Origin: Anaeromyxobacter dehalogenans 2CP-1
GTDB lineage: Bacteria > Myxococcota > Myxococcia > Myxococcales > Anaeromyxobacteraceae
Direction of reading: 5' to 3'
Length of the DNA stretch: 64,000 bases
Assembly: GCF_000022145.1 (NCBI RefSeq)
Contig: NC_011891.1
Span: 3,268,501 to 3,332,500 of the forward strand
The notes under the pieces are model-generated. The model ran no database searches and was not told the origin of the DNA. It worked only from the letters and a program-made list of their open reading frames with translations. Below are positions 1 through 64,000 of this stretch, piece by piece (the stretch's first letter is position 1; every line of letters begins with the position of its first letter). The translations under genes and the position numbers were made by a program.

Positions 1-490
1 ACACCTCGGAGGCGAACCACAGCCGACCGGCGTGCTCGCAGAGGTAGAGCGGCCGGACGCCGACCCGGTCGCGCGCCAGCACCAGCCGCCGGCGCGCCGA
101 GTCCCACAGCGCCACCGCGAACTGGCCGTTGAAGCGCGCGAACGCGTCCTCGCCCCACGCCTCGAACGCGTGGACGATCACCTCGGTGTCGCTGCGCGTC
201 CGGAACCGGTGCCCGAGCGCGACGAGCTCCTCGCGCAGCTCCAGGTAGTTGAAGATCTCGCCGTTGAACGCGATCCACAGCGTGCCGTCCTCGTTGGAGA
301 GCGGCTGCTGCCCGGTGGCGAGGTCGATGATCGAGAGGCGCGCGTGGCCGAGGCCGGCGCGGGCGTCGCGGTACAGGCCGAACTCGTCGGGGCCGCGGTG
401 CCGCAGCGCGCCGGTCATCGCCTGGAGCTCGTCGAGCCCCGGCGGCGGGCTCCCGTCGCGCAGCGAGACGATGCCGGCGATGCCGCACAT
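1..490 (-). CDS. asnB: Asparagine synthase (glutamine-hydrolysing), N-terminal part, cut by window edge
   Basis: The visible 163 residues are a class II glutamine amidotransferase domain. The protein starts MCGIAGIVSLRDG, so the N-terminal nucleophile Cys2 is present, followed by RHRGPDEFG, FNGEIFNY and RSDTEVIVHAFE, all typical of AsnB. The C-terminal synthetase domain lies outside the window. The start codon is one base downstream of the stop of the NAD synthase gene, so the two are surely co-transcribed. In polysaccharide loci such AsnB paralogues often amidate a sugar carboxylate or another small molecule rather than make asparagine; exosortase-A loci carry one. The exact substrate cannot be read from the sequence. 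Confidence 0.93.
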   Translation of the reverse strand, partial: MCGIAGIVSLRDGSPPPGLDELQAMTGALRHRGPDEFGLYRDARAGLGHARLSIIDLATGQQPLSNEDGTLWIAFNGEIFNYLELREELVALGHRFRTRSDTEVIVHAFEAWGEDAFARFNGQFAVALWDSARRRLVLARDRVGVRPLYLCEHAGRLWFASEV

Positions 491-491
491 G

Positions 492-1463
492 TCAGCCCCG
501 CGGATCCGCCACGAGCAGCGGCGCCTGGTGCAGGTACCTGCTCACCCGGCGCTTCGCCTCGATGTCGCGGTAGACGCGCTCGACCTGCTCCGGCGTGAGG
601 CCCAGCACCGGCGCCACCTCGGCGGCCGGCGTGTCGTGCTCGTGCGCCCACAGGCACAGGTCCATCTCGCGGTACGGCAGCGCGAAGTAGAACTCCTCCT
701 GCGTCTGCGCCAGCGAGAACGTGTCGGTGGTGGGCGGCCGCCGGCGGATCTCCTCCGGCACGCCGAGGTGCTCGGCCAGCGCGTAGACCTGGGTCTTGTA
801 GAGGTGCGCGATGGGCTTGAAGTCCGCGGCGCCGTCGCCCTGCTTCACGAAGAAGCCCTGGTCGTACTCGAGCCGGTTGGGCGTCCCCGCCACCGCGTAG
901 TTCAGGCGATCGGCGTGGTAGTACTCCATCATCTTGCGCGTGCGCTGCTTGAAGTTCGTCGCCGCGACCATCTGCAGGTACGCCGCGGGCGGCATGCGCA
1001 CGGTCCGCTGGGTTCCTCGGGGATCCGACACGGTGAGGCTGGTGATGTTGAGCCGCTCGCCCTCCAGGAGCGAGGGGAGCGTGAGCTTGCAGCGCCAGCC
1101 GTCTCCGTACTCCGGCACCGCCATGCGGATCGCCTCGAGCTGGCGCGCATAGCAGCCCAGCCCCTCCAGCGCCGGGGCGATGTCCTCCACCACGTGCCGG
1201 ATGCCGAGGTGGGCGGCCAGCATGCGGCCCAGCCGCAGCGCGTCGCCGGACGAGTCGCGCTCCGGCATGAGCAGGCCCACCACCCGATCCGCGCCGAGCG
1301 CGCGGACGCAGAGCGAGGCGACCACCGAGCTGTCGATGCCCCCGGACATCCCGACGACCGCGCCACGGCGACGCAGGGTCCCCAGGACCTGCTCGCGGAT
1401 GCTCCCCTCGATCCGCTCGGAGACGAGCGGCGCGTCGATCTTCAGGACGTCTCTGGTGAACAT
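492..1463 (-). CDS. nadE: NH3-dependent NAD(+) synthase-like protein
   Basis: A 323-residue ATP-pyrophosphatase-fold protein. The PP-loop SGGIDSS lies at residues 40-46. The signature GTPNRLEYDQGFF, then KQGDGAADFKPI and HLYKTQVYALAEHLG, is characteristic of NadE, which adenylates deamido-NAD and replaces the carboxylate with an amide using ammonia. It is longer than the usual bacterial NadE (about 275) because of an extra segment around residues 130-165. There is no nitrilase domain, so the ammonia must come from elsewhere; the AsnB-type amidotransferase encoded one base downstream is a possible donor (inference). It could be a second, pathway-specific copy acting on a polysaccharide intermediate. 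Confidence 0.85.
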   Translation of the reverse strand: MFTRDVLKIDAPLVSERIEGSIREQVLGTLRRRGAVVGMSGGIDSSVVASLCVRALGADRVVGLLMPERDSSGDALRLGRMLAAHLGIRHVVEDIAPALEGLGCYARQLEAIRMAVPEYGDGWRCKLTLPSLLEGERLNITSLTVSDPRGTQRTVRMPPAAYLQMVAATNFKQRTRKMMEYYHADRLNYAVAGTPNRLEYDQGFFVKQGDGAADFKPIAHLYKTQVYALAEHLGVPEEIRRRPPTTDTFSLAQTQEEFYFALPYREMDLCLWAHEHDTPAAEVAPVLGLTPEQVERVYRDIEAKRRVSRYLHQAPLLVADPRG

Positions 1464-1691
1464 GTTCCCCCGACCGCGACTATCGCGCCTGCGGGGCGCG
1501 GCATGGCAGTCCCACGTTGACGGGTGCCCCCCGGCGCCGAAGTCGGGATTCTAGGCTCGATCCCCCCGCCGCTCCCGCGGGATGGCGGGGCTTCCATGAG
1601 CACGGGACGCCGCGCGGCATTGCGCGCGCGGCCGCGTGGGGGTACCGATGGTGGCGCGGTGCGGGTCTGGCGACCAGGGGTGGGCGCTGCC

Positions 1692-3263
1692 GTGCGATCT
1701 CCGTTCCTACACGACTGGCTGTTCGCGCACGCCGAGCGGCGCCCCGAGGCGCCGGCGGTGGCGACGCCCTCCATGCGCGTGACGTACGGCGAGCTCGCCG
1801 GGCGCGTGCGCGCGCTCGCGGGCCACCTCGCGGCCCGGGGCGTACGTCCCGGCGACCGGGTCGTGCTCGCGCTGCCGAACCTTCCGGCGACCGTCGCGGC
1901 GGGGCTCGCCGTGAACGCGCTCGGCGCCACCACCGTCGAGGTGAACCGGGAGTGGTCGCCGGAGATCCTCGGGCGCATCCTCGCGCAGACCCGGACGCGC
2001 CACGCGCTGGTCTGGGGTCGCGACGCACGGACGTGGGGTGGGCTCTGCCGGAGCCACCCGCTCGAGCGACTCTGGGTCGTGCACCCCGGCGCCCCGCCGG
2101 CGGCGCTCCTCGACGCGCTCGGCGGCACCCCTGCGACCTGGGTGATCGAGGACGGCCGGGTGGATCCGGCCGAGGGTGCGGCGCCGCCCCCGCCCTCCCC
2201 GGCGCTCTCGCCCGACCAGCCCGCGCTCGTCCTCTACACCTCCGGCAGCACCGGCCAGCCGCGCGGCGTGGTGCAGACGTTCCGGAACGTGGACGCGAAC
2301 TCGCGCTCCATCGTCCAGTACCTCGAGCTCGGCGAGTCCGACCGCGCGCTGCTGATCCTCCCGCTCTACTACTGCTACGGGCGCAGCGTGCTGCAGACGC
2401 ACCTGCTGGCCGGCGGCTCAATGTTCCTGGACGGCCGCTTCGCGTTCCCGCGCGTGGTCCTCGAGGCCATGACCGGCGAGGGCTGCACCGGCTTCGCCGG
2501 CGTCCCGCTCACGTTCGAGATCATCCGCCGCCAGGTGGACGTCGCGTCCATGCGCTTCCCCACCCTGCGCTACCTGACGCAGGCCGGCGGCGCGATGGCG
2601 CCGGACACGGTCGCCTGGGTGCGCAACGCGTTCCAGCCCGCGCGGCTGTTCGTCATGTACGGGCAGACCGAGGCGACCGCGCGGCTCGCCTACCTGCCGC
2701 CGGAGCGTGGCGAGGAGAAGCTCGGCTCGATGGGCGTCGCCATCCCGGGCGTCGAGCTCCGGGTGGTGGACGACGGCGGCCGGGAGCTGGCCACCGGCGA
2801 GACCGGCCACCTGGTGGCGCGCGGCGACAACGTGACGCTCGGTTACCTGGACGAGCCCGAGGAGACCGCCGCCATCCTGCACGACGGGTGGCTGTGGACG
2901 GGCGACCTCGCCTCGCGCGACGCGGACGGCTTCTTCTTCCACCGCGGCCGGTCGAAGGAGATCCTCAAGGTCGGCGGGCACCGCGTGAGCCCGATCGAGA
3001 TCGAGCACGCGGTGGCCCGCCACCCCGACGTCGCCGAGGCGGCGGTCGTCGGGGTGCAGGACGCGCTGATGGGCGAGCTGCCGGTGGCGTTCGTGGTGCC
3101 GCGCCCCGGCGCGTCGCCGACCGAGGACGACCTGCGCCGCTTCTGCCGCGAGCACCTGCCGGCGTACCAGGTCCCGGTGCGCTTCACGTTCGTGGACGCG
3201 CTGCCGCGGAACGAGTCGGGGAAGCTGCTGCGTGCGGAGCTGGCGCGGAGGACGGGGCCGTGA
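1692..3263 (+). CDS. Acyl-CoA synthetase / AMP-dependent ligase (ANL superfamily)
   Basis: Class I adenylate-forming enzyme, about 523 residues. The P-loop-like motif LYTSGSTGQPRG is near residue 183, the YGQTEATAR motif near 322, the ATP-ribose-binding WTGDLASRD near 400, the hinge HRGRSKEILKVGGHR just after, and the catalytic Lys in NESGKLLR near 510. It would activate a carboxylate as an acyl-AMP and then usually a CoA thioester. The GTG at 1692 is chosen because similarity begins at SPFLHDWLFAHAERRP; an in-frame ATG at 1596 would add an implausible Arg-rich leader. Its stop overlaps the start of the next gene. Exosortase-A polysaccharide loci carry a ligase of this kind, which fits the neighbouring AsnB and hydrolase genes. 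Confidence 0.88.
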   Translation: MRSPFLHDWLFAHAERRPEAPAVATPSMRVTYGELAGRVRALAGHLAARGVRPGDRVVLALPNLPATVAAGLAVNALGATTVEVNREWSPEILGRILAQTRTRHALVWGRDARTWGGLCRSHPLERLWVVHPGAPPAALLDALGGTPATWVIEDGRVDPAEGAAPPPPSPALSPDQPALVLYTSGSTGQPRGVVQTFRNVDANSRSIVQYLELGESDRALLILPLYYCYGRSVLQTHLLAGGSMFLDGRFAFPRVVLEAMTGEGCTGFAGVPLTFEIIRRQVDVASMRFPTLRYLTQAGGAMAPDTVAWVRNAFQPARLFVMYGQTEATARLAYLPPERGEEKLGSMGVAIPGVELRVVDDGGRELATGETGHLVARGDNVTLGYLDEPEETAAILHDGWLWTGDLASRDADGFFFHRGRSKEILKVGGHRVSPIEIEHAVARHPDVAEAAVVGVQDALMGELPVAFVVPRPGASPTEDDLRRFCREHLPAYQVPVRFTFVDALPRNESGKLLRAELARRTGP

Positions 3264-4411
3264 GGCGGATCGCGATGGTCGGGCACGGAGACTACTCCGC
3301 CGCGCTCGAGCTCATCGCGCGCGGCGAGCCCGAGCCGTACTTCGGCATGGCCTACACCCTCCGGACGCTCGACGCGCTGTTCGAGGGCGATCCTCACCTG
3401 GTCGTCAGCCTGAACGCGCCCGCCTATCGAGAGCGGCGGGGAGCGGGCGAGCTCGTGGGGCTGCCGGTGCGCGCGCTGCCGCGCCCGCTGCCATCCACGA
3501 TCGCGATGGCGCTCTGGGGCCGCCGGATCGTCCGGGAGCTCGAGCGCTTCCGTCCCACCCACCTCCTGCTCCGCACGGGCGGCATCCTGGCCTGGCAGGT
3601 GCTCCGGTACAGCGTCGCGCGCGGCGTCGGCACGCTCGTCGTCTTCGCCAACACCTTCGACGACCCCGACGCCAAGAACCGCTTCGTGAGCCGGAGGCTG
3701 GCCCCGCTGCTCAACGACCGCAGCGTGTTCCTCGTCGGGAACCACAAGGCCCCGGCCACCTCGTCGATGGCGCGGTTCGGCATCGACCCGCGGAAGTCGA
3801 TCGCGTGGGACTGGCCGGGCACGCGCCATCCGCGAGACTCGCCGGCGAAGACCCTGAAGCCGGGCGCGCCCTGGCGCGTCGCGTACGTGGGCGCGATGAC
3901 GGAGAAGAAGGGCGTCGGGGACCTGCTGGAGGGGATGCGCCTCCTGCACGCGCGAGGACGGCCCGTGCGTCTCACCGCGGTGGGCAGCGGCGCCGATCTC
4001 GAGGCGCTGCGCGCTCGCGCGAAGTCCCTGCCACCGGGTCTCGCGACGTTCCCCGGCCCAGTAGGAAACGAGGAGGCGTTCCGCCTGATGCTGGACAGCA
4101 CGCTCGTGTGCGTGCCGACACGGCCGGAGTTCACCGAGGGCATGCCCCTGACGCTGACCGAGGCCCTCGCGAGCCGGACGCCGGTGGTCGCCTCGGACCA
4201 CCCGGTGTTCACGCAGGCCTTCGTCGACGGCCGCGGCCTCCGCTTCTTCCGGGCCAGGTCGCCGGCCTCGCTCGCCGACGCGATCGAGACGGTGCTGTCG
4301 GATCCCGCGGAGTACGCGCGCCTCTCCCGGACCACCGCGGACGCCTATGCGACGGTCGAGTGCCCGACCTCGTTCGGCGATCTCGTCCAGCGCTGGAAGC
4401 GATCGTTCTGA
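3260..4411 (+). CDS. Glycosyltransferase, GT4-like
   Basis: A 383-residue cytosolic GT-B glycosyltransferase. The GTG start (3260-3262) overlaps the TGA of the acyl ligase (3261-3263), so the pair is translationally coupled. The C-terminal half shows the donor-binding half-domain: VAYVGAMTEKKGVGDLLEGM, then PTRPEFTEGMPLTLTEALAS with the E-x7-E type pattern, then TPVVASDHPVF. The N-terminal acceptor domain is divergent. Presumed role: transfer of one sugar during repeat-unit assembly on a lipid carrier. Donor and linkage cannot be deduced. Confidence 0.85.
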   Translation: MRRIAMVGHGDYSAALELIARGEPEPYFGMAYTLRTLDALFEGDPHLVVSLNAPAYRERRGAGELVGLPVRALPRPLPSTIAMALWGRRIVRELERFRPTHLLLRTGGILAWQVLRYSVARGVGTLVVFANTFDDPDAKNRFVSRRLAPLLNDRSVFLVGNHKAPATSSMARFGIDPRKSIAWDWPGTRHPRDSPAKTLKPGAPWRVAYVGAMTEKKGVGDLLEGMRLLHARGRPVRLTAVGSGADLEALRARAKSLPPGLATFPGPVGNEEAFRLMLDSTLVCVPTRPEFTEGMPLTLTEALASRTPVVASDHPVFTQAFVDGRGLRFFRARSPASLADAIETVLSDPAEYARLSRTTADAYATVECPTSFGDLVQRWKRSF

Positions 4412-4414
4412 CGG

Positions 4415-4447
4415 CGATGCCGTCCCCCGAGCTGGAGGACGGCATCG
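4415..4447. terminator. Inverted repeat between convergent genes, possible bidirectional terminator
   Basis: A perfect 11-bp stem (4415-4425 with 4437-4447) and an 11-nt loop, placed just after the stop of the glycosyltransferase gene and 31 bp from the end of the convergent beta-helix gene. There is no T-tract on either side, so termination strength is uncertain. Confidence 0.5.
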
Positions 4448-4477
4448 GTCAGGCAGCAGCCGGCGCCCGGGTCGGGC

Positions 4478-6541
4478 TCAGCGTGACTCGAAGGCTCCGA
4501 CGTCCAGCCCCGCACCCCGCGGCCGCGGCGCGAGCAGGTAGTCGCCCCGGACGTCGGACAGGTTCAGGCCTGCGTCCACCGCCGGAGAGCCGACCGGCAG
4601 CGTGAAGTCCCCGCCCCCGGGGTTCGCGAGCGCCGACAGGCCGACCACCAGGTTGACGTCTTCCGCCCAGCCGGCGCCGCGCGTCCCCTGGACGAGGCTG
4701 ATGTTCCCGGTCGAGTCGGCGGCGTACAGGTTGTTCCGGAGCCGGAGGTTGGTCGTCGTCGAGTTGGTCCGGATGAGCCCGGAGCCGCCGCTGGCCGACC
4801 CGTTGTAGAACGTGTTGTTGTAGATGCGGATGTCCGAGGGCGCAGGGACGACGCTGTTGCGCTGCTCCCACAGGATCGAGGTCACGCCGGACGCGAGCGT
4901 GTCGTCGAAGACGTTGTTGCGGACCATGGCGTGGCTCGACTCCGTCTCGATGTCCGCGACCAGCGACGCCGACCCGCCGAACCGGTTTCGCTCGAGCACC
5001 AGGTGCGAGACGGGACCGTTCTCGTTCGCCACGCTGCTGGCCGAGCCGATCGAGACCGTCCACTGGGACGTGCCGCTCGCCTGGAACACGTTGTCGTTGA
5101 TGGAGACCCACCGCGTCTCGGGGCGGCCGTCGTTCAGCTGCGGCCCGTGCAGCTTGAGCGCGTGGCGCTGTCCTCCGGGGCGCAGGAACTGGTTGTTCGA
5201 GATCACGGCCTTGTGCGCCTGCCATACCCGGCACACGTGCGTCTGGCCGGGATCGCTCGCGACGTTTCCGAGGAGTGCGATCCTCCGGCCGCCCAGGTAC
5301 ATCCCGTACCCGCCGTTGTTCGGGGACTCGCTGTCCACGATGAACATGCCGTCGTGGGGCGTCGCGTAGATCGGCGTCCAGTCTCCCCATCCGAGCCCGA
5401 CGTAGAAGTTGCTGGCACGCAGCCGCAGGACGAGCAGGTTCACGCCCTGATGCGAGACGTCCGGCCCGATGGGCCCGGTCGCGGTCGACGGGTTCGCACC
5501 GCGCATGTCGAGATCCATGATGCGCCAGTCGGCGCCCGTTCCCCGCGGGCTGAAGACGTTCCCATCCCCCAGGTCCGCGACGTTGATGACCGGGCGGTTG
5601 CCCGAGCCATACGCACCGATGATCCCGGGGCCGGGCTTGGTGATCGCGTAGATGGAGGAGGCGGAGAACGTGTCGCCCCGCCGGAAGAGGACCTGCACCG
5701 GACCGCTGGCGGCCAGCGCGGCCGTCATCGCGCGATTGACCGTCTGGAAGGGCGTGGACTGCGACGTGCCGTTGTTCGAGTCGCTGCCGTTCGCGGCGAC
5801 GAAGAACGTCGTGCCGCTGAACGCCGAGACGTTGATGGTCTGGGTGTAGGTCCGCGTGACCCCGGCGGTGTCCACGACGGTGAGCGACACGGTGTACGTG
5901 CCGGGGTTCTCGAAGACGTGGGCGGCCGTGTACCCGGTCGCCGCGTTCTTCGACTTCCCGGTCGTGCTCCAGTTTCCGGAGCCCGGGTCACCGAAGCTCC
6001 ACGTGTACTGGGCGCCCTCGAGGTCGGCGGGCTGGTACACGTTGCTGGCCCAGTTGAAGGGCGAGGCGCTGCCGGTGGGCGTGGTGTCGACCGCGTCGAA
6101 GAACACCGCCAGCGGCGCGACGCCGGAGGTCCGGTGCGCCGCCGTCATCGTCGAGCCGTCCGGCGGCGGCGGGGGGGCCGTCGAGACGGTGACGGTGGCG
6201 CTGGCGCTCAGGGACGGGTTCGCGACGCTGGTCGCGACGACCCGGTACGTGCCGGTGCTCGAGGGGGCGGTGTAGAAGCCATCGGCGCTGATCGTGCCGC
6301 CGTTCGTCCCGTCCGCGATCGACCAGGTGACCCCGGGGTTCGCATATCCCGTCACGTTCGCCTGGAACGTGAGGCTCTGCTCGGGGTAGACCGTGGCCGC
6401 GCCCGGGGAGACGGTGACACCCGGCGCCTGTCCAGCAGGGTCTTCGAAGGTGGAGTTGGTGCCGGAACAGCCCAGAGCCAGCATGGAGGCGATGGCCAGC
6501 GCGGCCGCCGCCGTTCCCTTCGAGACAGGCTGGAAGTGCAT
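4478..6541 (-). CDS. Exported lipoprotein with Ig-like, PKD and right-handed beta-helix domains
   Basis: A 687-residue surface lipoprotein. The signal peptide ends in the lipobox LALGC with the lipidated Cys at residue 25. Residues about 40-122 look like a bacterial Ig-like domain. Residues about 130-238 form a PKD-like domain opening with SGVAPLAVFFDAVDT. Residues about 245-680 are Asn- and Gly-rich repeats (RIYNNTFYNG, MVRNNVFDD and similar) typical of a parallel beta-helix of the pectate-lyase type. It is a clear paralogue of the protein at 23384-25144, sharing IYATPHDG, RVWQAHKAVI and RHALKLHGP. It probably binds or trims the exopolysaccharide, but no catalytic residues can be assigned. 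It sits inside the polysaccharide locus in the orientation opposite to the glycosyltransferase before it. Confidence 0.85.
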   Translation of the reverse strand: MHFQPVSKGTAAAALAIASMLALGCSGTNSTFEDPAGQAPGVTVSPGAATVYPEQSLTFQANVTGYANPGVTWSIADGTNGGTISADGFYTAPSSTGTYRVVATSVANPSLSASATVTVSTAPPPPPDGSTMTAAHRTSGVAPLAVFFDAVDTTPTGSASPFNWASNVYQPADLEGAQYTWSFGDPGSGNWSTTGKSKNAATGYTAAHVFENPGTYTVSLTVVDTAGVTRTYTQTINVSAFSGTTFFVAANGSDSNNGTSQSTPFQTVNRAMTAALAASGPVQVLFRRGDTFSASSIYAITKPGPGIIGAYGSGNRPVINVADLGDGNVFSPRGTGADWRIMDLDMRGANPSTATGPIGPDVSHQGVNLLVLRLRASNFYVGLGWGDWTPIYATPHDGMFIVDSESPNNGGYGMYLGGRRIALLGNVASDPGQTHVCRVWQAHKAVISNNQFLRPGGQRHALKLHGPQLNDGRPETRWVSINDNVFQASGTSQWTVSIGSASSVANENGPVSHLVLERNRFGGSASLVADIETESSHAMVRNNVFDDTLASGVTSILWEQRNSVVPAPSDIRIYNNTFYNGSASGGSGLIRTNSTTTNLRLRNNLYAADSTGNISLVQGTRGAGWAEDVNLVVGLSALANPGGGDFTLPVGSPAVDAGLNLSDVRGDYLLAPRPRGAGLDVGAFESR

Positions 6542-6687
6542 CGGTGGGTCTCTCCTTGATCGGTGTCTACGAGGCTGTCCCTTATAAACACGACACCGAC
6601 AGGGAGACCATTACCGGACCTGACTAGGCTAAGGGTCTTGTGAGGTTGTGGACGGACATGTAGGCATACGCTCACCGTGATGGTCCT

Positions 6688-7338
6688 TCAGCCTCGCGCG
6701 CCCGGAGCCCGCGGCGTCGCGGCCGCCAGCGGCGCCCCGTCCCGGAGGCGGATCTCCTTCGCTGGAACGCCCGCCACGATCGCCATCGGCCGCACGTCCT
6801 TGGTGACCACGCTGTTCGCGGCGACGACCGCACCGGCGCCGATGCTGACGCCCTTCAGCACCACCGCGCCGCGGCCGATCCAGGCGCCCTCGCCGATGTG
6901 GATCGGGCGGGATGTGTGCGGTTGTGTGCGGACGAGCCCGTCCGCGGCCAGGCCATGATCGGCGTCGCGGATGCTGACGTACTCCGCGATGAGCGCGTCA
7001 CGCCCGATCGAGATCTCGGAGTACGCCACGATGAACGCTCCGGCGTTGATCCGGACGTGCGCGCCGAGCTGGATCCTCCCCCCCTCGCAGGTCTCGAGGA
7101 ACACCCGGCGGCCGAGGCGGCAGTGCTCGCCGAGCTCCAGGCGCAGCCGCCCGCCCGTCTCCACCGCTCCATCGAACTGGGTGGTGACGGGTACCGTCCC
7201 GTCCACGCGCGCGCGAAGCCGCGCGAGCCGCCAGAGCCGCTGGAGCGGCGCCGCCGCGGGCTCCGCCACGCGAAGGAGCACCGCGAGCAGCGTCGCGATG
7301 CCGCCGACCATCCCGACCGCCAGATGCCTTGCCGCCAT
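6688..7338 (-). CDS. Hexapeptide-repeat (left-handed beta-helix) acyltransferase
   Basis: A 216-residue protein with an N-terminal hydrophobic segment (about residues 5-25) followed by a LbH acyltransferase of the maltose/galactoside O-acetyltransferase (WcaF/NodL) type. The [LIV]-G-x4 hexapeptide repeats include IQLGAHVRINAGAF, IHIGEGAWIGRGAVV and GVSIGAGAVVAANSVVTKDV, then the usual ending PMAIVAGVPAKEIR. It probably O- or N-acetylates a sugar of the repeat unit. The ATG at 7338 is chosen because the hydrophobic anchor and the family similarity begin there; the open frame upstream is non-coding. It ends 146 bp before the start of the beta-helix lipoprotein gene, on the same strand. Confidence 0.85.
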   Translation of the reverse strand: MAARHLAVGMVGGIATLLAVLLRVAEPAAAPLQRLWRLARLRARVDGTVPVTTQFDGAVETGGRLRLELGEHCRLGRRVFLETCEGGRIQLGAHVRINAGAFIVAYSEISIGRDALIAEYVSIRDADHGLAADGLVRTQPHTSRPIHIGEGAWIGRGAVVLKGVSIGAGAVVAANSVVTKDVRPMAIVAGVPAKEIRLRDGAPLAAATPRAPGARG

Positions 7339-7373
7339 GACTCCCCCAGGCGCGAGCCGCCGCCGCGAGCGCC

Positions 7374-8207
7374 TCAGCGCGCCGCCGCCGGGGCCGGCTC
7401 GCGCGGCACCGACGCGATCACCGACGCGAGGGCCCGGGCCGCGCGTGCCCGCCCCTCCGCGTTCAGGTGCCCGCCGTCGTCCGTGTACGCCGGCACGAGC
7501 GACGGGACGGCCCCGCCCTGCCAGGCGGACGTCTCCGCGCTCCCGTCCGGGCGCGTGGACTCCACGCGCGCGAGGTCGAACAGCGGCGCCTTCCCGCCGT
7601 ACTCCCGACGCATGAGCGCGTTGAACTCCTCGCGGCGCGCGTTGTGCTGCGTCCCCCACCGCGGCTTGCCCAGGAGCTCCTTCGCCCACCCGCGCACGCC
7701 GCCCTCGACGGTCTGGAGCGGGGCGGTCACGTGCACGAACGTCGTGGCCGGGCTCACCGCCTGGAGCTCCGCGATGGTCTTCCGGTAGGCGGCGAACAGG
7801 GACGCCACGTCGGTGTCGGCGTGGATGTCCACGTAGCAGAACTTGAGCAGCGCCACCTCGGCCCCCGCGCCCTCGCCGCCGGGGGCGAGCGCGGCGGAGA
7901 AGCTCCGCAGCTTGCGCATGGGGTCGCCGTTCTCGGCGACCGCCTCGTGCGCGAAGGTGCCCGCGCCGACGCCGGGCGCGCGGGCCTCCACGATCCGGAG
8001 CGGCACGCCCTGCTGCGCGGCGAGATCCTGGAGCCCCTGGATGACGTTTCCGCCGACCGACTGGTGTCCGAAGAACACCCGCCGCTCCGAGACCGCCTGC
8101 AGATCGCGCCGCTCGCGCGGCTCGGCGCGCACGCGCGAGGCGACCGCCATGGCCGCGAACGCGACCAGGCCGAGGAGTGCGTGGACGGCGAGCGGCGGGG
8201 TCGTCAT
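7374..8207 (-). CDS. SGNH-hydrolase-like exported or membrane-anchored protein
   Basis: A 277-residue protein with a hydrophobic N-terminus (residues about 5-28: signal peptide or anchor). The mature part begins with RRVFFGHQSVGGNVIQG and ends with TDDGGHLNAEGRARAARAL. The latter resembles the D-x2-H catalytic block V of SGNH/GDSL esterases, but the N-terminal block I reads GHQSVG instead of GDS, so the nucleophile would be the Ser of HQS. It lies 36 bp upstream of the hexapeptide acyltransferase gene on the same strand, which suggests O-acetyl or other acyl-group metabolism of the polysaccharide. Function is not established. Confidence 0.65.
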   Translation of the reverse strand: MTTPPLAVHALLGLVAFAAMAVASRVRAEPRERRDLQAVSERRVFFGHQSVGGNVIQGLQDLAAQQGVPLRIVEARAPGVGAGTFAHEAVAENGDPMRKLRSFSAALAPGGEGAGAEVALLKFCYVDIHADTDVASLFAAYRKTIAELQAVSPATTFVHVTAPLQTVEGGVRGWAKELLGKPRWGTQHNARREEFNALMRREYGGKAPLFDLARVESTRPDGSAETSAWQGGAVPSLVPAYTDDGGHLNAEGRARAARALASVIASVPREPAPAAAR

Positions 8208-8237
8208 GGTCGTCCTCGGTCCGGCAGGAGGCAGGCG

Positions 8238-9230
8238 CTACGAGGCCGCTCGGAACGAGTCCGGGACCTCGCCGCGTGGATTCCACACCGACGCCTGGCG
8301 CGCGTCCAGCTCGGCGGTGGCGCGCCGCTTGCCCTTGAGCAGGCACTGGAGCTGGTAGCGCCGCAGGAAGCTGCGGAACGCCGCGTCGCCGTAGCGGGGC
8401 GCGCCGGCGAGGAGGCTCCGCAGGTAACCGTAGAGGATGGCGACGCCGCCGACCACCAGGGGCGGGCGGGTCATGCGGAACGCCGCGCTCGCCAGCAGCC
8501 ACAGCGGGCTCGTGCCCATGAAGTACTGGCCGGAGCCGTGCCGCGCCCGCCCGGTCCACCAGCTCTTGTGGCTGGTGCCCATCGGCCGGAGGTGCAGGAA
8601 GCGCAGCTCGGGCTCGTCCCACGAGGTCGCGATCCAGCCTCGCTGGCGGCAGCGGTGCGTGTCGATCCCGTCCCACATCACCGCGCGGACGAAGCCGCCG
8701 ATCTGCCGGAAGCACGAGACCCGGTAGAACTTGCTCGCGCCCACCGAGACGTCGTCGCCGATCCGCTCCGAGACGAGGCGCGGGTCCGCGCCGAGCGGGA
8801 ACGGCATGGGCGTGCCCGCGTCCCCGCGCACGTAGTACGCCTTGCCGGAGCAGGTGCCGAGGCGTGGCTGCGCCTCCATCCGGTCCATCAGCGCGGCGAA
8901 GTAGCCGGGCGGCAGGTCGAGGTCGAGATCGAGCTTGCAGACGTAGTCGAACGCGTCGAGGTCCACCGTCTCGAGGCCGGCGTCGAACGCCTCGATCACC
9001 CCGCCGCCCACCTTCCGGTCCCCCCGGTCGGCGCGGCGGAGCACCCGGATCCAGGGGACGCGCGCGGCATACTCGGCGAGGATGGCGGGGGTCTCGTCCT
9101 TCGAGCCGTCGTCCACGATCACCCAGAGCGCGGGCGGCTCGGTCTGGGCGATGACGGAGTCGAGGGTCCGGCGCGCGAACCGGGCCTCGTCGCGGCAGGG
9201 CGTGATCACACAGTACGGTCGCGGGGTCAT
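8238..9230 (-). CDS. Glycosyltransferase family 2
   Basis: A 330-residue GT-A fold enzyme. It begins YCVITPCRDEARFARRTLDS, then WVIVDDGSKDETPAIL with the nucleotide-binding Asp residues, followed by CKLDLDLDLPPGYF (DXD equivalent) and an acceptor region with WDGIDTHRCRQRGW. The start at 9230 puts the beta-strand of the Rossmann-like core at residues 5-10; an open extension upstream is Arg-rich and non-coding. A hydrophobic stretch (about residues 255-275, LVVGGVAILYGYLRSLL) may touch the membrane. First gene of a minus-strand run with the SGNH-like and hexapeptide acyltransferase genes; divergent from the hydrolase gene at 9399. Confidence 0.88.
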   Translation of the reverse strand: MTPRPYCVITPCRDEARFARRTLDSVIAQTEPPALWVIVDDGSKDETPAILAEYAARVPWIRVLRRADRGDRKVGGGVIEAFDAGLETVDLDAFDYVCKLDLDLDLPPGYFAALMDRMEAQPRLGTCSGKAYYVRGDAGTPMPFPLGADPRLVSERIGDDVSVGASKFYRVSCFRQIGGFVRAVMWDGIDTHRCRQRGWIATSWDEPELRFLHLRPMGTSHKSWWTGRARHGSGQYFMGTSPLWLLASAAFRMTRPPLVVGGVAILYGYLRSLLAGAPRYGDAAFRSFLRRYQLQCLLKGKRRATAELDARQASVWNPRGEVPDSFRAAS

Positions 9231-9398
9231 GGCGTGGCGTCTCGACCGTGTACCGCATCGCCGCGACCGGACAAGTCCCGCGCGCGGACGGCACGACCGC
9301 CCCATCGCGTGGCCGCGTGACACCGGGCCAAGGGAGCCTCACGCGGCACGGACGCGTCTGGGCGCGGGCGCGCTCGGCATGGGATAATCGTACCGGCA

Positions 9399-11315
9399 AT
9401 GCGCGATGCGAACATGGCGGGCCGCCCCCCGGCGGCGACGGACGAGCAGGCATTCTACTTCACCAGCGCCGGCCGGCGCCTGTTCGCGGTCCTCCATGCG
9501 CCGCCGGATCCGGCGGCGTCCCGCGGAGGGTGGCTGCTGTGCGCCCCCTTCGGCGAGGAGCGGGGGTTCGCGCAGCGCACCTGTGTCGAGTGGGCGCGCG
9601 CGCTCGCCGCCGCGGGCCACTGGGTGCTGCGCTTCGACGTGCGTGGCTACGGCGACAGCGAGGGGCTGTTCGAGGAGTTCACGGCGGACGACCACGTCGA
9701 GGACGTGCTGGCGGCGCGCCTGGAGCTGGAGCGGCGCGCGGGCGTCCGGTGCGAGGGGCTCTGGGGCCTGCGCCTGGGCGCCACGCTCGCCACGCTGGCG
9801 GCGGCACGCGGCGGGCTGGACGTGGCGCTCGCGCTGTGGGAGCCGGTGGTGAGCGGAGAGCGCTACGTGGACGGCCTGCTCCGCGCCGTGATGGTCAAGG
9901 AGATGACCAACACCGGGCGCGCACCGCGCACGCGCGACCAGCTCCGCGAGCACCTCGCCGCGGGCGGCCAGGTGATCGTGGAGGGGCATCCGGTCACCGA
10001 GGCGATCCACCGCTCCATCGCCGACATCGACCTCGGCGCGCCCGTGGCGCCCGCCCGCGGGCCGGCGTTCATCGCGCAGATCTCGGCCCGCGCCGAGCCG
10101 AGGCCGCGCCGCGACCTGGAGCGGCTCCGGACCGCGCTCGGGGACGCGCGCCTGGAGCTGATCCAGGCCCCGCCGCCCTGGCAGCAGAACGACGAGTACG
10201 CGGACACGGTTCGCCCGGCGGCGCTGTTCGAGGCGACGCTGCGCTGGATCGCGGCGCTCCCCGCCACCGCCCCCCTCCCCGTCCACGCGGCGCCCGAGCC
10301 GCCGGCCACGGAGTGGCGCGCCGCCGACGGCTGCGTGGAGCGTGCGGTCACGATCCCGGCCGCGAGCGGGACGCTCCGGGCCATCCTCCACCTCCCCGAG
10401 ACCGTCGACCGCTCGCGGCCTGCGGTGCTGATGGTCACGCCTGGCTTCAACTGCCGCACCGCCCGCTACCGGCTGTACGTGCGGCTGGCGCGCGAGCTGG
10501 CCCGGCGCGGGTGGGTGGCGCTCCGGCCGGACCCGCACGGCATCGGCGACAGCGACGGCACCATCGATCACGCCAGCGTGGCGGACCTCTACAACGACAT
10601 CGAGAACGGGGTGTTCGTGGAGGACACGCGGGCCGCGCTCGCCTTCCTGGAGTCTTCGATCGGCGTCGGGTCGGCGTTCCTGGTCGGCCTCTGCGGCGGC
10701 GCCAACACGTCGGTGCGCGTGGGCGCCTCCGACCCGCGCGTGGCGGGCGTCGTCGCCTCCGAGCTGCCGTTCCTGCTCACGCCGCACATCGGCGCCGACG
10801 AGGCCGCCGCGCCGGTGCCGGTGGCGCGCGCCGCGGCGGACCACTTCCTGCGGTCGTATGCCCGCAAGCTGCTCGACGCCGAGGCCTGGCGGCGCTTCTT
10901 CAGCATGAAGAGCGACTACCGGAGCCTGCTCACGTCGCTCCGGGTGGCGCTGGTGCGGCGCCTGTGGCCGCGGCGGGCGAAGGCGGACGACGCCTGGTTC
11001 CAGGCCCGCCTCGGGCCGCTGGCCAACCTCGGGCTGGTGGCGGCCTTCCGCGGTTGCCTGGCGCGGCGCATCCCCGTCCTGTGCCTGTTCGGCGCGACGC
11101 ACAACTCCTGGTACTTCTCCGAGCTCTGGCCGGGGTTCCGCACGTCGGCGGGCGGCGCCGAGGCGCGCGTCTCGACGAAGAGCATCCCGAACGCCGACCC
11201 GGGGTTCTCGCTCCCCGAGCACGCCCGGGCGTTCCTCGACGCCGTGATCGGCTGGGCCGAGGCGCGCGGCGGATCGGTCGCCGAGGCCCCGCCCGCGGCC
11301 CGTCGCACCGCCTGA
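9399..11315 (+). CDS. Tandem alpha/beta-hydrolase fusion (exosortase-A-type hydrolases 2 and 1 in one chain)
   Basis: A 638-residue protein made of two alpha/beta-hydrolase domains. The first (about 20-295) has LLCAPFGEERGFAQRT, FDVRGYGDSEG and a nucleophile-elbow region LWGLRLGATLA that lacks the usual G-x-S-x-G Ser. The second (about 320-620) has VMVTPGFNCRTARYRL, RPDPHGIGDSDG and LVGLCGGANTS at the elbow position. These patterns recall the two separate hydrolases found beside exosortase A in polysaccharide loci, here fused. The in-frame ATG at 9414 is an alternative start, favoured if the GATAAT box at 9383-9388 is a promoter -10 element. Missing canonical Ser residues suggest non-hydrolytic or acyl-carrier roles. 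Confidence 0.75.
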   Translation: MRDANMAGRPPAATDEQAFYFTSAGRRLFAVLHAPPDPAASRGGWLLCAPFGEERGFAQRTCVEWARALAAAGHWVLRFDVRGYGDSEGLFEEFTADDHVEDVLAARLELERRAGVRCEGLWGLRLGATLATLAAARGGLDVALALWEPVVSGERYVDGLLRAVMVKEMTNTGRAPRTRDQLREHLAAGGQVIVEGHPVTEAIHRSIADIDLGAPVAPARGPAFIAQISARAEPRPRRDLERLRTALGDARLELIQAPPPWQQNDEYADTVRPAALFEATLRWIAALPATAPLPVHAAPEPPATEWRAADGCVERAVTIPAASGTLRAILHLPETVDRSRPAVLMVTPGFNCRTARYRLYVRLARELARRGWVALRPDPHGIGDSDGTIDHASVADLYNDIENGVFVEDTRAALAFLESSIGVGSAFLVGLCGGANTSVRVGASDPRVAGVVASELPFLLTPHIGADEAAAPVPVARAAADHFLRSYARKLLDAEAWRRFFSMKSDYRSLLTSLRVALVRRLWPRRAKADDAWFQARLGPLANLGLVAAFRGCLARRIPVLCLFGATHNSWYFSELWPGFRTSAGGAEARVSTKSIPNADPGFSLPEHARAFLDAVIGWAEARGGSVAEAPPAARRTA

Positions 11316-11335
11316 GCGGCGCGCCCGGACGGCCG

Positions 11336-12838
11336 CTAGCCGCGCCGGGCCGCCAGCGCGCCGCGAATCTTCTCGACGTACCAGCGCACGGGCTCGCGGT
11401 TCATGGCGAGCCAGGCGGCGAGCGCCGTCGCGCAAGCGACGGCGACGGCGAGGACGCTGCGCGAGCCCAGCAGCTCCAGCACGAGCATCCCCGCGCCGGC
11501 GGCCACCACGAGCTTGACCGTGCGCCCGGCGTCCCCCGCCAGGATGTGCAGGCCGTCCCTGCGGCACCCCAGCGCCAGGAACAGGTACCGTGGCAGATCC
11601 GCCACGACGACGCAGGCGAGCGCGACCTCGAACCCCCATTGCCGGAACGCGAGGGGGACGGCGCCGAGCAGCCACACCAGGCGGGCCGCGTTCGACGCCG
11701 CGAGCCACTTCACCCGGCCGCCGGCGAGCACCACCGACGCGGTGAAGTGCACGAGCGAGCTGCCCCAGATCCCGAGCGCGAGCAGGCGCACGATCCAGCT
11801 CGCCTCGGCGTAGCGGTCGTCGTACAGCACCTGGACCACCAGCGGGCCGGCCAGCATCAGCACCAGCGCGCCGGCGCCGGCGAGCAGCGCCATGGACGCG
11901 TTGGCCCGGCGGTACGCGGCCTCCAGGTCGGGATCGCTCCGGCGCATCTCCGAGAACATGGGGAAGAAGACCCGGAACGAGATGGCGGCGATGAGCGCGG
12001 TGGGGGCGTCCACCAGGGCCAGGGCGATGTTGTAGACGCCGAGGCGCTCGAGCGGGAGCACCTTCCCGAACACCAGCCGGTCGCCCTGCTGCGCCAGGAA
12101 CATCACCGCCGAGCTGACGAACACCCACTTGCCGAAGTGCAGCATGCTCGCCGCTGCTTCCCGGTCCCAGCAGAAGCGGTTGCGGACGCCGCCCATCACC
12201 ACGTGGCTGAGCACCGTGCGGATCGCGCTCGCGGCGATCGTGCCGGCGAGCAGCGCCCAGACGCTGCGGGTGAGCCAGGCGCCGGCGATCATGATGACCG
12301 ACGCCGAGACCTGTACCGCCAGATCGAACAGCTGGAGCCGCGCCATCCGGAGGTCGCGGTTCGCGGTGTCGATCGCGGTGGAGACGAAGCCGTCCAGGCA
12401 GGCCGCCAGCCCGGCGACGGGCAGCATCCACATGAGCTGCGGCTCGCCGTACATCCAGGCGGCGGGCCACGCCACCGCGAAGGTGGCGAGCCAGAGCAGG
12501 AACCCGCGCGCCACCTGCACCGTCCAGGCGGTGTTCAAGAACGCCGCGTCGGACCGCCGGTGCTGCACGATCGAGGCGCCGATGCCCAGGTCCGAGAAGA
12601 GGTGGACCCCTTGCAGGCACACGTTGACGAGGAGCATGAGCCCGAACGCGCGCGGGAACAGGAGGCGCGTCAGGACCAGGTTCGCGCCGAAGCGAACGAC
12701 CTGGCTCGCGCCGTAGCCGACCGCGACCCACGCCGAGCCCCTGGCGACGCGGCGGCCCAGCTGCTCGAGCGCCGGCGCCGGCGTCTCGTCCTCGGGCGTC
12801 AGGGGCGGCGGCGCACCGGCAGGTTGCACGTTCCGCAT
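11336..12838 (-). CDS. Polysaccharide flippase, Wzx/MOP-superfamily type
   Basis: A 500-residue polytopic membrane protein with 12-14 predicted hydrophobic segments and a cytosolic N-terminus. The N-terminal helix SAWVAVGYGASQVVRFGANL followed by LVLTRLLFPRAFGLM is characteristic of the polysaccharide-biosynthesis (RfbX/Wzx) family, which flips undecaprenyl-linked repeat units across the inner membrane. Its start codon overlaps the stop of the upstream isomerase/oxidoreductase gene by one base (TGATG). The gene pair, plus the Wzy- and Wzz-type proteins nearby, indicates a Wzx/Wzy-dependent export route. Confidence 0.88.
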   Translation of the reverse strand: MRNVQPAGAPPPLTPEDETPAPALEQLGRRVARGSAWVAVGYGASQVVRFGANLVLTRLLFPRAFGLMLLVNVCLQGVHLFSDLGIGASIVQHRRSDAAFLNTAWTVQVARGFLLWLATFAVAWPAAWMYGEPQLMWMLPVAGLAACLDGFVSTAIDTANRDLRMARLQLFDLAVQVSASVIMIAGAWLTRSVWALLAGTIAASAIRTVLSHVVMGGVRNRFCWDREAAASMLHFGKWVFVSSAVMFLAQQGDRLVFGKVLPLERLGVYNIALALVDAPTALIAAISFRVFFPMFSEMRRSDPDLEAAYRRANASMALLAGAGALVLMLAGPLVVQVLYDDRYAEASWIVRLLALGIWGSSLVHFTASVVLAGGRVKWLAASNAARLVWLLGAVPLAFRQWGFEVALACVVVADLPRYLFLALGCRRDGLHILAGDAGRTVKLVVAAGAGMLVLELLGSRSVLAVAVACATALAAWLAMNREPVRWYVEKIRGALAARRG

Positions 12839-14979
12839 CAGAGCACGATCCGCTGGCCGGTCTCGCTCGAGCGGACGAGCGCGTGCTCGACCCGCATGAG
12901 CTCGAGCGCGTCGGCGCCGGTGACGGGGATCTCGCCGCTCCGGCGGTAGGCGACGTAGAACGCCTCGATCGAGCGCTGGAACGAGAGGGCGAAGCCGGCC
13001 GGCGCGTCGCCGTGGCGCATCCGGAGATCCACGCGCTTCCGCGTCGAGGCGGTGAGCGTCCCGATCGCGTCGTTGTCGAGGATGCCGCTCAGGCTGACGC
13101 ACCCCTGGTCGAACACCGCGTCCAGGGTGAGGAGCAGGCCTTCGGGATCGAGGAGGCCGGAGCTGACCAGGCTCGCGCCCACCCCCTCCTCCGTCTCCAG
13201 CGTCGCCACGCAGTACGTCGAGGGGATGTACAGCATCTCGTGGGCGTACGCGTTCCACCGCTCGAGGCCGCGGGTGCCCGGCTCGTCCTGGATCGCGCCG
13301 GAGACGGCGCGGATCCGGCCGCCCAGGAAGCGCACCAGGTCGAGGACGTGGTGGTGGACGCCCGCGCTGGAGAGCGCGCGGAGCATGCGGAGCTCCCCGA
13401 GCTCGCCCGACTCGCGGAGCGCGCGGATGCGCTGGATGCCGGGCAGGAAGCGCCAGTTGTAGTTGACGCCCAGCACGCGCCCCTTCTCCCGGGCCGCGCG
13501 GACCATGTCCTCGCCGCTGGCCAGGCTCTCGGCCATGATCTTCTCGCAGAACACGTCGGCGCCCGCGTCGAAGCACATGAGCGTCGTGTCGCGGTGCGTC
13601 CACTCGCGCGTGCAGTTCACCACCAGGGTGGGGCGGACCTCGCGCAGGAGGCGGGCGGCGTCGGTGAACGAGGGGCACCCGAGGCGCGAGGCGAGCAGCT
13701 CTGCCCGCTCCGGCCGGACGTCGCACACCCCGGCGACCTTCACCCCCGGCAGGCGCAGGAAGCCCGGGCCGTGCTCGAACCGACCGGTGTAGCCGCAGCC
13801 CAGGAGCGCCACCCGGATCTCCGCCAGGTCGGCGCCCGGCAGCGCGGCCATGGGCCGCGGCGGGATCTCGCTCGCCATGCGGCCCACCTGCCACCCGGCG
13901 TGCCAGCCGGCGCGGTACTTGACCTGCCGGTACGGCACCCAGTTCGCCCGGACGTGGCGCGCGAAGCGGACCGGCGGACGCAGCACCGCCTTGAGGCGCG
14001 GGTGCGCGATCACGAACTCGCGCGGGTGGCGCGCGGTCCAGGCGGCGGTGTCGAGCGCGCGGAACCACCCCTGGCGCCGGACGCGGCTCTCCAGCGGCAG
14101 CGGCTCGCCGTGCAGGATCCGGCGAACGTGCTCGCGAGCGTAGCCGAGCTCGCGCTCCACGATGGCGCGCGACGAGGGCTCGTTCTCCAGCTCGAAGTTG
14201 AAGTCGCCCGCGTACCCGTCGCGCAGGAGCGCCTCGATCAGCGGGAGGTAGTCGCAGTCGCCCTTGCCCGGCGTGACCGTGACCTCGCCGCGCAGCGTGT
14301 CCCGCAGGTGCACGTGCGCGATCGGCACCCCGAGGCGCGCGGGCGCGTCGACGAGCGGCGCGCGGTTGCCGCGCTGGACGTGGCTCGTGTCGAGCGTGCA
14401 GGTGATGCGCGGATCCGCCACCCGCTCGAACAGGCGGGCCGCCTGCGCGACGTCCGCGGCGAGCGTGTGCGCGTGGGGAGCCTCGAGCGACAGCGTCAGC
14501 CCGGCCTGCTCGGCGAGGTCCAGGTAGCCCCGGATGCGCGCGGCGACGATGCCGGCGGTCTCCTCCCATTGCTCGGGCGGGACCAGCGGGCCGGGCGGGA
14601 GCGTGAGCACCCGCGCGCCGATGCGCCGGGCGAGGCGCATCGTGGCGCGGATGCGCCGGTCCACGAGCGCGAGGTCGTCCGACACCAGGTCCCCGGGGTG
14701 GAGGTTCACCGACGAGACCGCCAGGCCGCGGGCCGCGATCGCGGTCGCGATCGCCTCGCGCTCCGCGTCGCCCAGCGCCAGCGGGTCGACGTGGTCGCAG
14801 TGGCCCGGAACGATGCCGAGGTCCACGCGGTCGAAGCCGTGGGCGCGCGCTCGGTCGAGCGCGTCCTCCAGGCGGTCCCACGCGCGGAACGTGAGCAGCG
14901 AGCAGCCGACCCGCCCGAACGCGGCCTCGGTGCTCACGGGACCTGGTTCCTCGCGATCGACTTCGCGTGGCACGAACAT
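12838..14979 (-). CDS. Fused sugar-phosphate isomerase/epimerase (TIM barrel) and Gfo/Idh/MocA oxidoreductase
   Basis: A 713-residue bifunctional protein. Residues about 20-300 are a xylose-isomerase-like TIM barrel with candidate metal ligands in LSLEAPHAHT, CTLDTSHVQ and FNFELENEP. Residues about 380-713 are a Gfo/Idh/MocA oxidoreductase: the NAD-binding VALLGCGYTGRFEHGPG, then GVCDVRPERAELLA, and DVFCEKIMAE in place of the usual EKP. The ATG at 14979 follows a strong purine-rich ribosome-binding site. The isomerase/epimerase half and the dehydrogenase half probably act in sequence on one sugar, for example oxidation-epimerisation of a nucleotide sugar or inositol-like compound. Coupled to the flippase gene by a 1-base overlap. 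Confidence 0.82.
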   Translation of the reverse strand: MFVPREVDREEPGPVSTEAAFGRVGCSLLTFRAWDRLEDALDRARAHGFDRVDLGIVPGHCDHVDPLALGDAEREAIATAIAARGLAVSSVNLHPGDLVSDDLALVDRRIRATMRLARRIGARVLTLPPGPLVPPEQWEETAGIVAARIRGYLDLAEQAGLTLSLEAPHAHTLAADVAQAARLFERVADPRITCTLDTSHVQRGNRAPLVDAPARLGVPIAHVHLRDTLRGEVTVTPGKGDCDYLPLIEALLRDGYAGDFNFELENEPSSRAIVERELGYAREHVRRILHGEPLPLESRVRRQGWFRALDTAAWTARHPREFVIAHPRLKAVLRPPVRFARHVRANWVPYRQVKYRAGWHAGWQVGRMASEIPPRPMAALPGADLAEIRVALLGCGYTGRFEHGPGFLRLPGVKVAGVCDVRPERAELLASRLGCPSFTDAARLLREVRPTLVVNCTREWTHRDTTLMCFDAGADVFCEKIMAESLASGEDMVRAAREKGRVLGVNYNWRFLPGIQRIRALRESGELGELRMLRALSSAGVHHHVLDLVRFLGGRIRAVSGAIQDEPGTRGLERWNAYAHEMLYIPSTYCVATLETEEGVGASLVSSGLLDPEGLLLTLDAVFDQGCVSLSGILDNDAIGTLTASTRKRVDLRMRHGDAPAGFALSFQRSIEAFYVAYRRSGEIPVTGADALELMRVEHALVRSSETGQRIVL

Positions 14980-15149
14980 GTCTTCCCCCCCGGGCATCGC
15001 CCCGGCCGCACCGCGCAGCGCCCGCCGGCAGCCGGATGCATACCCCCGGGCCGCGCTGGAATGAAGTCCTGTGATCACCGGAGCGCCGGCCGCGTCCGCC
15101 GCCCGCCCGATGCGCCGCGCCCTGACGCGCAGGCCCACCGGGGCGGAGC

Positions 15150-16124
15150 CTAGGGCCTACGCACCTCGTTCAGGGCGAACCCGGCGCCGAACACGCTGTG
15201 GCGGTATGCGTCCGCGAGCATGTGCGGCGGATCGAGGTCCGGTTTCCCCTGCAGGCGCCGCCGGAGCCGCCACACGGCGAACCCGGAGATGAACGCCGCG
15301 TCGGCGAGCGCCGCGTACGTCCGTCCGTAGTTCTTGAGCAGGAACCGGCGGCGCGCCTGGAACCAGTAGGCCGGACGTCGCCTCATCCGGTCGGAGATCC
15401 CGCTGGAGGCGCCCTCGAGGTGGATCACCCGGCTCTCCGGGACGAACCACGTCTCCCAGCCGGCCCGGCGCGCCCGCAGGCACAGGTCCAGGTCGTCGAA
15501 GTACGTGAACAGCCCCTCGTCGAGGAGGCCGATCTCGTCGAGCATGGTGCGGCGCAGGATCATGCTCGCGCCCGAGACCCAGTCCACCGCGCAGGCCGCC
15601 GCCGGCGTGCGCATCACCACGGCCCAGCGCGAGAGCAGGCGCGACACCGCGCCCAGGCGCAGGCCTCGATCCAGCTCGGCCGCGAGGCTGCCGAACCGGA
15701 ACGGCGACGCCTGGACCGCGCCCTCGGCCGACAGCAGCGTGCTGCCGCCGATCCCCGCCGCGGGCGTCCGCTCCATGTGCTCGACGAGCGCGCCGAGCGC
15801 CCGCGGCTCCACGCGCGTGTCCGAGTTGAGCAGCAGGACGTACTCGGGCGGATCGTCCGAGGCGAGCGCCCGGCGGATCAGGAGGTTGTTCCCACCGGTG
15901 AACCCGAGGTTCGAGGGCGAGGCGGTCACCTCGGCCCAGTCCCCCCATCCATGCTCGGAGACCGCGCGCTGCAGCCGCGGGTAGGCGTCGGGCTGACCGC
16001 TGCCGTTCTCGAGCACCGCCACGCGGAAGCCGGCCGTGGCCGCCACCTCCGGCTCCAGCGAGCGCAGGCAGTCGATGGTCAGATCGGTCGTTCGGAAGTT
16101 CAGGATCGCGACCAGCAGCTTCAT
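15150..16124 (-). CDS. Glycosyltransferase family 2, rhamnosyltransferase-like
   Basis: A 324-residue GT-A enzyme. It begins MKLLVAILNFRTTDLTIDCL, with SNLGFTGGNNLLIRRAL, then VLLLNSDTRVEPRAL (DXD-type motif) and the acceptor-side WVSGASMILRRTMLDEIG and TYFDDLDLCLRARRAG. This arrangement is that of WbbL/RfbF-like rhamnosyl- or other hexosyltransferases. The start at 16124 is set by the onset of similarity. It lies head to head with the Wzy-type gene across a 271-bp gap and is transcribed towards the isomerase/oxidoreductase gene. Confidence 0.88.
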   Translation of the reverse strand: MKLLVAILNFRTTDLTIDCLRSLEPEVAATAGFRVAVLENGSGQPDAYPRLQRAVSEHGWGDWAEVTASPSNLGFTGGNNLLIRRALASDDPPEYVLLLNSDTRVEPRALGALVEHMERTPAAGIGGSTLLSAEGAVQASPFRFGSLAAELDRGLRLGAVSRLLSRWAVVMRTPAAACAVDWVSGASMILRRTMLDEIGLLDEGLFTYFDDLDLCLRARRAGWETWFVPESRVIHLEGASSGISDRMRRRPAYWFQARRRFLLKNYGRTYAALADAAFISGFAVWRLRRRLQGKPDLDPPHMLADAYRHSVFGAGFALNEVRRP

Positions 16125-16395
16125 CCCCCGACTCGCTCCTCTCGCGCGGCGCCTGCTTCCCGGTAGCTCGTGCTTCCCACGGCCGGCCGCGGGAGCGCAA
16201 CAATGCGTCGGGGCGGCGTCCCAGCGGCGAGGCTCGATGGGGCGCCCACGAACAAGTGACGCTCGCGGTGCCCCCCGACCCCACGACAGGCACCGGGAGG
16301 GCGCTCGCTCGCTGGAATCCCGGCGCGCGATGTGGCCTGATGCGGGCCGTCCCGCCGCGTGCGGCGGCCGAGGCCGCTGCCACGCCGCCCTCCGC

Positions 16396-17781
16396 ATGGC
16401 TTCCGCGAACGCCCTCGCCACGATCGCCCTCGCGCTGTTCCTCCCGGCGATCTACCTGCTCATGCAGTCGCTCGGCCCCCGCCGAGGCGTGCTGGCGGCG
16501 CTGCTCGGCGGCTGGATGTTCCTGCCGGTCTTCGACGGCCGCCTGAACCTGCCGTTCCTCTCGAGCAAGCTGACGTTCGTGGCGGGCACGATCCTCCTCA
16601 CGAGCCTGGCCTTCGACTCCCAGCGGTGGCTGCGGCTGCGCCTGCACTGGGTCGACCTCGCGGCCGCCGCCCTCTGCGCCGGCCCCTTCGCGACCGCGCT
16701 CGTGAACGGCCTCGGCGCCTACGAGGGCGCGTCGGCAGCCGTCCAGTCGTTCTTCGCCTGGACCGCTCCGTACCTCCTCGGCCGCGTCTACTTCGGCGAG
16801 CCGAGGGAGATGCGCGAGCTCGCGGTGTGGCTGGTGGGCGGCGCCCTGCTGTACCTGCCCTTGTGCCTGTGGGAGATCCGGATGAGCCCGCAGCTGCACC
16901 GGCAGCTCTACGGCTTCCACACCGTCAGCAGCTTCGCGTACGTGGTCCGCTACGGCGGCTACCGGCCCGCCGTCTTCATGCAGTTCGGCCTGATGGTCGG
17001 GACCTTCATGGCCACCGGCGCGCTCGTGGCGTACTGGCTCTGGCGCACGCGCGCGGTGACGCGGTTCGCCGGGCTGCCGGCGGGCTGGTGCACGGCGGCG
17101 CTCGCGGTGACCACGCTGCTCGTGAAATCCACCGGCGCGATCATCCTGCTCGCCGGTGGCATCGCCCTCCTGGAGGGGACGCGCAGGCTGCGCCACCCCG
17201 TCCTCATGCTCACCGTGACGCTCCTGCCGGTCGCGTTCGTCGCGGCCCGGATCAGCGGGTGGGCGGGCGCCGAGGTGATCAGCGGGGCCGCGCACATCCA
17301 GCCGGAGCGGGCCGAATCGCTCGCGTTCCGGGTGCTCAACGAGCAGATGCTCGTGGAGAAGGCCATGGAGCGGCCCGGCCTGGGATGGGGACGCTTCGGG
17401 CGCTCGCGCGTGTTCGACGACGACGGGCGCGACGTCTCCGTCACCGACAGCCTCTGGGTGATCCTGCTCGGCATGAACGGACTGCTCGGCCTCGTTTCGG
17501 TCGCGGTGCTGCTGCTCGCTCCCGTGCTGCTGCTGCTCGGGCTGGTCCCGGCGCGCCACTGGGACCACCCCGCCTTCGCCCCCGTCGCCGCGGTGTCGCT
17601 CGGGACGGTCCTGTTCGCGGTGGACTGTCTGTTCAACGCGATGACGAGCCCGGTGTTCCTGGCCATGTCAGGGGCGACGCTCACGTTCCACCAGGCGGTC
17701 CGGGCAGCGCGGCGCCGCGGCGCGCCCGCGGTCGCTCCGCGCTCCCCGGGCACGCCGCCCGCGGTCCAGACCGGCGCGTGA
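16396..17781 (+). CDS. O-antigen polymerase/ligase-like membrane protein (Wzy/WaaL type)
   Basis: A 461-residue protein with roughly ten hydrophobic segments and a long extracytoplasmic loop in the C-terminal half, containing ERPGLGWGRFG and SVTDSLWVILLGMNG. The motif pattern (a short G-W-G-R/F stretch followed by a D-S-x-W helix) is typical of the O-antigen polymerase/ligase superfamily. In this setting it would polymerise the repeat units delivered by the flippase, or ligate the product. The ATG at 16396 immediately precedes the first hydrophobic helix; an in-frame ATG at 16330 is possible. No clear ribosome-binding site is visible. Confidence 0.75.
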   Translation: MASANALATIALALFLPAIYLLMQSLGPRRGVLAALLGGWMFLPVFDGRLNLPFLSSKLTFVAGTILLTSLAFDSQRWLRLRLHWVDLAAAALCAGPFATALVNGLGAYEGASAAVQSFFAWTAPYLLGRVYFGEPREMRELAVWLVGGALLYLPLCLWEIRMSPQLHRQLYGFHTVSSFAYVVRYGGYRPAVFMQFGLMVGTFMATGALVAYWLWRTRAVTRFAGLPAGWCTAALAVTTLLVKSTGAIILLAGGIALLEGTRRLRHPVLMLTVTLLPVAFVAARISGWAGAEVISGAAHIQPERAESLAFRVLNEQMLVEKAMERPGLGWGRFGRSRVFDDDGRDVSVTDSLWVILLGMNGLLGLVSVAVLLLAPVLLLLGLVPARHWDHPAFAPVAAVSLGTVLFAVDCLFNAMTSPVFLAMSGATLTFHQAVRAARRRGAPAVAPRSPGTPPAVQTGA

Positions 17782-17862
17782 GGGACCCGTCGCGTGTCCC
17801 TCGCTCGCGCGGCCGTGGCCGGCCCGCGACCCGGCTATAGTCGCGGGCCGGAGCGCGGGGGG

Positions 17863-18846
17863 ATGATGGAAGGACGAAGCGCGGAAGGCGGCCTCACGGT
17901 CGTCGTCATCGGCCTGAACGCGGCCGCGACGCTGGAGGCCTGCCTGCGCTCGGTGCACCGCGCGGTGGAGCGGTCCGGACGGATTGCCCGCATCCTCTAC
18001 GTGGACGGCGGCTCGCGCGACGGCAGCGTGGCGATCGCCCGGCGCGCGTCGGCCGAGGTCATCCAGCTCCACACCGATCGGCCCACCGCGGCGAAGGGTC
18101 GCAACGCCGGGTGGCGCGCCGCCACCACGCCGCTCGTCCAGTTCGTGGATTCCGACACCGTCCTCGAGCCCGACTGGCTGGAGCGCGCCACGCTCGCCAT
18201 CCAGGCCGACCCCCGCATCGCGTGCCTGTTCGGCCAGCTCCACGAGGCGAACCCTTCGGGCAGCATGTTCAACGCGGTGTGCGGCTGCGACTGGTACGTG
18301 CCGCCCGGCGACTGGCGCATGTGCGGCGGCAACGCGCTCTTCCGGCGCGAGGCGCTCCGCGAGATCGACGGGTCCGACGAGCAGCTCGCCGCCGGGGAGG
18401 AGGCGGACCTCTGCTGGCGGCTCCGGCAGCGGGGCTGGCGCATCGTGTGCGACGCCGCGGTCATGGGGCACCACGACCTCGCGATGATCGGCTTCCGTGC
18501 CTACTGGCGCCGCGCGGTCCGCAGCGGCTACGCGTACGCGCAGATCGGCGTGCGGTTCGCGCGCACCAGCGATCCCATGTGGCTCCGGGAGCTGGTCCGC
18601 AACCTCGTGGTCCTGCCGGCGGCGCTGGTCGTCGCCGTCGCGGTGGGGCTGGCGTCCGGTGGGACGGGGCTGGCGGTCCTGGCGGCGCTCGTCGCGGCGC
18701 GCCTCGCCTGGAAGTTCGGCGCGCTCCGGCGGCGCATCCCGAGCGCGCGCCTGCGCACGCTGTACCTCGCGCATCTCTCGTTCCTGCGGCTCCCGCTCTT
18801 CGTCGGCGCGGTGCAGTACCTGGCGCGCCGTCGCACCGCCGGCTGA
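17863..18846 (+). CDS. Glycosyltransferase family 2 with C-terminal membrane segments
   Basis: A 327-residue GT-A enzyme: LTVVVIGLNAAATLEACLRS, then LYVDGGSRDGSVAIA, KGRNAGWRAATTPLVQFVDS (DXD region) and the acceptor motif AAGEEADLCWRLRQRGW. The C-terminal third (about residues 245-285) is hydrophobic (VVLPAALVVAVAVGLASGG), suggesting it sits on the inner membrane. ATG-ATG at 17863 and 17866 are both possible. It is followed after 12 bp by the asparagine-synthase-like gene, so they are probably co-transcribed, with the GT4 gene at 20843 next. Confidence 0.87.
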   Translation: MMEGRSAEGGLTVVVIGLNAAATLEACLRSVHRAVERSGRIARILYVDGGSRDGSVAIARRASAEVIQLHTDRPTAAKGRNAGWRAATTPLVQFVDSDTVLEPDWLERATLAIQADPRIACLFGQLHEANPSGSMFNAVCGCDWYVPPGDWRMCGGNALFRREALREIDGSDEQLAAGEEADLCWRLRQRGWRIVCDAAVMGHHDLAMIGFRAYWRRAVRSGYAYAQIGVRFARTSDPMWLRELVRNLVVLPAALVVAVAVGLASGGTGLAVLAALVAARLAWKFGALRRRIPSARLRTLYLAHLSFLRLPLFVGAVQYLARRRTAG

Positions 18847-18858
18847 GGGGGGATCGAC

Positions 18859-20748
18859 GTGCCCGGGATCTTCGGCTTCGTCTCGGAACGGCCGCTCGGC
18901 GGCGCGGCCGCGCTGGCGCGCGCCATGGGCGCGCTGCTGTCGTCGCACGAGGGCCAGCGCTCGAGCGCCGTGGTCGGTGCCGGGTGGGCGCTCGGCGCCA
19001 CCTGGGCACCGGGCCTCCAGCCGGACCCCGAGCCCTCCCACGCGTCCGGGACCTGGTCGGTGGCGACCGGCGAGGTGTATCCGTCGGGCGACGCGCCGAC
19101 GGTCCCGCCCGCCTCGCCCCGGCCCACCATCCTGGCGGCGCTGGCGGCGGACGACGCGGCCCGGCTGGCGCGGGTGAACGGGCAGTTCGCGGGCGCCGTC
19201 GTCGACCCCGCCACCGGCGAGGCCACGCTGGTGTGTGATCGCTACGGCCTCCACCCGCTGTACTGGACGCAGCGCGACGGGGTGTTCGCGTTCGCCTCCG
19301 AGCTGAAGGCCCTGCTGGCGCTCCCTGGCGCCGGGCGGACCCTCGACCCGGAGGGCCTGGCGGCGTTCCTGCTGCTCGGCGAGCACTTCTCCGACACCAC
19401 CCTCCTCTCCGGCGTGCGGATCGCGCCTGCGGCCGCCCTGCTCCGCTCCTCCGGCGGCCCGCCCCGCATCGAGCGCTGGTGGCAGGTCCGCTACGCCCGC
19501 ACGGTCCGGCCCGCCGAGGAGGACGAGGCCGCCCGCGAGGCGGGACGCCGGTTCCTCCGGTCGGTGGAGCGGCAGACCGCCGGGACCGAGCGCATCGGCG
19601 TCCCGCTGTCGGGCGGCCTCGACTCGCGCCTGTGCCTGGCGGCCGTCCCCGCCGACCGCCGGCCGAAGGTGGATACGTTCACCTGGGGTGACCGCGGCTG
19701 CCTCGATCGCGCCTTCGCCGCCGGCGCCGCGCGACGGTGCGGGGTCCGCCACCTCGACTTCGACTACCGCTACGAGGCCCTCGTGGCGAGCGCGGCCCGC
19801 GGCGCGTGGATCACCGACGGGCTGGCGGGAGCCACCGACTTCCACATCCTGCCGTTCCTGGAGGAACTGGCGGCGCGCTCCGACGTCGTCCTGAACGGCT
19901 TCGCCGGCGACGCGCTGCTCGGCGGCAACTTTCACTGGCGCCGCGTCCGCGAGCTGTCGCGCGAGGGGCTCGTGGCCGGGACGTTCGCGAAGCGCAACGA
20001 CGCCCTGCCGTTCCGGGAGCTGGAGGCGATCGCCGACGGGCCGGCGCGTGCAGCCGCCCGGGAGCTGCCGGCCTCGTTCGCCGCGTGCTTCGAGGCCCAC
20101 CGGCAGGAGGACCCGCTCGGCACCCTGGACGCGTTCCTGCTCGACTCGCGCGTGCGCCGCTGGACGAGCTTCGGCACCCAGCTCCTGCGGGCGCGGCTCG
20201 TCTCGCGGGCACCGTTCTACGACAACGACTTCTTCGACCTCGTCGCGTCCGTGCGGCCGGAGGCCCGCACCGATCACGGCTTCTACCGGAAGGTGCTCCT
20301 CGGGACGTTCCCGGACGTGGCGAGCGTCGGCTGGCAGACCACCGGCTTCCCGGCGTCGTGGCCACCGCAGGTGTTCCGTCCGGTCGGCGTGGCCCTGCGT
20401 CGCGGGCTGGGCGCGGTCGAGCGGCTCACCCGCGGCGCGGTGCGCAGCCCGTTCCCGGTCGCCCGCCTGGCCAGGGCCTTCCGCGGCCCGCTCGCGCCGG
20501 CGCTCCATGCGGCGCTGTTCGATGGCGAGGGCCCGCACTGGGAGGTGTTCGACCGGCGCGCCGCCGAGCGGATCTGGCGGGACCTGCAGGGCGGCGCAGA
20601 CGCGCGCGCGAAGCTGGTCGGCGTGCTCCTCACGCTCCGCCACTTCCTGGCCCAGTGCCGGGGCGAGCGCGGCGCCTCGCCGCTCGCGCCGGACCAGGTC
20701 GCGATCACGGCCTCGCCGGCCGCGGTGGCCGTCCGGGTGGACCCGTGA
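18859..20748 (+). CDS. Asparagine-synthase-like protein lacking the glutaminase nucleophile
   Basis: A 629-residue AsnB-family protein starting at GTG 18859 after a GAGGGGGG ribosome-binding site. The N-terminus reads M-P-G-I-F-G-F: the catalytic Cys2 of the glutamine amidotransferase domain is replaced by Pro. The synthetase domain keeps the ATP-pyrophosphatase loop LSGGLDSR (about residues 250-257) and VLNGFAGDALLGG. It may therefore use free ammonia or another amine, or form an intramolecular amide as beta-lactam synthetase does, or take ammonia from a partner. Its position in the polysaccharide locus, between GT2 and GT4 genes, suggests modification of a sugar acid. Compare the intact AsnB at the left edge. 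Confidence 0.8.
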   Translation: MPGIFGFVSERPLGGAAALARAMGALLSSHEGQRSSAVVGAGWALGATWAPGLQPDPEPSHASGTWSVATGEVYPSGDAPTVPPASPRPTILAALAADDAARLARVNGQFAGAVVDPATGEATLVCDRYGLHPLYWTQRDGVFAFASELKALLALPGAGRTLDPEGLAAFLLLGEHFSDTTLLSGVRIAPAAALLRSSGGPPRIERWWQVRYARTVRPAEEDEAAREAGRRFLRSVERQTAGTERIGVPLSGGLDSRLCLAAVPADRRPKVDTFTWGDRGCLDRAFAAGAARRCGVRHLDFDYRYEALVASAARGAWITDGLAGATDFHILPFLEELAARSDVVLNGFAGDALLGGNFHWRRVRELSREGLVAGTFAKRNDALPFRELEAIADGPARAAARELPASFAACFEAHRQEDPLGTLDAFLLDSRVRRWTSFGTQLLRARLVSRAPFYDNDFFDLVASVRPEARTDHGFYRKVLLGTFPDVASVGWQTTGFPASWPPQVFRPVGVALRRGLGAVERLTRGAVRSPFPVARLARAFRGPLAPALHAALFDGEGPHWEVFDRRAAERIWRDLQGGADARAKLVGVLLTLRHFLAQCRGERGASPLAPDQVAITASPAAVAVRVDP

Positions 20749-20842
20749 CGGCATTCTCGCAACCGGACGCGCGCGGTGCGCGAGCCGGCGGCGGTGCTCG
20801 CGGCCTCCCCGTGTCGCGGCGCCGCCACATCCCTGAGGCAAC

Positions 20843-22018
20843 ATGACCCACGAGCCCACGGTGCACGTCGCAGCGTTCCTCGACCAGTTCTGCGACGGCA
20901 AGACCACGCACAGCTACGCGTCCGTGTCGGTGTGCGCGAACATGGCCGGGCCAGGCTTGTCGATCGAGCTGCACGTGCCGGCGGCCGTCCGCGGTGGCCG
21001 GCGCGAGTTCGTCCGCGCCGCCATCCCGGCCTGGCTCTGCTCCGGCTACTACCGGGCCGATCGCGAGGGACGCTTCGCCGAGCACCTTTGCACACGGAAG
21101 TTCCGCGTGGCGCTCCGGCGCGCGGACGTCGCCTACCTCTGGGCGTCGACGCCGGAGTCGGTGTACCGGGACGTGAAGGCTGCGGGGGTTCCGCTCGTGG
21201 TCGAGCGCGTCAACTGCCACCGCGCCACCTCGATACCGATCCTGGAGGAGGCATACCGTCGAGCGGGCATTCCCGCCGCCCACGGCATCACCGCGAGCTC
21301 GCTGGAGGAGGAACGGAGGAAGCTCGCGATGGCGGACTGGATCTTCGCCCCGAGTCCCCTGGTGAGGCAGTCGTTGCTGGACGAGGGCATCGCGGACGAG
21401 CGCATCCTGCCGATCAGCTATGGGTGGTCCCAGGAGCGCATCGGCAACACGCCGCGCCGCGTCGGTGCGCTGCCGGTGTTCCTGTTCGTGGGGTCCGTGT
21501 GCGTGCGGAAGGGCGCGCACCTGCTCGTGGAGGCGTGGACCGAGGCCGACGTTCAGGGGCGACTCGACATCTGCGGTCCGATCCTGCCCGAGATCCGCGC
21601 CATCGTCGGCTCGAAGCTCGGACATCCGGGCATCCGGACCCCCGGGTCGGTCTGGCCCTTCTCCCGGGCCACCGCCGAGGCGGAGGTGTTCGCGTTCCCC
21701 ACCCTCGAGGAAGGCAGCTCGCTCGCGGTGCTGGAGGCCATGGCCTCGGGGCTGGCGCTCCTCACCAGCCCGATGGGCGCCGGAGACATCGTTCGCCACG
21801 GGCAGGACGGCTTCGTGCTCGACCCGTACGACAGGCCAGCGTGGGTCTCGGCGCTCCGGCAGCTCGCCTCGGATCCGGCGCTGCGAGCCCGGATGGGCGC
21901 ATCGGCGCGTGCCCGCGCCCAGGAGTTCACGTGGCCGCGCGCCGGCGCGAACCGGCGCACGCGGCTGCTGGAAGCCTTCAGGACCGCGCGCCTGGCGGAT
22001 CGTCGACGGGCCAGGTGA
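20843..22018 (+). CDS. Glycosyltransferase family 4
   Basis: A 391-residue GT-B enzyme. The donor-binding domain is clear: PVFLFVGSVCVRKGAHLLVE, then VFAFPTLEEGSSLAVLEAMA with the E-x7-E motif, then LLTSPMGAGDIVRHGQDGFV. The N-terminal half is poorly conserved but has LVVERVNCHRATSIPILEEA, also seen in GT4 enzymes of capsule loci. Likely a hexosyltransferase of repeat-unit assembly. It follows the AsnB-like gene by 94 bp on the same strand and converges on the aminotransferase gene. Confidence 0.86.
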   Translation: MTHEPTVHVAAFLDQFCDGKTTHSYASVSVCANMAGPGLSIELHVPAAVRGGRREFVRAAIPAWLCSGYYRADREGRFAEHLCTRKFRVALRRADVAYLWASTPESVYRDVKAAGVPLVVERVNCHRATSIPILEEAYRRAGIPAAHGITASSLEEERRKLAMADWIFAPSPLVRQSLLDEGIADERILPISYGWSQERIGNTPRRVGALPVFLFVGSVCVRKGAHLLVEAWTEADVQGRLDICGPILPEIRAIVGSKLGHPGIRTPGSVWPFSRATAEAEVFAFPTLEEGSSLAVLEAMASGLALLTSPMGAGDIVRHGQDGFVLDPYDRPAWVSALRQLASDPALRARMGASARARAQEFTWPRAGANRRTRLLEAFRTARLADRRRAR

Positions 22019-22128
22019 TCGAGCGGGCCCGGTCCGTGCCGGTCGCGGCTCGACCGCCGCCGTGAGCGCCCGCACGTCGTCCGCCGGACGCGTCGGGCCG
22101 GGCCGGGAGCACCGCGGTTCCCGGGCGA

Positions 22129-23250
22129 TCAGAGCGCGTCGACGAACTCCAGCGTCCGCGCGATGACCTCGTCCTGCTCCGCGTCCGTCATGTTGAAGAA
22201 CAGCGGCAGGCGGACGAGGCAGTCGGTGAGCCGCTCCGCGCCGGGCAGCGCCTCGCCGCCGTGGAAGCGCTTCCCCATGGGCGAGAGGTGGAGCGCGACG
22301 TAGTGGAAGGGCGTGGTGATCCCGTGCGCCTTCATGTGCGCGATGAACCGGTCGCGCTGCTCGCGGGCGCGGAGCACGAGCCCCAGCAGGTGGTGGTTCG
22401 GGCGGTTCCGCGGGTCCGGGCGCACCAGGTACCCGCCCTTTCGCTCCACCGCACGCTCCAGCTCGCGGACGTACCGATCGTGGAGCGTCGCGCGTCGCGC
22501 CTGGATCCGCTCGAAGGCGTCGAGCTGCGCCGACAGGTAGGCGGCGTTCAGGTCCGAGAGCGCGTAGCTGGAGCCCACGTCCACCCAGGTGTACTTGTCC
22601 ACGAGGCCGGTCAGGAATCGACGCCGGTTGGTGCCCTTGTCGCGCAGGTACTCGGCCCGCTCCAGCAGCGCGGGATCGGCCACGGTCAGCGCCCCGCCCT
22701 CCCCGCAGCCCACGTTCTTCGTCTCGTGGAAGCTGATCGCCCCGGCGACGCCGAACGTGCCGAGCGGCTTGCCGTCGAAGGTGGCCCCGAGCGCCTGGGC
22801 CGCGTCCTCCACCAGCGGGATCCGGCCGCAGCGGTCCAGCAGGTCGGTCATGTCGCACGAGCTGCCGGCGTAGTGGACCGCCACGACCGCGCGGGTGCGC
22901 GGCGTCCGGAGGCGCGTCACCTCCCGCGGATCCAGGTTGCCGTTCGGATCGACGTCGGCGAACACCGGGCGCGCGCCGCGCAGCACGAACGCGTTCGCGC
23001 TGGAGACGAACGTGTAGGAGGGGACGATGAACTCGTCCCCCTCCTTCACGTCGAGCAGCAGCGCCGCCATCTCGAGCGCGTGCGTGCACGAGGTGACCAG
23101 GAGCGCCGGCTGGCCGAGCATCCGCGCGAGGCTCTCCTCGCACGCGCGCGCGAAGGGCCCGCCGCCCGCGACGTGCCCGTGCGTGGTGATGGCCTCGGTG
23201 ATGCGCAGGATCTCGGTGCCCAGCCACACCGGCTTGTTGAACGGAATCAC
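22129..23250 (-). CDS. wecE: dTDP-4-amino-4,6-dideoxygalactose transaminase (DegT/DnrJ/EryC1/StrS family)
   Basis: A 373-residue PLP-dependent sugar aminotransferase closely resembling E. coli WecE/RffA along its whole length: start IPFNKPVWLGTE, then PSYTFVSSANAFVLRGA, VVAVHYAGSSCDM, VEDAAQALGATFDGKPLGT and the PLP-Lys in SFHETKNV (Lys178). WecE converts dTDP-4-keto-6-deoxy-D-glucose to dTDP-4-amino-4,6-dideoxy-D-galactose (Fuc4N precursor). The GTG start at 23250 follows a purine-rich ribosome-binding site. Its presence predicts an aminodeoxy sugar in the polymer; the acetyltransferases of the locus could acetylate it. Confidence 0.9.
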   Translation of the reverse strand: MIPFNKPVWLGTEILRITEAITTHGHVAGGGPFARACEESLARMLGQPALLVTSCTHALEMAALLLDVKEGDEFIVPSYTFVSSANAFVLRGARPVFADVDPNGNLDPREVTRLRTPRTRAVVAVHYAGSSCDMTDLLDRCGRIPLVEDAAQALGATFDGKPLGTFGVAGAISFHETKNVGCGEGGALTVADPALLERAEYLRDKGTNRRRFLTGLVDKYTWVDVGSSYALSDLNAAYLSAQLDAFERIQARRATLHDRYVRELERAVERKGGYLVRPDPRNRPNHHLLGLVLRAREQRDRFIAHMKAHGITTPFHYVALHLSPMGKRFHGGEALPGAERLTDCLVRLPLFFNMTDAEQDEVIARTLEFVDAL

Positions 23251-23383
23251 TGTCCTTCCCCCCCGGCGCCGACCCACGGCGACCAAGGGCGGCATTCTCG
23301 GCGGAATGCAGGGGCCCCTCAAGTACCGTCCGTCCCGGTCTTCGGCAGGGGCGCGCCGTCCCGGCCGTGCAGCGCGGACGCGC

Positions 23384-25144
23384 TCAGTGGGACTCGTAGG
23401 CCCCCACGTCGGGCGCCGCACCGCGTGGCCGCGGCGCCCCGGCGAAGTCCGCGTGCACCTCGACGGTCGCCGCACCCGCATCGACGGCGGGCGACCGCGG
23501 CAGGAGCCGGTAGTCCTCGCGGGCGGGATCGACGAACGCTGCCGAGGTGGTGAGGAGGTTGTGATCCTGGAGGAGCCCCGGGATCGTCTCCCCTTGCACG
23601 AGCGTCGGGTGCCTGCTCAGCGGCGCGCTCGCGAGGTTGTTCCGGACCACCACGCCCCGAGCGCCAGGCTCCAGCCGCACGACGGCGAACGCGTCCGCGG
23701 CGTCCGTCCGGACGATCGTGTTGTTCACGACGCGCACGCCCTCGGGGTCCGGCTCGATCCCGCGGCGTCCGACGAGCACCGCGGTGTAGTACTTCGACGC
23801 CCCCGTCCCGTCGAACACGTTGTTCCGGACCATCACGTCGCGCGCCCAGATCAGGAGGTCCACCTGCACGCTCGCCTCGCCGTGCGTGCGGTTGCGCTCC
23901 AGCACCACGTGGCTCACCCGCTCGTCCTTCTCTCCATCCTGCGGGCCCACGGCCAGTGACCAAACCTTGCCGCGGACCAGATTGTCCGTCACCGTCACCC
24001 AGCGCGTCTCGGGACGCCCGTCGCCGTGCCCGGGGCCATGCAGCTTGAGCGCGTGCCGGGTCCCGCCGGGATTCCACAGCCGGTTGTGCGCGATCACCGC
24101 CTTGTGCGCCTGCCAGACCCGGAGCGCGTGCGTGCTCGACAGGTCGTGCAGGTCGTTGCCCAGGATCGCGAGGCGCCGTCCCCCCACGTACATGCCACCG
24201 GCCTTCTCAGCGGTGGCCTCGCAGTCGACCCATGCGTTGCCGTCGTGCGGGGTCGCGTAGATGGGCTTCCAGTCGCCGTTCCCGAAGCCGACGCGGAACT
24301 GCGTGGAGCGCACGCGGAGCACGAGCGCGTTCACCGTCTGGATGACGTTCGCGTACCCGATGGCCGTGTCGCGGTCGACGTTCGCTCCGGGCCCGACGAG
24401 GTCCAGATCCATCACCCGCCAGTCCGGGGCCCGGATGATGATCCCGCCATCGGCGCCGGTCGTCACCTTCAGCACCGGGCGCGCGCCCTCCCCGTACGCA
24501 CCGATGATCCCGGGGCCGGGCGCCGTGAGCGTCACGCCCCCGGTGCTGAAGCTGTCTCCGCGACGGAGCAGCAGGCGCCGGTTCGGACCGCCGTTCACCG
24601 CGGCGAAGCCGCGCTCGAACGTGGCGAACGGTGCGTCCGGGCTGGTGCCGGGGTTGCGGTCGTTCCCGCTCGCCGCGACGTAGTAGGTCTTGCCGGCGAA
24701 CGCCGAGACCGTGATCCGCTGCCGGTACGTCCGGCGCGCGCCCGCGGCGTCGGTCACGGTGAGCGTCGCGGTGTACACCCCCGGCGTCTCGTACACGTGC
24801 GCGGTCGTGTAGCCGGTCGCCGCGTTCCGGCTCAGCCCGGTGGTGCGCCACGCGCCCGCCCCGGCATCGCCGAAGTCCCAGACGTACTCGGCCGCCTCGG
24901 GATCGCGAGGCTGCTGGACACCGCTCCGCCAGACGAACGGCGAGGCGGGCCCCTCCTGCTGCGTGTCGACGGCGTCGAAGAACACCGCGAGCGGCGCGAC
25001 GCCCGACGCGCGATTGGCCGTGGTCATGGGCGCCGGCTCGGGCGCGCCGGCGCCCGCCGGGTTCGCGGCGTGTGCCACGGACGCCGCGGCCCCCGTCGCC
25101 AGCGCAGCCAGCGCGGCCCGCCAGGCCAGGCCTCGAGCGGTCAT
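23384..25144 (-). CDS. Exported PKD and right-handed beta-helix protein, paralogue of 4478-6541
   Basis: A 586-residue secreted protein. The ATG at 25144 follows GGGAGGGAGAC and opens a signal peptide ending near AHAAN (residue about 27), without a lipobox, so it should be released or periplasmic rather than lipidated. A PKD-like domain (about residues 40-140, SGVAPLAVFFDAVDT) is followed by an Asn-rich beta-helix region (about 150-580). It lacks the N-terminal Ig-like domain of its paralogue but matches it closely elsewhere, including YATPHDG, RVWQAHKAVI and the ending PDVGAYESH. Divergently transcribed from the Wzz-type gene. Polysaccharide binding or lyase activity is plausible but not shown. 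Confidence 0.83.
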   Translation of the reverse strand: MTARGLAWRAALAALATGAAASVAHAANPAGAGAPEPAPMTTANRASGVAPLAVFFDAVDTQQEGPASPFVWRSGVQQPRDPEAAEYVWDFGDAGAGAWRTTGLSRNAATGYTTAHVYETPGVYTATLTVTDAAGARRTYRQRITVSAFAGKTYYVAASGNDRNPGTSPDAPFATFERGFAAVNGGPNRRLLLRRGDSFSTGGVTLTAPGPGIIGAYGEGARPVLKVTTGADGGIIIRAPDWRVMDLDLVGPGANVDRDTAIGYANVIQTVNALVLRVRSTQFRVGFGNGDWKPIYATPHDGNAWVDCEATAEKAGGMYVGGRRLAILGNDLHDLSSTHALRVWQAHKAVIAHNRLWNPGGTRHALKLHGPGHGDGRPETRWVTVTDNLVRGKVWSLAVGPQDGEKDERVSHVVLERNRTHGEASVQVDLLIWARDVMVRNNVFDGTGASKYYTAVLVGRRGIEPDPEGVRVVNNTIVRTDAADAFAVVRLEPGARGVVVRNNLASAPLSRHPTLVQGETIPGLLQDHNLLTTSAAFVDPAREDYRLLPRSPAVDAGAATVEVHADFAGAPRPRGAAPDVGAYESH

Positions 25145-25369
25145 GTCTCCCTCCCATGCGACGCGCCAACACGCGGGCGGCACGCCGCCACCGGGAGCAC
25201 GCTAGCACACGGCGCTCCTGGCCCCGGGCGGCGCTCGCGCCTGCGAGGGGCCCCGTGTTCCGCTGACTCGCACCAGGCCGGCGCGCGCGATATCCTTCGC
25301 GAATCGCCACCGGAGCCGTGCTCGGGTGAGGCGGCCCCGCACCGGCCGTCGGAAGGGATTCGGAAGCGA

Positions 25370-26755
25370 ATGACGCCCGATTTTCCACGACTGACCGACG
25401 GGTCGAGCTACGACGGCGGCTCATCGCCGGGGCCGAAGGTCACCCCGCTCGACTGGCTGAGGCTCACGGTGCGCGCGGCACGGCGCCGGAAGGTCGTCGC
25501 GATCGCGGTGTTCTCGTGCGCCTTCGCGCTCAGCCTGGCGTTCGCGGCGACGCGGAAGCCCGTATACCGCGTCTACACGACCATCCTGGCCCAGCGCTCC
25601 AGCGCGCTTCCCTCGGCCGCACGCGCGATGTTCGAGGACCTCCCCACCCGATCCGCGTGGGAGATCATCCACCGCCGCGAGAACCTGGTGGCGATCGTGA
25701 AGGAGACGCACCTCGCCGCGGGCGCGTCCGGCACCGTGGAACCCGACCTGCGCACGCGCGTCAAGCGCGCCCTGGGGATCGGACGCGCCTCGACGCCGAT
25801 GGACCCGCTGGACCGGCTGGTGCTCGTGCTCGACAAGGAGCTCGAGGTCAGCACCGAGGAAGGAACCATCACGATCAAGCTCGACTGGCCCGACCCGCGA
25901 CAGGCCCACGCGGTGGTCCAGGCCGCGCTGCAGAACTTCCTCGAGTCCCGTCACGTGCAGGAGGTGACGGCCATCGACGAGATCATCTCCGTCCTGCGCG
26001 GGCGCGCCGCGGTCCTCCGGAAGAACCTCGACGAGGTCATGGCCGACGTGCAGCACCGGCGCCCGCCGCCGACCCGCTCCACGGCGGCCCCGGTCGCCGC
26101 CGGCCCCAGCGAGGAGCTGGTGCGCCTGCAATCGCTGCTCGCCTCGAAGCAGCGGGCCATCGAGGATCTGGAGAACTTCCGCCGCAGGCGCATCGCCGAG
26201 GTGGAGGCACAGCTCCAGCAGGCGCTGAACGCGCTGTCGGAGGTCCATCCCACCGTCATCGGCCTTCGCCAGGAGCTCGCCGCGGCCTCGCGCGAGTCGC
26301 CGCAGATCGGGACCCTCCGCGAAGAGGAACGGAAGCTCCGGGCGCAGGTCGTCGATCGAGCGGCGCGTGAGGGGACGACCCCGAGCGCGGCGGCGCTCTC
26401 CGCGCCGCTGGTGGCCTCGGACACCACGCGAACCGGCGACGACCCGCGGGTCGTCGAGGCCCGCGCCCAGTACGAGCAGATGAACCAGCGCCTCGGCGCG
26501 GCGCAGGTGGAGCTCGAGGCGGCGCGCGCCGCGTTCAAGTACCGGTACAACGTGGTCTGGCCGCCGCAGGTCCCGCAGTCGCCGTCCGGCAACAGCCGCC
26601 TCGAGATCGCGCTGGCCGGGCTGCTCTTCTCGCTCGCGCTCGGCCTCGCGGTGGCGGCGGCCCCGGACATCGTCCGCGGGCGCATCATGCAGCGCTGGCA
26701 GGTGGAGCGGAGCCTGGAGCTCCCCGTACTCGGCGAGATGCGTCGTGACCGTTGA
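25370..26755 (+). CDS. Polysaccharide chain-length determinant (Wzz/co-polymerase type)
   Basis: A 461-residue inner-membrane protein with one transmembrane segment near residues 43-60 (VVAIAVFSCAFALSLAFAA), a long periplasmic region rich in coiled coil (about 190-400) and a second transmembrane helix near 415-437 preceded by the Pro-rich PPQVPQSPSG. This is the architecture of Wzz/polysaccharide co-polymerases, without a fused tyrosine kinase domain. It would set polymer length with the Wzy-type protein. The ATG at 25370 follows a GGAAG ribosome-binding site. No tyrosine-kinase partner lies beside it in the window. Confidence 0.85.
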   Translation: MTPDFPRLTDGSSYDGGSSPGPKVTPLDWLRLTVRAARRRKVVAIAVFSCAFALSLAFAATRKPVYRVYTTILAQRSSALPSAARAMFEDLPTRSAWEIIHRRENLVAIVKETHLAAGASGTVEPDLRTRVKRALGIGRASTPMDPLDRLVLVLDKELEVSTEEGTITIKLDWPDPRQAHAVVQAALQNFLESRHVQEVTAIDEIISVLRGRAAVLRKNLDEVMADVQHRRPPPTRSTAAPVAAGPSEELVRLQSLLASKQRAIEDLENFRRRRIAEVEAQLQQALNALSEVHPTVIGLRQELAAASRESPQIGTLREEERKLRAQVVDRAAREGTTPSAAALSAPLVASDTTRTGDDPRVVEARAQYEQMNQRLGAAQVELEAARAAFKYRYNVVWPPQVPQSPSGNSRLEIALAGLLFSLALGLAVAAAPDIVRGRIMQRWQVERSLELPVLGEMRRDR

Positions 26756-26932
26756 ACCCCTCGCCGTTGCGCACGCCGGCGCGCGCGGGCGGCCCGATCT
26801 CCTTCCCTGGAGTGTGTCCGCAGCGCGCGCGGCATGAGGACGCAGGCAGGCTCGTTGCACCGCGGGCCCGTGGAGCTGCTCGCGCGAGGTTGAGAGGATG
26901 ATCGCCTTCCCCGATGCTCCGGTGCGGCGGAG

Positions 26933-28147
26933 ATGGCGAACCCGTCAATCGCGCGACCCCCACGCGCAGGCGCTCCCGAGCACGGCGCTGGCTCGTGCTC
27001 GCTCGCGGGCGGCCTGGCCATCGGGAGGGACGCGGGGATCGAGGCGCTCCGCGGCCTGGCCGTGCTGTTGATGGTGGCGGGACACGTCATCGGCGTGGAC
27101 GCCGAGTGCGGGCTGCAGGTCGAGCCCGACTCCGGATGGCGGCGCGCCTACTACACGCTGGCCCCGGTCCGGATGCCGCTGTTCACGGCCATCTCGGGGT
27201 TCGTGTACGGGCTCCATCCCGCGGTGCGGCAGCACTGGCGGCGGTTCGCGTCCGGAAAGCTCCGGAGGCTGCTCGTGCCGCTCGTCGTGGTCGGCGGTGC
27301 GTTCGTCGTCGCGCGAGCGATCGTCCCCGGCACGAACGGCGGCGACTCGGTGCCGGGCCTGCCCTGGCTGCTGATCGTGCCGTATGCGCACTTCTGGTAT
27401 CTCTACGCGCTCGCCTGGGTGTTCGCGCTCGTGGGGGCGCTGGACGCCTTCGGCTGGATCGCGCGGCGCTGGCAGCTCGCGCTGCTGCTCGCGGGCGCGC
27501 TCGCGCTGAAGGCCTCGGGGCTGCTCGAGACGCCCATCCTGGGCATCTCCCACGCGCAGTACTTGCTGCCGTACTTCGTCCTGGGGCTCGGGATCCAGCG
27601 CTTCTCCCTCGGTCGCGGCTGGCGGGCGGCGGGGGCGCTGATCGCGATCGGGACGATCGCCGTGGCGGTCCATCAACGCCACTGGGCCGGCGTGCCGTGG
27701 CCGAGCGAGCTCACGCGCTATGCCGTCAGCACGACCATCGGGCTCGCGGCGGTGACGCTCGCCCTGGTCCATCGCGTCGCGTGTGCCGCCCTCGCGATGC
27801 TGGGCCCGTTCTCGTACGGCATCTACTTGATGCACGTGTTCGGCACCGCGGGGAGCCGGATCGTCCTGCAGCGCGCCGGGGTGGACGATCTCGTCGTCCT
27901 GGCCGTGGTGGGGCTGGCCGCGGGGATCGCGCTGCCGGTCGCGGTCGAGCTCGCGATCGCGCGCAACCGCTACCTCGTCCTGTTCGTGCTCGGGCGCAGG
28001 CCGGCTCGGGGCCGCCCAGCAGGCGGCCCGCTCAGGCTCGCGCCGGTGCCGGCGTGGCGCGGACCGGCGCGAGCTGCTCCAGCAACCGATCGACGTTCGC
28101 CGCCAGCCCGAACTCGTGCACCACGTGGTCGAGCGCTGCCTCGGTGA
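26933..28147 (+). CDS. Acyltransferase 3 (OafA/YrhL-like) membrane protein
   Basis: A 404-residue polytopic membrane acyltransferase. The family signature is near the N-terminus: GIEALRGLAVLLMVAGHVIG with the conserved R and H. About ten hydrophobic helices follow (to about residue 355), including LGPFSYGIYLMHVF. It transfers acetyl or another acyl group across the inner membrane onto a sugar of the polymer. The last 45-50 residues are Arg/Pro/Ala-rich and are encoded in the region that overlaps the convergent glycosyltransferase gene by 116 bp, so the tail is probably not functional. Confidence 0.83.
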   Translation: MANPSIARPPRAGAPEHGAGSCSLAGGLAIGRDAGIEALRGLAVLLMVAGHVIGVDAECGLQVEPDSGWRRAYYTLAPVRMPLFTAISGFVYGLHPAVRQHWRRFASGKLRRLLVPLVVVGGAFVVARAIVPGTNGGDSVPGLPWLLIVPYAHFWYLYALAWVFALVGALDAFGWIARRWQLALLLAGALALKASGLLETPILGISHAQYLLPYFVLGLGIQRFSLGRGWRAAGALIAIGTIAVAVHQRHWAGVPWPSELTRYAVSTTIGLAAVTLALVHRVACAALAMLGPFSYGIYLMHVFGTAGSRIVLQRAGVDDLVVLAVVGLAAGIALPVAVELAIARNRYLVLFVLGRRPARGRPAGGPLRLAPVPAWRGPARAAPATDRRSPPARTRAPRGRALPR

Positions 28148-29303
28148 GCCGTGCACGGAGCTCCGGTTCCTCGAGCATCCGGCTGATCTCCTCGGCCAGC
28201 GCAGGGGGATCGCCCGGCGGAGCGAGCAGGCCGGTCTCCCCGCTCACCACCAGCTCGGGGATCCCGGACAGGCGAGTGGAGATCACCGGGACCCGCTGCG
28301 ACATCGCCTCCATCAGCACGACCGGGATGCCATCCATGTCGCCGCGCGCGTCCGGCTTGCACGCCAGGACGAAGACGTCCAGCGATCGCAGCCAGCGCGC
28401 GACGGAGCCATGCGGGAGGGCTCCCTCGAAGCGGACCCGGTCCTGCACCCCCAGGTCCCTCGCCAGGCGCTCGAGCGACGCGCGCTCGGGGCCGTCGCCC
28501 GCGATGCTCAGCTCGAGCGTCCAGGCCCCGCCGCCGAGCCGTGCCGCCGCCCGCACGAGGTCGTCCATGCCCTTCTTGTCGACGAGCCGGCCGAGCGATC
28601 CGACGCGGTAGTGGCCGCGCCGATCGAACCGTGGGAGGTCGCGGCGCGCGGCGAGGCTCACGCCGCACCGCACGACCGCGAGGTGCTCCTCCGGCACCCC
28701 GCGGGACCGCAGGAACGCCACGTTGTGCCGGGAGATGGTCAGGACCTTCCGCGCCCGCGCGGCCTTCTCGCGGAGCAGGATCCCACGCTCGAAGATGTCG
28801 TTCGCGTGCGCCGTCACCGTGAACGGGACCTCGGCGAACGCGGACGCGTACATCCCGATCTGCGCCGGGACGTGGGCGAAGTGGACGTGCAGGTGGGTAC
28901 AGCCCGAGCGTCGCAGCAAGCTCCCGAGCCGCGCCCCGGCGAGCCACTGGTAGACGAGCTTCCAGGACGCGGGGCGGAGCGGTCCCACCGCGCGAAGATC
29001 ATGGAGCAGCCACCGGAGCGCCCTCAGGCCGCGGCGCCCCGATCTCAGCGCCTCGATCGTGCCGGCGCCGAGCGCCGCCCACGGGCGGCCGCCATACAGC
29101 ACGTGGGTGCGCCGCGCGAGCTCCTCCTGGCCCGACGCCACGGCCGCGGGCGCGCGCACGCTCACCGGGATCACCCGGATGCCCCGCCGCTCCAGGGCGA
29201 GCAGCTCCTCGTACACGAACGTGGCGGAGAGGGCCGGGAGCTCGGGCGCGAGATAGGCGACGACGATCTCGTCCTCGGGTGGCACGGCGAGTAGCCCTGG
29301 CAC
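28032..29303 (-). CDS. Glycosyltransferase family 4
   Basis: A 423-residue GT-B enzyme. N-terminal acceptor domain: VAYLAPELPALSATFVYEEL and THLHVHFAHVPAQIGMYASA. Donor domain: YRVGSLGRLVDKKGMDDLVR, LSIAGDGPERASLERLA and GIPVVLMEAMSQRVPVIST. It resembles colanic-acid-type WcaL/AmsK glycosyltransferases. The GTG at 29303 or the in-frame GTG at 29285 could start it. It lies just downstream of the terminator of the NfnAB-rubrerythrin gene, so it needs its own promoter in the short gap. Its 3' end overlaps the convergent acyltransferase gene. Confidence 0.86.
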   Translation of the reverse strand: MPGLLAVPPEDEIVVAYLAPELPALSATFVYEELLALERRGIRVIPVSVRAPAAVASGQEELARRTHVLYGGRPWAALGAGTIEALRSGRRGLRALRWLLHDLRAVGPLRPASWKLVYQWLAGARLGSLLRRSGCTHLHVHFAHVPAQIGMYASAFAEVPFTVTAHANDIFERGILLREKAARARKVLTISRHNVAFLRSRGVPEEHLAVVRCGVSLAARRDLPRFDRRGHYRVGSLGRLVDKKGMDDLVRAAARLGGGAWTLELSIAGDGPERASLERLARDLGVQDRVRFEGALPHGSVARWLRSLDVFVLACKPDARGDMDGIPVVLMEAMSQRVPVISTRLSGIPELVVSGETGLLAPPGDPPALAEEISRMLEEPELRARLTEAALDHVVHEFGLAANVDRLLEQLAPVRATPAPARA

Positions 29304-29313
29304 AGCTCCCGTG

Positions 29314-29349
29314 AAAAGGAAAGGCCCCGGGGGCTGAGCCCCGGGGCCT
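29314..29349 (-). terminator. Rho-independent terminator of the NfnAB-rubrerythrin gene
   Basis: A perfect 11-bp GC-rich stem (29322-29332 with 29339-29349) and a 6-nt loop. Read on the minus strand, it is followed by TTTCCTTTT. It starts 28 bp after the stop codon of the fusion gene. Confidence 0.85.
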
Positions 29350-29377
29350 CGTCACGGTCTCCGCCGGCGCGGAGGGC

Positions 29378-32300
29378 CTACAGCATTCCGGGCTTGCCCT
29401 GCTTCCACCGCTCGTACTCGGTGGTGAGCAGGTCGACGTGCTCGCGCTCCTCGGCGGCGAGCTCCTTGTAGAGCTGCTTCTCGGGAGAGCCCTCGGGCGC
29501 CGCGGCGCCGCGCTCGGTGAAGAACTTCACCGCCCGCTGCTCGAAGCCGATCGCGATCCGGAACAGGTTGCCCGGATCGTCGGGCCGGTTCTCGAGGCCG
29601 GCGAACAGCGCCGCGCGCTCGATCTTGAAGCCCTCCGTCGGCGACGGGGCCTGGGCGTGGTAGCGGCGCGTCAGCGTCGCCATGTGCTCCTGCTCCATCC
29701 CGGCGAACTTCTCGAACAGCGCCTTCAGCACCGGCTCCTTCGAGTCCTTGGCCGCCTTCGCGTAGAACGCCATGCCGCCGAGCTCGATCTCGAACGCGAG
29801 CCGAATGGCCTCGAGCGCCTTGGCCTCCTCGACCTTGCGCGGGTCGGTGACCTGGAGCTTGCCGCCGCACGCCGGGCACATGCCGTACGGGAACGCGAAG
29901 CCCTCGCTCACCTTGCCGCAGTCGTCGCAGCGCCACTGCAGCTGCGCGGTGCCGCAGCAGACGTACTCCTCGTCGCCCTCGATGGGCCGGCGGCACTTCG
30001 GGCAGGTCTTCACCGCGGTCTCCGCCCCGGCCGCGACGGCGCCGGCGTGCGTGTGGAGGCCGGCCTGCGCGGCCGGCGCGGCGGCGAGCTGCGCCATGGG
30101 CTGGAACGCGGCCACCTCCTCCTGCGTGAGCGGCCACTTCTTGCCGTTCGTCAGGTAGGTCGCGATGGAGCGCGCGGCGCGGCGGCCGGCGCCCATGGCC
30201 AGGATCACGGTGGCGCCGCCGGTCACGATGTCACCGCCGGCGAACACGCCCGGGAGCGTGGTGGCCTGGGTGGACTCGAGCTTCCCGTCGTCCGCCGCGA
30301 TGTTGCCCCACTTGTTGAGGCCGAGGCCGGGGGTGGACTGCGTGATGATCGGGTTCGCCTTGGTCCCGAGCGCGTAGATGACGGTGTCGCACTCGAGGTC
30401 CTTGAACCGCCCGGTGGACATGGGCTTGCGGCGGCCCTTGTCGTCGGGCGCGCCCAGCTCCATCTCCTCCACCTTCATGCCGCGCACGCTGCCCTCGGCG
30501 TCGGTGTAGATCTCCACCGGCGTGTGGAGGAAGAAGAAGTCGATCCCCTCCTCCTTCGCGTGCCGCAGCTCCTCGATGCGGGCCGGGGCCTCCGCCTCGC
30601 TGCGGCGGTAGACGCAGCGCACGGTCGGCGCGCCGAGCCGCTTGGCGACGCGCAGGCAGTCCATGGCGGTGTTGCCGGCGCCGATCACCACCACGCTCTT
30701 GCCGAGCGAGATGGGGGTGTCGAGGAACGGGAACTTGTCGCCGCCCATCAGGTTCACGCGGGTGAGGAACTCGTTGGCCGAGTACACCTGGCCCGCGAAC
30801 TCGCCCGGGATCCCGAGGAACTGCGGCGCGCCGGCGCCGACGCCCAGGAACACGGCGTCGAAGCCCTTGTCGTTCAGCAGCTGCGGGACGGTGAAGGTCT
30901 TGCCGATGACCTTGTTGGTCTCGATCTTCACGCCCATCTCGACCAGCTTGTTCACCTCGCGGTCGATGATGTCGCGCGGCAGGCGGAAGGACGGGATGCC
31001 GTAGCGGAGCACCCCGCCGACCACGTGGAGCGCCTCGTACACGGTCACGTCGCAGCCGAACTTCACCAGGTCGGCCGCGGCGGCGAGGCCGGCGGGGCCG
31101 GAGCCGCACACCGCCACCTTGCCGAGCTTCTTGTCGAAGCGGGGCGGGACCACCGGCTTCGGCCGGGCGTTGTCACCGACGAAGCGCTCGAGGCGGCCGA
31201 TGCCGACCGACTCCATCTTCTTCGCGATGATGCACTGCGCCTCGCACTGCGTCTCCTGCGGGCAGACGCGGCCGCAGACCGACGGGAAGATCGAGGCCTC
31301 GTTGATCACCTCGAGGGCGCCCTCGAGGTCGCGCACCACCACGTGGCGGATGAAGCGCGGGATGTCGATCTGCACCGGGCAGCCGGCGATGCAGGTGGGC
31401 TTCGCGCACTGGATGCAGCGCTCGGCCTCCCCGAGGGCGTCCTGGAGCGAGTACCCCAGGTTGACCTCCTTGAAGTTCCGGGCGCGCTCGACGTGGTCGC
31501 GCTCCGGCATCTTCGTCTGCGTCGGGACCAGCTCCTTCAGCTTCTTGTAGTTCCGCTTCTCCTCCTCGAAGAGCTGCTTCTCGAGGTTGCAGACGTGCGC
31601 GTAGTCCTCGTTCGCGCGAGACTCCTGGCTCTTGAAGCGGCGCTGGCGCGCGAGGAGCTCCTTGAAGTCCACCTGATGGCCGTCGAAGTCCGGGCCGTCC
31701 ACGCAGGCGAACTTCACGTCCTTGCCCACGGTCACGCGGCAGGAGCCGCACATGCCGGTCCCGTCCACCATGATCGCGTTCAGCGAGACCATGGTCTTCA
31801 CGCCGAACGGGCGGGTGGTCTCGACGCACGCGTTCATCATCGGCAGCGGGCCGATGGCGATGGCGAGGTCGGGCTTGTCCTGCTCGCAGACCTCCTTCAG
31901 CGCCTGCGTCACGAAGCCCGGCTTCCCGTAGGAGCCGTCGTCGGTGCAGACGATGAGGTCGTCGCAGTACTTGCCGAACTTCTTCTCCCAGAACACCAGG
32001 TCCTTGTTCCGGAACCCGATGATGCCGGTGGTGCGGCAGCCGGCCTCCTTGAAGGCGCGGAGCTGCGGGTACACCGGCGCGACGCCCAGGCCGCCGCCGA
32101 CGAGCACCACGTGGCCGGCGTTGTCGATGTGCTGGGGCAGGCCGAGCGGGCCGACGAAGTCGTCGAACGTGTCCCCGGCCTTGTAGTTGGTCATCATCTC
32201 GCGCGTCGTCTTGCCGAGCGCCTGGATGACCATCGTGATGGTGCCCTTCTCCCGGTCGAAGTCGGCGACCGTGAGCGGGATGCGCTCGGAGCCTTCGTGC

Positions 32301-32413
32301 AGCCGGAGCATGACGAAGTGCCCGGGCTGGGCGGAGGCGGCGACATCGGGGGCGTGGACCTCCCAGAGGAAGGTCACGTCGGAGAACGCTTCGCGGCGAA
32401 GGATCGAGTACAT
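29378..32413 (-). CDS. NfnA-NfnB (GltB-like) flavoprotein fused to zinc ribbon and rubrerythrin-like di-iron domain
   Basis: A 1011-residue cytosolic fusion. Residues 1-275 match NfnA/SudA-type FAD/NAD-binding reductases, with [2Fe-2S] ligand candidates D217, C222, C225 and C237. Residues about 290-765 match NfnB/glutamate synthase small subunit: two cysteine groups for [4Fe-4S] clusters (C333, C336, C341, C345; C380, C384, C390, C394), FAD loop GSGPAGLAAA at 437-446 and NADPH loop GAGNTAMD at 578-585. Residues 804-849 hold zinc-ribbon cysteine pairs. Residues about 863-1000 form a ferritin-like domain with ExxH motifs E907-H910 and E989-H992. No glutamate synthase large subunit is adjacent. 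Likely NAD(P)H/ferredoxin oxidoreduction linked to peroxide or O2 reduction (inference). Own promoter and terminator are visible. Confidence 0.88.
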   Translation of the reverse strand: MYSILRREAFSDVTFLWEVHAPDVAASAQPGHFVMLRLHEGSERIPLTVADFDREKGTITMVIQALGKTTREMMTNYKAGDTFDDFVGPLGLPQHIDNAGHVVLVGGGLGVAPVYPQLRAFKEAGCRTTGIIGFRNKDLVFWEKKFGKYCDDLIVCTDDGSYGKPGFVTQALKEVCEQDKPDLAIAIGPLPMMNACVETTRPFGVKTMVSLNAIMVDGTGMCGSCRVTVGKDVKFACVDGPDFDGHQVDFKELLARQRRFKSQESRANEDYAHVCNLEKQLFEEEKRNYKKLKELVPTQTKMPERDHVERARNFKEVNLGYSLQDALGEAERCIQCAKPTCIAGCPVQIDIPRFIRHVVVRDLEGALEVINEASIFPSVCGRVCPQETQCEAQCIIAKKMESVGIGRLERFVGDNARPKPVVPPRFDKKLGKVAVCGSGPAGLAAAADLVKFGCDVTVYEALHVVGGVLRYGIPSFRLPRDIIDREVNKLVEMGVKIETNKVIGKTFTVPQLLNDKGFDAVFLGVGAGAPQFLGIPGEFAGQVYSANEFLTRVNLMGGDKFPFLDTPISLGKSVVVIGAGNTAMDCLRVAKRLGAPTVRCVYRRSEAEAPARIEELRHAKEEGIDFFFLHTPVEIYTDAEGSVRGMKVEEMELGAPDDKGRRKPMSTGRFKDLECDTVIYALGTKANPIITQSTPGLGLNKWGNIAADDGKLESTQATTLPGVFAGGDIVTGGATVILAMGAGRRAARSIATYLTNGKKWPLTQEEVAAFQPMAQLAAAPAAQAGLHTHAGAVAAGAETAVKTCPKCRRPIEGDEEYVCCGTAQLQWRCDDCGKVSEGFAFPYGMCPACGGKLQVTDPRKVEEAKALEAIRLAFEIELGGMAFYAKAAKDSKEPVLKALFEKFAGMEQEHMATLTRRYHAQAPSPTEGFKIERAALFAGLENRPDDPGNLFRIAIGFEQRAVKFFTERGAAAPEGSPEKQLYKELAAEEREHVDLLTTEYERWKQGKPGML

Positions 32414-32472
32414 CGGGAACCAATCCCTCCGTGCAGTTGGAGTGGGGGGAGGTGCGGTTTCGGCCTGCGCTT

Positions 32473-32500
32473 GGTATCAGCCCCCCGTGGAGGGCGTCAA
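32473..32500 (-). promoter_or_regulatory. Sigma-70-like promoter of the NfnAB-rubrerythrin gene
   Basis: On the minus strand TTGACG (32500-32495) is followed by a 16-bp spacer and GATACC (32478-32473). The predicted transcript start leaves a leader of about 50 nt with a GGAGGG ribosome-binding site before the ATG at 32413. Confidence 0.5.
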
Positions 32501-32727
32501 GGGAGACACCCGCGAAATCTCAAGAGAATTGCCGATTGAATCGGTCCACATTGCGACCGTTCGCCCCGCGATGCCGCCCCCCGCCGCGCCGCTGGCGCGC
32601 TGGCGCGCTGCCGCCGCGGACAGGCCGGCGGGCGCGGCGGCCAGCGGCCCCACCGGGCGAGCCCGGCGCGCGGCGGCCGGACGAGAATGCCGCGCCGCCC
32701 GCCGTCCCGGCGGGCCCAGGGGATTCC
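32501..32727. other. Remainder of the 314-bp divergent intergenic region
   Basis: Together with the promoter above this is the gene-free stretch 32414-32727. It includes a relatively AT-rich patch (32515-32565) and a ribosome-binding site directly before the ATG at 32728. No clear -35/-10 pair or hairpin for the plus-strand gene was recognised. Confidence 0.4.
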
Positions 32728-33213
32728 ATGAACGTCCTTCGCATCGCCGCCGCCGCGGCCCTCGCCGCGGCGCTTCCCGCGCCGTCCGCCCACGCCGCCG
32801 ACCGCATCCCGGTCTATCCGGGCGCTCGCCTGCTCGCGGTGCCGCTCGAGCCGGGGGAGTCGCCCGAGTGCTGCACGTTCGTCACGGCGGACCCGGCCGC
32901 GAAGGTGACGGCGTGGTACGCGACGGCGCTGTCCCTGCCGGCGCTCGACCGCGCCGCGTTCGAGCGGCGGTACCCGGAGCTGCGCGAGGCGATGGCGCTG
33001 CTGGCCGCGGCGGCGGAGCACCGCGCGCCCAGGGACCTGCGCCTGTTCGTCCTCCGGGAGGAGCCGGTCGGCGGCAAGCGGATGCCGACGCTCACGCTCG
33101 CCATCCTCTCCACCACCGAGGGCACGGTGTTCGAGATCGGCGAGGAGGAGCTCGGGAGCGAGGGGCCGCGCTGGGCGGAGACGATGCGGCGCGCGCATCG
33201 CGCCAGGCGCTGA
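32728..33213 (+). CDS. Exported protein of unknown function
   Basis: A 161-residue protein starting after CAGGGGATTCC. The signal peptide (MNVLRIAAAAALAAALP...AHAAD, cleavage near residue 24) leads to a small periplasmic domain beginning DRIPVYPGARLLAVPLEPGE. That opening and the stretch AKVTAWYATALSLPALDR resemble exported proteins that pair a P-G-A segment with a short alpha/beta domain, but I cannot name the family. Two adjacent Cys (about residues 48-49) lie in PECCTFV. Divergent from the fusion flavoprotein gene. Confidence 0.7.
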   Translation: MNVLRIAAAAALAAALPAPSAHAADRIPVYPGARLLAVPLEPGESPECCTFVTADPAAKVTAWYATALSLPALDRAAFERRYPELREAMALLAAAAEHRAPRDLRLFVLREEPVGGKRMPTLTLAILSTTEGTVFEIGEEELGSEGPRWAETMRRAHRARR

Positions 33214-33224
33214 CCCGGCCCGAG

Positions 33225-33243
33225 GCGCGGGGCGCTCCCGCGC
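33225..33243. terminator. Small GC hairpin between convergent genes
   Basis: A 7-bp perfect stem (33225-33231 with 33237-33243) with a 5-nt loop lies between the stop at 33213 and the convergent stop at 33267. There is no T-tract, so its function as a terminator is uncertain. Confidence 0.3.
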
Positions 33244-33266
33244 GCCGGGGTGCGGGCGCGGGCCGC

Positions 33267-34247
33267 TCAGGCGCTGCGACGGCCGTCGAACGCGAGCCGC
33301 CCGAGGACGCCCGCGATCTCCGGATCTCCGGGCGCGACCGCCAGGGCGCGCCGAAGGAGCGCGATGGCCCCGTGCACCCTGCCCTCGGCCAGCTCGCCCC
33401 GCGCGCGCTCCAGGCACTCGGCCGCCTCGGGCGGCCGGGGACGCCCGGCTGCGCCGCGCCAGCCCACCCCTGCGCCCACGAAGTCCGGCGAGCGGGCCGG
33501 CGGAGCGCCGGGGGCCGCAGCGCCGCCGGCGGCGCGCACCGCGGCGCGCGCCGGCACGCCCACCGCCGCCGGAGCGGCGGCCGCGGGTGCGGGTGCGGCC
33601 ATCGCGGCCGGCGCCTCGGGCGTGAGCGCCACCTCCGCCTGCAGCAGGGTCCGCTCCCAGTCCCGCGCCCTCGTCGCGCCGCCGCGCGCGAAGGTGAGGT
33701 ACTGGTGCGCGAGGAGCGAGAACAGCGCCCGGCGCGCCTGCGGCCACCGCGGCCCGAGCGCGCCCGCGACGCTGCGCAGCGAGGCGCCGTCGCCCACCGC
33801 GCGCAGGATGGCGATCTCGCTCCGGTCGAGATCCACGAACCGCGGCGGCGCGCCCAGCCAGATCGTCGCGTCGAGCGGGATGCGATCCGGCAGGCGGCGC
33901 CCCGGGCCGATCCCGGAGCTGGACGCGAGGAGCGCCTGGTACCAGCGGCCGGCCCGCTCGAGCTCCGCCACGTCGAACGCGACCCCCAGCCGCCACGGCG
34001 CCTGCGCGCTCGCCCACGCGACCCGGCCGGCGATCGCGACCGGCGCCGCGAGCAGCGGGTGCGAGAGCTCGAGCCGCACCGCCTCGCCGCGGGCCACCGC
34101 GCCGGCCGCGCGGAGCTGGCAGCCGCTCGGGCCGAGGTCCTCGGTCTCCGCGTCGAGCACGCCGGCCGGCGCGGACACCCTGCAGGCGCAGCGGACGCGG
34201 GCGCGGGGAGCGCGGCGTGGGTTGACGATGGTGTCGGCGTCGCTCAT
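33267..34247 (-). CDS. PilZ-domain protein with C-terminal TPR-like region
   Basis: A 326-residue cytosolic protein. The N-terminus (about 8-100) is a PilZ domain: the RxxxR-type motif in NPRRAPRARVRC and the D-x-S-x-x-G-type motif in EDLGPSGCQL, known to bind cyclic di-GMP. The middle (about 110-205) is an uncharacterised helical or winged-helix-like domain with RFVDLDRSEIAILRAVGDG. An Ala/Pro-rich linker follows, then one or two TPR-like helices (about 275-320, GELAEGRVHGAIALLRRALA). Probably a c-di-GMP effector acting on motility, biofilm or envelope functions. Divergent from the rhomboid gene. Confidence 0.8.
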   Translation of the reverse strand: MSDADTIVNPRRAPRARVRCACRVSAPAGVLDAETEDLGPSGCQLRAAGAVARGEAVRLELSHPLLAAPVAIAGRVAWASAQAPWRLGVAFDVAELERAGRWYQALLASSSGIGPGRRLPDRIPLDATIWLGAPPRFVDLDRSEIAILRAVGDGASLRSVAGALGPRWPQARRALFSLLAHQYLTFARGGATRARDWERTLLQAEVALTPEAPAAMAAPAPAAAAPAAVGVPARAAVRAAGGAAAPGAPPARSPDFVGAGVGWRGAAGRPRPPEAAECLERARGELAEGRVHGAIALLRRALAVAPGDPEIAGVLGRLAFDGRRSA

Positions 34248-34314
34248 CGATCCGGACGGTATCCGAACGCGAGCGGCCGCACGAACCCGGGGTCACGGTA
34301 CACTCCCGCGCCGC

Positions 34315-35397
34315 ATGCACACGGACGCCCCACGCCCTCGGGACGGGCTCGCGGCCCGGCTGCGCGCCGCGCCCGGCACGGTGGCCCTCGCCGCCGCGGA
34401 TCTCGCCGTCTTCGGGTGGGTGGCGGCCCATGGCTCCACGACCGACCCCGCGCTCCTCGCCCGAATGGGCGCGCTCGACCATGCGCGCGTGTGGGATGGC
34501 GAGCCCTGGCGCCTCCTCACCGCCGCGTTCCTGCACGTCGGCCCCGTTCACCTGGTGTGGAACCTGGCGTTCGGGGTGCCGCTCTGCGCGCTGGTGGAGC
34601 GGGCCATCGGCACCCGCCGCTTCCTCGCCGTGTACGTGGCGAGCGCGCTGGGCGGCTCCGCCGCCTCGATGCTGGCCGCGATGCCGATGTCGGCGGGCGC
34701 CTCGGGGGCGCTGTTCGGCGTCGCCGGCGCCATGCTGGCGCTGTACCGGCGCGCGGTGGGGTCCTGGCGCGCGTTCCTCGCCTCGCGCGACATCATCCTG
34801 AACGGGATCCTGCTCGTCGGGTTCGCGCTGGCGGGGCTGTTCCTGCCCATCGACGGGTGGGCGCACGCCGGCGGGCTCGCCACCGGCGCTTGGCTCGGCT
34901 GGATCGCCTCGCGCCCGGCGCCCCGTCGAGCCCGGGCCTGGCTCCCGCCCGCCGCCGCGCTCGGCCTCGCGATCGCGCTGGCGCTGCGACCCGATCCCCG
35001 GTGGGCGGCGAACCGCAGCGAGCTGGAGGCGATGCACGCCGCGCTGCGCGACGGCGACCGCACGCGGGCGCGCGCGGTGCTGGACGCCGCGCGCGCCCGC
35101 GGCAACGACGCCGCCGGGCTGCCGTACTACGAGGGGCTGCTGCTCGCGCAGGAGGGGGATCTCGACGGTGCGCTGGAGCGGCTGCGGCCGCTCGCGTCCG
35201 CCGCGCAGGGTCCGGCGGGCGAGGAGGCGCGGAGGGCGCTCGCCGCGGTGGCGAAGCGCCTGGGCGTGCTGCTCGTGGTCGGCGACGGGCGCCCGCCCGA
35301 TCCGGCGCGCGGCCGGGCGCTGCTCGACGAGGCCTGTGGCGCCGGGGACGCGGACGCCTGCCGGCTCGCCGCCGACGCCGCCGCGCTGGATCGGTGA
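34315..35397 (+). CDS. Rhomboid-family intramembrane serine protease with Sel1/TPR-like tail
   Basis: A 360-residue protein. Residues about 20-220 form the rhomboid core: FLHVGPVHLVWN (His/Asn pair, residues 73-83), the catalytic Ser130 in GASGALFG and the catalytic His184 in GWAHAGG. It cleaves transmembrane substrates within the inner membrane. After a last hydrophobic helix, residues about 235-360 form a helical tail with TPR-like repeats (YYEGLLLAQEGDLDGALERL) and a Sel1-like end (ACGAGDADACRLAADA), unusual for the family and possibly a substrate or partner docking region. The ATG at 34315 gives a short N-terminal extension before the first helix. Confidence 0.86.
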   Translation: MHTDAPRPRDGLAARLRAAPGTVALAAADLAVFGWVAAHGSTTDPALLARMGALDHARVWDGEPWRLLTAAFLHVGPVHLVWNLAFGVPLCALVERAIGTRRFLAVYVASALGGSAASMLAAMPMSAGASGALFGVAGAMLALYRRAVGSWRAFLASRDIILNGILLVGFALAGLFLPIDGWAHAGGLATGAWLGWIASRPAPRRARAWLPPAAALGLAIALALRPDPRWAANRSELEAMHAALRDGDRTRARAVLDAARARGNDAAGLPYYEGLLLAQEGDLDGALERLRPLASAAQGPAGEEARRALAAVAKRLGVLLVVGDGRPPDPARGRALLDEACGAGDADACRLAADAAALDR

Positions 35398-35527
35398 ACC
35401 CCCGGCGCGGAACGGACCATCGGTCCGGCTCCCGCGTTCACCTCTCGTGCATCCTCATTGGGGCGGACCGCCGCGCCCGCGTCGGTTCCGGACCGCGCCG
35501 CGGTCCAACGGTCGAGGAGATCTCGTC

Positions 35528-35725
35528 ATGAAGAACACGCTGACCTCGAGCCCCGCTCCGCTCACGTTCCACGTCCGCTCCCGCCTCGGCCTCCTCTGGG
35601 ATCTCGCCATGGTGGGCGTCTGGATCGCCATGCTGTTCGCGTTCATGGTGCAGGTCTGGAGCGCTCCCACGCCGCGGGTCCTGCGCACGCTGGGCGCGAC
35701 GAGCATCACGGCGCACGCCGCCTAG
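35528..35725 (+). CDS. Single-pass membrane microprotein
   Basis: A 65-residue protein starting after GAGGAGATCTCGTC (good ribosome-binding site). One hydrophobic helix (about residues 21-46, containing LAMVGVWIAMLFAFMVQVW) is flanked by a short polar N-terminus and a C-terminal tail. No family is recognised. A 7-bp hairpin (35490-35506) lies just upstream of the ribosome-binding site. It precedes the sigma-factor and kinase genes on the same strand by 93 bp. Confidence 0.65.
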   Translation: MKNTLTSSPAPLTFHVRSRLGLLWDLAMVGVWIAMLFAFMVQVWSAPTPRVLRTLGATSITAHAA

Positions 35726-35818
35726 GTCGCCGGCGCGGGGTGGCCCGGTCGACCACCGCCCACGAGGGCCCGGCCGCCCGGCGCTCGGCGCCGGGCCCGC
35801 GCCGCGGTAGACGGAGGC

Positions 35819-36385
35819 GTGGAGCTCGACGCGCGGGTGGCGGCGCTGCTGTCGACGGGAGACGCGGCGACGGCCGCGACCGAGGTGCTGCGCGCGCTCG
35901 GCCCCGGTGTCCGGCGCTACCTGGCCTCCGTGCTCCGCGACGACGACGACGCCGCCGACGCGTACGCGCGCTTCGAGGAGTCTCTGTGGCGCGCGCTGCC
36001 GGCCTTTCGCGGCGAGGCCGCGCTGCGGACCTGGGCGCTCCGGATCGCCTGGAGCGCCGCCCGCCACGTGCGCGCCGAGGCGTGGCACCGACACCGCACG
36101 CGGCTGCGGACGCACGACGCCTCGGTCCTCCAGCAGACGCAGGGCGCCTCCGCGGCGCGCCACGAGGACCGCCGGCGGAAGCTCGAGCTGCTCCGCCGCG
36201 CGCTCAGCGACGAGGAGCAGTCGATGCTCGCGCTGCGCGTCGATCAGGAGCTCCCCTGGCCGGAGATCGCGCGCGTGCTCTCGCCCGATGGGCGCCCGCT
36301 CGACGTGGCAGTCCTGCAGAAGCGGTTCGAGCGCCTGCGCGCCCGCCTCGCACGCCTTGCCCGACGGGAGGGGCTCCTCGACTGA
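35819..36385 (+). CDS. ECF-like RNA polymerase sigma factor
   Basis: A 188-residue protein starting at GTG 35819 after GACGGAGGC. The region resembling sigma domain 2 (about 25-85) includes DDAADAYARFEESLWRALPA and ALRTWALRIAWSAARH. The region resembling domain 4 (about 125-180) includes LSDEEQSMLALRVDQELPWP and EIARVLSPDGRPLDVAVLQK. It is divergent from classic ECF factors but has their size and order. The Ser/Thr kinase gene follows 48 bp later, an arrangement common in myxobacteria in which kinase and sigma factor may form a signalling pair (inference). Confidence 0.72.
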   Translation: MELDARVAALLSTGDAATAATEVLRALGPGVRRYLASVLRDDDDAADAYARFEESLWRALPAFRGEAALRTWALRIAWSAARHVRAEAWHRHRTRLRTHDASVLQQTQGASAARHEDRRRKLELLRRALSDEEQSMLALRVDQELPWPEIARVLSPDGRPLDVAVLQKRFERLRARLARLARREGLLD

Positions 36386-36433
36386 GGTGCCCGGTGCTAG
36401 CGTCCTGCACGACGCCGCACCGGGGGGCCCTCC

Positions 36434-39382
36434 ATGCGCGAGCGAGGGGTGCGCGAACGCGCGGCGGTGCCGCCGGGCGCGATCTCGAGACTGCTGGTGG
36501 ACCTCGCGCGCGAGCCCGCGCGGCCCCCTGCCACCGCGCTCGCCCCCGGGACCGTCGTCGGCCGCTTCCAGATCCAGCGGGAGCTCGCCCGCGGCGGCTT
36601 CGGCGTGGTGTACGTCGCGCGCGATCGCGCCCTGGGCCGCAGCGTGGCGTTCAAGCTCGTCCCGGCCCGCGCGCAGGGCGCCGCCGACGACCGCGTGCTC
36701 CGGGAGGCGGAGGCCGCCGCCCGCCTGACGCACCCGAACATCGTGACGCTGTTCGACGTGGGCCGCTGCCCGGCGGGCCCGTACCTGGTGCTCGAGCTGC
36801 TGCGCGGCGAGACGCTGGCGGCGCGGCTGCGGCGCGGGCCGCTCCCCCTGCGCGACGCGCTCCGCGTCGCCGAGGCGGTCGCCAGGGGGCTCGCGCACGC
36901 CCATGAGGCCGGCGTGTTCCACAGGGACCTGTCCCCCGGGAACGTGTTCCTCTGCGAGGACGGGCAGGTGAAGGTCCTGGACTTCGGCCTGGCGCACGCG
37001 TTCGGCCGGGCGCGCACCGCCGGCGGGACGCCGCCGTACATGGCGCCCGAGCAGCGGCGCGGCGCGCCGGAGGACGAGCGCACCGACGTGTTCGCGCTGG
37101 GCGCGATCCTGTTCGAGATGCTGACCGGCGAGCAGCCCTTCCCGGCCGCGACCCCGGGCCGGACGCCGCGCCGCGCGCCGGCGCTCCAGGTGCCGGACCT
37201 GCCCGCGCTGGCAGACCTGCTGCGGCGCATGATGGCGGAGGACCCGGTGCGGCGCCCGCGCGACGGCGGCGCGGTGCTCGCGGCGCTCGGGGCGCTGGGC
37301 GGCGAGCTCGACCGCGCCGGCGTCCGGCCCGCGCGCCGCTCCCGGCGGCGGCGGCCGGTGCCGCAGGTGGCGCTCGCGCTGCTCGCCGTGGGCGTGCTGG
37401 CCGCCGCGGTCGTCGCCACCGTGAGCCTCCGCCGCGCGCCCGCGGGGGCCGCCCGCGAGGGCGATCGCCAGCTGGTGGCGGTCGCGGACTTCGTGAACGA
37501 CACGGGCGACGCGGGGCTGGACGCGCTCTCCGGGCTGCTCGTCACCTCCCTCGAGCAGTCGCAGCGCATCGGCGTGCTCCCCCGATCGCGCATGCTGGAC
37601 CTCGCCCGCCAGGGAGGACGGCCCGGCGCGGCGCGCATCGACGAGGCGACCGGGGCCGACGCGGGGGCGCGGGGCGGCGTGCGCACGCTGCTCGTCCCGT
37701 CGATCCGGCGCGAGGGCGAGCTCTACGTCGCGACGCTGCGGGCGCTGAGCCTCCCCGGCCGCGACCCGGTGTTCACCGTGGAGGAGCGCGCCCGCGGCCT
37801 CGCGGCCGTGCCCGGGCTGCTGGATCGGCTCGGGGCACGGGCCCGCCGCGCGCTGCGCGAGGACGACGCCGAGGTGGAGGCGCACCGGGTGCGGCTCCAG
37901 GACGCCGTCACGTCCAACCTGGAGGCCTACGGCCACTACGTGCGCGGGCTCGAGCTGTCGTACCAGGACTTCGACGCCGCCCGCGCGCTGACCGAGTTCC
38001 GCACCGCGCTCGCGCTCGACCCGCGCTTCGCGCTGCCCAGCCTCGAGATCGCGGTCCTCGCCAGCTGGCACGAGGTGCCGGGGGAGGACGGCGCGGCCCG
38101 CATCGCCGCCGCGGCGGCAGAGGCCGATCGCCTCCCGGACAAGGAGCGCCGGACCATCCTCGCGTTCCGGAGCTTCGTCGACGGCGACCGCGCCGGCGCG
38201 GAGGTCCGGTTCCGCGCCCTGGCGAACGACTACCCGCTCGACAAGGGCATCCTCTACCTCGCCGGCGAGGCGCTGTGGCACGGCGGCACCGCCTCGGGCC
38301 CGCGCGAGGCGGCCGGGCTGCTCCGGCGCGCGCTCGACCTCGATCCCGCGTTCCTGGTCGCGGCCATCCACCTGTTCCAGTGGACCGACCGCTTCGGCCC
38401 GCCGGACGAGGCGACGGCGCGGGCCCGGCGCGCGGTGCAGGCACGACCGGGTCCGGCCGCCTTCGCGATGCTGGCGCGCGCGCTGGCGGCGCGGGGGCAC
38501 CTCAAGGCCGCGCTGGCGAGCGCGCGGCGGGCCTCGTCGATGGCCGGCGGCGCCCACTTCGAGGCGTCCTACGCGCTCGCCGAGATCCTGGCGCGGGCCG
38601 GCCGGGGCGAGGAGGCCGCGCGCGAGCTGCGGCGCTGGACCGAGCCGGACGCCGAGCCGGGTGACCGGCGCATCGCCTCGGAGTTCCTGCCGGTGCTGCT
38701 CGCAGGCGAGGGCCGCCTGCGGGCTGCGCGCCGCGCCTGGCGGCGGCTGTCCGAGCAAGCCTGCGGCGTGGAGTGCGCGGCGTTCGACGCGGTGCTCGCG
38801 GCCCACCTCGCGCTGGCGGACGACGACCCGCCGGCGGCGCTCGCGGCGCTTCGAGCGGGGACGCCGCGGGCCGAGGCGGACGGGGATCCCGACGCCTGGC
38901 TGTGGGCGCTGCTCGGGGACACGACCACCGGCGCCGCGCGCGCCGCGCGGCTGGCGCCCGGGTCCATCGCCGAGCGCCGCCACGCCGCCGCCGCCGCGAT
39001 CTCGGCGGCGCGCCCGGACGACGCCGTCGCCATCCTGCGTCCGCTCGCCGCGCAGGATCCCGCCATCCCGACCGCCTTCCTGCTGGGGCTCGCGCTGGCC
39101 GGCGCGGGCCACGACGCGGAGGCGGTGGACGCGTTCGCGGTGGTCGAGCGCGCCTACCCGCTCTACGCGCCTGCCTGGTCCGCCAGCCTGCGGCCGCGGG
39201 CGACGTGGGAGTCGGCGCGCGCGCTGCTCCGGCTCGGCCGGCGGGAGGGGGCCCGCGCCGAGCTGGACGCGCTCCTCGCGCGCTGGACGCGCGCGGATCG
39301 TGACCTGCCGCTGCTCCGGCGGGCGCGCGCGCTGCGCGCAAGCCTCGGCGACGCGCCGCGGAGCGGCGCGCCCGCCCGCTGA
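36434..39382 (+). CDS. Ser/Thr protein kinase with membrane anchor and C-terminal TPR region
   Basis: A 982-residue membrane protein. The Hanks-type kinase domain (about 44-290) has the glycine loop ARGGFGVVY (52-60), the ATP-binding Lys74 in VAFKLV, catalytic HRDLSPGN (163-170) and DFGLA (183-187). A transmembrane helix (about 310-332) leads to a large C-terminal part with helical TPR-like repeats, for example around GHYVRGLELSYQDFDAARAL and LLRRALDLDPAFLVAAIH. In this orientation the kinase is cytosolic and the TPR region extracytoplasmic. It is a typical myxobacterial Pkn protein; ligand and substrates are unknown. The neighbouring ECF-like sigma factor may be a target. Confidence 0.9.
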   Translation: MRERGVRERAAVPPGAISRLLVDLAREPARPPATALAPGTVVGRFQIQRELARGGFGVVYVARDRALGRSVAFKLVPARAQGAADDRVLREAEAAARLTHPNIVTLFDVGRCPAGPYLVLELLRGETLAARLRRGPLPLRDALRVAEAVARGLAHAHEAGVFHRDLSPGNVFLCEDGQVKVLDFGLAHAFGRARTAGGTPPYMAPEQRRGAPEDERTDVFALGAILFEMLTGEQPFPAATPGRTPRRAPALQVPDLPALADLLRRMMAEDPVRRPRDGGAVLAALGALGGELDRAGVRPARRSRRRRPVPQVALALLAVGVLAAAVVATVSLRRAPAGAAREGDRQLVAVADFVNDTGDAGLDALSGLLVTSLEQSQRIGVLPRSRMLDLARQGGRPGAARIDEATGADAGARGGVRTLLVPSIRREGELYVATLRALSLPGRDPVFTVEERARGLAAVPGLLDRLGARARRALREDDAEVEAHRVRLQDAVTSNLEAYGHYVRGLELSYQDFDAARALTEFRTALALDPRFALPSLEIAVLASWHEVPGEDGAARIAAAAAEADRLPDKERRTILAFRSFVDGDRAGAEVRFRALANDYPLDKGILYLAGEALWHGGTASGPREAAGLLRRALDLDPAFLVAAIHLFQWTDRFGPPDEATARARRAVQARPGPAAFAMLARALAARGHLKAALASARRASSMAGGAHFEASYALAEILARAGRGEEAARELRRWTEPDAEPGDRRIASEFLPVLLAGEGRLRAARRAWRRLSEQACGVECAAFDAVLAAHLALADDDPPAALAALRAGTPRAEADGDPDAWLWALLGDTTTGAARAARLAPGSIAERRHAAAAAISAARPDDAVAILRPLAAQDPAIPTAFLLGLALAGAGHDAEAVDAFAVVERAYPLYAPAWSASLRPRATWESARALLRLGRREGARAELDALLARWTRADRDLPLLRRARALRASLGDAPRSGAPAR

Positions 39383-39398
39383 CCGCGGGCCGCGTCGC

Positions 39399-39809
39399 TC
39401 ACGACGGATCGGCGATCTCGTCGTACCCGCGCCCGCGGAACTCGAGCAGGCAGATGCCGTGACCGAACGGATCGGCGAGCCGGGCCATCCGCCCCCAGGG
39501 GCGCTCGGCGACGTCGCCCTCGCGGCGCGCGCCGGCGGCCTCGGCCCGCGCCAGCGCCGGCTCGAGCGCCGGGACGGCGACGTCGAGGTGCACCGGCGTC
39601 CAGTGCCGTCCGTACTCGCGCGGCGTCGCCGCCCCCGGGTACGGGGCGCTGCCGGCGCGGTTCTCGAGGAGGTAGATCGGCGAGGACGCGCCGAGCAGCT
39701 CCGCGGCGGCGCCGCCGAAGCGGCGCCCGACGCGCAGCCCGAACGCCTGCGTGTAGAACGCGACCGCGCGCGCCAGGTCGTCCACGTCCACGTTCACGAG
39801 CAGGTCCAT
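39399..39809 (-). CDS. VOC (glyoxalase/bleomycin-resistance) family protein
   Basis: A 136-residue protein of the vicinal oxygen chelate fold: MDLLVNVDVDDLARAVAFYT at the N-terminus, a second half-module beginning TPVHLDVAVPALEPALARAE and ending MARLADPFGHGICLLEF. Candidate metal ligands are His in VHLDV and Glu in LLEF. The ATG at 39809 follows GGAGGCACCACC. Substrate unknown; such single-module proteins act as dioxygenases, glyoxalases or binding proteins. Divergent from the twin-TGA gene. Confidence 0.82.
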   Translation of the reverse strand: MDLLVNVDVDDLARAVAFYTQAFGLRVGRRFGGAAAELLGASSPIYLLENRAGSAPYPGAATPREYGRHWTPVHLDVAVPALEPALARAEAAGARREGDVAERPWGRMARLADPFGHGICLLEFRGRGYDEIADPS

Positions 39810-39945
39810 GGTGGTGCCTCCGGCGCAGCGGGATAACGCGACGCCGGCCACGCCGCAGCGCCCCGCGCGCGGCACGGGCCGGCGGCCGCGTCGTCCGGCG
39901 GCCGTGCGCCCGCGCTGCCGGCGGAGCGGTGCTACGCTGCGGCGC

Positions 39946-40557
39946 ATGAGCGATCCGGTGGTCCTGCGCGCCCCTGGCTACGGTTGAGGACCGGTGGCGG
40001 GCCTCGGCTGAGGCACCGCCCTCGCGCCCGTGCTGGCGCGACTCGACGCGATCCCCGGCGTGCGCGAGAGCCGCGCCGACGCCTCCGGCCGCCACTTCCT
40101 GCTCGAGCTCCGGCCGGGCGCCGACCGGGCCGCGGCGGTGGAGGCGGCCTGCGCCGCGCTGGGCGCGCGGGCGCGCCCGCTCGAGCCCGCCGAAGCGGCC
40201 GCGCAGCTGGAGGCGCGCGGCCGCGGCGATCCCTGGTACGCGGGCGCGGACACCCTCGCGCTCTGCTACCTCGAGGCGCGGGTGCTCGCGGCGAACGCGG
40301 GCCCGGCCGCGGCGCGCGCCGCCGGGCTCGACACCGCCGCGGGCGACGCGATCTGCGAGGCGGCGCGGGCCGTCCTGTTCCAGGTGATGGAGCGGGTGCA
40401 CGGCGAGGGCGGCCGGTCGTCGTCCGGGTGGTTCTACGAGGAGTGGCCGGCGATCGCGGAGGCCATCTCCGGCCGCGCCACCCGGCTGCTCCCGGCGCTC
40501 ACCGACGACGACGCCACGCGGCTGCGTCGGGCGGTCGCGGCGCTCCACGCCCGGTAG
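39946..40557 (+). CDS. Candidate selenoprotein with two in-frame TGA codons and HMA-like domain
   Basis: Read from the ATG at 39946, the frame has TGA at codons 14 and 22, then stays open to 40557 (203 residues with both read as Sec). The two TGA codons sit in an octapeptide repeat: G-Y-G-TGA-G-P-V-A and G-L-G-TGA-G-T-A-L. The downstream part (LARLDAIPGVRESRADASGR) looks like a heavy-metal-associated domain, whose metal-binding Cys residues would fall in this N-terminal region. A hairpin loop follows 18-19 nt after each TGA. If there is no recoding, the protein would start at GTG 40030 (175 residues) and the upstream region would be non-coding. No strong ribosome-binding site supports either start. 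C-terminal function is unknown. Confidence 0.5.
39996..40020 (+). promoter_or_regulatory. SECIS-like hairpin behind first TGA
   Basis: Stem 39996-40005 with 40010-40020 (10 bp with one bulged A at 40015) and tetraloop GGCT at 40006-40009. The loop begins 19 nt after the TGA at 39985-39987. In bacterial selenoprotein mRNAs SelB reads such a loop at a comparable distance. Its 3' arm contains part of the second TGA. Confidence 0.4.
40023..40040 (+). promoter_or_regulatory. SECIS-like hairpin behind second TGA
   Basis: A 6-bp stem (40023-40028 with 40035-40040) and a 6-nt loop CGTGCT that includes a GU pair of bases, starting 18 nt after the TGA at 40009-40011. GC-rich hairpins are frequent in this genome, so this alone is weak evidence. 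Confidence 0.35.
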
Positions 40558-40563
40558 CCCCGC

Positions 40564-42153
40564 TCACGCGTGCGCCGGGGCGTCGGCGCCCGGCGCGAGC
40601 AGCTCGTCCACCTCGGTGCGCAGCAGCCAGTCCCCCGGGAACGCTGCCGCCGCCTCGCGGATCGCGAGCAGGCGCTCGCGCGTGCCGCGCCCGGCCTCGC
40701 GCAGGCGCCGGACCTCGTCGTACAGCGCGGCGAGCGCCGGCGGGAGCGCCTTCGCCTTCCGGGCGCGCGCCCGCGCCTCGCCCTCGCCTGCGGTGAACGT
40801 GCCGTGCTCGCCGAACCAGCGATCCCACGCGCCCGGGTCGGCGGGCCCGCCCGCGACCGAGCGCAGGTCGCGCGAGACGAACAGGAGCGCCCAGGTGGGC
40901 AGGTCGAGCGGCCGGCCCTCGCGCGAGGCGCGGAGGTCCACCACCTCGCCACCGCCCACCGCGAACCCGCGCAGCGCGAGCCCGCCGGGCAGCGCCAGGT
41001 CGAAGGGCCCGCGATCGGGGACCTCCGCGTCGCCGAACGCCACCACCACCTCGCCCGGCCACGGCTTCCCCTCGCCGCGCCCCTCCCGCGAGACGAGCAC
41101 CGGCCCGTCCAGGCGCACCAGCGCGGTCGACAGGCCGGGCGCGAGCTCGGCCGCCGCCGGGATCCGCTCCGCGACCTTGCCGGTCAGCTCCCGCCCGCCG
41201 GACAGCGCCAGGTGGTTCACGCTCCGGGATCGGCGCGCCTCCTCCAGCCCGTGGTCGCCGCCGCGCCTCCAGGAGAGCCCCGCGGTGAACGCGTCCAGCA
41301 CCTCGAAGAGCTGGTCGAAGTCGCGGGCCACGAACAGCTGCGGCTGCATGCGGGTGATGTCGTAGGCCACGTCGGCGCAGCCCGGATCGAGCGGCAGCTT
41401 GCGCACGGCCGGGGTGAGGCAGTGCACCGCCTCGCCGATGGAGGAGAGCAGGCCCGCGCCGTAGATCCTGGGGTCGTCGAGCGTGCCCACCAGGCCGTAC
41501 TCGGCGGTCCACCAGTAGAGCCGGCTCGCGCGCGTGGACTCCGACGCGTAGCGGACGCTGGCCGACGCCGCCCGGAGCCGCGCCTCGGACAGCGCCACCT
41601 CCTCGTCGCTCGCCTCGGGGTCCTCCTTCACGACGGACAGGTTGCGGATGGCCTCGAACACCGCCTGGTCCTCCGCCGAGGCGATGGCGCGGAACCCCAC
41701 CTCGCCGGCGCGCTGCAGGTACTCGGCGTAGGTCGGGTCGGCGATGAACGGCGCGTGGCCGGCGCTCTCGTGGATGATGTCGGGCGCGGGCGTGTACTCG
41801 ATGTGCTCGTGGGTGCGGATGTCCGCGGCGATCGCCAGCACGCGCCGGCTCTGGAGCTCGGTGAACACCGCGGGCGGGATGAACCCGCGGACCGCCACCG
41901 CCGACCACCCCACCCGCGCCAGCTTCCGGTTCATCTCGTCGAGGCTCGGGATCCGCTCCACCTCGATGCCGGTGGCGGCCAGGCCGGCCAGGTAGCGGGG
42001 GTGCGCGCGCGTGGCCAGGTGCGCGGTGAGCCGGCGGAGGACGTGGCGCCAGACCGCGTGGTCGCGCGGCGTGTACGCGGCGTGGTCCTGCGCGACCACG
42101 AAGCGGCGGAGGTGCGGCGGCAGCTCGGCGATGGCGCGCTCGGTGGGACCCAA
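40564..42153 (-). CDS. Aromatic amino acid hydroxylase (phenylalanine 4-monooxygenase-like) with C-terminal extension
   Basis: A 529-residue pterin-dependent hydroxylase. The catalytic domain (about 10-290) carries the iron ligands His128 and His133 in DIIHESAGHAPF and Glu218 in WWTAEYGLVG, with PTYAEYLQRAGEVGF after the His pair. It adds a hydroxyl group to Phe (or Tyr/Trp) using O2 and tetrahydropterin. Residues about 310-529 are an extra domain not present in the roughly 280-residue classic bacterial PhhA. The TTG at 42153 is preferred because GGAGG lies 5 nt upstream; a GTG at 42165 overlaps that site. It follows the ABC-F gene on the same strand. Confidence 0.85.
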   Translation of the reverse strand: MGPTERAIAELPPHLRRFVVAQDHAAYTPRDHAVWRHVLRRLTAHLATRAHPRYLAGLAATGIEVERIPSLDEMNRKLARVGWSAVAVRGFIPPAVFTELQSRRVLAIAADIRTHEHIEYTPAPDIIHESAGHAPFIADPTYAEYLQRAGEVGFRAIASAEDQAVFEAIRNLSVVKEDPEASDEEVALSEARLRAASASVRYASESTRASRLYWWTAEYGLVGTLDDPRIYGAGLLSSIGEAVHCLTPAVRKLPLDPGCADVAYDITRMQPQLFVARDFDQLFEVLDAFTAGLSWRRGGDHGLEEARRSRSVNHLALSGGRELTGKVAERIPAAAELAPGLSTALVRLDGPVLVSREGRGEGKPWPGEVVVAFGDAEVPDRGPFDLALPGGLALRGFAVGGGEVVDLRASREGRPLDLPTWALLFVSRDLRSVAGGPADPGAWDRWFGEHGTFTAGEGEARARARKAKALPPALAALYDEVRRLREAGRGTRERLLAIREAAAAFPGDWLLRTEVDELLAPGADAPAHA

Positions 42154-42293
42154 TCTCGCCTCCACGGGAAATCTGCGACGGCGCGCGGCGCCCGGAAGCT
42201 CCGGACCGGCGACGCCCGCCCGGCGCGGGCCCCCCGGCCCGGACACCCGGCGCGCCCGTGCTGTAATCGCCGGCCCCGCGGAAGCACCGCCCC

Positions 42294-43784
42294 TCACGCG
42301 GCGTCCACCCTCCCCGACGCGATGCGCCAGCGCGACGCGGTGCAGCGCGCCGCCAGCGCCTCGTCGTGCGTGACCAGCAGGAGCGCGCCCGGGTAGGCCG
42401 CCAGCGCGGCCTCGAGCCGCTCCACGGTGGGCAGGTCGAGGTGGTTGGTGGGCTCGTCCAGCACCAGCGCCCAGGCGTGCCGCCCCATGCCCATGGCCAG
42501 GAACAGCTTGCGCGCCTCGCCCGGCGACGGCGCCGCGGAGGCGAGCAGGCGCGCCGGGTCGGTGCCCAGCGCGGCCACGAGCGAGAGGACGCGGCCGCGC
42601 ACCGCCGGCTCCAGCCCGGCCAGCTCCCGCAGCAGCCGCGGCCCCTCGCCGTCCGGCAGCTCCTGGGGCAGGTATAGGAGCCGGTCCGGCGGCAGCGCCG
42701 CGCCGGCGAGCAGCGCCCGGAGCAGCGTGGACTTCCCGGCGCCGTTCGGCCCGGACAGCCACACGCGATCCTCGCGCCCGAGCCGCAGGTGCACGTCGCG
42801 GAGCAGCGGCGCCTCCCCGGCGCGGACCTCGTCCGCCTCGAGCGCGAGCAGCACCGGCCGCGGGGCCCGCTCCCAGCCCAGGAACACCGACCCGCCCAGG
42901 TCCGCGAGCGGCGGCGCCTCGGGCACGTCCTCGCGGGCGCGCTCCGCCGCGGACCGCAGCCGGCGCACGTCCGCGCCGAGGCGGTCCTCGGCCCAGGCCC
43001 GGCGCGTCTTCGCGCCCAGCGTGCGGCCGTCGCTGTCCTTCGGATCGCGCTTCCGGCCGCTGCGCGCCCGGTCCGCCGCGTCGCGCGCGCGCCGCGCGTC
43101 CGCGAGCGCCCGCTCGACCCGGCGCCCCTCCTCCTGCGCGGCCGCCCGCGCGTCCCAGGCCACGCGCGACTCGGCCTCCCACGCCGCGCGCGCCGCGCCG
43201 TAGGGGAGCGCCCAGGCGCGCGCCGCGCCGCGGCCGAGCCGCACGGTCCGCGCCGCCAGCGCCGCCAGCAGCGCGCGATCGTGCGACACGAGCACGCCCG
43301 CGCCGCCGAAGCGCCGGAGCGCGCCGGCGAGCAGCGCCCGCGCCTGCGCGTCGGCGTGGTTGGTCGGCTCGTCGAGGAGCAGCACGTCCGGCTCGGCCGC
43401 CAGGGCCGCGCCCACCTGCCAGCGCTTGCGCTCGCCCGGCGACAGCGTCGTCCAGCGCGCGAGCGCCTCCGGGTCGAGCGCGAGCGCCGCGCGCAGGCGG
43501 CGCGCCTCGCCGTCGTCTCGCGCGGCGAGCGCCGGCACGTCCGGCCCCGGCGCGTCCACCGCCTGCCGGCACAGCACCACCCGCGCCGGCTCCGGCTCGA
43601 GCAGGATCCGGCCCGCGTCGGGTGCGCGCAGGCCCGCGACGAGCTCGAGGAGCGTGGTCTTCCCGGCGCCGTTCTCGCCCACGAGCGCGGTCCAGCCGGT
43701 GGGGAAGACGAGATCGACGGCGTCGAGGATGGGCGCGGCGTCGGCGTGCGAGAACGAGAGCCGCTCGAGGCGGACGGAAGGCAT
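42294..43784 (-). CDS. ABC-F family ATPase
   Basis: A 496-residue soluble protein with two ABC ATPase modules and no membrane domain. Module 1: Walker A GENGAGKTTL (about 36-45), signature LSPGERKR, Walker B VLLLDEPTNHAD. Module 2: Walker A GPNGAGKSTL (about 334-343), a PSPGEARK-type signature, Walker B LVLDEPTNHLDLP. The linker between modules (about 205-275) is charged and helical. ABC-F proteins act on the ribosome, in translation or antibiotic resistance, rather than in transport. The ATG at 43784 follows CCAGGAGCATCGCC. Confidence 0.88.
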   Translation of the reverse strand: MPSVRLERLSFSHADAAPILDAVDLVFPTGWTALVGENGAGKTTLLELVAGLRAPDAGRILLEPEPARVVLCRQAVDAPGPDVPALAARDDGEARRLRAALALDPEALARWTTLSPGERKRWQVGAALAAEPDVLLLDEPTNHADAQARALLAGALRRFGGAGVLVSHDRALLAALAARTVRLGRGAARAWALPYGAARAAWEAESRVAWDARAAAQEEGRRVERALADARRARDAADRARSGRKRDPKDSDGRTLGAKTRRAWAEDRLGADVRRLRSAAERAREDVPEAPPLADLGGSVFLGWERAPRPVLLALEADEVRAGEAPLLRDVHLRLGREDRVWLSGPNGAGKSTLLRALLAGAALPPDRLLYLPQELPDGEGPRLLRELAGLEPAVRGRVLSLVAALGTDPARLLASAAPSPGEARKLFLAMGMGRHAWALVLDEPTNHLDLPTVERLEAALAAYPGALLLVTHDEALAARCTASRWRIASGRVDAA

Positions 43785-43880
43785 GGCGATGCTCCTGGAG
43801 CGAGCGCCCGCGCGCGAGGGGCGCGCCGGGCGGCGTGGGCGGGTGATGCTGCCGGTTCGCTAGGAGATCGTTTCCATCGC

Positions 43881-43900
43881 CGCACCGCGGCTGCGGTGCG
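43881..43900. repeat. Inverted repeat upstream of the ABC-F gene
   Basis: A perfect 8-bp stem (43881-43888 with 43893-43900) and a 4-nt loop, in the 180-bp gap between the ABC-F gene and the small membrane protein gene, both on the minus strand. No T-tract follows. It could be a weak terminator of the upstream gene or a leader structure of the ABC-F mRNA. Confidence 0.4.
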
Positions 43901-43964
43901 CGGGCTGTCTAGCGCGGACGCACGGGGAGCGCAAGCGGGCCCGGTGCCGCGCCCGGTCCCCGCG

Positions 43965-44174
43965 TCAGCCGCGGGCCGCGCGCGGGCCGCCGCCCAGGAT
44001 CCGCGCCGGCAGGAACACGATGGCGCGCAGGAGGGTCAGGACGCCATCCACCGCCACCCCGAGCAGCCGGAACGGCAGCAGGACCAGCCAGACCAGCGGG
44101 TACAGCACCAGCGCGAGCAGCGCGAGCGGCCAGCAGACGACCAGCAGGAGCACCCAGAGCAGGAAGGCGGCCAT
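43965..44174 (-). CDS. Small membrane protein
   Basis: A 69-residue protein composed mostly of two adjoining hydrophobic stretches (about 3-35, LLWVLLLVVCWPLALLALVL, and about 37-60). The ATG at 44174 is preferred over the GTG at 44180 because AGGGG lies 5 nt upstream. No family recognised; proteins of this size and composition are often auxiliary inner-membrane subunits. It is divergent from the response regulator gene. Confidence 0.6.
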   Translation of the reverse strand: MAAFLLWVLLLVVCWPLALLALVLYPLVWLVLLPFRLLGVAVDGVLTLLRAIVFLPARILGGGPRAARG

Positions 44175-44296
44175 GCCCACCCCTACGCACGATCCCCTCC
44201 AGGTATTTCGGGGGGCGGGACGTCCGGGTTTGCGCCCCGGATCGAGACCCCTTGCCCCGCCGGGGGGCTCCCGCTTAAGAAGCGTTCGAGCGTCCG

Positions 44297-44656
44297 ATGA
44301 CCGGGCCCCGCGTACTCGTGGTCGACGACAACGACGCGCTCCGCGAGAACGTCGCGGAGTGCCTCGAGGGCGAAGGCTACGCCGTCGACCTGGCGGGGGG
44401 CGGCGCGGCCGCGCTCGAGCTCCTCGAGCACGAGCCCCTGCCGGCCGTGATCATCCTGGACCTGATGATGCCGGGCATGGACGGCGGCGCGCTCGCGGCG
44501 GCCATCCGCGCCGACCCCCGCTGGGCGGGGATCCGCCTCGTCATCACCACCGGCCTCTCGGTGTCGCGGGTGCGCGAGCTCCCGGTGGACGCCGTCCTGA
44601 TGAAGCCGTTCGGCGTGGACGAGCTGCTCGCCGTGCTGAAGCGCGTCGGAGCGTGA
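44297..44656 (+). CDS. Single-domain response regulator (CheY-like receiver)
   Basis: A 119-residue receiver domain without an output domain. Acidic pocket VVDDND (about residues 8-13), phosphoacceptor Asp55 in IILDLMMPGMDGG, switch Thr near 84-85 in LVITTG and conserved Lys103 in LMKPFG. It would be phosphorylated by a histidine kinase; the nearest is the symporter-kinase gene encoded downstream on the same strand (335 bp away with a small membrane protein gene between), so the two are likely partners. Confidence 0.9.
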   Translation: MTGPRVLVVDDNDALRENVAECLEGEGYAVDLAGGGAAALELLEHEPLPAVIILDLMMPGMDGGALAAAIRADPRWAGIRLVITTGLSVSRVRELPVDAVLMKPFGVDELLAVLKRVGA

Positions 44657-44753
44657 GCCGCCGCCGGTCAGCCCTGCGCGGGAGACGAACCGGGCGCATT
44701 GGCAAACCGGCGCGCCCGCGCCACCGTAGCGACTCGAGCCAGGAGGTGCGCCG

Positions 44754-44999
44754 GTGTCGTCGCTGGCCCAGCGCGAGGAGCGCTCGTCCGACGGGCGGGA
44801 GCCGGCGCGCGCCTGGGCGGTGACGATCCTGGTGCTCGGGCTCCTGCTGGTCTCGTGGCCGTTCGTCCGCACCCCGCCCCTCCCGCTCGCGCCCGCGTAC
44901 GCCCACCTGCTCGGCGCCTGGGTCGGTGGCGTGGGCGCGCTCGCCGCCATGGCGCGCGCGCTGCGCCCCCGCCGCGGGCCAGGACCGCCCGATGCGTGA
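44754..44999 (+). CDS. Small two-helix membrane protein before the symporter-kinase
   Basis: An 81-residue protein starting at GTG 44754 after CAGGAGGTGCGCCG. Two hydrophobic helices (about residues 21-37, AVTILVLGLLLVSWPF, and 48-66, YAHLLGAWVGGVGALAAM). Its stop lies inside the start region of the next gene (8-bp overlap), so translation is coupled. Small two-helix subunits commonly precede sodium/solute symporters and assist their assembly; the same role is inferred here. Confidence 0.75.
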   Translation: MSSLAQREERSSDGREPARAWAVTILVLGLLLVSWPFVRTPPLPLAPAYAHLLGAWVGGVGALAAMARALRPRRGPGPPDA

Positions 45000-47900
45000 G
45001 GTCGCCCTCCCCGCGCTGGTGGTGACCGCGTACGTCGGTGCGCTGTTCGCGGTCGCGGCGTGGGCGGAGCGCCGCGAGGCGCGCGGGCGGTCGGTGGCGT
45101 CGAACCGGCTGGTCTACTCGCTCGCGCTGGGCGTCTACGCGACCACCTGGACCTTCTACGGCAGCGTGGGCTTCGCCGCCCGGCGAGGGCTGCTGTTCCT
45201 GACCGTCTACCTCGGCCCGACGCTCTGCGCGGCGGTGTGGTGGTGGGTGGTGCGCAAGCTCGTCCGGATCAAGGACCGCTACCAGGTCACGAGCATCCCC
45301 GACGTGCTCGCGCTCCGCTACGAGCGATCGCAGGGCGTCGCGCTGACCGCGACGGCGCTGCTGGTGGTCGGGCTGGTGCCGTACATCGCGCTCCAGCTGA
45401 AGACGATGATCGCCACGCTCGGCCTGGTCGCCGGGGGCGGGCCGTCGCTCGCGTACCCGGGCGCGGGGAAGCGGCTCGGGCTCCCGCTGCTCGCGTTCCT
45501 GCTCGGCTTCACGATCATCTTCGGCCTGCGGCGCGCCCGGCCGTCCGAGCGTCACCCCGGCCTGGTGGTGGCGCTGGCGGTCGAGAGCATCGTGAAGCTC
45601 GCCGCGTTCCTGGCGGTGGGGGCGTGGTTCGTGTGGGGCTTCCGCGGCGGCCTCGCCGACGTGTTCTCCACCGCGCCGGGCGGCGACGCGGCGCCCGCGT
45701 TCCTCGGCGACACCGGCGTCGGGACGTGGCTCGCGCACCTGCTCGTCTCCGGGATGGCCGCGCTGCTCCTCCCCCGCCAGTTCCACGTGGCGGTCGTCGA
45801 GAACGCGAGCGAGGACCACGTCCGCACGGCGATGTGGCTGTTCCCGGCGTACCTGCTGCTCATCAACGTGTTCGTGCTGCCGCTGGCGCTGGGCGCGATC
45901 GCGGTGAGCCCGCCCGACGGCGCGGACGTCTTCGTGCTGTCGCTGCCGCTCGACACCGGGCACCCGGCGCTCGCCTGGCTGGTGTTCCTGGGCGGGTTCT
46001 CCGCCGGCACGGGCATGGTGATCGTCGAGACCACCGCGCTCGCCACCATGCTCTCGAACCACGTGGCGATCCCGGCCGCGGAGGCGTTCGCGCCGCTGCG
46101 CTGGCTGCGGCGGCACGTGCTCCACGCGCGCTGGGCGGCCGCGCTGATCGTGCTCGCGCTCGCGTTCGGGTACGAGCGGGCCTTCGGGCAGCGCTTCGGG
46201 CTCGCCTCCACGGGCCTGGTCTCGTTCACCGCCGTGCTCCAGCTCGCGCCCGCCCTGCTGGGCGGCCTGTTCTGGCGCGGCGCCAGCAAGGCCGGGGCGA
46301 TGGCCGGGATCGTCGCGGGCTTCGCCATGTGGGCCTACACGCTGGTCGTGCCGGTGCTGGCGCGGAGCGGCTGGCTCCCCGAGTCGCTGCTGCTGCAGGG
46401 GCCGCTCGGGATCGACGCGCTCGCCCCCGAGGGCCTGTTCGACGTCCACACGGATCCGGTCACGCACGCGGTGGTGTGGACGCTCCTCGCGAACGGGCTC
46501 GCCTTCGTGGTGGGCTCCCTGCTCTTGCCGCCCGGCGCGGAGGAGTCGGCGCGGGCGGACCGGGTCGTCGGCGCGCTCGCGGCCGGTCCTTCGGGCGGGG
46601 CGCCGCTGGACGCGCCGGCGCTCACGACGGTGGAGGCGAAGCGGCGGGCCGCCGTGGAGCTCCTCGGCACGTACGTGCCCGCCGCCGAGGCGGAGGAGAT
46701 GGCCGCCACCTGCCTGGAGCGCTGCGGGGCGCGCCCGGAGCAGGGCCTGACCGCGCTGCAGGTCGCGGAGCTGCAGGCGCAGGTCGAGGTGGCGCTCGCC
46801 GGGGCGATCGGCGCGGCCGCCGCCCACGCCGCGGTACGCCGAGCCGGGCTGGTGACGCCCGGGGAGGCGCGCGCGATCTCGACCGCGTACGCCGACATCC
46901 TCACCGCGCTCCACGTGTCGCCGCACGAGCTGCGCCGCCGGGTGGACTACCACCGCGCCCGCGAGCGCCTGCTCTCGCGGGACGCGGAGAACCAGCGGTT
47001 CCTCGCGGGCGTGAGCGCGCTGCTCGCGGGATCGCTGGACGCGGAGGCGATCGCGCGGACCGCGGTGCGCCTCCCGGTGCCGCACCTCGCCGACGCGGTG
47101 CTGCTCGTGCTCCGGCAGGAGGGCGGCCCGCGCGTCCAGCTCGCCCACGCCGATCCGCGCCGCGAGGAGGAGGGGCGCGCCGCGCTGGCGGGGCCGGGGA
47201 GCGCCCTCGACCGCGCGGCGTCGATCACCCGCGCCCTCGAGACCGGCCGGCCGGTGGTGAGCCGCCCCGCGGCCCAGGCCGGCTGGCCCGAGCCGCTGCG
47301 CGCCGCCCTGCCCAGCCAGGTCGAGCTGACGCTGCCGCTCGCCGGGGTGGGCGAGCCGCTCGGGACGCTGTCGCTGTTCGGGGATCGCGAGGATCGGCTC
47401 GCCACCCCGGAGGCGCTGGCGCTCGCCGAGGAGCTGGCGCGGCGGCTGGCGATCGCGCTCGACAACGCCCGCCTCTACGGCGAGGCGGAGCGCGCCGTGC
47501 GCGCGCGCGACGAGTTCCTCGCCATCGCCTCGCACGAGCTGAAGGGGCCGCTCGGGCCGCTGCAGCTCCGCATCGCCATGCTGGAGCGGCTCATCGCCCG
47601 CGGCGAGCTGCGCGCCATGCCCCACGAGAAGCTGGTGCAGATCTTCGGCGGCGCGCGCGGCCAGGTGCACCGGCTGGCCTCGCTGGTGGACGACCTGCTC
47701 GACGTCACCCGGCTCTCCACCAAGCGCTTCCGCCTCGACGTCGCCCCCATGGACCTGGCCGCGGTGGTGCGGGAGGTGGTCGAGCAGCACGCCGCCGAGG
47801 CCGTCGCGGCCGGCGTGGCGCTGCGCGTGGAGGCGCCGCCGTCGGTGCTCGGAGCGTGGGACCGCCGGCGCATCGATCAGGTGCTCGAGAACCTGGTCGG

Positions 47901-48201
47901 CAACGCGCTCAAGTACGCGCCCGGGGCGCCGGTCGAGGTGCGCGTCGAGGCCGACGCCGCCACCGCGCGCATCCGCGTCCAGGATCGCGGCCCCGGCATC
48001 CCGGCCGCGGATCAGGAGCGCGTGTTCGGCGCGTTCGAGCGCGCCTGCCCGCACCGCGGCGTCGGCGGCCTGGGCGTCGGGCTCTACGTGGTCCGCGAGA
48101 TCGTCCGCGCGCACGGCGGCTCGGTCTCGCTCGAGAGCGAGCCGGGCCATGGCACCACGTTCACCGTCACCCTGCCCCGCGGCGCGCCGGCCCAGGCCTG
48201 A
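44992..48201 (+). CDS. Sodium/solute symporter fused to histidine kinase (CbrA-like sensor)
   Basis: A 1069-residue sensor. The N-terminal half (about 1-510) is a sodium:solute symporter of roughly 13 transmembrane helices (for example YATTWTFYGSVGFAARRG, RIKDRYQVTSIPDVLALRYE). A GAF-like domain (about 680-820) follows. The kinase core has the phosphoacceptor His848 in AIASHELKGPLGPL, the N-box NLVGNALKYAPG, DRGPGIP and GLGVGLYVVREI. It should sense or import a solute and phosphorylate a response regulator, probably the receiver at 44297. CbrA of pseudomonads has the same organisation and controls carbon and nitrogen use. ATG 44992 overlaps the upstream gene. Confidence 0.92.
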   Translation: MREVALPALVVTAYVGALFAVAAWAERREARGRSVASNRLVYSLALGVYATTWTFYGSVGFAARRGLLFLTVYLGPTLCAAVWWWVVRKLVRIKDRYQVTSIPDVLALRYERSQGVALTATALLVVGLVPYIALQLKTMIATLGLVAGGGPSLAYPGAGKRLGLPLLAFLLGFTIIFGLRRARPSERHPGLVVALAVESIVKLAAFLAVGAWFVWGFRGGLADVFSTAPGGDAAPAFLGDTGVGTWLAHLLVSGMAALLLPRQFHVAVVENASEDHVRTAMWLFPAYLLLINVFVLPLALGAIAVSPPDGADVFVLSLPLDTGHPALAWLVFLGGFSAGTGMVIVETTALATMLSNHVAIPAAEAFAPLRWLRRHVLHARWAAALIVLALAFGYERAFGQRFGLASTGLVSFTAVLQLAPALLGGLFWRGASKAGAMAGIVAGFAMWAYTLVVPVLARSGWLPESLLLQGPLGIDALAPEGLFDVHTDPVTHAVVWTLLANGLAFVVGSLLLPPGAEESARADRVVGALAAGPSGGAPLDAPALTTVEAKRRAAVELLGTYVPAAEAEEMAATCLERCGARPEQGLTALQVAELQAQVEVALAGAIGAAAAHAAVRRAGLVTPGEARAISTAYADILTALHVSPHELRRRVDYHRARERLLSRDAENQRFLAGVSALLAGSLDAEAIARTAVRLPVPHLADAVLLVLRQEGGPRVQLAHADPRREEEGRAALAGPGSALDRAASITRALETGRPVVSRPAAQAGWPEPLRAALPSQVELTLPLAGVGEPLGTLSLFGDREDRLATPEALALAEELARRLAIALDNARLYGEAERAVRARDEFLAIASHELKGPLGPLQLRIAMLERLIARGELRAMPHEKLVQIFGGARGQVHRLASLVDDLLDVTRLSTKRFRLDVAPMDLAAVVREVVEQHAAEAVAAGVALRVEAPPSVLGAWDRRRIDQVLENLVGNALKYAPGAPVEVRVEADAATARIRVQDRGPGIPAADQERVFGAFERACPHRGVGGLGVGLYVVREIVRAHGGSVSLESEPGHGTTFTVTLPRGAPAQA

Positions 48202-48239
48202 GCACGGCCGCGAGCCGAAGGCAGCAGCATCAGCATCTC

Positions 48240-48770
48240 GCCGCCGCGGCGCGGTCCGTCGCGTCCGCGCCGCGCCGCGCCGGTGTGGCCCGGTCCACAC
48301 CTCGCAGCCCAGCAGCCACACAGCTCCCCCGGCGCGCGCCCCAGCACCGCGAGGAAGCCGCCGTGGATGCAGCGCAGGTGGTGGAAGGCGCAGAGGCCGA
48401 CCAGGTTCTGCGGGTCATCGCTGCCGCCGTGCGAGCGGAAGTCGATGTGGTGCGCGTGCGCCGCGTTCCGGCTGCAGCGCGGCACCTGGCACCAGCCCTG
48501 ATCCCGCTCCCGAACCCGCCGCGAACGCGTCATTGGGCCCCCCGGTGCATCGCGCCAGGTCGCGAGGAAGTGGAAGCCGATGACCGCCAGGCACGTTCCG
48601 GTGGAGAGGGCGTGCCCGTGCTGCTCCCGGACGGAGGCGATCGCCGCCGCCGACAGCACCCCGACCCCGCGCGGCAGGGCCGCGACCGACTTTCCCCGCG
48701 CACGCAGCTGCCCCTCGCGCTCGCCCTCCACCTCGCGGCGGAGCGCGACGCAGGTCGCCTCGAGCGCCCG
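48240..48770 (-). pseudogene. HNH endonuclease gene remnant, N-terminus lost
   Basis: On the minus strand the frame reads RALEATCVALRREVEGEREG, then the HNH core CQVPRC, HAHHIDFRSHGG, NLVGLCAFHHLRCIHGG and AVLGRAPGELCG. Zn-binding Cys pairs and the H-N-H residues are present. Upstream of about 48770 the frame is antisense to the integrase remnant, so the N-terminal half is gone. Near 48320 a typical C-terminus (LLGCEVWTGPHRR) continues in another frame, suggesting a frameshift. HNH proteins of this type occur in multiple copies in some GC-rich myxobacterial genomes. Not expected to be functional. Confidence 0.65.
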
Positions 48771-49343
48771 CGAGGGGGAGATCTTCGGTCTCCTCAAGCA
48801 GGACGTCGACCTCGAGCGCGGCGTCATCATGGTGTGCCGGTCCTCGGAGGCGGACCGCACGAAGGACGGCAAGGCGGCGCCCGTCCCGATCGCCCCGCAG
48901 CTCCGGCCCTACTTCGAGCGCGCGCTCCGGGAGGCTCCCGGCCGGCTCGCCTTCCCGGCCGAGGGCGGCGCGATGCACAGCCGCAAGCTGCGCCTGAACC
49001 GGCCGCTCCGGGCCGCCATCGCGCGGGCGGGCCTGGTCACCGGTACGAGCACCGGTGCCTGTCGGCGGGCTGCGGCCACGTGGCGCCGAGCCAGGAGGCC
49101 GCCGCGCCCGAGACCTGCTCGCCCTGCGGCAAAGCGACGCTGTGGTCGAAGCCCATCCCGCGGCACGTCACGTTCCACGGCACGCGGCACAGCTTCGGGA
49201 CCGCGATGGTCCGGCGCGCGGGCATGGCCGTGGCGCAGAAGGCTCTCCGCCACTCGGACGTCCGGCTCACGATCCACACGTACGGCCACTTGGACGACGG
49301 CGACCTGCGCGACGGCATCGCCAAGGCGTTCGGCCCCGGGTAG
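48769..49343 (+). pseudogene. Tyrosine recombinase (integrase) remnant, truncated and frameshifted
   Basis: The catalytic half of a tyrosine recombinase. It opens at the first catalytic Arg (REGEIFGLLKQDVDLERG at 48769), runs to LRAAIARAGLVTG, then loses frame by a one-base deletion near 49043. It continues in another frame as YEHRCLSAGCGHV, CSPCGKATLW, HVTFHGTRHSFGT (H-x-x-R), LRHSDVR and the nucleophile Tyr in HTYGHLDDGDLRDG, to a stop at 49343. A Cys-rich zinc-ribbon-like insert lies between the Arg and H-x-x-R boxes. The DNA-binding N-terminus is missing; the HNH remnant abuts instead. It marks an old mobile-element insertion. Confidence 0.8.
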
Positions 49344-49412
49344 CGGTTCGAATATTGTGCGACAATCGACCAAACATTGAGCCTGATCAAGCTCGCGTCG
49401 GTCAATCTGTGA

Positions 49413-49463
49413 TATAGTAGGAGAGAATGGAAAACCGGCGGGGTTAGCGTCCCCGCCGGCTTT
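49413..49463 (+). promoter_or_regulatory. Possible leader: -10-like box, tiny ORF and terminator-like hairpin
   Basis: In a locally AT-richer stretch after the integrase remnant, TATAGT (49413-49418) is followed by AGGAGAGA and the six-codon frame ATG-GAA-AAC-CGG-CGG-GGT-TAG. That frame overlaps the first arm of a perfect 9-bp hairpin (49435-49443 with 49451-49459) which ends in CTTT. The arrangement resembles an attenuator or a plain terminator for an upstream transcript. The -35 region is poor. Confidence 0.35.
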
Positions 49464-49613
49464 CGAGTCTGAGCCGCTCGGAGGGCGACTCGCTGCGATT
49501 GGCAAACCGGAGGCTAGGCCAGCTTCGGTTGATTCGCAAGTCCTCTTCCCCTCCGGGCTTAACCAAGCGGCCTCGCGGCCGCAACGGGCGGGTTTGCCCA
49601 GAGGAGAAGAGTG

Positions 49614-49928
49614 ATGTTCATCGCATATGGTCTGGAATGGGACGGGACGTTCAAGGACCCCAACCGCTTCAAGGGGGTCGGCGGCGTCTACATGGTCTGG
49701 TGCAAGAAGGGCGAGGATTGGAAGGTCCTCGACGTGGGCGAGTCCGGAAACGTCGCCGAGCGCCTCGCGAACCACGACCGAGCGCTGCAGTGGGCTCTAC
49801 ACGCCGCGTTCGCGGGTGGGGAGGTTCACCTCGCCGCCCACTACACGCTCGGCGCCGACGCGGACGGCCGCCGCGCCATCGAGCACAAGCTCCGCGAGCT
49901 GACGTGCCCGCCGTGCGGGGTCCGGTAG
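49614..49928 (+). CDS. GIY-YIG-like small protein
   Basis: A 104-residue protein starting at ATG 49614, 7 nt after GAGGAG. GVGGVYMVW near residue 25 stands for the GIY element and VLDVGESGNVAERLANHDR for the YIG element with the conserved Arg. A helical end with HKLRELTCPPCG follows. The fold belongs to the GIY-YIG nuclease superfamily, but the Tyr of the second motif is replaced, so catalysis is uncertain. It lies within the remnant of a mobile element, with a terminator hairpin after it, and could be cargo. Confidence 0.65.
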   Translation: MFIAYGLEWDGTFKDPNRFKGVGGVYMVWCKKGEDWKVLDVGESGNVAERLANHDRALQWALHAAFAGGEVHLAAHYTLGADADGRRAIEHKLRELTCPPCGVR

Positions 49929-49939
49929 CGTGATGCACT

Positions 49940-49972
49940 AGCCGCGGGTGGCCCGTGCCGGCGCCCGCGGCT
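49940..49972. terminator. Hairpin between convergent genes
   Basis: A perfect 9-bp stem (49940-49948 with 49964-49972) and a 15-nt GC-rich loop lies 11 bp after the GIY-YIG-like gene and 65 bp from the end of the convergent DUF1015 gene. No T-tract. Confidence 0.45.
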
Positions 49973-50037
49973 CCGCTTGCGGGTGGTCTTCGTGCTGCCG
50001 CAGCGCTGCGGGTTCGGAGGCCGAAGCCCGTAAGTCC

Positions 50038-51252
50038 TTAGAAAGAATGGACGAACAGCCCCGAGCGCAGCTTCGGCTCGAACCAGGTGCTCTTCGGCGG
50101 CATGAGCTTGCCCGCGTCGGACACCGCGATGAGCTGCTCGATGCGCGTGGGGAACAGGTGCAGCGCGAGCGACCAGCCCTCCTCGTTCACCCGGCGCTCC
50201 AGCTCCTGGTGACCTCGGATGCCGCCGACGAAGTCGACGTCCTTCGAGGTGCGCGGATCGCGGATGCCGAACAGCGGCTCGAGCAGCTGGTCCTGCGCGA
50301 TGGAGCAGTCGAGCGCCTTCACCGGATCGGCGGCATCGAAGCTGCCCTTGCGGACGTGGGCGTGCCACCAGCGGCCGCCCAGGTACACGCCGAACGCGAG
50401 CGGGTGATCGGGGCGCGGGTCCTTCGCGGGCTCGAGGTCGAGCACCTGGCGCAGCGCCTCGAGCAGCGCGTCGGGCGAGCGCCGCTGCGGGTCGCGCACC
50501 AGGCGGTTGTAGGCGAGGATCTGCATCTGGTCGTGCGGGAACACCACCGCGAGGAACCCGTCGTGCTCGCCGGGCTGGCCGCGGCGCGCCGCGTGGACGC
50601 GCGAGGCGGCGGCGGACCGGTGGTGGCCGTCGGCCACGTAGAGCGCGGGCACGCCGCCGAAGAGCTGCTCGATGCGGGCGCCGAGCGCCGGGGGGACCAC
50701 CCAGAGCTGGTGGGCGACGCCGTCCGGCGTGACGAGGTCGTACTCGGGCGCGGCGCGCTTCACCTCCTCGATCGCCGCGTCGATGTCCGGCACCGCGCGG
50801 TAGGTGAGGAACACCGGCTCGTCGTGCGCCGACAGCGTGTCGATGTGGCGGACGCGGTCGTCCTCCTTGTCGGCGCGCGTCTTCTCGTGCTTCTTGATGA
50901 CGTCGCGGTCGTACTCGTCCACCGACGCGCACGCCACCAGGCCGGTCTGCCGGTGCTCGCCCATCCGCTGCGCGTACACGTAGAAGCGCGGCTCCGAGTC
51001 GGCGCGCAGCACGCCGCGGCGCACCAGCTCGTCGAGGTTCTCGCGCCCCTTCGCGTAGACCGGGTCGGAGTGCTCGTCCACGCCCTCCGGCAGGTCGATC
51101 TCCGGCCGCGACACGCGCAGGAAGCTGTCGGCGTTCCCGGCGGCGAGCGCGCGCGCCTCCTTCGTGGAGACGACGTCGTACGGCGGCGAGGCGACCTGGG
51201 CGGCGAGGGCGGCGGGCGGGCGCAGGGCGCGGAACGGGCGGAGCGTGGCCAT
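50038..51252 (-). CDS. DUF1015 family protein (ParB/sulfiredoxin-like domain)
   Basis: A 404-residue cytosolic protein with the family pattern: RPFRALRPPAALAAQVASPP at the N-terminus, YDVVSTKEARALAAGN, then RHIDTLSAHDEPVFLTY, and the central ALYVADGHHRSAAA, where DGHHR is the ParB-like nucleotide-binding motif. The C-terminal part ends with VGGIRGHQELERRVNEEG and LMPPKSTWFEPKLRSGLFVH. Related proteins have been suggested to act as kinases on small molecules such as serine, but I cannot assign a substrate here. It is separated from the zinc-ribbon gene by 247 bp. Confidence 0.85.
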   Translation of the reverse strand: MATLRPFRALRPPAALAAQVASPPYDVVSTKEARALAAGNADSFLRVSRPEIDLPEGVDEHSDPVYAKGRENLDELVRRGVLRADSEPRFYVYAQRMGEHRQTGLVACASVDEYDRDVIKKHEKTRADKEDDRVRHIDTLSAHDEPVFLTYRAVPDIDAAIEEVKRAAPEYDLVTPDGVAHQLWVVPPALGARIEQLFGGVPALYVADGHHRSAAASRVHAARRGQPGEHDGFLAVVFPHDQMQILAYNRLVRDPQRRSPDALLEALRQVLDLEPAKDPRPDHPLAFGVYLGGRWWHAHVRKGSFDAADPVKALDCSIAQDQLLEPLFGIRDPRTSKDVDFVGGIRGHQELERRVNEEGWSLALHLFPTRIEQLIAVSDAGKLMPPKSTWFEPKLRSGLFVHSF

Positions 51253-51499
51253 CGGACCTCCGGGCGGCGCGGCGGCCGCTGGCGAGTGGAAGGGGGTCCG
51301 GCGCGCGGGGGGCGCCGGGGGGCCACTCGTCTTAACAGGGTCGCCCGCTCAGGGCGCGCGAATCAGTTCCCGCACCGGGCCAGGCGGTCGAGACGCGAGC
51401 AGCGCGAGGCGCGACGACCGAGCATGCCCGTGGGCATGTGAGGGAGGAGCAACGACGCGATGCGACGCGGATCCGCCGCCGCGGCGACCGGAGGGGCTC

Positions 51500-51721
51500 T
51501 CACCCCCACAGCTTCTCGTCGCGGTGCTTCAGCACGTGCCCGCAGACGGCACAGACGCGGACCGCGCCGCCCACCCCGGCCGAACGGCCGTCGGCGTACG
51601 TGTGATCGCAGTCCTCGAGCAGCCGGGCCTCGTCGGCGCGGAGCGCGGCCAGCGCCGCCTCGTGCTTCGCGATCTCGACCCGCAGCTCGGTACGGCGGGC
51701 CAGCCTTTCGGACTGTGTCAC
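51500..51721 (-). CDS. Zinc-ribbon microprotein
   Basis: A 73-residue protein starting at GTG 51721 directly after GGGAGGGCGC. The N-terminal half is a charged helix (about residues 3-36, IAKHEAALAALRADEARLLE). The C-terminal part has C-x-H and C-x-x-C (CDHTY, VCAVCGH), enough for one zinc site. It resembles small DksA- or transcript-associated zinc proteins only in outline; no family is assigned. Divergent from the first multihaem cytochrome gene across 357 bp. Confidence 0.65.
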   Translation of the reverse strand: MTQSERLARRTELRVEIAKHEAALAALRADEARLLEDCDHTYADGRSAGVGGAVRVCAVCGHVLKHRDEKLWG

Positions 51722-51858
51722 GCGCGCCCTCCCCGGTTCCGCTCCTGGTGTCCGGCGAGTGTATCGGGGAACTCCGCGCCGCGCGCGCTGGCGACCTGCA
51801 ACGCTGCGGGGACAGGTCCCGACGCTTCGCGCAACGTTTGCGTCAGTCGAGCGACCGC

Positions 51859-51872
51859 CGCGTCCCTTGCGC
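51859..51872. repeat. Shared 14-mer upstream of cytochrome gene 1
   Basis: CGCGTCCCTTGCGC, 207 bp before the ATG of the first cytochrome gene. The identical 14-mer occurs 91 bp before the second cytochrome gene. Confidence 0.45.
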
Positions 51873-51961
51873 GTGGGACACGACGGGCTCGCACCTTGAC
51901 CCACCCGTTCGCGTCAGGGGTTTCCGCGCACTTAGCTGTCGGTACGGATTTCGGCGCGAAC

Positions 51962-51977
51962 CGGCACGTGCGTTGCT
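51962..51977 (+). promoter_or_regulatory. Sigma-54 (-24/-12) promoter of the first multihaem cytochrome gene
   Basis: CGGCACGTGCGTTGCT matches the consensus TGGCACG-N4-TTGCW at all but the first position, with the invariant GG (51963-51964) and GC (51975-51976) spaced by 10 bp. The predicted start leaves a leader of about 90 nt before the ATG at 52079. A sigma-54 activator would be required; none is adjacent. Confidence 0.6.
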
Positions 51978-52078
51978 CGACCGGCACCCCCGAACGTGGC
52001 GCCATGGCCGCCGCCCGCCCACGGTCCGGTGCTCCAGCGCCGGGTCCTGGTCCCCGGGCCGCCGCCCGGAGACGAACC

Positions 52079-53446
52079 ATGGCCTCGACCCACCGTGCGG
52101 CGCTCGCCGCGCTCGCCCTCCTCACCGCCACCGCCGCCTGCGACCAGGCTCGCCCGACGCTCGGCGAGGCCGACGCCGGCGCGGAGGGCGACTGCACCTC
52201 CTGCCACGGCGACGCGACCCGCACCGAGGCGAGCGCGCTGCTCCAGGCGGCTCCGCCGCGCGACGCCCACGGCAGCGCCAGCGGGCCGGCGGTCGGCGCG
52301 CACCAGGCCCACCTGCACGCGACCGCGGTCTCCGGGCCGATCGCCTGCGCCGAGTGCCACGCCGTGCCCACGCAGCGGCTCCACTCGAACGGCCAGGTGG
52401 ACCTCGCCTTCGGCGCGCTCGCCCGGGCCGGCGGCGCGTCGCCGGCGTTCGCGGGCGGCACCTGCTCCGGCGTCTACTGCCACGGCGCGACGCTCTCCGG
52501 CGGGAGCCTCACCGCGCCGGTCTGGGGCAGCGCCGGGCCGCTGGACTGCGCGAGCTGCCACGGCGCGCCTCCGCCGTCGCACGCCGCCGGCGCCACCGCC
52601 TGCGCCACCTGCCACCCCGGCACCGTCGACGCCGACGGCACGCTGAACCTCGCCGGCGGACTGCACCTGAACGGCGTGGTGGACGTGAACGGCGCGCACC
52701 CCGAGGGCTGGTCGGATCCGTCGCAGCACGGCCGCGCCGCGAAGCGCGATCTCTCGAGCTGCACCGCCTGCCACGGCGCCGACTACGGCGGCGGGACCTC
52801 CGGCGTGTCCTGCAACGCCTGCCACGGCGGCACCGCCTGGCAGTCGAACTGCACCTTCTGCCACGGCACCAAGGTCGCGGCATACGCCGCCGCCGACCTG
52901 CCGAAGGCCGCGCCGCCGCTCGGCACGCAGGGCGAGACGGCCGTCACCGACCGCGCCGTCGGTGCGCACCAGAAGCACCTCCTCGCCACCCTGTCCTCGC
53001 CGCTCGCGTGCGCCGAGTGCCACGCCGTCCCCGCCGACCTCGGCCACCTCGACGGCGCCGCGCAGGTGACGTTCGGCGTCGCCGCCCGCCGGAACGGGGC
53101 CGCGCCGGCGTGGAACGGGACCACCTGCGCGTCCACCTACTGCCACGGCTCCACCGCGGGCGCCGCCGCACCGGCGCCGGCCTGGACCTCGACGGCCGGC
53201 ACCACCTGCGCCTCCTGCCACCTGCCGCAGAGCGGGAGCGGAACGTCCGCTTACTCCGGGCGACACTACCTGCACGTCTCCAGCCGCGGGATCTCCTGCG
53301 CGACGTGCCACGGGTCCGGGTACACTGCGAGCGCCGTCGTGCCGGCCACCCACGTGGACGGGACGCGGCAATTGCAGCCCATCGTCGGCTGGAACGCGGC
53401 CTCCCGGAGCTGTGCGCCGGGGTGCCACGGCGGCGAGACCTGGTAG
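52079..53446 (+). CDS. Multihaem c-type cytochrome lipoprotein (CxxxxCH/CxxCH family)
   Basis: A 455-residue outer-surface or periplasmic lipoprotein. The signal peptide ends in LTATAAC (lipidated Cys at about residue 21). I count ten canonical CxxCH haem-binding motifs, two CxxxxCH (CSGVYCH, CASTYCH) and one CxxxCH near the end (CAPGCH), so up to 13 haems. The alternating CxxxxCH...CxxCH repeats define a family known from Geobacter, involved in extracellular electron transfer. Repeats of about 100-130 residues recur, with VGAHQAHL/VGAHQKHL His-rich blocks that may give distal haem ligands. Shares architecture with the next cytochrome gene. Confidence 0.9.
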   Translation: MASTHRAALAALALLTATAACDQARPTLGEADAGAEGDCTSCHGDATRTEASALLQAAPPRDAHGSASGPAVGAHQAHLHATAVSGPIACAECHAVPTQRLHSNGQVDLAFGALARAGGASPAFAGGTCSGVYCHGATLSGGSLTAPVWGSAGPLDCASCHGAPPPSHAAGATACATCHPGTVDADGTLNLAGGLHLNGVVDVNGAHPEGWSDPSQHGRAAKRDLSSCTACHGADYGGGTSGVSCNACHGGTAWQSNCTFCHGTKVAAYAAADLPKAAPPLGTQGETAVTDRAVGAHQKHLLATLSSPLACAECHAVPADLGHLDGAAQVTFGVAARRNGAAPAWNGTTCASTYCHGSTAGAAAPAPAWTSTAGTTCASCHLPQSGSGTSAYSGRHYLHVSSRGISCATCHGSGYTASAVVPATHVDGTRQLQPIVGWNAASRSCAPGCHGGETW

Positions 53447-53524
53447 CGGACCGGCCGGCAGCCACCGGAACGCGACGCGCCCGAGGGCACCCGGCGCCCG
53501 AGCCGCGCATCCTGCGGTCGGGTG

Positions 53525-53538
53525 ACGCGTCCCTTGCG
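53525..53538. repeat. Shared 14-mer upstream of cytochrome gene 2
   Basis: The same CGCGTCCCTTGCGC as at 51859-51872, 91 bp before the ATG at 53629. With the preceding bases it also reads as TGACGCG-N4-TTGC at 53522-53536, a poor sigma-54 match because the -24 GG is GA. Confidence 0.45.
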
Positions 53539-53628
53539 CACGGTCAAGCCGCCGGCCCGCCGACGAGGGCATTCTGGCGCCGCGCGCCCGCCCATCCGGG
53601 CGTGGCCACGGACCGAGGACCCTCCCGA

Positions 53629-55596
53629 ATGCGCTCCGCTCGACTCACCCCGCTCGTCCTGACCCTCGCACTGCTCGCCGCCTGCTCGGCCCGCAAGGTG
53701 GAGGAGTCGGCCGAGGCGGGCACCAGCTGCACGCGCTGCCACGGCGGCGTGGACAACCTGACCGGCGCGCCGCCGCGCGACGCCCACGGCAGCCTGACGG
53801 GCCCGAAGGTCGGTGCGCACACCGCCCACCTCGGCGCCGGCGTCGCCTGCGAGACCTGCCACAAGGTGCCGTCGTCGGTGGACGACCCGGACCACATCGG
53901 CCCCGACACCATCAAGGTCCGGTTCGGCCAGGCCGCGAAGCTGAACGGCGCGGCCCCGACGTACGCCGCCGGCACCGGGACGCTCGGCGGCACCTGCTCG
54001 AGCACGTACTGCCACGGCAGCACGCTGTTCGCGGGCGGCACCACGCCGAACCCGTCCTGGAACCAGCCGAAGCCCACCGCGGCGGAGCGCTGCCAGGCGT
54101 GCCACGGCAACCCGCCGCCCAGCCACAGCGCGCTCGCCACCAACTGCTTCCAGTGCCACTCCGACTCGGTGGACGCGAACCAGGAGATCAAGCCCGGCGG
54201 CAAGCACGTGGACGGCCACGTGGACATCGTGGCCCTGACCGCCTGCGCGGGCTGCCACGGCGACCCGAGCCGCACGCAGGACTCGCCGCTCGTCCGCGCC
54301 GCGCCGCCGGTGGACACGCAGGGCAACGTCAGCGGCGCCCGCGTCGGCGCGCACCTCGCGCACCTGCGCGACGGCCCGCTCGCCAAGGCGTTCGCGTGCA
54401 GCCAGTGCCACGTGGTCCCGACCGACTCCGCGCACGCGTCGAACGGCGCGCCGGTGGTCACCTTCGGCCCGCTCGCGTCGCTGAACGCGACCCCGAGCTA
54501 CGCGAACGGCACCTGCAGCGGCGTCTACTGCCACGGCGGCGGCACCACGCCCATCGGCGGCGGCGGCCTGAACGTCGCGCCGACCTGGACGCAGGGGACC
54601 GCCGGCGCGACCTGCGGCAGCTGCCACGCGCTCGTGCCGCCCTCGCCGCACCCGTCGATCGATCGCAACGGCGCGCCGCTCGGCTCGCTGCCGCAGTGCT
54701 CGCAGTGCCACCCCGGCACCGTGAACCCGGACGGCTCGATGTTCGTGGCGAACGGCCTGCACGTGAACGGCGTGGTGGACCAGAACGTCCACCCGGCCGG
54801 CTGGCTCGCGCCGGCGGGCACGCAGCAGCCCCACGGCCTGGCCGCGAACTTCCACGACCCGGCGTATCCGCGCGGCCTCGGCGACTGCCGGACCTGCCAC
54901 GGCGCCGACCTGAACGGTGGCCCCGGCGCCGGCGCGTCCTGCAACGCCTGCCACGCCGCGAACGGCCAGCAGGCGTGGCAGACGAGCTGCACCTTCTGCC
55001 ACGGGGAGCCGAACCGGGCGCAGCTCGCGGCGGCGCCGCCGGTGGACAGCCAGGGTCACGTGGCGCCGTCGGAGCGCGGCGTCGGCGCGCACCAGACGCA
55101 CCTGTTCGGCAAGCAGCCCACCGGCGCGATCAGCAACGGCGTCGCCTGCGGCGCGTGCCACGACGGGCAGCCCTACGCCGACATCGCGCACGTGAACGGC
55201 ACGGTGGCGGTGGCGCTCAAGACCCCGGGCGGCGCCGCGGCCGGCACGTTCGACGCCGGCGCCGGGACCTGCGCGTCCACCTACTGCCACGGCGGGTTCC
55301 GCGGCGGGAAGGCCGCCACCCCGGCATGGACCGCCACCTCGGTGGACTGCGGCAGCTGCCACGCGTCGCAGACCGGCACCGACCTCAGCGACGCGCACGC
55401 GACGCACGTCGGCACGTTCAAGCTCTCGTGCGGCGTCTGCCACTCCGCCGCGTACGCGCCCGGCGCCACGCCGCCCACCGCGGACGAGGTGCTGCACGTG
55501 AACGGCGTGGTCGACGTGGCCGCGCCGGTCAACTATGACCGGGCCACGCACGGCTGCACCGTCGCCTGCCACGGTCCGGATCGCGCCTGGTACTGA
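53629..55596 (+). CDS. Multihaem c-type cytochrome lipoprotein, larger paralogue
   Basis: A 655-residue lipoprotein with lipobox LLAAC (Cys about residue 19). I count 14 CxxCH motifs, three CxxxxCH (CSSTYCH, CSGVYCH, CASTYCH) and one terminal CxxxCH (CTVACH), up to 18 haem sites. Domain repeats follow the pattern of its neighbour: APPVDTQGN, VGAHLAHL, CxxCH..VP, GTCSGVYCHG. It would form a multihaem wire at the outer membrane or cell surface for electron transfer to metals or between cells, in line with metal-respiring Anaeromyxobacter. It may form a module with the first cytochrome. A strong intrinsic terminator follows. Confidence 0.9.
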   Translation: MRSARLTPLVLTLALLAACSARKVEESAEAGTSCTRCHGGVDNLTGAPPRDAHGSLTGPKVGAHTAHLGAGVACETCHKVPSSVDDPDHIGPDTIKVRFGQAAKLNGAAPTYAAGTGTLGGTCSSTYCHGSTLFAGGTTPNPSWNQPKPTAAERCQACHGNPPPSHSALATNCFQCHSDSVDANQEIKPGGKHVDGHVDIVALTACAGCHGDPSRTQDSPLVRAAPPVDTQGNVSGARVGAHLAHLRDGPLAKAFACSQCHVVPTDSAHASNGAPVVTFGPLASLNATPSYANGTCSGVYCHGGGTTPIGGGGLNVAPTWTQGTAGATCGSCHALVPPSPHPSIDRNGAPLGSLPQCSQCHPGTVNPDGSMFVANGLHVNGVVDQNVHPAGWLAPAGTQQPHGLAANFHDPAYPRGLGDCRTCHGADLNGGPGAGASCNACHAANGQQAWQTSCTFCHGEPNRAQLAAAPPVDSQGHVAPSERGVGAHQTHLFGKQPTGAISNGVACGACHDGQPYADIAHVNGTVAVALKTPGGAAAGTFDAGAGTCASTYCHGGFRGGKAATPAWTATSVDCGSCHASQTGTDLSDAHATHVGTFKLSCGVCHSAAYAPGATPPTADEVLHVNGVVDVAAPVNYDRATHGCTVACHGPDRAWY

Positions 55597-55622
55597 TCCG
55601 GGCTGACGCTGCGTGAAGTTCC

Positions 55623-55672
55623 CGAGGCCGGGGGGGTCCGCCCCCCGGCCTCGACCTTTCCGGCCCGTTTTC
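55623..55672 (+). terminator. Rho-independent terminator after the cytochrome pair
   Basis: A 13-bp perfect stem (55623-55635 with 55641-55653) with a 5-nt loop, followed by T-rich sequence (CCTTT ... GTTTT). It lies 26 bp after the stop of the second cytochrome gene. Confidence 0.85.
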
Positions 55673-55746
55673 CTTGCGCCCGCGCCCCGCACCTGTCAGG
55701 TTCCGGGCGCTGCGGGCCCCTGCCCGGCCTGCCCGGAGGCCCCTTC

Positions 55747-56508
55747 ATGCGCCGCGAGCACAGCGATCAGCGGATCGCGCTCTTCATCGACTTCGAGAAC
55801 CTCGTCACCCGCACCGGCCTCTCGGCCGAGACGTTCGACCTGCAGCCCGCGCTCGACACCCTGCTCGAGAAGGGGAAGGTCGTGTACCGCCGGGCGTACG
55901 CCGACTGGACGCGCTTCTCCGCCGCCACCCCGCGCCTCCACGAGAAGGGCGTCGAGCTGGTGGACGTGCCGCCCTCGACGCGCGCCGGGAAGAACGGCGC
56001 CGACATGCGCCTCGTCATCGACGCGCTCGAGCTCGCCTACCTGCGCGAGCACATCGACACGTTCGTGATCGCGTCCGGCGACTCCGACTTCTGCCCCCTC
56101 GCCTACAAGCTGCGCGAGAACGACCGCACCGTGATCGGGATGGCGGTGCGGGAGGCGACCAGCCCCCTGTTCGTGAAGGCGTGCGACGAGTTCATCTACC
56201 TGCGCCCGGGCAGCCGCCGCCGCGCGGAGGGCGGCGGCAAGGAGAAGGCCGAGCGGGCCAAGGAGAAGGTCGCCGCGGTCGTCCCCGAGGTCGCGCGCGA
56301 GGCCACCGCCGCCATCCTGGGGCGGGCCGCCGGGCCGGTGAACCCGTCCGCCATCAAGGCCGCCATCGTGCGCCGCCAGCCCGACTTCGACGAGCGCGAG
56401 CACGGGTTCTCGTCCTTCAACCGGATGCTGGAGGCCATGGAGACCGAGGGCCTGCTCCGCCGCGAGCAGGGCGCCAAGGGGCAGTGGTACGTGGTCCCCG
56501 CGGCCTAG
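55747..56508 (+). CDS. NYN-domain protein with C-terminal LOTUS/OST-HTH domain
   Basis: A 253-residue cytosolic protein. The NYN (PIN-like) ribonuclease domain (about 5-150) has conserved acidic residues in RIALFIDFENLV, KNGADMRLVIDALEL and FVIASGDSDFCPL. After a charged linker, residues about 185-252 form an OST-HTH/LOTUS-type winged helix (GPVNPSAIKAAIVRRQPDFD, then GFSSFNRMLEAMETEGLL) that binds RNA. It is the LabA/DUF88-like type and probably acts in RNA turnover or regulation. Sits alone between the cytochrome terminator and the SDR gene. Confidence 0.85.
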   Translation: MRREHSDQRIALFIDFENLVTRTGLSAETFDLQPALDTLLEKGKVVYRRAYADWTRFSAATPRLHEKGVELVDVPPSTRAGKNGADMRLVIDALELAYLREHIDTFVIASGDSDFCPLAYKLRENDRTVIGMAVREATSPLFVKACDEFIYLRPGSRRRAEGGGKEKAERAKEKVAAVVPEVAREATAAILGRAAGPVNPSAIKAAIVRRQPDFDEREHGFSSFNRMLEAMETEGLLRREQGAKGQWYVVPAA

Positions 56509-56568
56509 CCTCCCTCCCGCCGCCGCGCCCCGGCGCGCCCCGCCCTAGCTTCTCGGGCAGGAGGCGCC

Positions 56569-57456
56569 ATGGCGAAGGAGCGGAACCCCGACCCGCGGCA
56601 GGCCGGCGCGAAGCCGCCCTACCCGAAGCAGCAGCAGGAGACGCCCGGCAGCGAGGCGGGGATGCGCCCGCGGCCGGACTTCGGCGAGCAGAGCTACCGC
56701 GGGCACGGGCGGCTGCAGGATCGCGTCGCCATCGTGACGGGCGGTGACAGCGGCATCGGCCGCGCCGTGGCGCTCGCGTTCGCGCGCGAGGGCGCGCACG
56801 TGGTGATCTCGTACCTGTCCGAGCACGAGGACGCCGAGGAGACGCGGCGCGTGGTGGAGGCGTCCGGGCGCACCGCGGCGCTGGTCGCCGGTGATCTCTC
56901 CGAGGACGCGCAGTGCGCGCGCGTGGTGCAGGCGGCCATCGAGCGCTTCGGGCGGCTGGACGTGCTCGTGAACAACGCCGCGTTCCAGGGGCGCGCCGTG
57001 CAGCGCTTCGAGGACCTCGACGCCGAGCGGGTGGCGCGCACCTTTCGCGTCAACGTCGTCGCCATGTTCAACCTCACCCGCCACGCCCTGCCCCACCTGA
57101 AGCCCGGCGCCTCGATCGTCAACACCACCTCGATCCAGGCCTACCACCCCAACCCGCAGATCCTGGACTACGCCGCCACCAAGGGCGCCATCCGCACGTT
57201 CACCCAGGGGCTCTCGAAGGAGCTCGCCGCGCGGGGGATCCGGGTGAACGGGGTCGCGCCCGGCCCGATCTGGACGCCGCTCATCCCGCAGTCGTTCCCG
57301 GACGAGAAGGTGGAGAAGCACGGCGAGAGCGCGCCCATGGAGCGCGCCGGCCAGCCGGCCGAGGTCGCGCCGGTGTTCGTGTTCCTCGCCTCCGACGACG
57401 CGCGGTACGTGAGCGGGGAGATCGTGGGGGTGACCGGGGGGTCGCCGCTGGCGTAG
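56569..57456 (+). CDS. SDR-family oxidoreductase (YghA-like general stress type)
   Basis: A 295-residue classical short-chain dehydrogenase with an N-terminal extension (about 1-48, Pro/Lys-rich, YPKQQQETPGSEAGMRP) typical of the YghA/YdaD group. Cofactor loop TGGDSGIGR near residues 57-65, NNAA near 136, catalytic Ser in VNTTSIQ, Tyr and Lys in DYAATKGAI, then VAPGPIWTPL. Substrate unknown; these proteins are often stress-induced and reduce small aldehydes or ketones. Ends VTGGSPLA. Confidence 0.88.
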   Translation: MAKERNPDPRQAGAKPPYPKQQQETPGSEAGMRPRPDFGEQSYRGHGRLQDRVAIVTGGDSGIGRAVALAFAREGAHVVISYLSEHEDAEETRRVVEASGRTAALVAGDLSEDAQCARVVQAAIERFGRLDVLVNNAAFQGRAVQRFEDLDAERVARTFRVNVVAMFNLTRHALPHLKPGASIVNTTSIQAYHPNPQILDYAATKGAIRTFTQGLSKELAARGIRVNGVAPGPIWTPLIPQSFPDEKVEKHGESAPMERAGQPAEVAPVFVFLASDDARYVSGEIVGVTGGSPLA

Positions 57457-57548
57457 GGGCGTGCGCCCCGCGAACACGGTACGGAGGTGGGACCCGCGCG
57501 CGCTTGCGGCACGCCCCCCGGCGGCGCGACAGTCGCCGTCAGCGCGCG

Positions 57549-59078
57549 ATGGCGACCGGCCCCACCAGATCCTGGAAGACCCGTCTCGAGGCCGCGCCGT
57601 CGGTGGCGTTCTTCGCTGCGAGCTGGGCGCTGCTCGCGATCGCCGGTGCGTCGCGGATGTTCCAGGACCCCGGCACGTTCTGGCACGTGCTCACCGGCGA
57701 ACGGATCCTGAGCCACGGCCTGCCGCGCGAGGACTGGCTCACGTTCACCTTCCAGGGAAAGCCGTGGATCGCGCACCAGTGGCTGGCGGAGTGCGCGATG
57801 GCGCTGCTCCACCGGCTTGGCGGCTTCGACGCCCTGCTCGTCGCGGCGAGCGGCGGGCTGGCGCTCCTGTTCACGTGGCTGTTCGCGCGGCTGATCGCGG
57901 GCGGGGTCGCGCTTCGCTGGGCGGTGCTGATCTCGGCGCTCGGGCTGCTCACCAGCGCCGGAAGCATCCACATCCGCCCGATGCTGCTCTCGATGGTCTT
58001 CTTCGGCTGGACCTTCGCACTCATCGCGCACGTGGAGGCCGGCCGAGCCCCACTGCGCCGGCTGTGGTGGCTCGTGCCGCTGTTCGTCCTGTGGACGAGC
58101 TGCCACGGGGCCGTGCTGGGCGGGCTCGCGACGCTCGCGCTCGCGGCCGCCCTCTGGATCACGACCTGGGCGACGGCGCGCCCATCGCCGGTGACCGGAC
58201 CGGCGGATGCGCTCACCGTCTGCGGCGTCCTCGCCGCCGGCATGACGGGCACGCTCCTGAACCCGTACGGCGTGGAGATGATCCGGACGTGGCTGGCGAT
58301 CGTGCGGTCGCCGGTCATCGCCGAGTACATCGTGGAGCACGCCTCGCTCTGGAGGACCAGTTCCTGGTACGTGGTCCCGCTCGCGGCGGGCTGTGCCGCG
58401 GTGGCTGCCTCGAGCGGCCGCGCCCGCTGGACGGCCACCTGCGTCCTCCCGCTCGTCTGGCTCGTGCTCATGCTCCAGCGGATCCGGCACGCCTCCCTCT
58501 TCGCCATCGCGGCGCTCATCGCGCTCGCCGAGCTCCTCCCACGGAGTGGCGTCGCGGCGTGGCTGGCGCGGCACGGGATCGACGTCACAGGTCCGCGCCG
58601 CCCGGCGCCGGCCCTGCCGCGCGCGGCGTGGCTCGCCCCGGTGGCGGCGCTCGCGCTCGCCGCGCTGAATCACTCCGTGGGCGGCCCTTCGCTGGCGGGC
58701 CCGCAGCGTGCCCGCTGGCCGTACGCGCTCGTTCCACGCCTGGATACCGCTGCGCGCGCCATCGGGCCGCGCACCCCCGTGCTGACGGACATGGTGCTGG
58801 GCGCGTTCGTCGCGTTCAACGTCCCGGGCGTGCGCATCTTCGGCGACGACCGTTGCGAGCTGTACGGGGACGCGTTCCTGCGCGAGTGGTACGAGGGGAC
58901 GCCTGCCTTCTACGCGCGCCAGGTCGCCGAGCACGACGTCCGCCTCGCGCTGTCCGAGCGTGACTCGCGGCTCGACCAGTACCTGCGCGGCGACGTGGGC
59001 TGGCGGGAGGTGGCGAGCACCCCACGCGCCTCCCTGTTCGTCCGCGCTGCCGGCTTCGAGCGCGAAGCGGCGCGGTGA
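57549..59078 (+). CDS. Polytopic membrane protein, GT-C-like
   Basis: A 509-residue protein with about eleven hydrophobic segments in its first 400 residues and a C-terminal soluble region (about 415-509). The N-terminal loop contains DPGTFWHVLTGERIL and PWIAHQWLAECAMALLHR, motifs shared by membrane proteins of the GT-C glycosyltransferase-like class found in myxobacteria and planctomycetes. Conserved D/H residues in the first extracytoplasmic loop would match the lipid-sugar donor site of such enzymes. Substrate unknown. The ATG at 57549 precedes the first helix. Confidence 0.7.
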   Translation: MATGPTRSWKTRLEAAPSVAFFAASWALLAIAGASRMFQDPGTFWHVLTGERILSHGLPREDWLTFTFQGKPWIAHQWLAECAMALLHRLGGFDALLVAASGGLALLFTWLFARLIAGGVALRWAVLISALGLLTSAGSIHIRPMLLSMVFFGWTFALIAHVEAGRAPLRRLWWLVPLFVLWTSCHGAVLGGLATLALAAALWITTWATARPSPVTGPADALTVCGVLAAGMTGTLLNPYGVEMIRTWLAIVRSPVIAEYIVEHASLWRTSSWYVVPLAAGCAAVAASSGRARWTATCVLPLVWLVLMLQRIRHASLFAIAALIALAELLPRSGVAAWLARHGIDVTGPRRPAPALPRAAWLAPVAALALAALNHSVGGPSLAGPQRARWPYALVPRLDTAARAIGPRTPVLTDMVLGAFVAFNVPGVRIFGDDRCELYGDAFLREWYEGTPAFYARQVAEHDVRLALSERDSRLDQYLRGDVGWREVASTPRASLFVRAAGFEREAAR

Positions 59079-59476
59079 ACGGGTCGCTCTTGCTCGCGAG
59101 CAGCGGCCGCCGCGAGCTCGATCCGCGTGTCGCTCGTTCACCATCGTGATCCCGCGCTCGGTACCCGTACCTACCGTCGCTCCTCGCGCCCGATCGCACA
59201 CATTCGCCTACCTTGCCGGAGCGGACTCGACCGCGACGAGCGCCGGCGTGCCTGCGCACGGAATCCACGCCACTGCACGCGTTTCGTGCGTTCGCCGAGC
59301 AGCGTCGGACCCTGCGCCGCCGACCACACCTGGCTGAGCGTCACCCGGATTCGGGAACCATTGGCGCCGGATATTCTGCAACCCGAAGCAGCGTGTAGCG
59401 TCCCACGCATTGAGACGGGCAATGTTCGCAGCTCGAATCGGTCGAGCGGCGGATGCCCGGGACGAAGGGGGACTCC
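59079..59476. other. 398-bp gene-free region upstream of the tad locus
   Basis: No convincing gene in either strand. A ribosome-binding site GAAGGGGGACTCC precedes the first pilin start. The sequence is less GC-rich around 59360-59440. I found no clear sigma-70 or sigma-54 promoter, although one is expected for the pilus operon here. Confidence 0.45.
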
Positions 59477-59653
59477 ATGCTGCGGAAGCTGTGGAAGGAC
59501 GACGAGGGCGCGACGGCAGTCGAGTACGGTCTGATGGTTGCCGCGATCGCGGCGGTGATCGTGGTGGTCGTGTTCTCGCTCGGCGGTCGCGTCAACACCG
59601 CGTTCCAGACGGTCGACACGACGATTGGGAGCCACCAGCCCGCCGCCCAGTAG
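59477..59653 (+). CDS. flp: Flp/Fap type IVb pilin 1
   Basis: A 58-residue prepilin. A short charged leader (MLRKLWKDDEG) is followed by the processing site G/A-x-A-V-E-Y and a hydrophobic helix (GATAVEYGLMVAAIAAVIV). The Glu at position +5 after cleavage and the adjacent Tyr are the hallmark of Flp pilins, cut by the prepilin peptidase encoded downstream. The ATG at 59477 follows a good ribosome-binding site. The mature chain is about 48 residues, the main subunit of tad adhesive pili. Confidence 0.92.
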   Translation: MLRKLWKDDEGATAVEYGLMVAAIAAVIVVVVFSLGGRVNTAFQTVDTTIGSHQPAAQ

Positions 59654-59685
59654 CTCCTGCGAACCAGGGGAGGATGGCGGATCCG

Positions 59686-59853
59686 ATGAGGCTCCGGAAC
59701 GATGACGGCGGCGCGACCGCGGTGGAGTACGCGCTGATGCTGGCGGCGATCGCCGCCGCCGTCATCGCCATCGCCTTCACCCTCGGGGTGACGGTGAACG
59801 GACTGTTCGAGGGGACGCACAGCGGCCTCGCCGCACATATGTCCGCACGCTAG
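59686..59853 (+). CDS. Flp/Fap type IVb pilin 2
   Basis: A 55-residue paralogue of the first pilin: MRLRNDDGGATAVEYALMLA and a hydrophobic helix AAIAAAVIAIAFTLGV. The Flp processing signature is intact. The ATG at 59686 aligns best with pilin 1; an in-frame ATG at 59674 directly abuts the ribosome-binding site and is less likely. The C-terminus (GTHSGLAAHMSAR) differs from that of pilin 1, so it may be a minor or alternative subunit. Confidence 0.9.
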   Translation: MRLRNDDGGATAVEYALMLAAIAAAVIAIAFTLGVTVNGLFEGTHSGLAAHMSAR

Positions 59854-59874
59854 CCCTCGGGGGGGGGCCAAGCC

Positions 59875-60366
59875 GTGACTCTCACCATCGATGCGATCGC
59901 TCCTGCAGCATTGGCCGTCGCGGCCGCCTCGGACCTGGCGTCGAGGCGCATCCCGAACGCGCTCTCGCTGACGGTTGCGGTCGCCGGCCTGGCCGCGAGC
60001 ACCGGTCCGCTGCAGGCCGCGTCCGGGCTGGTGGCGTCGGCCATCTGCCTCGCACTGATGCTTCCGCTCTGGCGCCGCCGCGCGATAGGAGGCGGTGACG
60101 TCAAGCTCCTCGCGGCGGCCGCCGCCTGGGTCCGGCTCGAGCACCTCTTCGTGTTCGGCCTCGCTGTGGCGCTGTGCGGGGGCCTGCTGGCGCTGATCGT
60201 GCTCGCCAGGGCGTCCGCGGCCGAACTTCGCCTCGTCCGCGCCAACGCGGTGGCCTCACTCGCGATGTCCAGACCGGCCGTCGCGCGCTCCGCGGGCACC
60301 TCCATCCCGTACGGCGTCGCGATCGCGCTCGGCGCCGCGATCGCGACCTCCGGAGCGCTCTCGTGA
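59875..60366 (+). CDS. cpaA: Prepilin peptidase CpaA/TadV
   Basis: A 163-residue membrane aspartyl protease starting at GTG 59875. The two catalytic Asp residues are in AASDLASRRIPN and GGGDVKLLAA, the pattern of A24-family peptidases of the short TadV type. Four hydrophobic segments are visible. It removes the leader of the Flp prepilins encoded directly upstream. Its stop codon overlaps the start of the TadE-like gene (GTGA), so the pair is translationally coupled. Confidence 0.92.
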   Translation: MTLTIDAIAPAALAVAAASDLASRRIPNALSLTVAVAGLAASTGPLQAASGLVASAICLALMLPLWRRRAIGGGDVKLLAAAAAWVRLEHLFVFGLAVALCGGLLALIVLARASAAELRLVRANAVASLAMSRPAVARSAGTSIPYGVAIALGAAIATSGALS

Positions 60367-60785
60367 GGCGCGCCCGAAGCGAGCGCGGCGCTGCTGCAGT
60401 CGAGTTCGCGCTCGTGCTCCCGCTCCTGCTCACGATCGTCTTCGGCACGATCGAGTGGGGCTACTACTTCTTCAACCGGCAGGTGGTCATCAACTCCGCG
60501 CGCGAGGGGGCGCGCGCCGGGACGCTGCAGTACGCGAGCGGTACCAGTGCCTCCGCGGTCGCGGTGACGACCGCGGAGAACTACCTGACCAGCGCCGGCC
60601 TGCCTCTGACCCGAGACTCGATCAGCGTCGCCCGGATCGAGTTCAAGACCGCCGACGGGGGCACCTGCCCCTCCGGCTCGTCCTGCATCCGGGTCCAGTA
60701 CGACCTCCCGACGCTCACCGGTTTCCTCGACGGGATCTTCGGCACGACCCGGACGGTCGAGGCGTACGCACAGATGCGGAAGTGA
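60363..60785 (+). CDS. tadE: TadE-like pseudopilin
   Basis: A 140-residue protein starting at GTG 60363, overlapping the CpaA stop. The N-terminus ERGAAAVEFALVLPLLLTIV, with the Glu of the TadE processing region followed by a hydrophobic helix, is typical of TadE/TadF pseudopilins. The remainder is a small extracytoplasmic domain with two Cys (about residues 107 and 113, in GGTCPSGSSCIR) that could form a disulfide. It is a minor component needed for Flp pilus assembly. Confidence 0.87.
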   Translation: MRRARSERGAAAVEFALVLPLLLTIVFGTIEWGYYFFNRQVVINSAREGARAGTLQYASGTSASAVAVTTAENYLTSAGLPLTRDSISVARIEFKTADGGTCPSGSSCIRVQYDLPTLTGFLDGIFGTTRTVEAYAQMRK

Positions 60786-60820
60786 GCCCGCGCCCGGCGC
60801 TCACCCCACGGGAAGAGACC

Positions 60821-61750
60821 ATGTCCATCCGTCCAGACGAGCAGAGCCCGGCGACCCCCCGCGACAAGCGCAAGCGGCGCGCAGCCTGGGGCGTCACGTT
60901 CCTCGTGGTCGCCATCCTGGCGGCAGTCGGCGTCGCGCTGCTCCTGACGCGCTACATGGACGCGCGCGTGGCAGCGGTGCGCGTGCCCACCTCCGGCGTG
61001 GTGGTTGCCCAGGTCGACATCCCGGTGGCGACGCCCATCAAGCCCGAGTGGCTGGGGGTGGTGCCCTGGCCCGTGACGGCGCTCCCACCGGGCGCTGCGT
61101 CGGAGCCCGCGGCGCTGGTCGGCCAGGTCGCGATCGTTCCGATCACGCGCGGTGAGGCGGTGCTTCCGTCCAAGCTCGCGACGGCGGGTGCGCGCAGCGG
61201 CCTCGCCACCCTTCTCCCCGCTGGCATGCGCGCGGTCGCGGTCCGAGTGGATGACGTCGTCGGCGTGGCGGGCTTCCTCCACCCCGGCGATCGCGTGGAC
61301 GTGATCGTGACCATGCAGCCGCGCGAAGGCGTGCCGTACACCTCGAAGATCGTCCTCCAGAACGTGAAAGTGCTCGCGGTCGGCCAGCATCTGGAGCTCC
61401 GGGGCAAGGACGCGGAGAAGCCCAACCCGGTGACGGTCGCGACCCTGATGGTGACGGGCGACGAGTCCGAGCGGCTGGCGCTATCCGCGTCGAAGGGCCA
61501 GTTGCTGCTGTCCTTGAGGGCGCTCGGGGACGAGGAGCTCGTCGACACGAAGGGCATCACGCCTCCCGTGCTGTTCGCCAGCGCCGCTCAGGAGCCGCGC
61601 GTCGCGGCGAGCGAGCCGGCCAAGCCCCGCACCCGGGTCGCCGCGCGGCCGGCGCCCGCCGAGCCGGCGAAGGAGAAGCAGGTGGTCGAGATCCTCCGCG
61701 GCGATCTCTACGAAAAGCGCAACTTCGAGGCGAAGGAGAGCCGTCGATGA
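60821..61750 (+). CDS. cpaB: Flp pilus assembly protein CpaB/RcpC
   Basis: A 309-residue inner-membrane-anchored periplasmic protein. The N-terminal transmembrane helix (about 23-44, WGVTFLVVAILAAVGVALLL) is followed by a SAF domain (VPTSGVVVAQVDIPVATPIK) and the RcpC domain (RAVAVRVDDVVGVAGFLHPG, then RVDVIVTM). A Pro/Ala-rich linker and charged tail end the protein. CpaB stabilises the secretin. Its stop overlaps the start of the secretin gene (ATGA). The ATG follows GGGAAGAGACC. Confidence 0.92.
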   Translation: MSIRPDEQSPATPRDKRKRRAAWGVTFLVVAILAAVGVALLLTRYMDARVAAVRVPTSGVVVAQVDIPVATPIKPEWLGVVPWPVTALPPGAASEPAALVGQVAIVPITRGEAVLPSKLATAGARSGLATLLPAGMRAVAVRVDDVVGVAGFLHPGDRVDVIVTMQPREGVPYTSKIVLQNVKVLAVGQHLELRGKDAEKPNPVTVATLMVTGDESERLALSASKGQLLLSLRALGDEELVDTKGITPPVLFASAAQEPRVAASEPAKPRTRVAARPAPAEPAKEKQVVEILRGDLYEKRNFEAKESRR

Positions 61751-63180
61751 TCGCCCACACCTTGCTCGCGCTCGCGCTCTTCGCGACGCCCCTTCCCCCG
61801 GTGGAGCTGGCTGCCGGCGCGCTCCCGCCACTCCGGATCGATCGCTCGGTGGGCGCGGGCTCCGAGCTGGCGCTGGAGGCTGGACAAAACCGCCTGCTCA
61901 TCATCTCCGAGGAGATCGGCCGCGTCGCGGTCGCGGACCCGAGCGTCGCCGACCTGAAGGTCGTCACCACGAACCAGCTCCTCCTCACCGCGAAGAGCTC
62001 GGGCACGACCGACCTCACGCTCTGGAACCGAAGCAACGAGCCGCTCGTCATCGCGCTGGTGGTCACCCGGAACCTGGAGCCGCTCCGCAAGCAGGTGAAG
62101 GACCTGTTCCCCGGCGAAAAGGTGACCATCACGGGCGCGGGCGAACTCGTGATCCTCTCCGGTGAGGTGAGCGACGTCCGCATCCCCGAGCGCCTCGTCG
62201 AGGTCGCCAAGCTCCACGCGAAGCAGGTGGCGAACCTCGTCAAGGTGTCGGGGAACCAGCAGGTGCAGCTCGAGGTCCGCTTCGCCGAGGTGAGCCGGAG
62301 CGGCCTCCGCCAGATCGGGGTGAACCTGTTCCACCAGTCGTCGAACGGCGAGGTGGTCACCGGTATGACGGGCCGCGGGATCATCCCCACCGACCTCGGC
62401 GTCCCCGGGACCGGGACCGCCGGCGCGCCGCCCCCCATCTTCAGGCCGCAGTTCAACAACGGCTTCTCCATGTTCGTGTCGTCGCTCTCGGGCGACTTCC
62501 CGTTCAGCGCGATGCTGAGCCTGCTCGAGCAGAATGGGCTGTCCAAGACGCTCGCCGAGCCGACCCTGGTCACGCTCTCCGGGCAGCAGGCCCGCTTCGT
62601 GGCCGGCGGCGAGCTCCCCATCCCGCTGGGCGGGTCCTTCGGCCAGACCCAGGTCGAGTGGAAGAAGTTCGGCATCCTGCTCGACTTCACCCCGACCGTG
62701 ATCGCGGGCGACACCATCCACCTCGATCTGAAGGCCGAGGTGAGCGACATCGACCAGAGCCTCGCGATCACCATCGGCGGCACCACGATTCCCGGGCTGA
62801 CGTCTCGCCAGAGCGAGACCACCATCCGGCTCGGCGACGGTCAGAGCTTCGCGATCGCCGGCCTCCTGTCCGACCGTGTCCGCTCGCAGATCGAGCGCGT
62901 CCCGCTGCTCGGGAGCATCCCGATCCTGGGCGCCCTGTTCCGCTCGACCCAGTACAAGCGGGAGGAGAGCGAGCTGCTGGTGGTGGTGACCGCGCGCCTC
63001 GCCCGGCCGGTGGCGCCGCACCAGCTCCCGCCGCTCCCGACCGAGCGCGAGCTCAACCACCCCGGCGACATCGAGCTGTTCCTGCTCGGCTGGGACGACG
63101 GCGGCAAGCAGGTCCCGCGGAGCGCGCCGTCGACGCGGCAGGCGGGTGGCCCGAGCGGCGCGCGCGGCTTCGTGCGCTGA
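61747..63180 (+). CDS. cpaC: Secretin CpaC/RcpA (type II/III secretion system protein)
   Basis: A 477-residue outer-membrane channel protein with a short signal peptide. N-terminal pilus-type N domain (RLLIISEEIGRVAVADPSVA), then a BON-like domain, then the secretin domain (about 230-425) with VQLEVRFAEVSRSGLRQIGV and the end motif VPLLGSIPILGALFRSTQYK. It forms the outer-membrane pore of the Flp pilus. The start overlaps the CpaB stop by 4 bases. The C-terminal tail (about 50 residues) is Pro-rich. Confidence 0.93.
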   Translation: MIAHTLLALALFATPLPPVELAAGALPPLRIDRSVGAGSELALEAGQNRLLIISEEIGRVAVADPSVADLKVVTTNQLLLTAKSSGTTDLTLWNRSNEPLVIALVVTRNLEPLRKQVKDLFPGEKVTITGAGELVILSGEVSDVRIPERLVEVAKLHAKQVANLVKVSGNQQVQLEVRFAEVSRSGLRQIGVNLFHQSSNGEVVTGMTGRGIIPTDLGVPGTGTAGAPPPIFRPQFNNGFSMFVSSLSGDFPFSAMLSLLEQNGLSKTLAEPTLVTLSGQQARFVAGGELPIPLGGSFGQTQVEWKKFGILLDFTPTVIAGDTIHLDLKAEVSDIDQSLAITIGGTTIPGLTSRQSETTIRLGDGQSFAIAGLLSDRVRSQIERVPLLGSIPILGALFRSTQYKREESELLVVVTARLARPVAPHQLPPLPTERELNHPGDIELFLLGWDDGGKQVPRSAPSTRQAGGPSGARGFVR

Positions 63181-63190
63181 GGAGCATCAC

Positions 63191-64000
63191 ATGGCGACCG
63201 GTTCCATCCTGCTGGTTGGGGTCGCGACCGCGACCGAGCTGAAGCTCCGGGCCGCCATGCCGGCGACCGGCTTCGTGGCGCTGCCGGCGGGCGGCCGGCA
63301 CGCTCCGGAGCAGCTTCGTGGCCTCGCAGACGCAGCCGCCGTCGCGCTCTCGGACGACGCCGAGGCCTCCTTCCGGCTGGTCCGCCTCCTGGACGCCGCC
63401 GGCATCCGGGTCACGGTCATCGGTCCACGCAAGGACGCGGACCTGATCCTCCGCGCCATGCGGGAGGGAGCGAAGGAGTTCGTGCTCGCGGGCGACGACG
63501 AGACGCTGAAGCAGGTCTTGAGGACGCAGGCGCGGCCCTCGAGAACGGCGGGCGTCGGCACGGTCTACGCCGTGTTCCCTGCCAAAGGGGGCGTGGGCGC
63601 GACGACCGTGGCGACGAACCTGGCCGGCGCGCTGCAGGCGAGCGGTGAGCGGACCTGCCTCGTGGACCTGAACCTGAACATGGGCGACGTGCTCGCGTTC
63701 CTGGACCTCGCGGGCGGGTACTCGATCGCCGACGTCATCGGGAACATGGGCCGGCTCGACCGCGGGCTGCTCGACGCGACGCTGCTCCGCCACGCCTCCG
63801 GGGTGCAGGTCCTCGCGCAGAGCCATCGGATCGAGGACTCTGATCGGGTGGACGCCGAGTCGGTCGCGCAGTTGCTCCAGTTCCTGCGGCTGCACTTCGG
63901 GGCGATAGTCCTCGATGGCCTGCGCAGCTTCGACGACGTCTCGGTCGCGGCGGTGGACGCGAGCGATCGGATCGTGCTGCTGGTCGAGCAGGAGGTCCCG
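63191..64000 (+). CDS. cpaE: CpaE/TadZ-type pilus assembly ATPase, N-terminal part, cut by window edge
   Basis: The first 270 residues. Residues about 5-115 form a receiver-like domain without a clear phospho-Asp, as in TadZ. From about 122 a MinD/ParA-type ATPase begins with the atypical Walker A KGGVGATTVATNL (Lys132), then CLVDLNLNMGDVLAFLDL and HFGAIVLDGL for the Walker B region. TadZ/CpaE localises the pilus machinery to its cell-surface site. The rest of the tad operon (for example the tadA ATPase and tadB/tadC genes) is expected just past the right edge. Confidence 0.9.
   Translation, partial: MATGSILLVGVATATELKLRAAMPATGFVALPAGGRHAPEQLRGLADAAAVALSDDAEASFRLVRLLDAAGIRVTVIGPRKDADLILRAMREGAKEFVLAGDDETLKQVLRTQARPSRTAGVGTVYAVFPAKGGVGATTVATNLAGALQASGERTCLVDLNLNMGDVLAFLDLAGGYSIADVIGNMGRLDRGLLDATLLRHASGVQVLAQSHRIEDSDRVDAESVAQLLQFLRLHFGAIVLDGLRSFDDVSVAAVDASDRIVLLVEQEVP

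Follow-up and report, generated by a model that had tools for sequence, protein, structure and literature searches.

The 2026 catalogue of prokaryotic selenoproteins describes 119 families, and its Table 1 holds no U-x7-U motif (PMC13188914). The nearest entry to the gene reported here is the NF041115 metal-binding protein (putative mercuric reductase) selenoprotein, which likewise combines two selenocysteines (Sec, U) with a metal-binding annotation; there the two are spaced as UxxU (PMC13188914). Sec in soft-metal transport is also represented by a MerT-like transport protein (PF02411, C/SxxU) and a cation-transporting ATPase (UxxC), which differ from the present protein in having a single Sec in CxxC-like spacing and in being membrane transporters by annotation (PMC13188914). 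The bacterial SECIS model used in that work has a loop of 3–9 nt with a G within its first two positions, an upper stem of 4–16 bp, a spacing of 16–37 nt and an MFE ≤ -7.5 (PMC13188914). In Anaeromyxobacter dehalogenans, a 2006 survey reported 11 selenoproteins, and the twin-Sec protein is not among them (PMC1794560). On the structural side, the closest described family is HMA (PF00403; CopZ, MerP, NmerA and the metal-binding domains of CopA, ZntA and ATP7B), with which the twin-Sec protein appears to share a β-α-β-β-α fold.

The gene lies in the window, by which we mean the whole 64,000-nucleotide stretch of A. dehalogenans 2CP-1 that was analyzed. An NCBIfam scan of all 18 members matched no selenoprotein model, NF041115 included, and Pfam returned no family at its cut-off and no match to PF02411; a PF00459 hit (E 0.28) was discarded as noise. 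By motif, NCBIfam and Pfam, the protein falls in none of the 119 catalogued families, seven residues separating its two Sec. We judge it to represent a new, uncatalogued bacterial selenoprotein family with SECIS.

Two conserved in-frame TGA codons

39946..40557, forward strand: twin-selenocysteine protein gene, 203 aa when both TGAs are taken as Sec, ATG start, stop TAG at 40555-40557
39985..39987, forward strand: UGA-1, encoding Sec14
40009..40011, forward strand: UGA-2, encoding Sec22, within the loop and 3' arm of the SECIS-1 hairpin
39933..39938, forward strand: -10-like box TACGCT, 7 nt upstream of the ATG

The two TGAs are the sole interruptions of the frame between ATG and TAG. A preliminary description of this DNA had reported them 8 codons apart in the repeated contexts GYG-U-GPV and GLG-U-GTA, and both coordinates and contexts were confirmed. 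It had also proposed that homologues be aligned and searched for TGA or Cys at the two positions. In the resulting set of 18 full-length sequences, from Anaeromyxobacteraceae and one other Myxococcota lineage, both positions are TGA in 18/18 over an identity range of 41–92%, so that the in-frame UGAs are conserved among homologues as in bacterial selenoproteins. Neither Cys nor Ser was found at either position in these 18 sequences, and no Cys form, the customary support for a Sec assignment, was recovered. The closest named relative, from Anaeromyxobacter sp. PSR-1, is 92% identical. Codons 15–17 (Gly-Pro-Val), which lie between the TGAs, change at third positions only (pN 0, pS 0.617), a coding pattern which indicates that this segment is translated. 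Several relatives use TGA as the ordinary stop of the same gene, which argues that TGA has not been reassigned.

An in-frame start codon is present 11–16 codons 5' of UGA-1 in all 18 sequences, and a TANNNT box precedes it by 6–9 nt in 13 of them. Shuffled upstream DNA gave 0.27 such boxes on expectation and at most 3/18 in 5000 trials, a comparison that ignores kinship among the sequences. These starts and boxes point to initiation upstream of both UGAs, and a -10-like box so near the start codon suggests that the twin-Sec mRNA is probably leaderless.

The search for Sec machinery that had been proposed for this genome (chromosome of 5.03 Mb) recovered all four components: the tRNA-Sec gene selC (76.7 bits), selA, selB and selD, the latter itself with an in-frame TGA. 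The host is thereby equipped as a bacterial selenoprotein would require. The twin-Sec gene occurs in 16 of the 24 family genomes and in one genome of another Myxococcota lineage, and all 17 have selA or tRNA-Sec: three incomplete or draft assemblies (G010, G012, G013) have selA without a tRNA-Sec match, and G034 has tRNA-Sec without a selA match. Several family members endowed with Sec machinery lack the gene, in line with its being just one of several selenoproteins. The family has so far been found only in myxobacteria, the scope outside Myxococcota being one shallow scan with short, specific peptides; no relatives were found on plasmids, phages or viral contigs. One further candidate, L055 in G090 (E 3e-4), was rejected: it covers the middle of the profile only, lies on the strand opposite to an aminopeptidase-like gene and was also missed by the C-terminal profile.

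Four of the sequences (L024, L025, L028, L029) form a divergent subfamily with GLA-U-G in place of GLG-U-G and without the EGGR-SSGW stretch. This subfamily adjoins a gene for a sigma-54/NtrC-type regulator, named by eye, in three regions (L060, L067, L072), and both subfamilies are present in G003 and G017.

Hairpins following the two UGAs

39996..40020, forward strand: SECIS-1 hairpin, loop GGCU at 40006-40009, 18 nt past UGA-1; 91% of cells paired, with compensatory changes
40023..40040, forward strand: SECIS-2 hairpin, loop CGUGCU at 40029-40034, 17 nt past UGA-2; 6/6 base pairs invariant in 18 sequences

A loop 18–19 nt after each UGA had been announced; it starts at 18 nt in hairpin 1 and at 17 nt in hairpin 2. 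In the window gene, hairpin 1 has a 4-nt loop with G first, a 5-bp upper stem and a folding energy of -19.0 kcal/mol, and hairpin 2 a 6-nt loop with G second, followed by U, a stem of 6–7 bp and an energy of -12.2 kcal/mol. Checked in this way, as had been suggested, both agree with the published bacterial SECIS model (PMC13188914). There was no Rfam match.

The SECIS-1 loop reads GGCU in the window gene and GGUU in others, GG[U/C]U covering most members, and its stem shows compensatory GC/CG and GC/AU pairs. SECIS-2 is invariant across the 18 sequences and so has no covariation to offer. Taking both hairpins and all 18 sequences, 94.4% of cells pair, a value reached by 0/500 shuffles, and the covariation score was likewise reached by 0/500; related sequences can beat shuffles without any structure, and here sliding the partners abolishes the signal. 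The fold of the single sequence is unexceptional (z about -1). In L025 two of the five upper SECIS-1 pairs are lost, and in several members the 33 nt after UGA-1, when isolated, fold at lowest energy into a different hairpin. Third positions are frozen in codons 18–20 and 23–31 (synonymous identity 0.845 against 0.46 expected for codons 23–31), the remainder of the gene being at 0.56–0.63 against 0.53–0.54 expected, and this freeze coincides with the two hairpins. Conservation, pairing and synonymous identity thus lie far beyond chance.

Formate dehydrogenase genes of the same genome served as controls. The fdhA SECIS (L077, L078) have their loops at the same offset as SECIS-1, beginning at nt 22 from the U of the UGA. 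Unlike these and the E. coli fdhF-type element, SECIS-1 holds the second Sec codon in its loop and 3' arm, and SECIS-2 differs by its CGUGCU loop, which starts one nt closer. Both fdhA loops read GGUCU. Three formate dehydrogenase genes (L076, L077, L078) and selD (L091) of this genome have one in-frame TGA each, which fits the 2006 inventory. The genome inventoried in 2006 probably carries the twin-Sec gene as well.

Established bacterial Sec biology suggests how such an arrangement might be decoded. A ribosome starting on the probably leaderless mRNA would reach UGA-1, where SelB and Sec-tRNA bound to SECIS-1 would insert Sec14. Since UGA-2 is located within the loop and 3' arm of SECIS-1, this hairpin would have to unwind before UGA-2 could be decoded; its unfolding would release the enclosed codon, and SECIS-2 would then direct the insertion of Sec22.

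Two explanations dispense with selenocysteine altogether. The gene could encode an ordinary 175-aa protein starting at GTG 40030, the TGAs then lying in a conserved non-coding RNA leader with regulatory hairpins. A GTG is indeed present at codon 29 in 18/18 sequences, ORF calling with table 11 gives that very frame, and the DNA there is very conserved. Against this stand the coding pattern of codons 15–17, the -10 box placed 6–9 nt before the upstream start in 13/18 sequences, and hairpins set at SECIS distances from the TGAs as in the fdhA of this genome; a start at codon 29 would also leave a confidently predicted fold without β1, its metal loop and one half of helix 1. We hold this reading to be very improbable. 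More improbable still is a UGA that acts as a programmed stop or is decoded by a near-cognate Trp or Cys tRNA. Bacteria in general are known to read through UGA with such tRNAs; here, however, the full Sec machinery is present, SECIS-type hairpins stand at both sites, and relatives employ TGA as the ordinary stop of the same gene. Taken together, the comparative sequence evidence indicates that 39946-40557 very probably encodes a genuine two-selenocysteine protein and that its relatives are, on the same grounds, a genuine Sec-only family of twin selenoproteins.

Predicted domains of the twin-selenocysteine protein

39946..40185, forward strand: N-terminal HMA-like domain, residues 1-80; β-α-β-β-α in the AlphaFold2 model, VIA Z 6–8, profile alignment
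40186..40554, forward strand: C-terminal helical domain (residues 81-203), pLDDT 90 when modelled in isolation, with conserved Q87, W97, E110/R112 and W167-P168

AlphaFold2 run on the 18-row alignment, with Cys substituting for Sec, gave a model at pLDDT 94. In this model, residues 1–80 match HMA domains (ATP7B, ZntA, CopZ, MerP, NmerA) at Z 6–8, a range reached by common folds too. The best match is the ATP7B entry 6a71 (Z 8.1, rmsd 2.2 Å over 69 residues), and the top structural rows are mostly HMA domains. The predicted structure is therefore that of the ferredoxin-like β-α-β-β-α fold, and the HMA resemblance put forward in the preliminary description was borne out; its position was not, as the domain does not lie downstream of the TGAs and includes β1, upstream of Sec14.

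In sequence, matches to HMA are weak (E 0.006–0.04). The best E value against PF00403 is 0.21, in one member, which is below the curated cut-off, and a genome-wide PF00403 search did not have the twin-Sec gene among its matches. Profile alignment sets GLG-U against GMT-C, so that Sec22 falls on the first Cys of GMTCxxC and the second Cys has no counterpart; the GMxCxxC motif of the family is replaced by GLG-U-GTx. The model places Sec14 on an inserted loop. The preliminary description had tied Cys or Sec pairs of the HMA fold to metal binding; here Sec22 replaces the first Cys, and the second Cys is absent. Compared with PF00403 proteins, the twin-Sec protein combines a sub-cut-off score, a lost second Cys and a Sec-bearing inserted loop with an extra helical domain. 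No other Cys is conserved in the protein among the 18 sequences.

The C-terminal domain corresponds to no recognised fold: residues 81–203 alone gave a best Foldseek E of 2.5 and a best VIA Z of 6.1. Within the phylum, the C-terminal profile search found this domain in twin-Sec genes only. Our guess is that it probably holds a partner or substrate.

Possible function of the Sec pair

From the predicted fold, Sec14 and Sec22 would be near each other at an HMA-like metal site, where Sec14, carried on the inserted loop, may compensate for the lost second Cys. Isolated bridge residues occur in the secondary structure of the model at positions 13 and 21, each directly preceding a Sec, and could set the two Sec side by side. 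The model makes it most likely that they work as a pair. The position of Sec22 at the HMA metal site favors a role in binding soft metals or metalloids, and we give about an even chance to a clamp of this kind for an ion of the Hg, Cu(I), Ag, Cd or As class, serving sequestration or hand-over.

The other reading to be weighed keeps the selenoprotein and makes the two Sec a catalytic pair, with diselenide redox chemistry (peroxide, disulfide or metalloid reduction) instead of metal binding. Known selenoproteins are mostly thought to be redox proteins (PMC13188914), and a pair of Sec spaced no more than 8 residues apart could come within reach of one another. With the second HMA Cys missing and no other Cys conserved, a redox pair would have to be Sec-Sec, and this lack of Cys, together with the general habit of selenoproteins, speaks for such chemistry. 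The predicted fold, however, is HMA-like and not thioredoxin-like, and Sec22 occupies the place at which HMA domains bind metal. We regard catalysis as possible, if rather doubtful.

Returning to the metal clamp, we tentatively propose, at slightly under even confidence, an uncatalogued family without a Cys form, in which two obligate Sec build a diselenol metal or metalloid site on an HMA-like scaffold joined to a new helical domain, and whose mRNA, probably leaderless, carries two adjoining SECIS, the second Sec codon lying inside the first SECIS. The family adds a twin-Sec protein that occurs in Sec form alone and has an HMA-like scaffold, and it points, in a group noted for reducing metals, to chemistry of soft metals or metalloids. 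It also supplies a natural example in which one SECIS encloses the codon for another Sec, an arrangement on which the handling of consecutive UGAs by SelB could be tested.

No gene neighbor is conserved across the compared loci, and no operon-based function could be assigned; this suggests that the gene works either by itself or together with partners encoded far away. In five genomes (L058, L059, L062, L063, L064), and not in the others, a gene for a zinc-type alcohol dehydrogenase lies upstream within about 3 kb. In the window, the convergent downstream gene (40564-42300, reverse strand) resembles a biopterin-dependent aromatic amino acid hydroxylase, as named by eye. At 60032-60123 (reverse strand), ARAGORN called a 92-nt tRNA-Asp with anticodon atc; judged by its length and anticodon, this looks like a spurious or degenerate tRNA.

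Follow-up and report, generated by a model that had tools for sequence, protein, structure and literature searches.

A predicted NmpR-type sigma-54 promoter upstream of a multihaem cytochrome operon, with boxes in common with haem synthesis and cytochrome-c assembly genes

Metal-respiring bacteria produce cytochromes that carry dozens of haems. To our knowledge, it is poorly understood how these organisms match haem supply and cytochrome assembly to the production of apoprotein. A pair of multihaem cytochrome genes in a 64-kb stretch of DNA, hereafter the window, raises this question directly: what switches the pair on, and does the same switch reach the genes that supply and attach haem?

A sigma-54 core upstream of two multihaem cytochrome genes

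The first cytochrome gene (52079..53446, + strand) encodes a c-type cytochrome of 455 aa, a putative lipoprotein as judged by eye, with matches to Cytochrome_C7 and GSu_C4xC__C2xCH and with ten CxxCH, two CxxxxCH and one CxxxCH haem motifs. The second (53629..55596, + strand; ORF and domain search) encodes another putative lipoprotein, also judged by eye, of 655 aa with 14 CxxCH, and we infer that both genes form one operon. The intergenic gap before the first gene (51722-52078, 357 bp) is bordered on its other side by a divergent small gene of 73 aa (51500..51721, - strand; from the ORF list, with an inferred start codon), which is kept in two close relatives, contains a CxxC noticed by eye and gave no match in a Pfam search. 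An NYN-domain protein with an OST-HTH/LOTUS domain is encoded next to the cytochromes, at window positions 55747-56508.

The original prediction placed a near-consensus sigma-54 site at 51962-51977, about 103 bp upstream of the cytochrome start and in the only long gap nearby. Its sequence and coordinates are exact. On the + strand, the core reads CGGCACG-N4-TTGCT, with the leading T as its single mismatch to TGGCACG-N4-TTGCW, and the distance from the -24 GG to the -12 GC is exactly 10 bases, the correct spacing; the ATG at 52079 lies 102 bases beyond the last base of the core, and the gap is the longest seen in the neighbourhood. From the position of the -12 element, transcription is predicted to start at 51988 (+ strand). 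The missing leading T is no weakness, because related promoters here mostly read [G/C/A]GGCAC.

Taken alone, this core is evidence only moderately above chance. It is the sole match with one mismatch to the sigma-54 consensus in the window, where matches with up to two mismatches number five versus 7.1 expected from shuffles, and GGCAC-N5-TTGCW occurs 27 times in the 5.03-Mb genome versus seven times for the reversed pattern. We accept the core as real because conservation decides the matter. A query of 901 bases around the site identified the syntenic locus in seven relatives from the genus, and in six of them a core with varying spacer letters stands upstream of the related cytochrome gene (CGGCACGTcgGTTGCT, CGGCACGTccGTTGCT, GGGCACGTGCATTGCT, GGGCACGCTCGTTGCT, GGGCACAACGGTTGCT and GGGCATACCCGTTGCT). 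Over the aligned parts, the products of these genes are 87–90 % identical to the first cytochrome of the window in two genomes (G001 and G002) and 44–50 % identical in four others (G003, G005, G006 and G007). In G006 an extra stretch is found between the homologue of the small divergent gene and the promoter, with core and cytochrome gene still together. The seventh locus (G008, L008) has no such core before its cytochrome gene, which lies directly behind another gene and whose product is nearer to the second cytochrome of the window.

This coreless relative in G008, the seven reversed-pattern matches in the genome and the unremarkable count of two-mismatch sites in the window would fit a chance match, with the operon transcribed from a constitutive promoter or from one of sigma-70 type. 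Such an explanation appears very improbable to us, however, since six relatives retain the core despite changes in its spacer and, as described below, have it paired with boxes at a repeated spacing. We conclude that 51962-51977 is very probably a sigma-54 promoter. The genome has one Sigma54_DBD match, corresponding to rpoN, and 39 strong matches to the AAA+ domain of enhancer-binding activators; together with the conservation and the upstream boxes, these support the earlier proposal that the cytochrome gene would be controlled by an activator of this type.

Paired boxes upstream of the core and elsewhere in the family

The original prediction overlooked the activator boxes upstream of the core and also their presence at genes for haem synthesis and cytochrome-c assembly. 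The boxes are best described by reference to NmpR of Myxococcus xanthus. This regulator is the output of a globin-kinase system that is linked to oxygen and whose first kinase, NmpU, is the globin sensor; NmpR drives hemN and the cbb3 oxidase (PMC11841059). The same text gives an NmpR consensus of GCGCA-N5-TGCGC, obtained by gel shift and reporters, and 14–15 bp between boxes in five of the seven NmpR-bound promoters; in addition, GCA-N5-TGC is perfect in all the NmpR-bound sites that it presents, an observation that stands outside the five search rules (PMC11841059).

A box scan of the window promoter identified S1 (GCGCAACGTTTGCGT; 51829..51843, + strand), which reads GCGCA-ACGTT-TGCGT with one mismatch to this consensus, and S2 (CCGCGTCCCTTGCGC; 51858..51872, + strand), which reads CCGCG-TCCCT-TGCGC with two. 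They are separated by a gap of 14 bp and lie 104–133 bp upstream of the core. Two boxes, each with at most two mismatches, occur upstream of all seven cores (the window included), with a start-to-start distance of 29–30 bp in six of the seven promoters and of 41 bp in G007. At least one box has no more than one mismatch in six of these promoters; both copies have two mismatches in G006, and one copy is perfect in G003. In sequence and spacing, S1 and S2 resemble the boxes bound by NmpR. GCA-N5-TGC is perfect in S1, but S2 reads GCG-N5-TGC, and the second box also deviates in the other promoters: six of the seven (the window included) have GCG, and in G007 the box fails on the other side. This argues against NmpR, and we therefore call the promoter NmpR-type and not a proven member of the NmpR regulon.

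In DNA this rich in GC, a single box is no rarity: of the 240-bp stretches of the window, 6 % contain one with at most one mismatch and 50 % contain one with at most two, the figures for shuffled upstream DNA being 2.7 % and 31 %. We thus placed weight on the repeated spacing and on a genome-wide test. An isolated weak box with two mismatches (ACGCG-TCCCT-TGCGC; 53525..53539, + strand; box scan) precedes the second cytochrome gene, and no convincing sigma-54 core was found after it. A different candidate for the activator site, the inverted repeat GTCCC-N8-GGGAC at 51862-51879, is kept only in the two closest relatives, is absent from the other four core-bearing promoters and, even with up to three mismatches allowed, occurs only once in the window; it was dropped, and the GCGCA-type box was therefore taken instead.

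For the genome-wide test, the inner palindrome of S1, CGCAA-N3-TTGCG, was derived from the window promoter and then tested elsewhere. The 5.03-Mb genome has it in four places, three of which (S1 included) are 56–132 bp upstream of a sigma-54 core; these three belong to the window operon, to hemA and to a PPIase gene that has two cytochrome genes behind it, with 26 and 16 CxxCH. Nine genomes of the genus contain 44 palindromes versus 15 of the reversed pattern, counting each palindrome once, and a core scoring at least 13.6 occurs within 260 bp of 18 of the 43 distinct places, with about one expected among 43 from a background of eight such cores in 204,000 strand-bases. The threshold of 13.6 was chosen after the scores had been seen; the counts of exact-pattern pairs are independent of it. 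In 24 genomes of the family, the palindrome and a core 43–103 bp apart form 17 pairs versus none for the reversed pattern, and a looser pattern (CGCA-N5-TGCG plus a GGYAY core) forms 46 versus none; the window promoter is in neither count, its S1 being too far from the core for these patterns. Outside the family, in 91 other genomes sampled from the order, the looser pattern gives 70 pairs versus 14 reversed and is above the control only in part. The counts for the looser pattern include a few cases of two boxes for one core.

Classification by downstream gene, using tblastn similarity to proteins of the window genome (G000; Pfam for its own members, and motifs for the five-CxxCH cytochrome), was achieved for 43 of the 46 looser pairs, leaving three unclassified. 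They precede hemA (10 pairs), a hemA-linked kinase gene without hemA (1), a fused c/b cytochrome (12), the PPIase (9), ResB (8), a multihaem cytochrome with five CxxCH (1) and an NmpR-like regulator (2). Since many of the 46 are orthologues of one another, the gene classes provide the independent count, which is four in G000 alone besides the window operon. The fused c/b cytochrome has seven CxxCH and, in G000, also a b561-type domain; presumably it resembles Geobacter CbcL. The ResB gene of G000 is followed by a cytochrome-c assembly gene of CcsA type. In a database-wide scan, five of the matches listed (at least 119 stretches) fall on these genes (L120, L133, L152, L157 and L168), all of them from the family of the window, and the remaining listed ones look like chance.

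No core scoring at least 13.6 accompanies 25 of the 43 palindromes of the genus, none of which was counted as support. Among these coreless places, one precedes a pyruvate:ferredoxin oxidoreductase gene (G000:C1:255855), one in G007 precedes the gene for the small subunit of a NiFe-hydrogenase, and one in G008 precedes a gene for an MFS transporter, with a similar gene in G003. A palindrome lies about 60 bp before hemE, without a strong core, in L082/L399 (G005:C49; PF01208 in L399) and in L095 (G003:C96). In L061, L083 and L087 (G003, G005 and G007), another is flanked by moeA on one side and a Crp/Fnr-like gene on the other, at a distance of about 2.5 kb from the globin kinase gene, and no strong sigma-54 core was found with it in these three genomes. 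Separately, a promoter-like stretch starting with CGCAAASTTTGCG is conserved in 12 genomes of one genus (f4 genus g23).

Candidate activators

By domains and gene order, G000 has an nmp locus (L321) with the arrangement CBS-NmpU-NmpT-NmpS and NmpR opposite, that is, genes for a CBS protein, a globin kinase, a response regulator and a hybrid kinase, facing that of an NtrC-type regulator. The orthology of NmpR rests on this gene order and on the text of PMC11841059, in which the nmp locus of Fw109-5 is described with the same arrangement. Boxes are present at the G000 nmp locus, but no core there scores above 13.3, which counts against an NmpR-type switch. A box and core pair directly precedes nmpR in G035, G057 and G059 (family f7), although the core ends only 6–12 bases ahead of the called start, so the message would have to be leaderless or the true start would have to lie further on. 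In G031 a pair lies upstream of nmpU at a distance of about 390 bp, and a small gene occupies the space between them. No protoglobin was found in G019 or G110.

On this evidence, NmpR itself is the activator that we somewhat favour for the window promoter, with a confidence lowered by the presence of a paralogue beside ResB-CcsA. This paralogue (G000:C1:970872-972227; 62 % identical to NmpR) is encoded convergently to ResB-CcsA, its gene adjoins a boxed promoter, and its recognition-helix stretch, SVRKIQYRLKEY, is identical to that of NmpR; besides, pairs precede genes for NmpR-like regulators 53–54 % identical to NmpR in G014 and G019. Nevertheless, among the matches listed, those of at least 73 % are spread over more of the tested genomes than second matches at 52–62 %, and the paralogue has no known link to a globin sensor. 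We consider it improbable that the paralogue, and not NmpR, activates the window promoter. Another NtrC-type activator might serve these promoters, for instance the one encoded in the operon of the fused c/b cytochrome (G000:C1:139089-140468). It does lie behind a boxed promoter, but its HTH differs from that of NmpR (in a comparison covering 33 of about 39 activators), and an activator of this sort is the least plausible of those considered, with hardly any weight given to it.

The region behind hemA offers a third candidate. It encodes a histidine kinase, with one CxxCH (c-haem) motif in its presumed periplasmic sensor and ahead of its HAMP domain, and an NtrC-type regulator, a two-component pair that could bind the same boxes and regulate itself. 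The hemA-linked kinase is found in 29 of 117 genomes of the order, including 22 of the 24 from the family. At 13 of the 29 loci, the DNA upstream of hemA or of the kinase gene combines a core of 13.3 or higher with a box of at most one mismatch (17 with up to two mismatches, the 12 misses including pieces cut by contig ends). Additionally, in G020 the pair of box and core is directly before the kinase gene, with no hemA, and the HTH of the hemA-linked regulator has YRLK in common with NmpR. Against this, a close relative of NmpR (73–100 % identity) exists in all 13 kinase-bearing genomes tested and also in three of the eight kinase-free genomes tested (G024, G029 and G030), the other five having nothing above about 51 % to NmpR among the matches listed. 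Pairs precede nmpR in G035 and G059, both outside the 29 genomes with the kinase, and the box motif resembles the experimentally determined site of NmpR. In addition, the receiver of the hemA-linked regulator is out of frame in G000. We thus regard direct activation by the hemA-linked pair as unlikely, if less so than activation by the paralogue. The simplest account is that this pair is itself a target of NmpR or of its paralogue, and several regulators may share the box.

The gene for the hemA-linked regulator in G000 (L069:10655-12039; G000:C1:2225655-2227039) loses its frame near the end of the receiver: it differs in length by one base from its counterparts in two close relatives, due to mutation or sequencing error. 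A stop/start overlap at this point could allow the AAA+ part to be translated from a new start. In G006 and G020 (L078 and L111), the divergent neighbour of hemA or of the kinase gene encodes a multihaem cytochrome, and the box lies between the two; in G005 and G003 (L057 and L098), a different gene is divergent there and has its own sigma-54-like core. Sigma-54-like cores also occur directly before two genes for sigma factors of the sigma-70 family, L030 (G000:C1:1342119) and L034 (G000:C1:2228046), and one of these two genes is convergent with the hemA operon.

A proposed low-oxygen regulon and its relation to known systems

We propose, as the probable reading, that an NmpR-type sigma-54 switch drives the window operon together with hemA, ResB-CcsA, the PPIase gene and the c/b cytochrome at low oxygen. 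Starting from the computed site, its conservation, the boxes and their spacing, the shared genes and the presence of rpoN and of an nmp locus, we infer the operon structure, the binding and activation and the signal as follows. At low oxygen, a phosphorylated NmpR-type activator of the NtrC family would bind S1 and S2, the input probably being the Nmp phosphorelay with its oxygen-sensing globin kinase NmpU. The activator would contact sigma-54 RNA polymerase at 51962-51977 and open it by ATP hydrolysis, and transcription would begin near 51988, yielding the two multihaem lipoproteins. The same boxes would raise hemA for haem synthesis, the ResB-CcsA pair for cytochrome-c assembly, the PPIase gene with the 26- and 16-CxxCH cytochromes, and the c/b fusion cytochrome, so that haem supply, assembly and apoprotein would rise together. 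The bacteria may in this way turn on the whole cytochrome supply line jointly as oxygen runs out. The original prediction had named electron-acceptor conditions as the signal, which the NmpR-like boxes sharpen towards oxygen, the signal itself still being conjectural.

A more elaborate, two-tier circuit is conceivable, though we hold it to be doubtful. Activated by the loss of oxygen, NmpR would turn on hemA, assembly and the cytochromes along with a second sensor. This sensor has a c-haem site of its own, which could acquire its haem only in cells with functioning haem attachment; its activator, sharing the boxes, would then match cytochrome expression to the real capacity for holo-cytochromes.

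Searching titles and abstract openings of open-licence papers, we found no description of this regulon. Among sigma-54 systems for multihaem cytochromes, BccR of Geobacter sulfurreducens is an activator that, with RpoN, controls cbcBA, encoding an inner-membrane multihaem cytochrome, and thus one pathway with a dedicated activator; we know of no box that it has in common with haem synthesis. The RpoN regulon of this metal-respiring species was reportedly described by Leang et al. in 2009, and we are aware of no NmpR box or globin-kinase input in it.

The closest likeness is to the NmpRSTU regulon of M. xanthus as presented in PMC11841059, with which the promoters described here share the box GCGCA-N5-TGCGC, the pairing at 14–15 bp and a downstream sigma-54 core, as well as a sensor locus with its genes ordered as in Fw109-5 and a link to haem (hemN in M. 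xanthus) and respiration. The targets of Nmp in Anaeromyxobacter are stated there as unknown (PMC11841059), and the present analysis offers an answer to that question of the NmpR authors in the form of a concrete, testable candidate regulon for which the boxes, the promoters and three possible activators are specified. Whereas the M. xanthus targets given in the same text are the nmp genes, pilR, a CBS gene and a USP gene, the cbb3 oxidase and hemN/hemerythrin (PMC11841059), those predicted here are hemA, ResB-CcsA, the PPIase and multihaem cytochromes.
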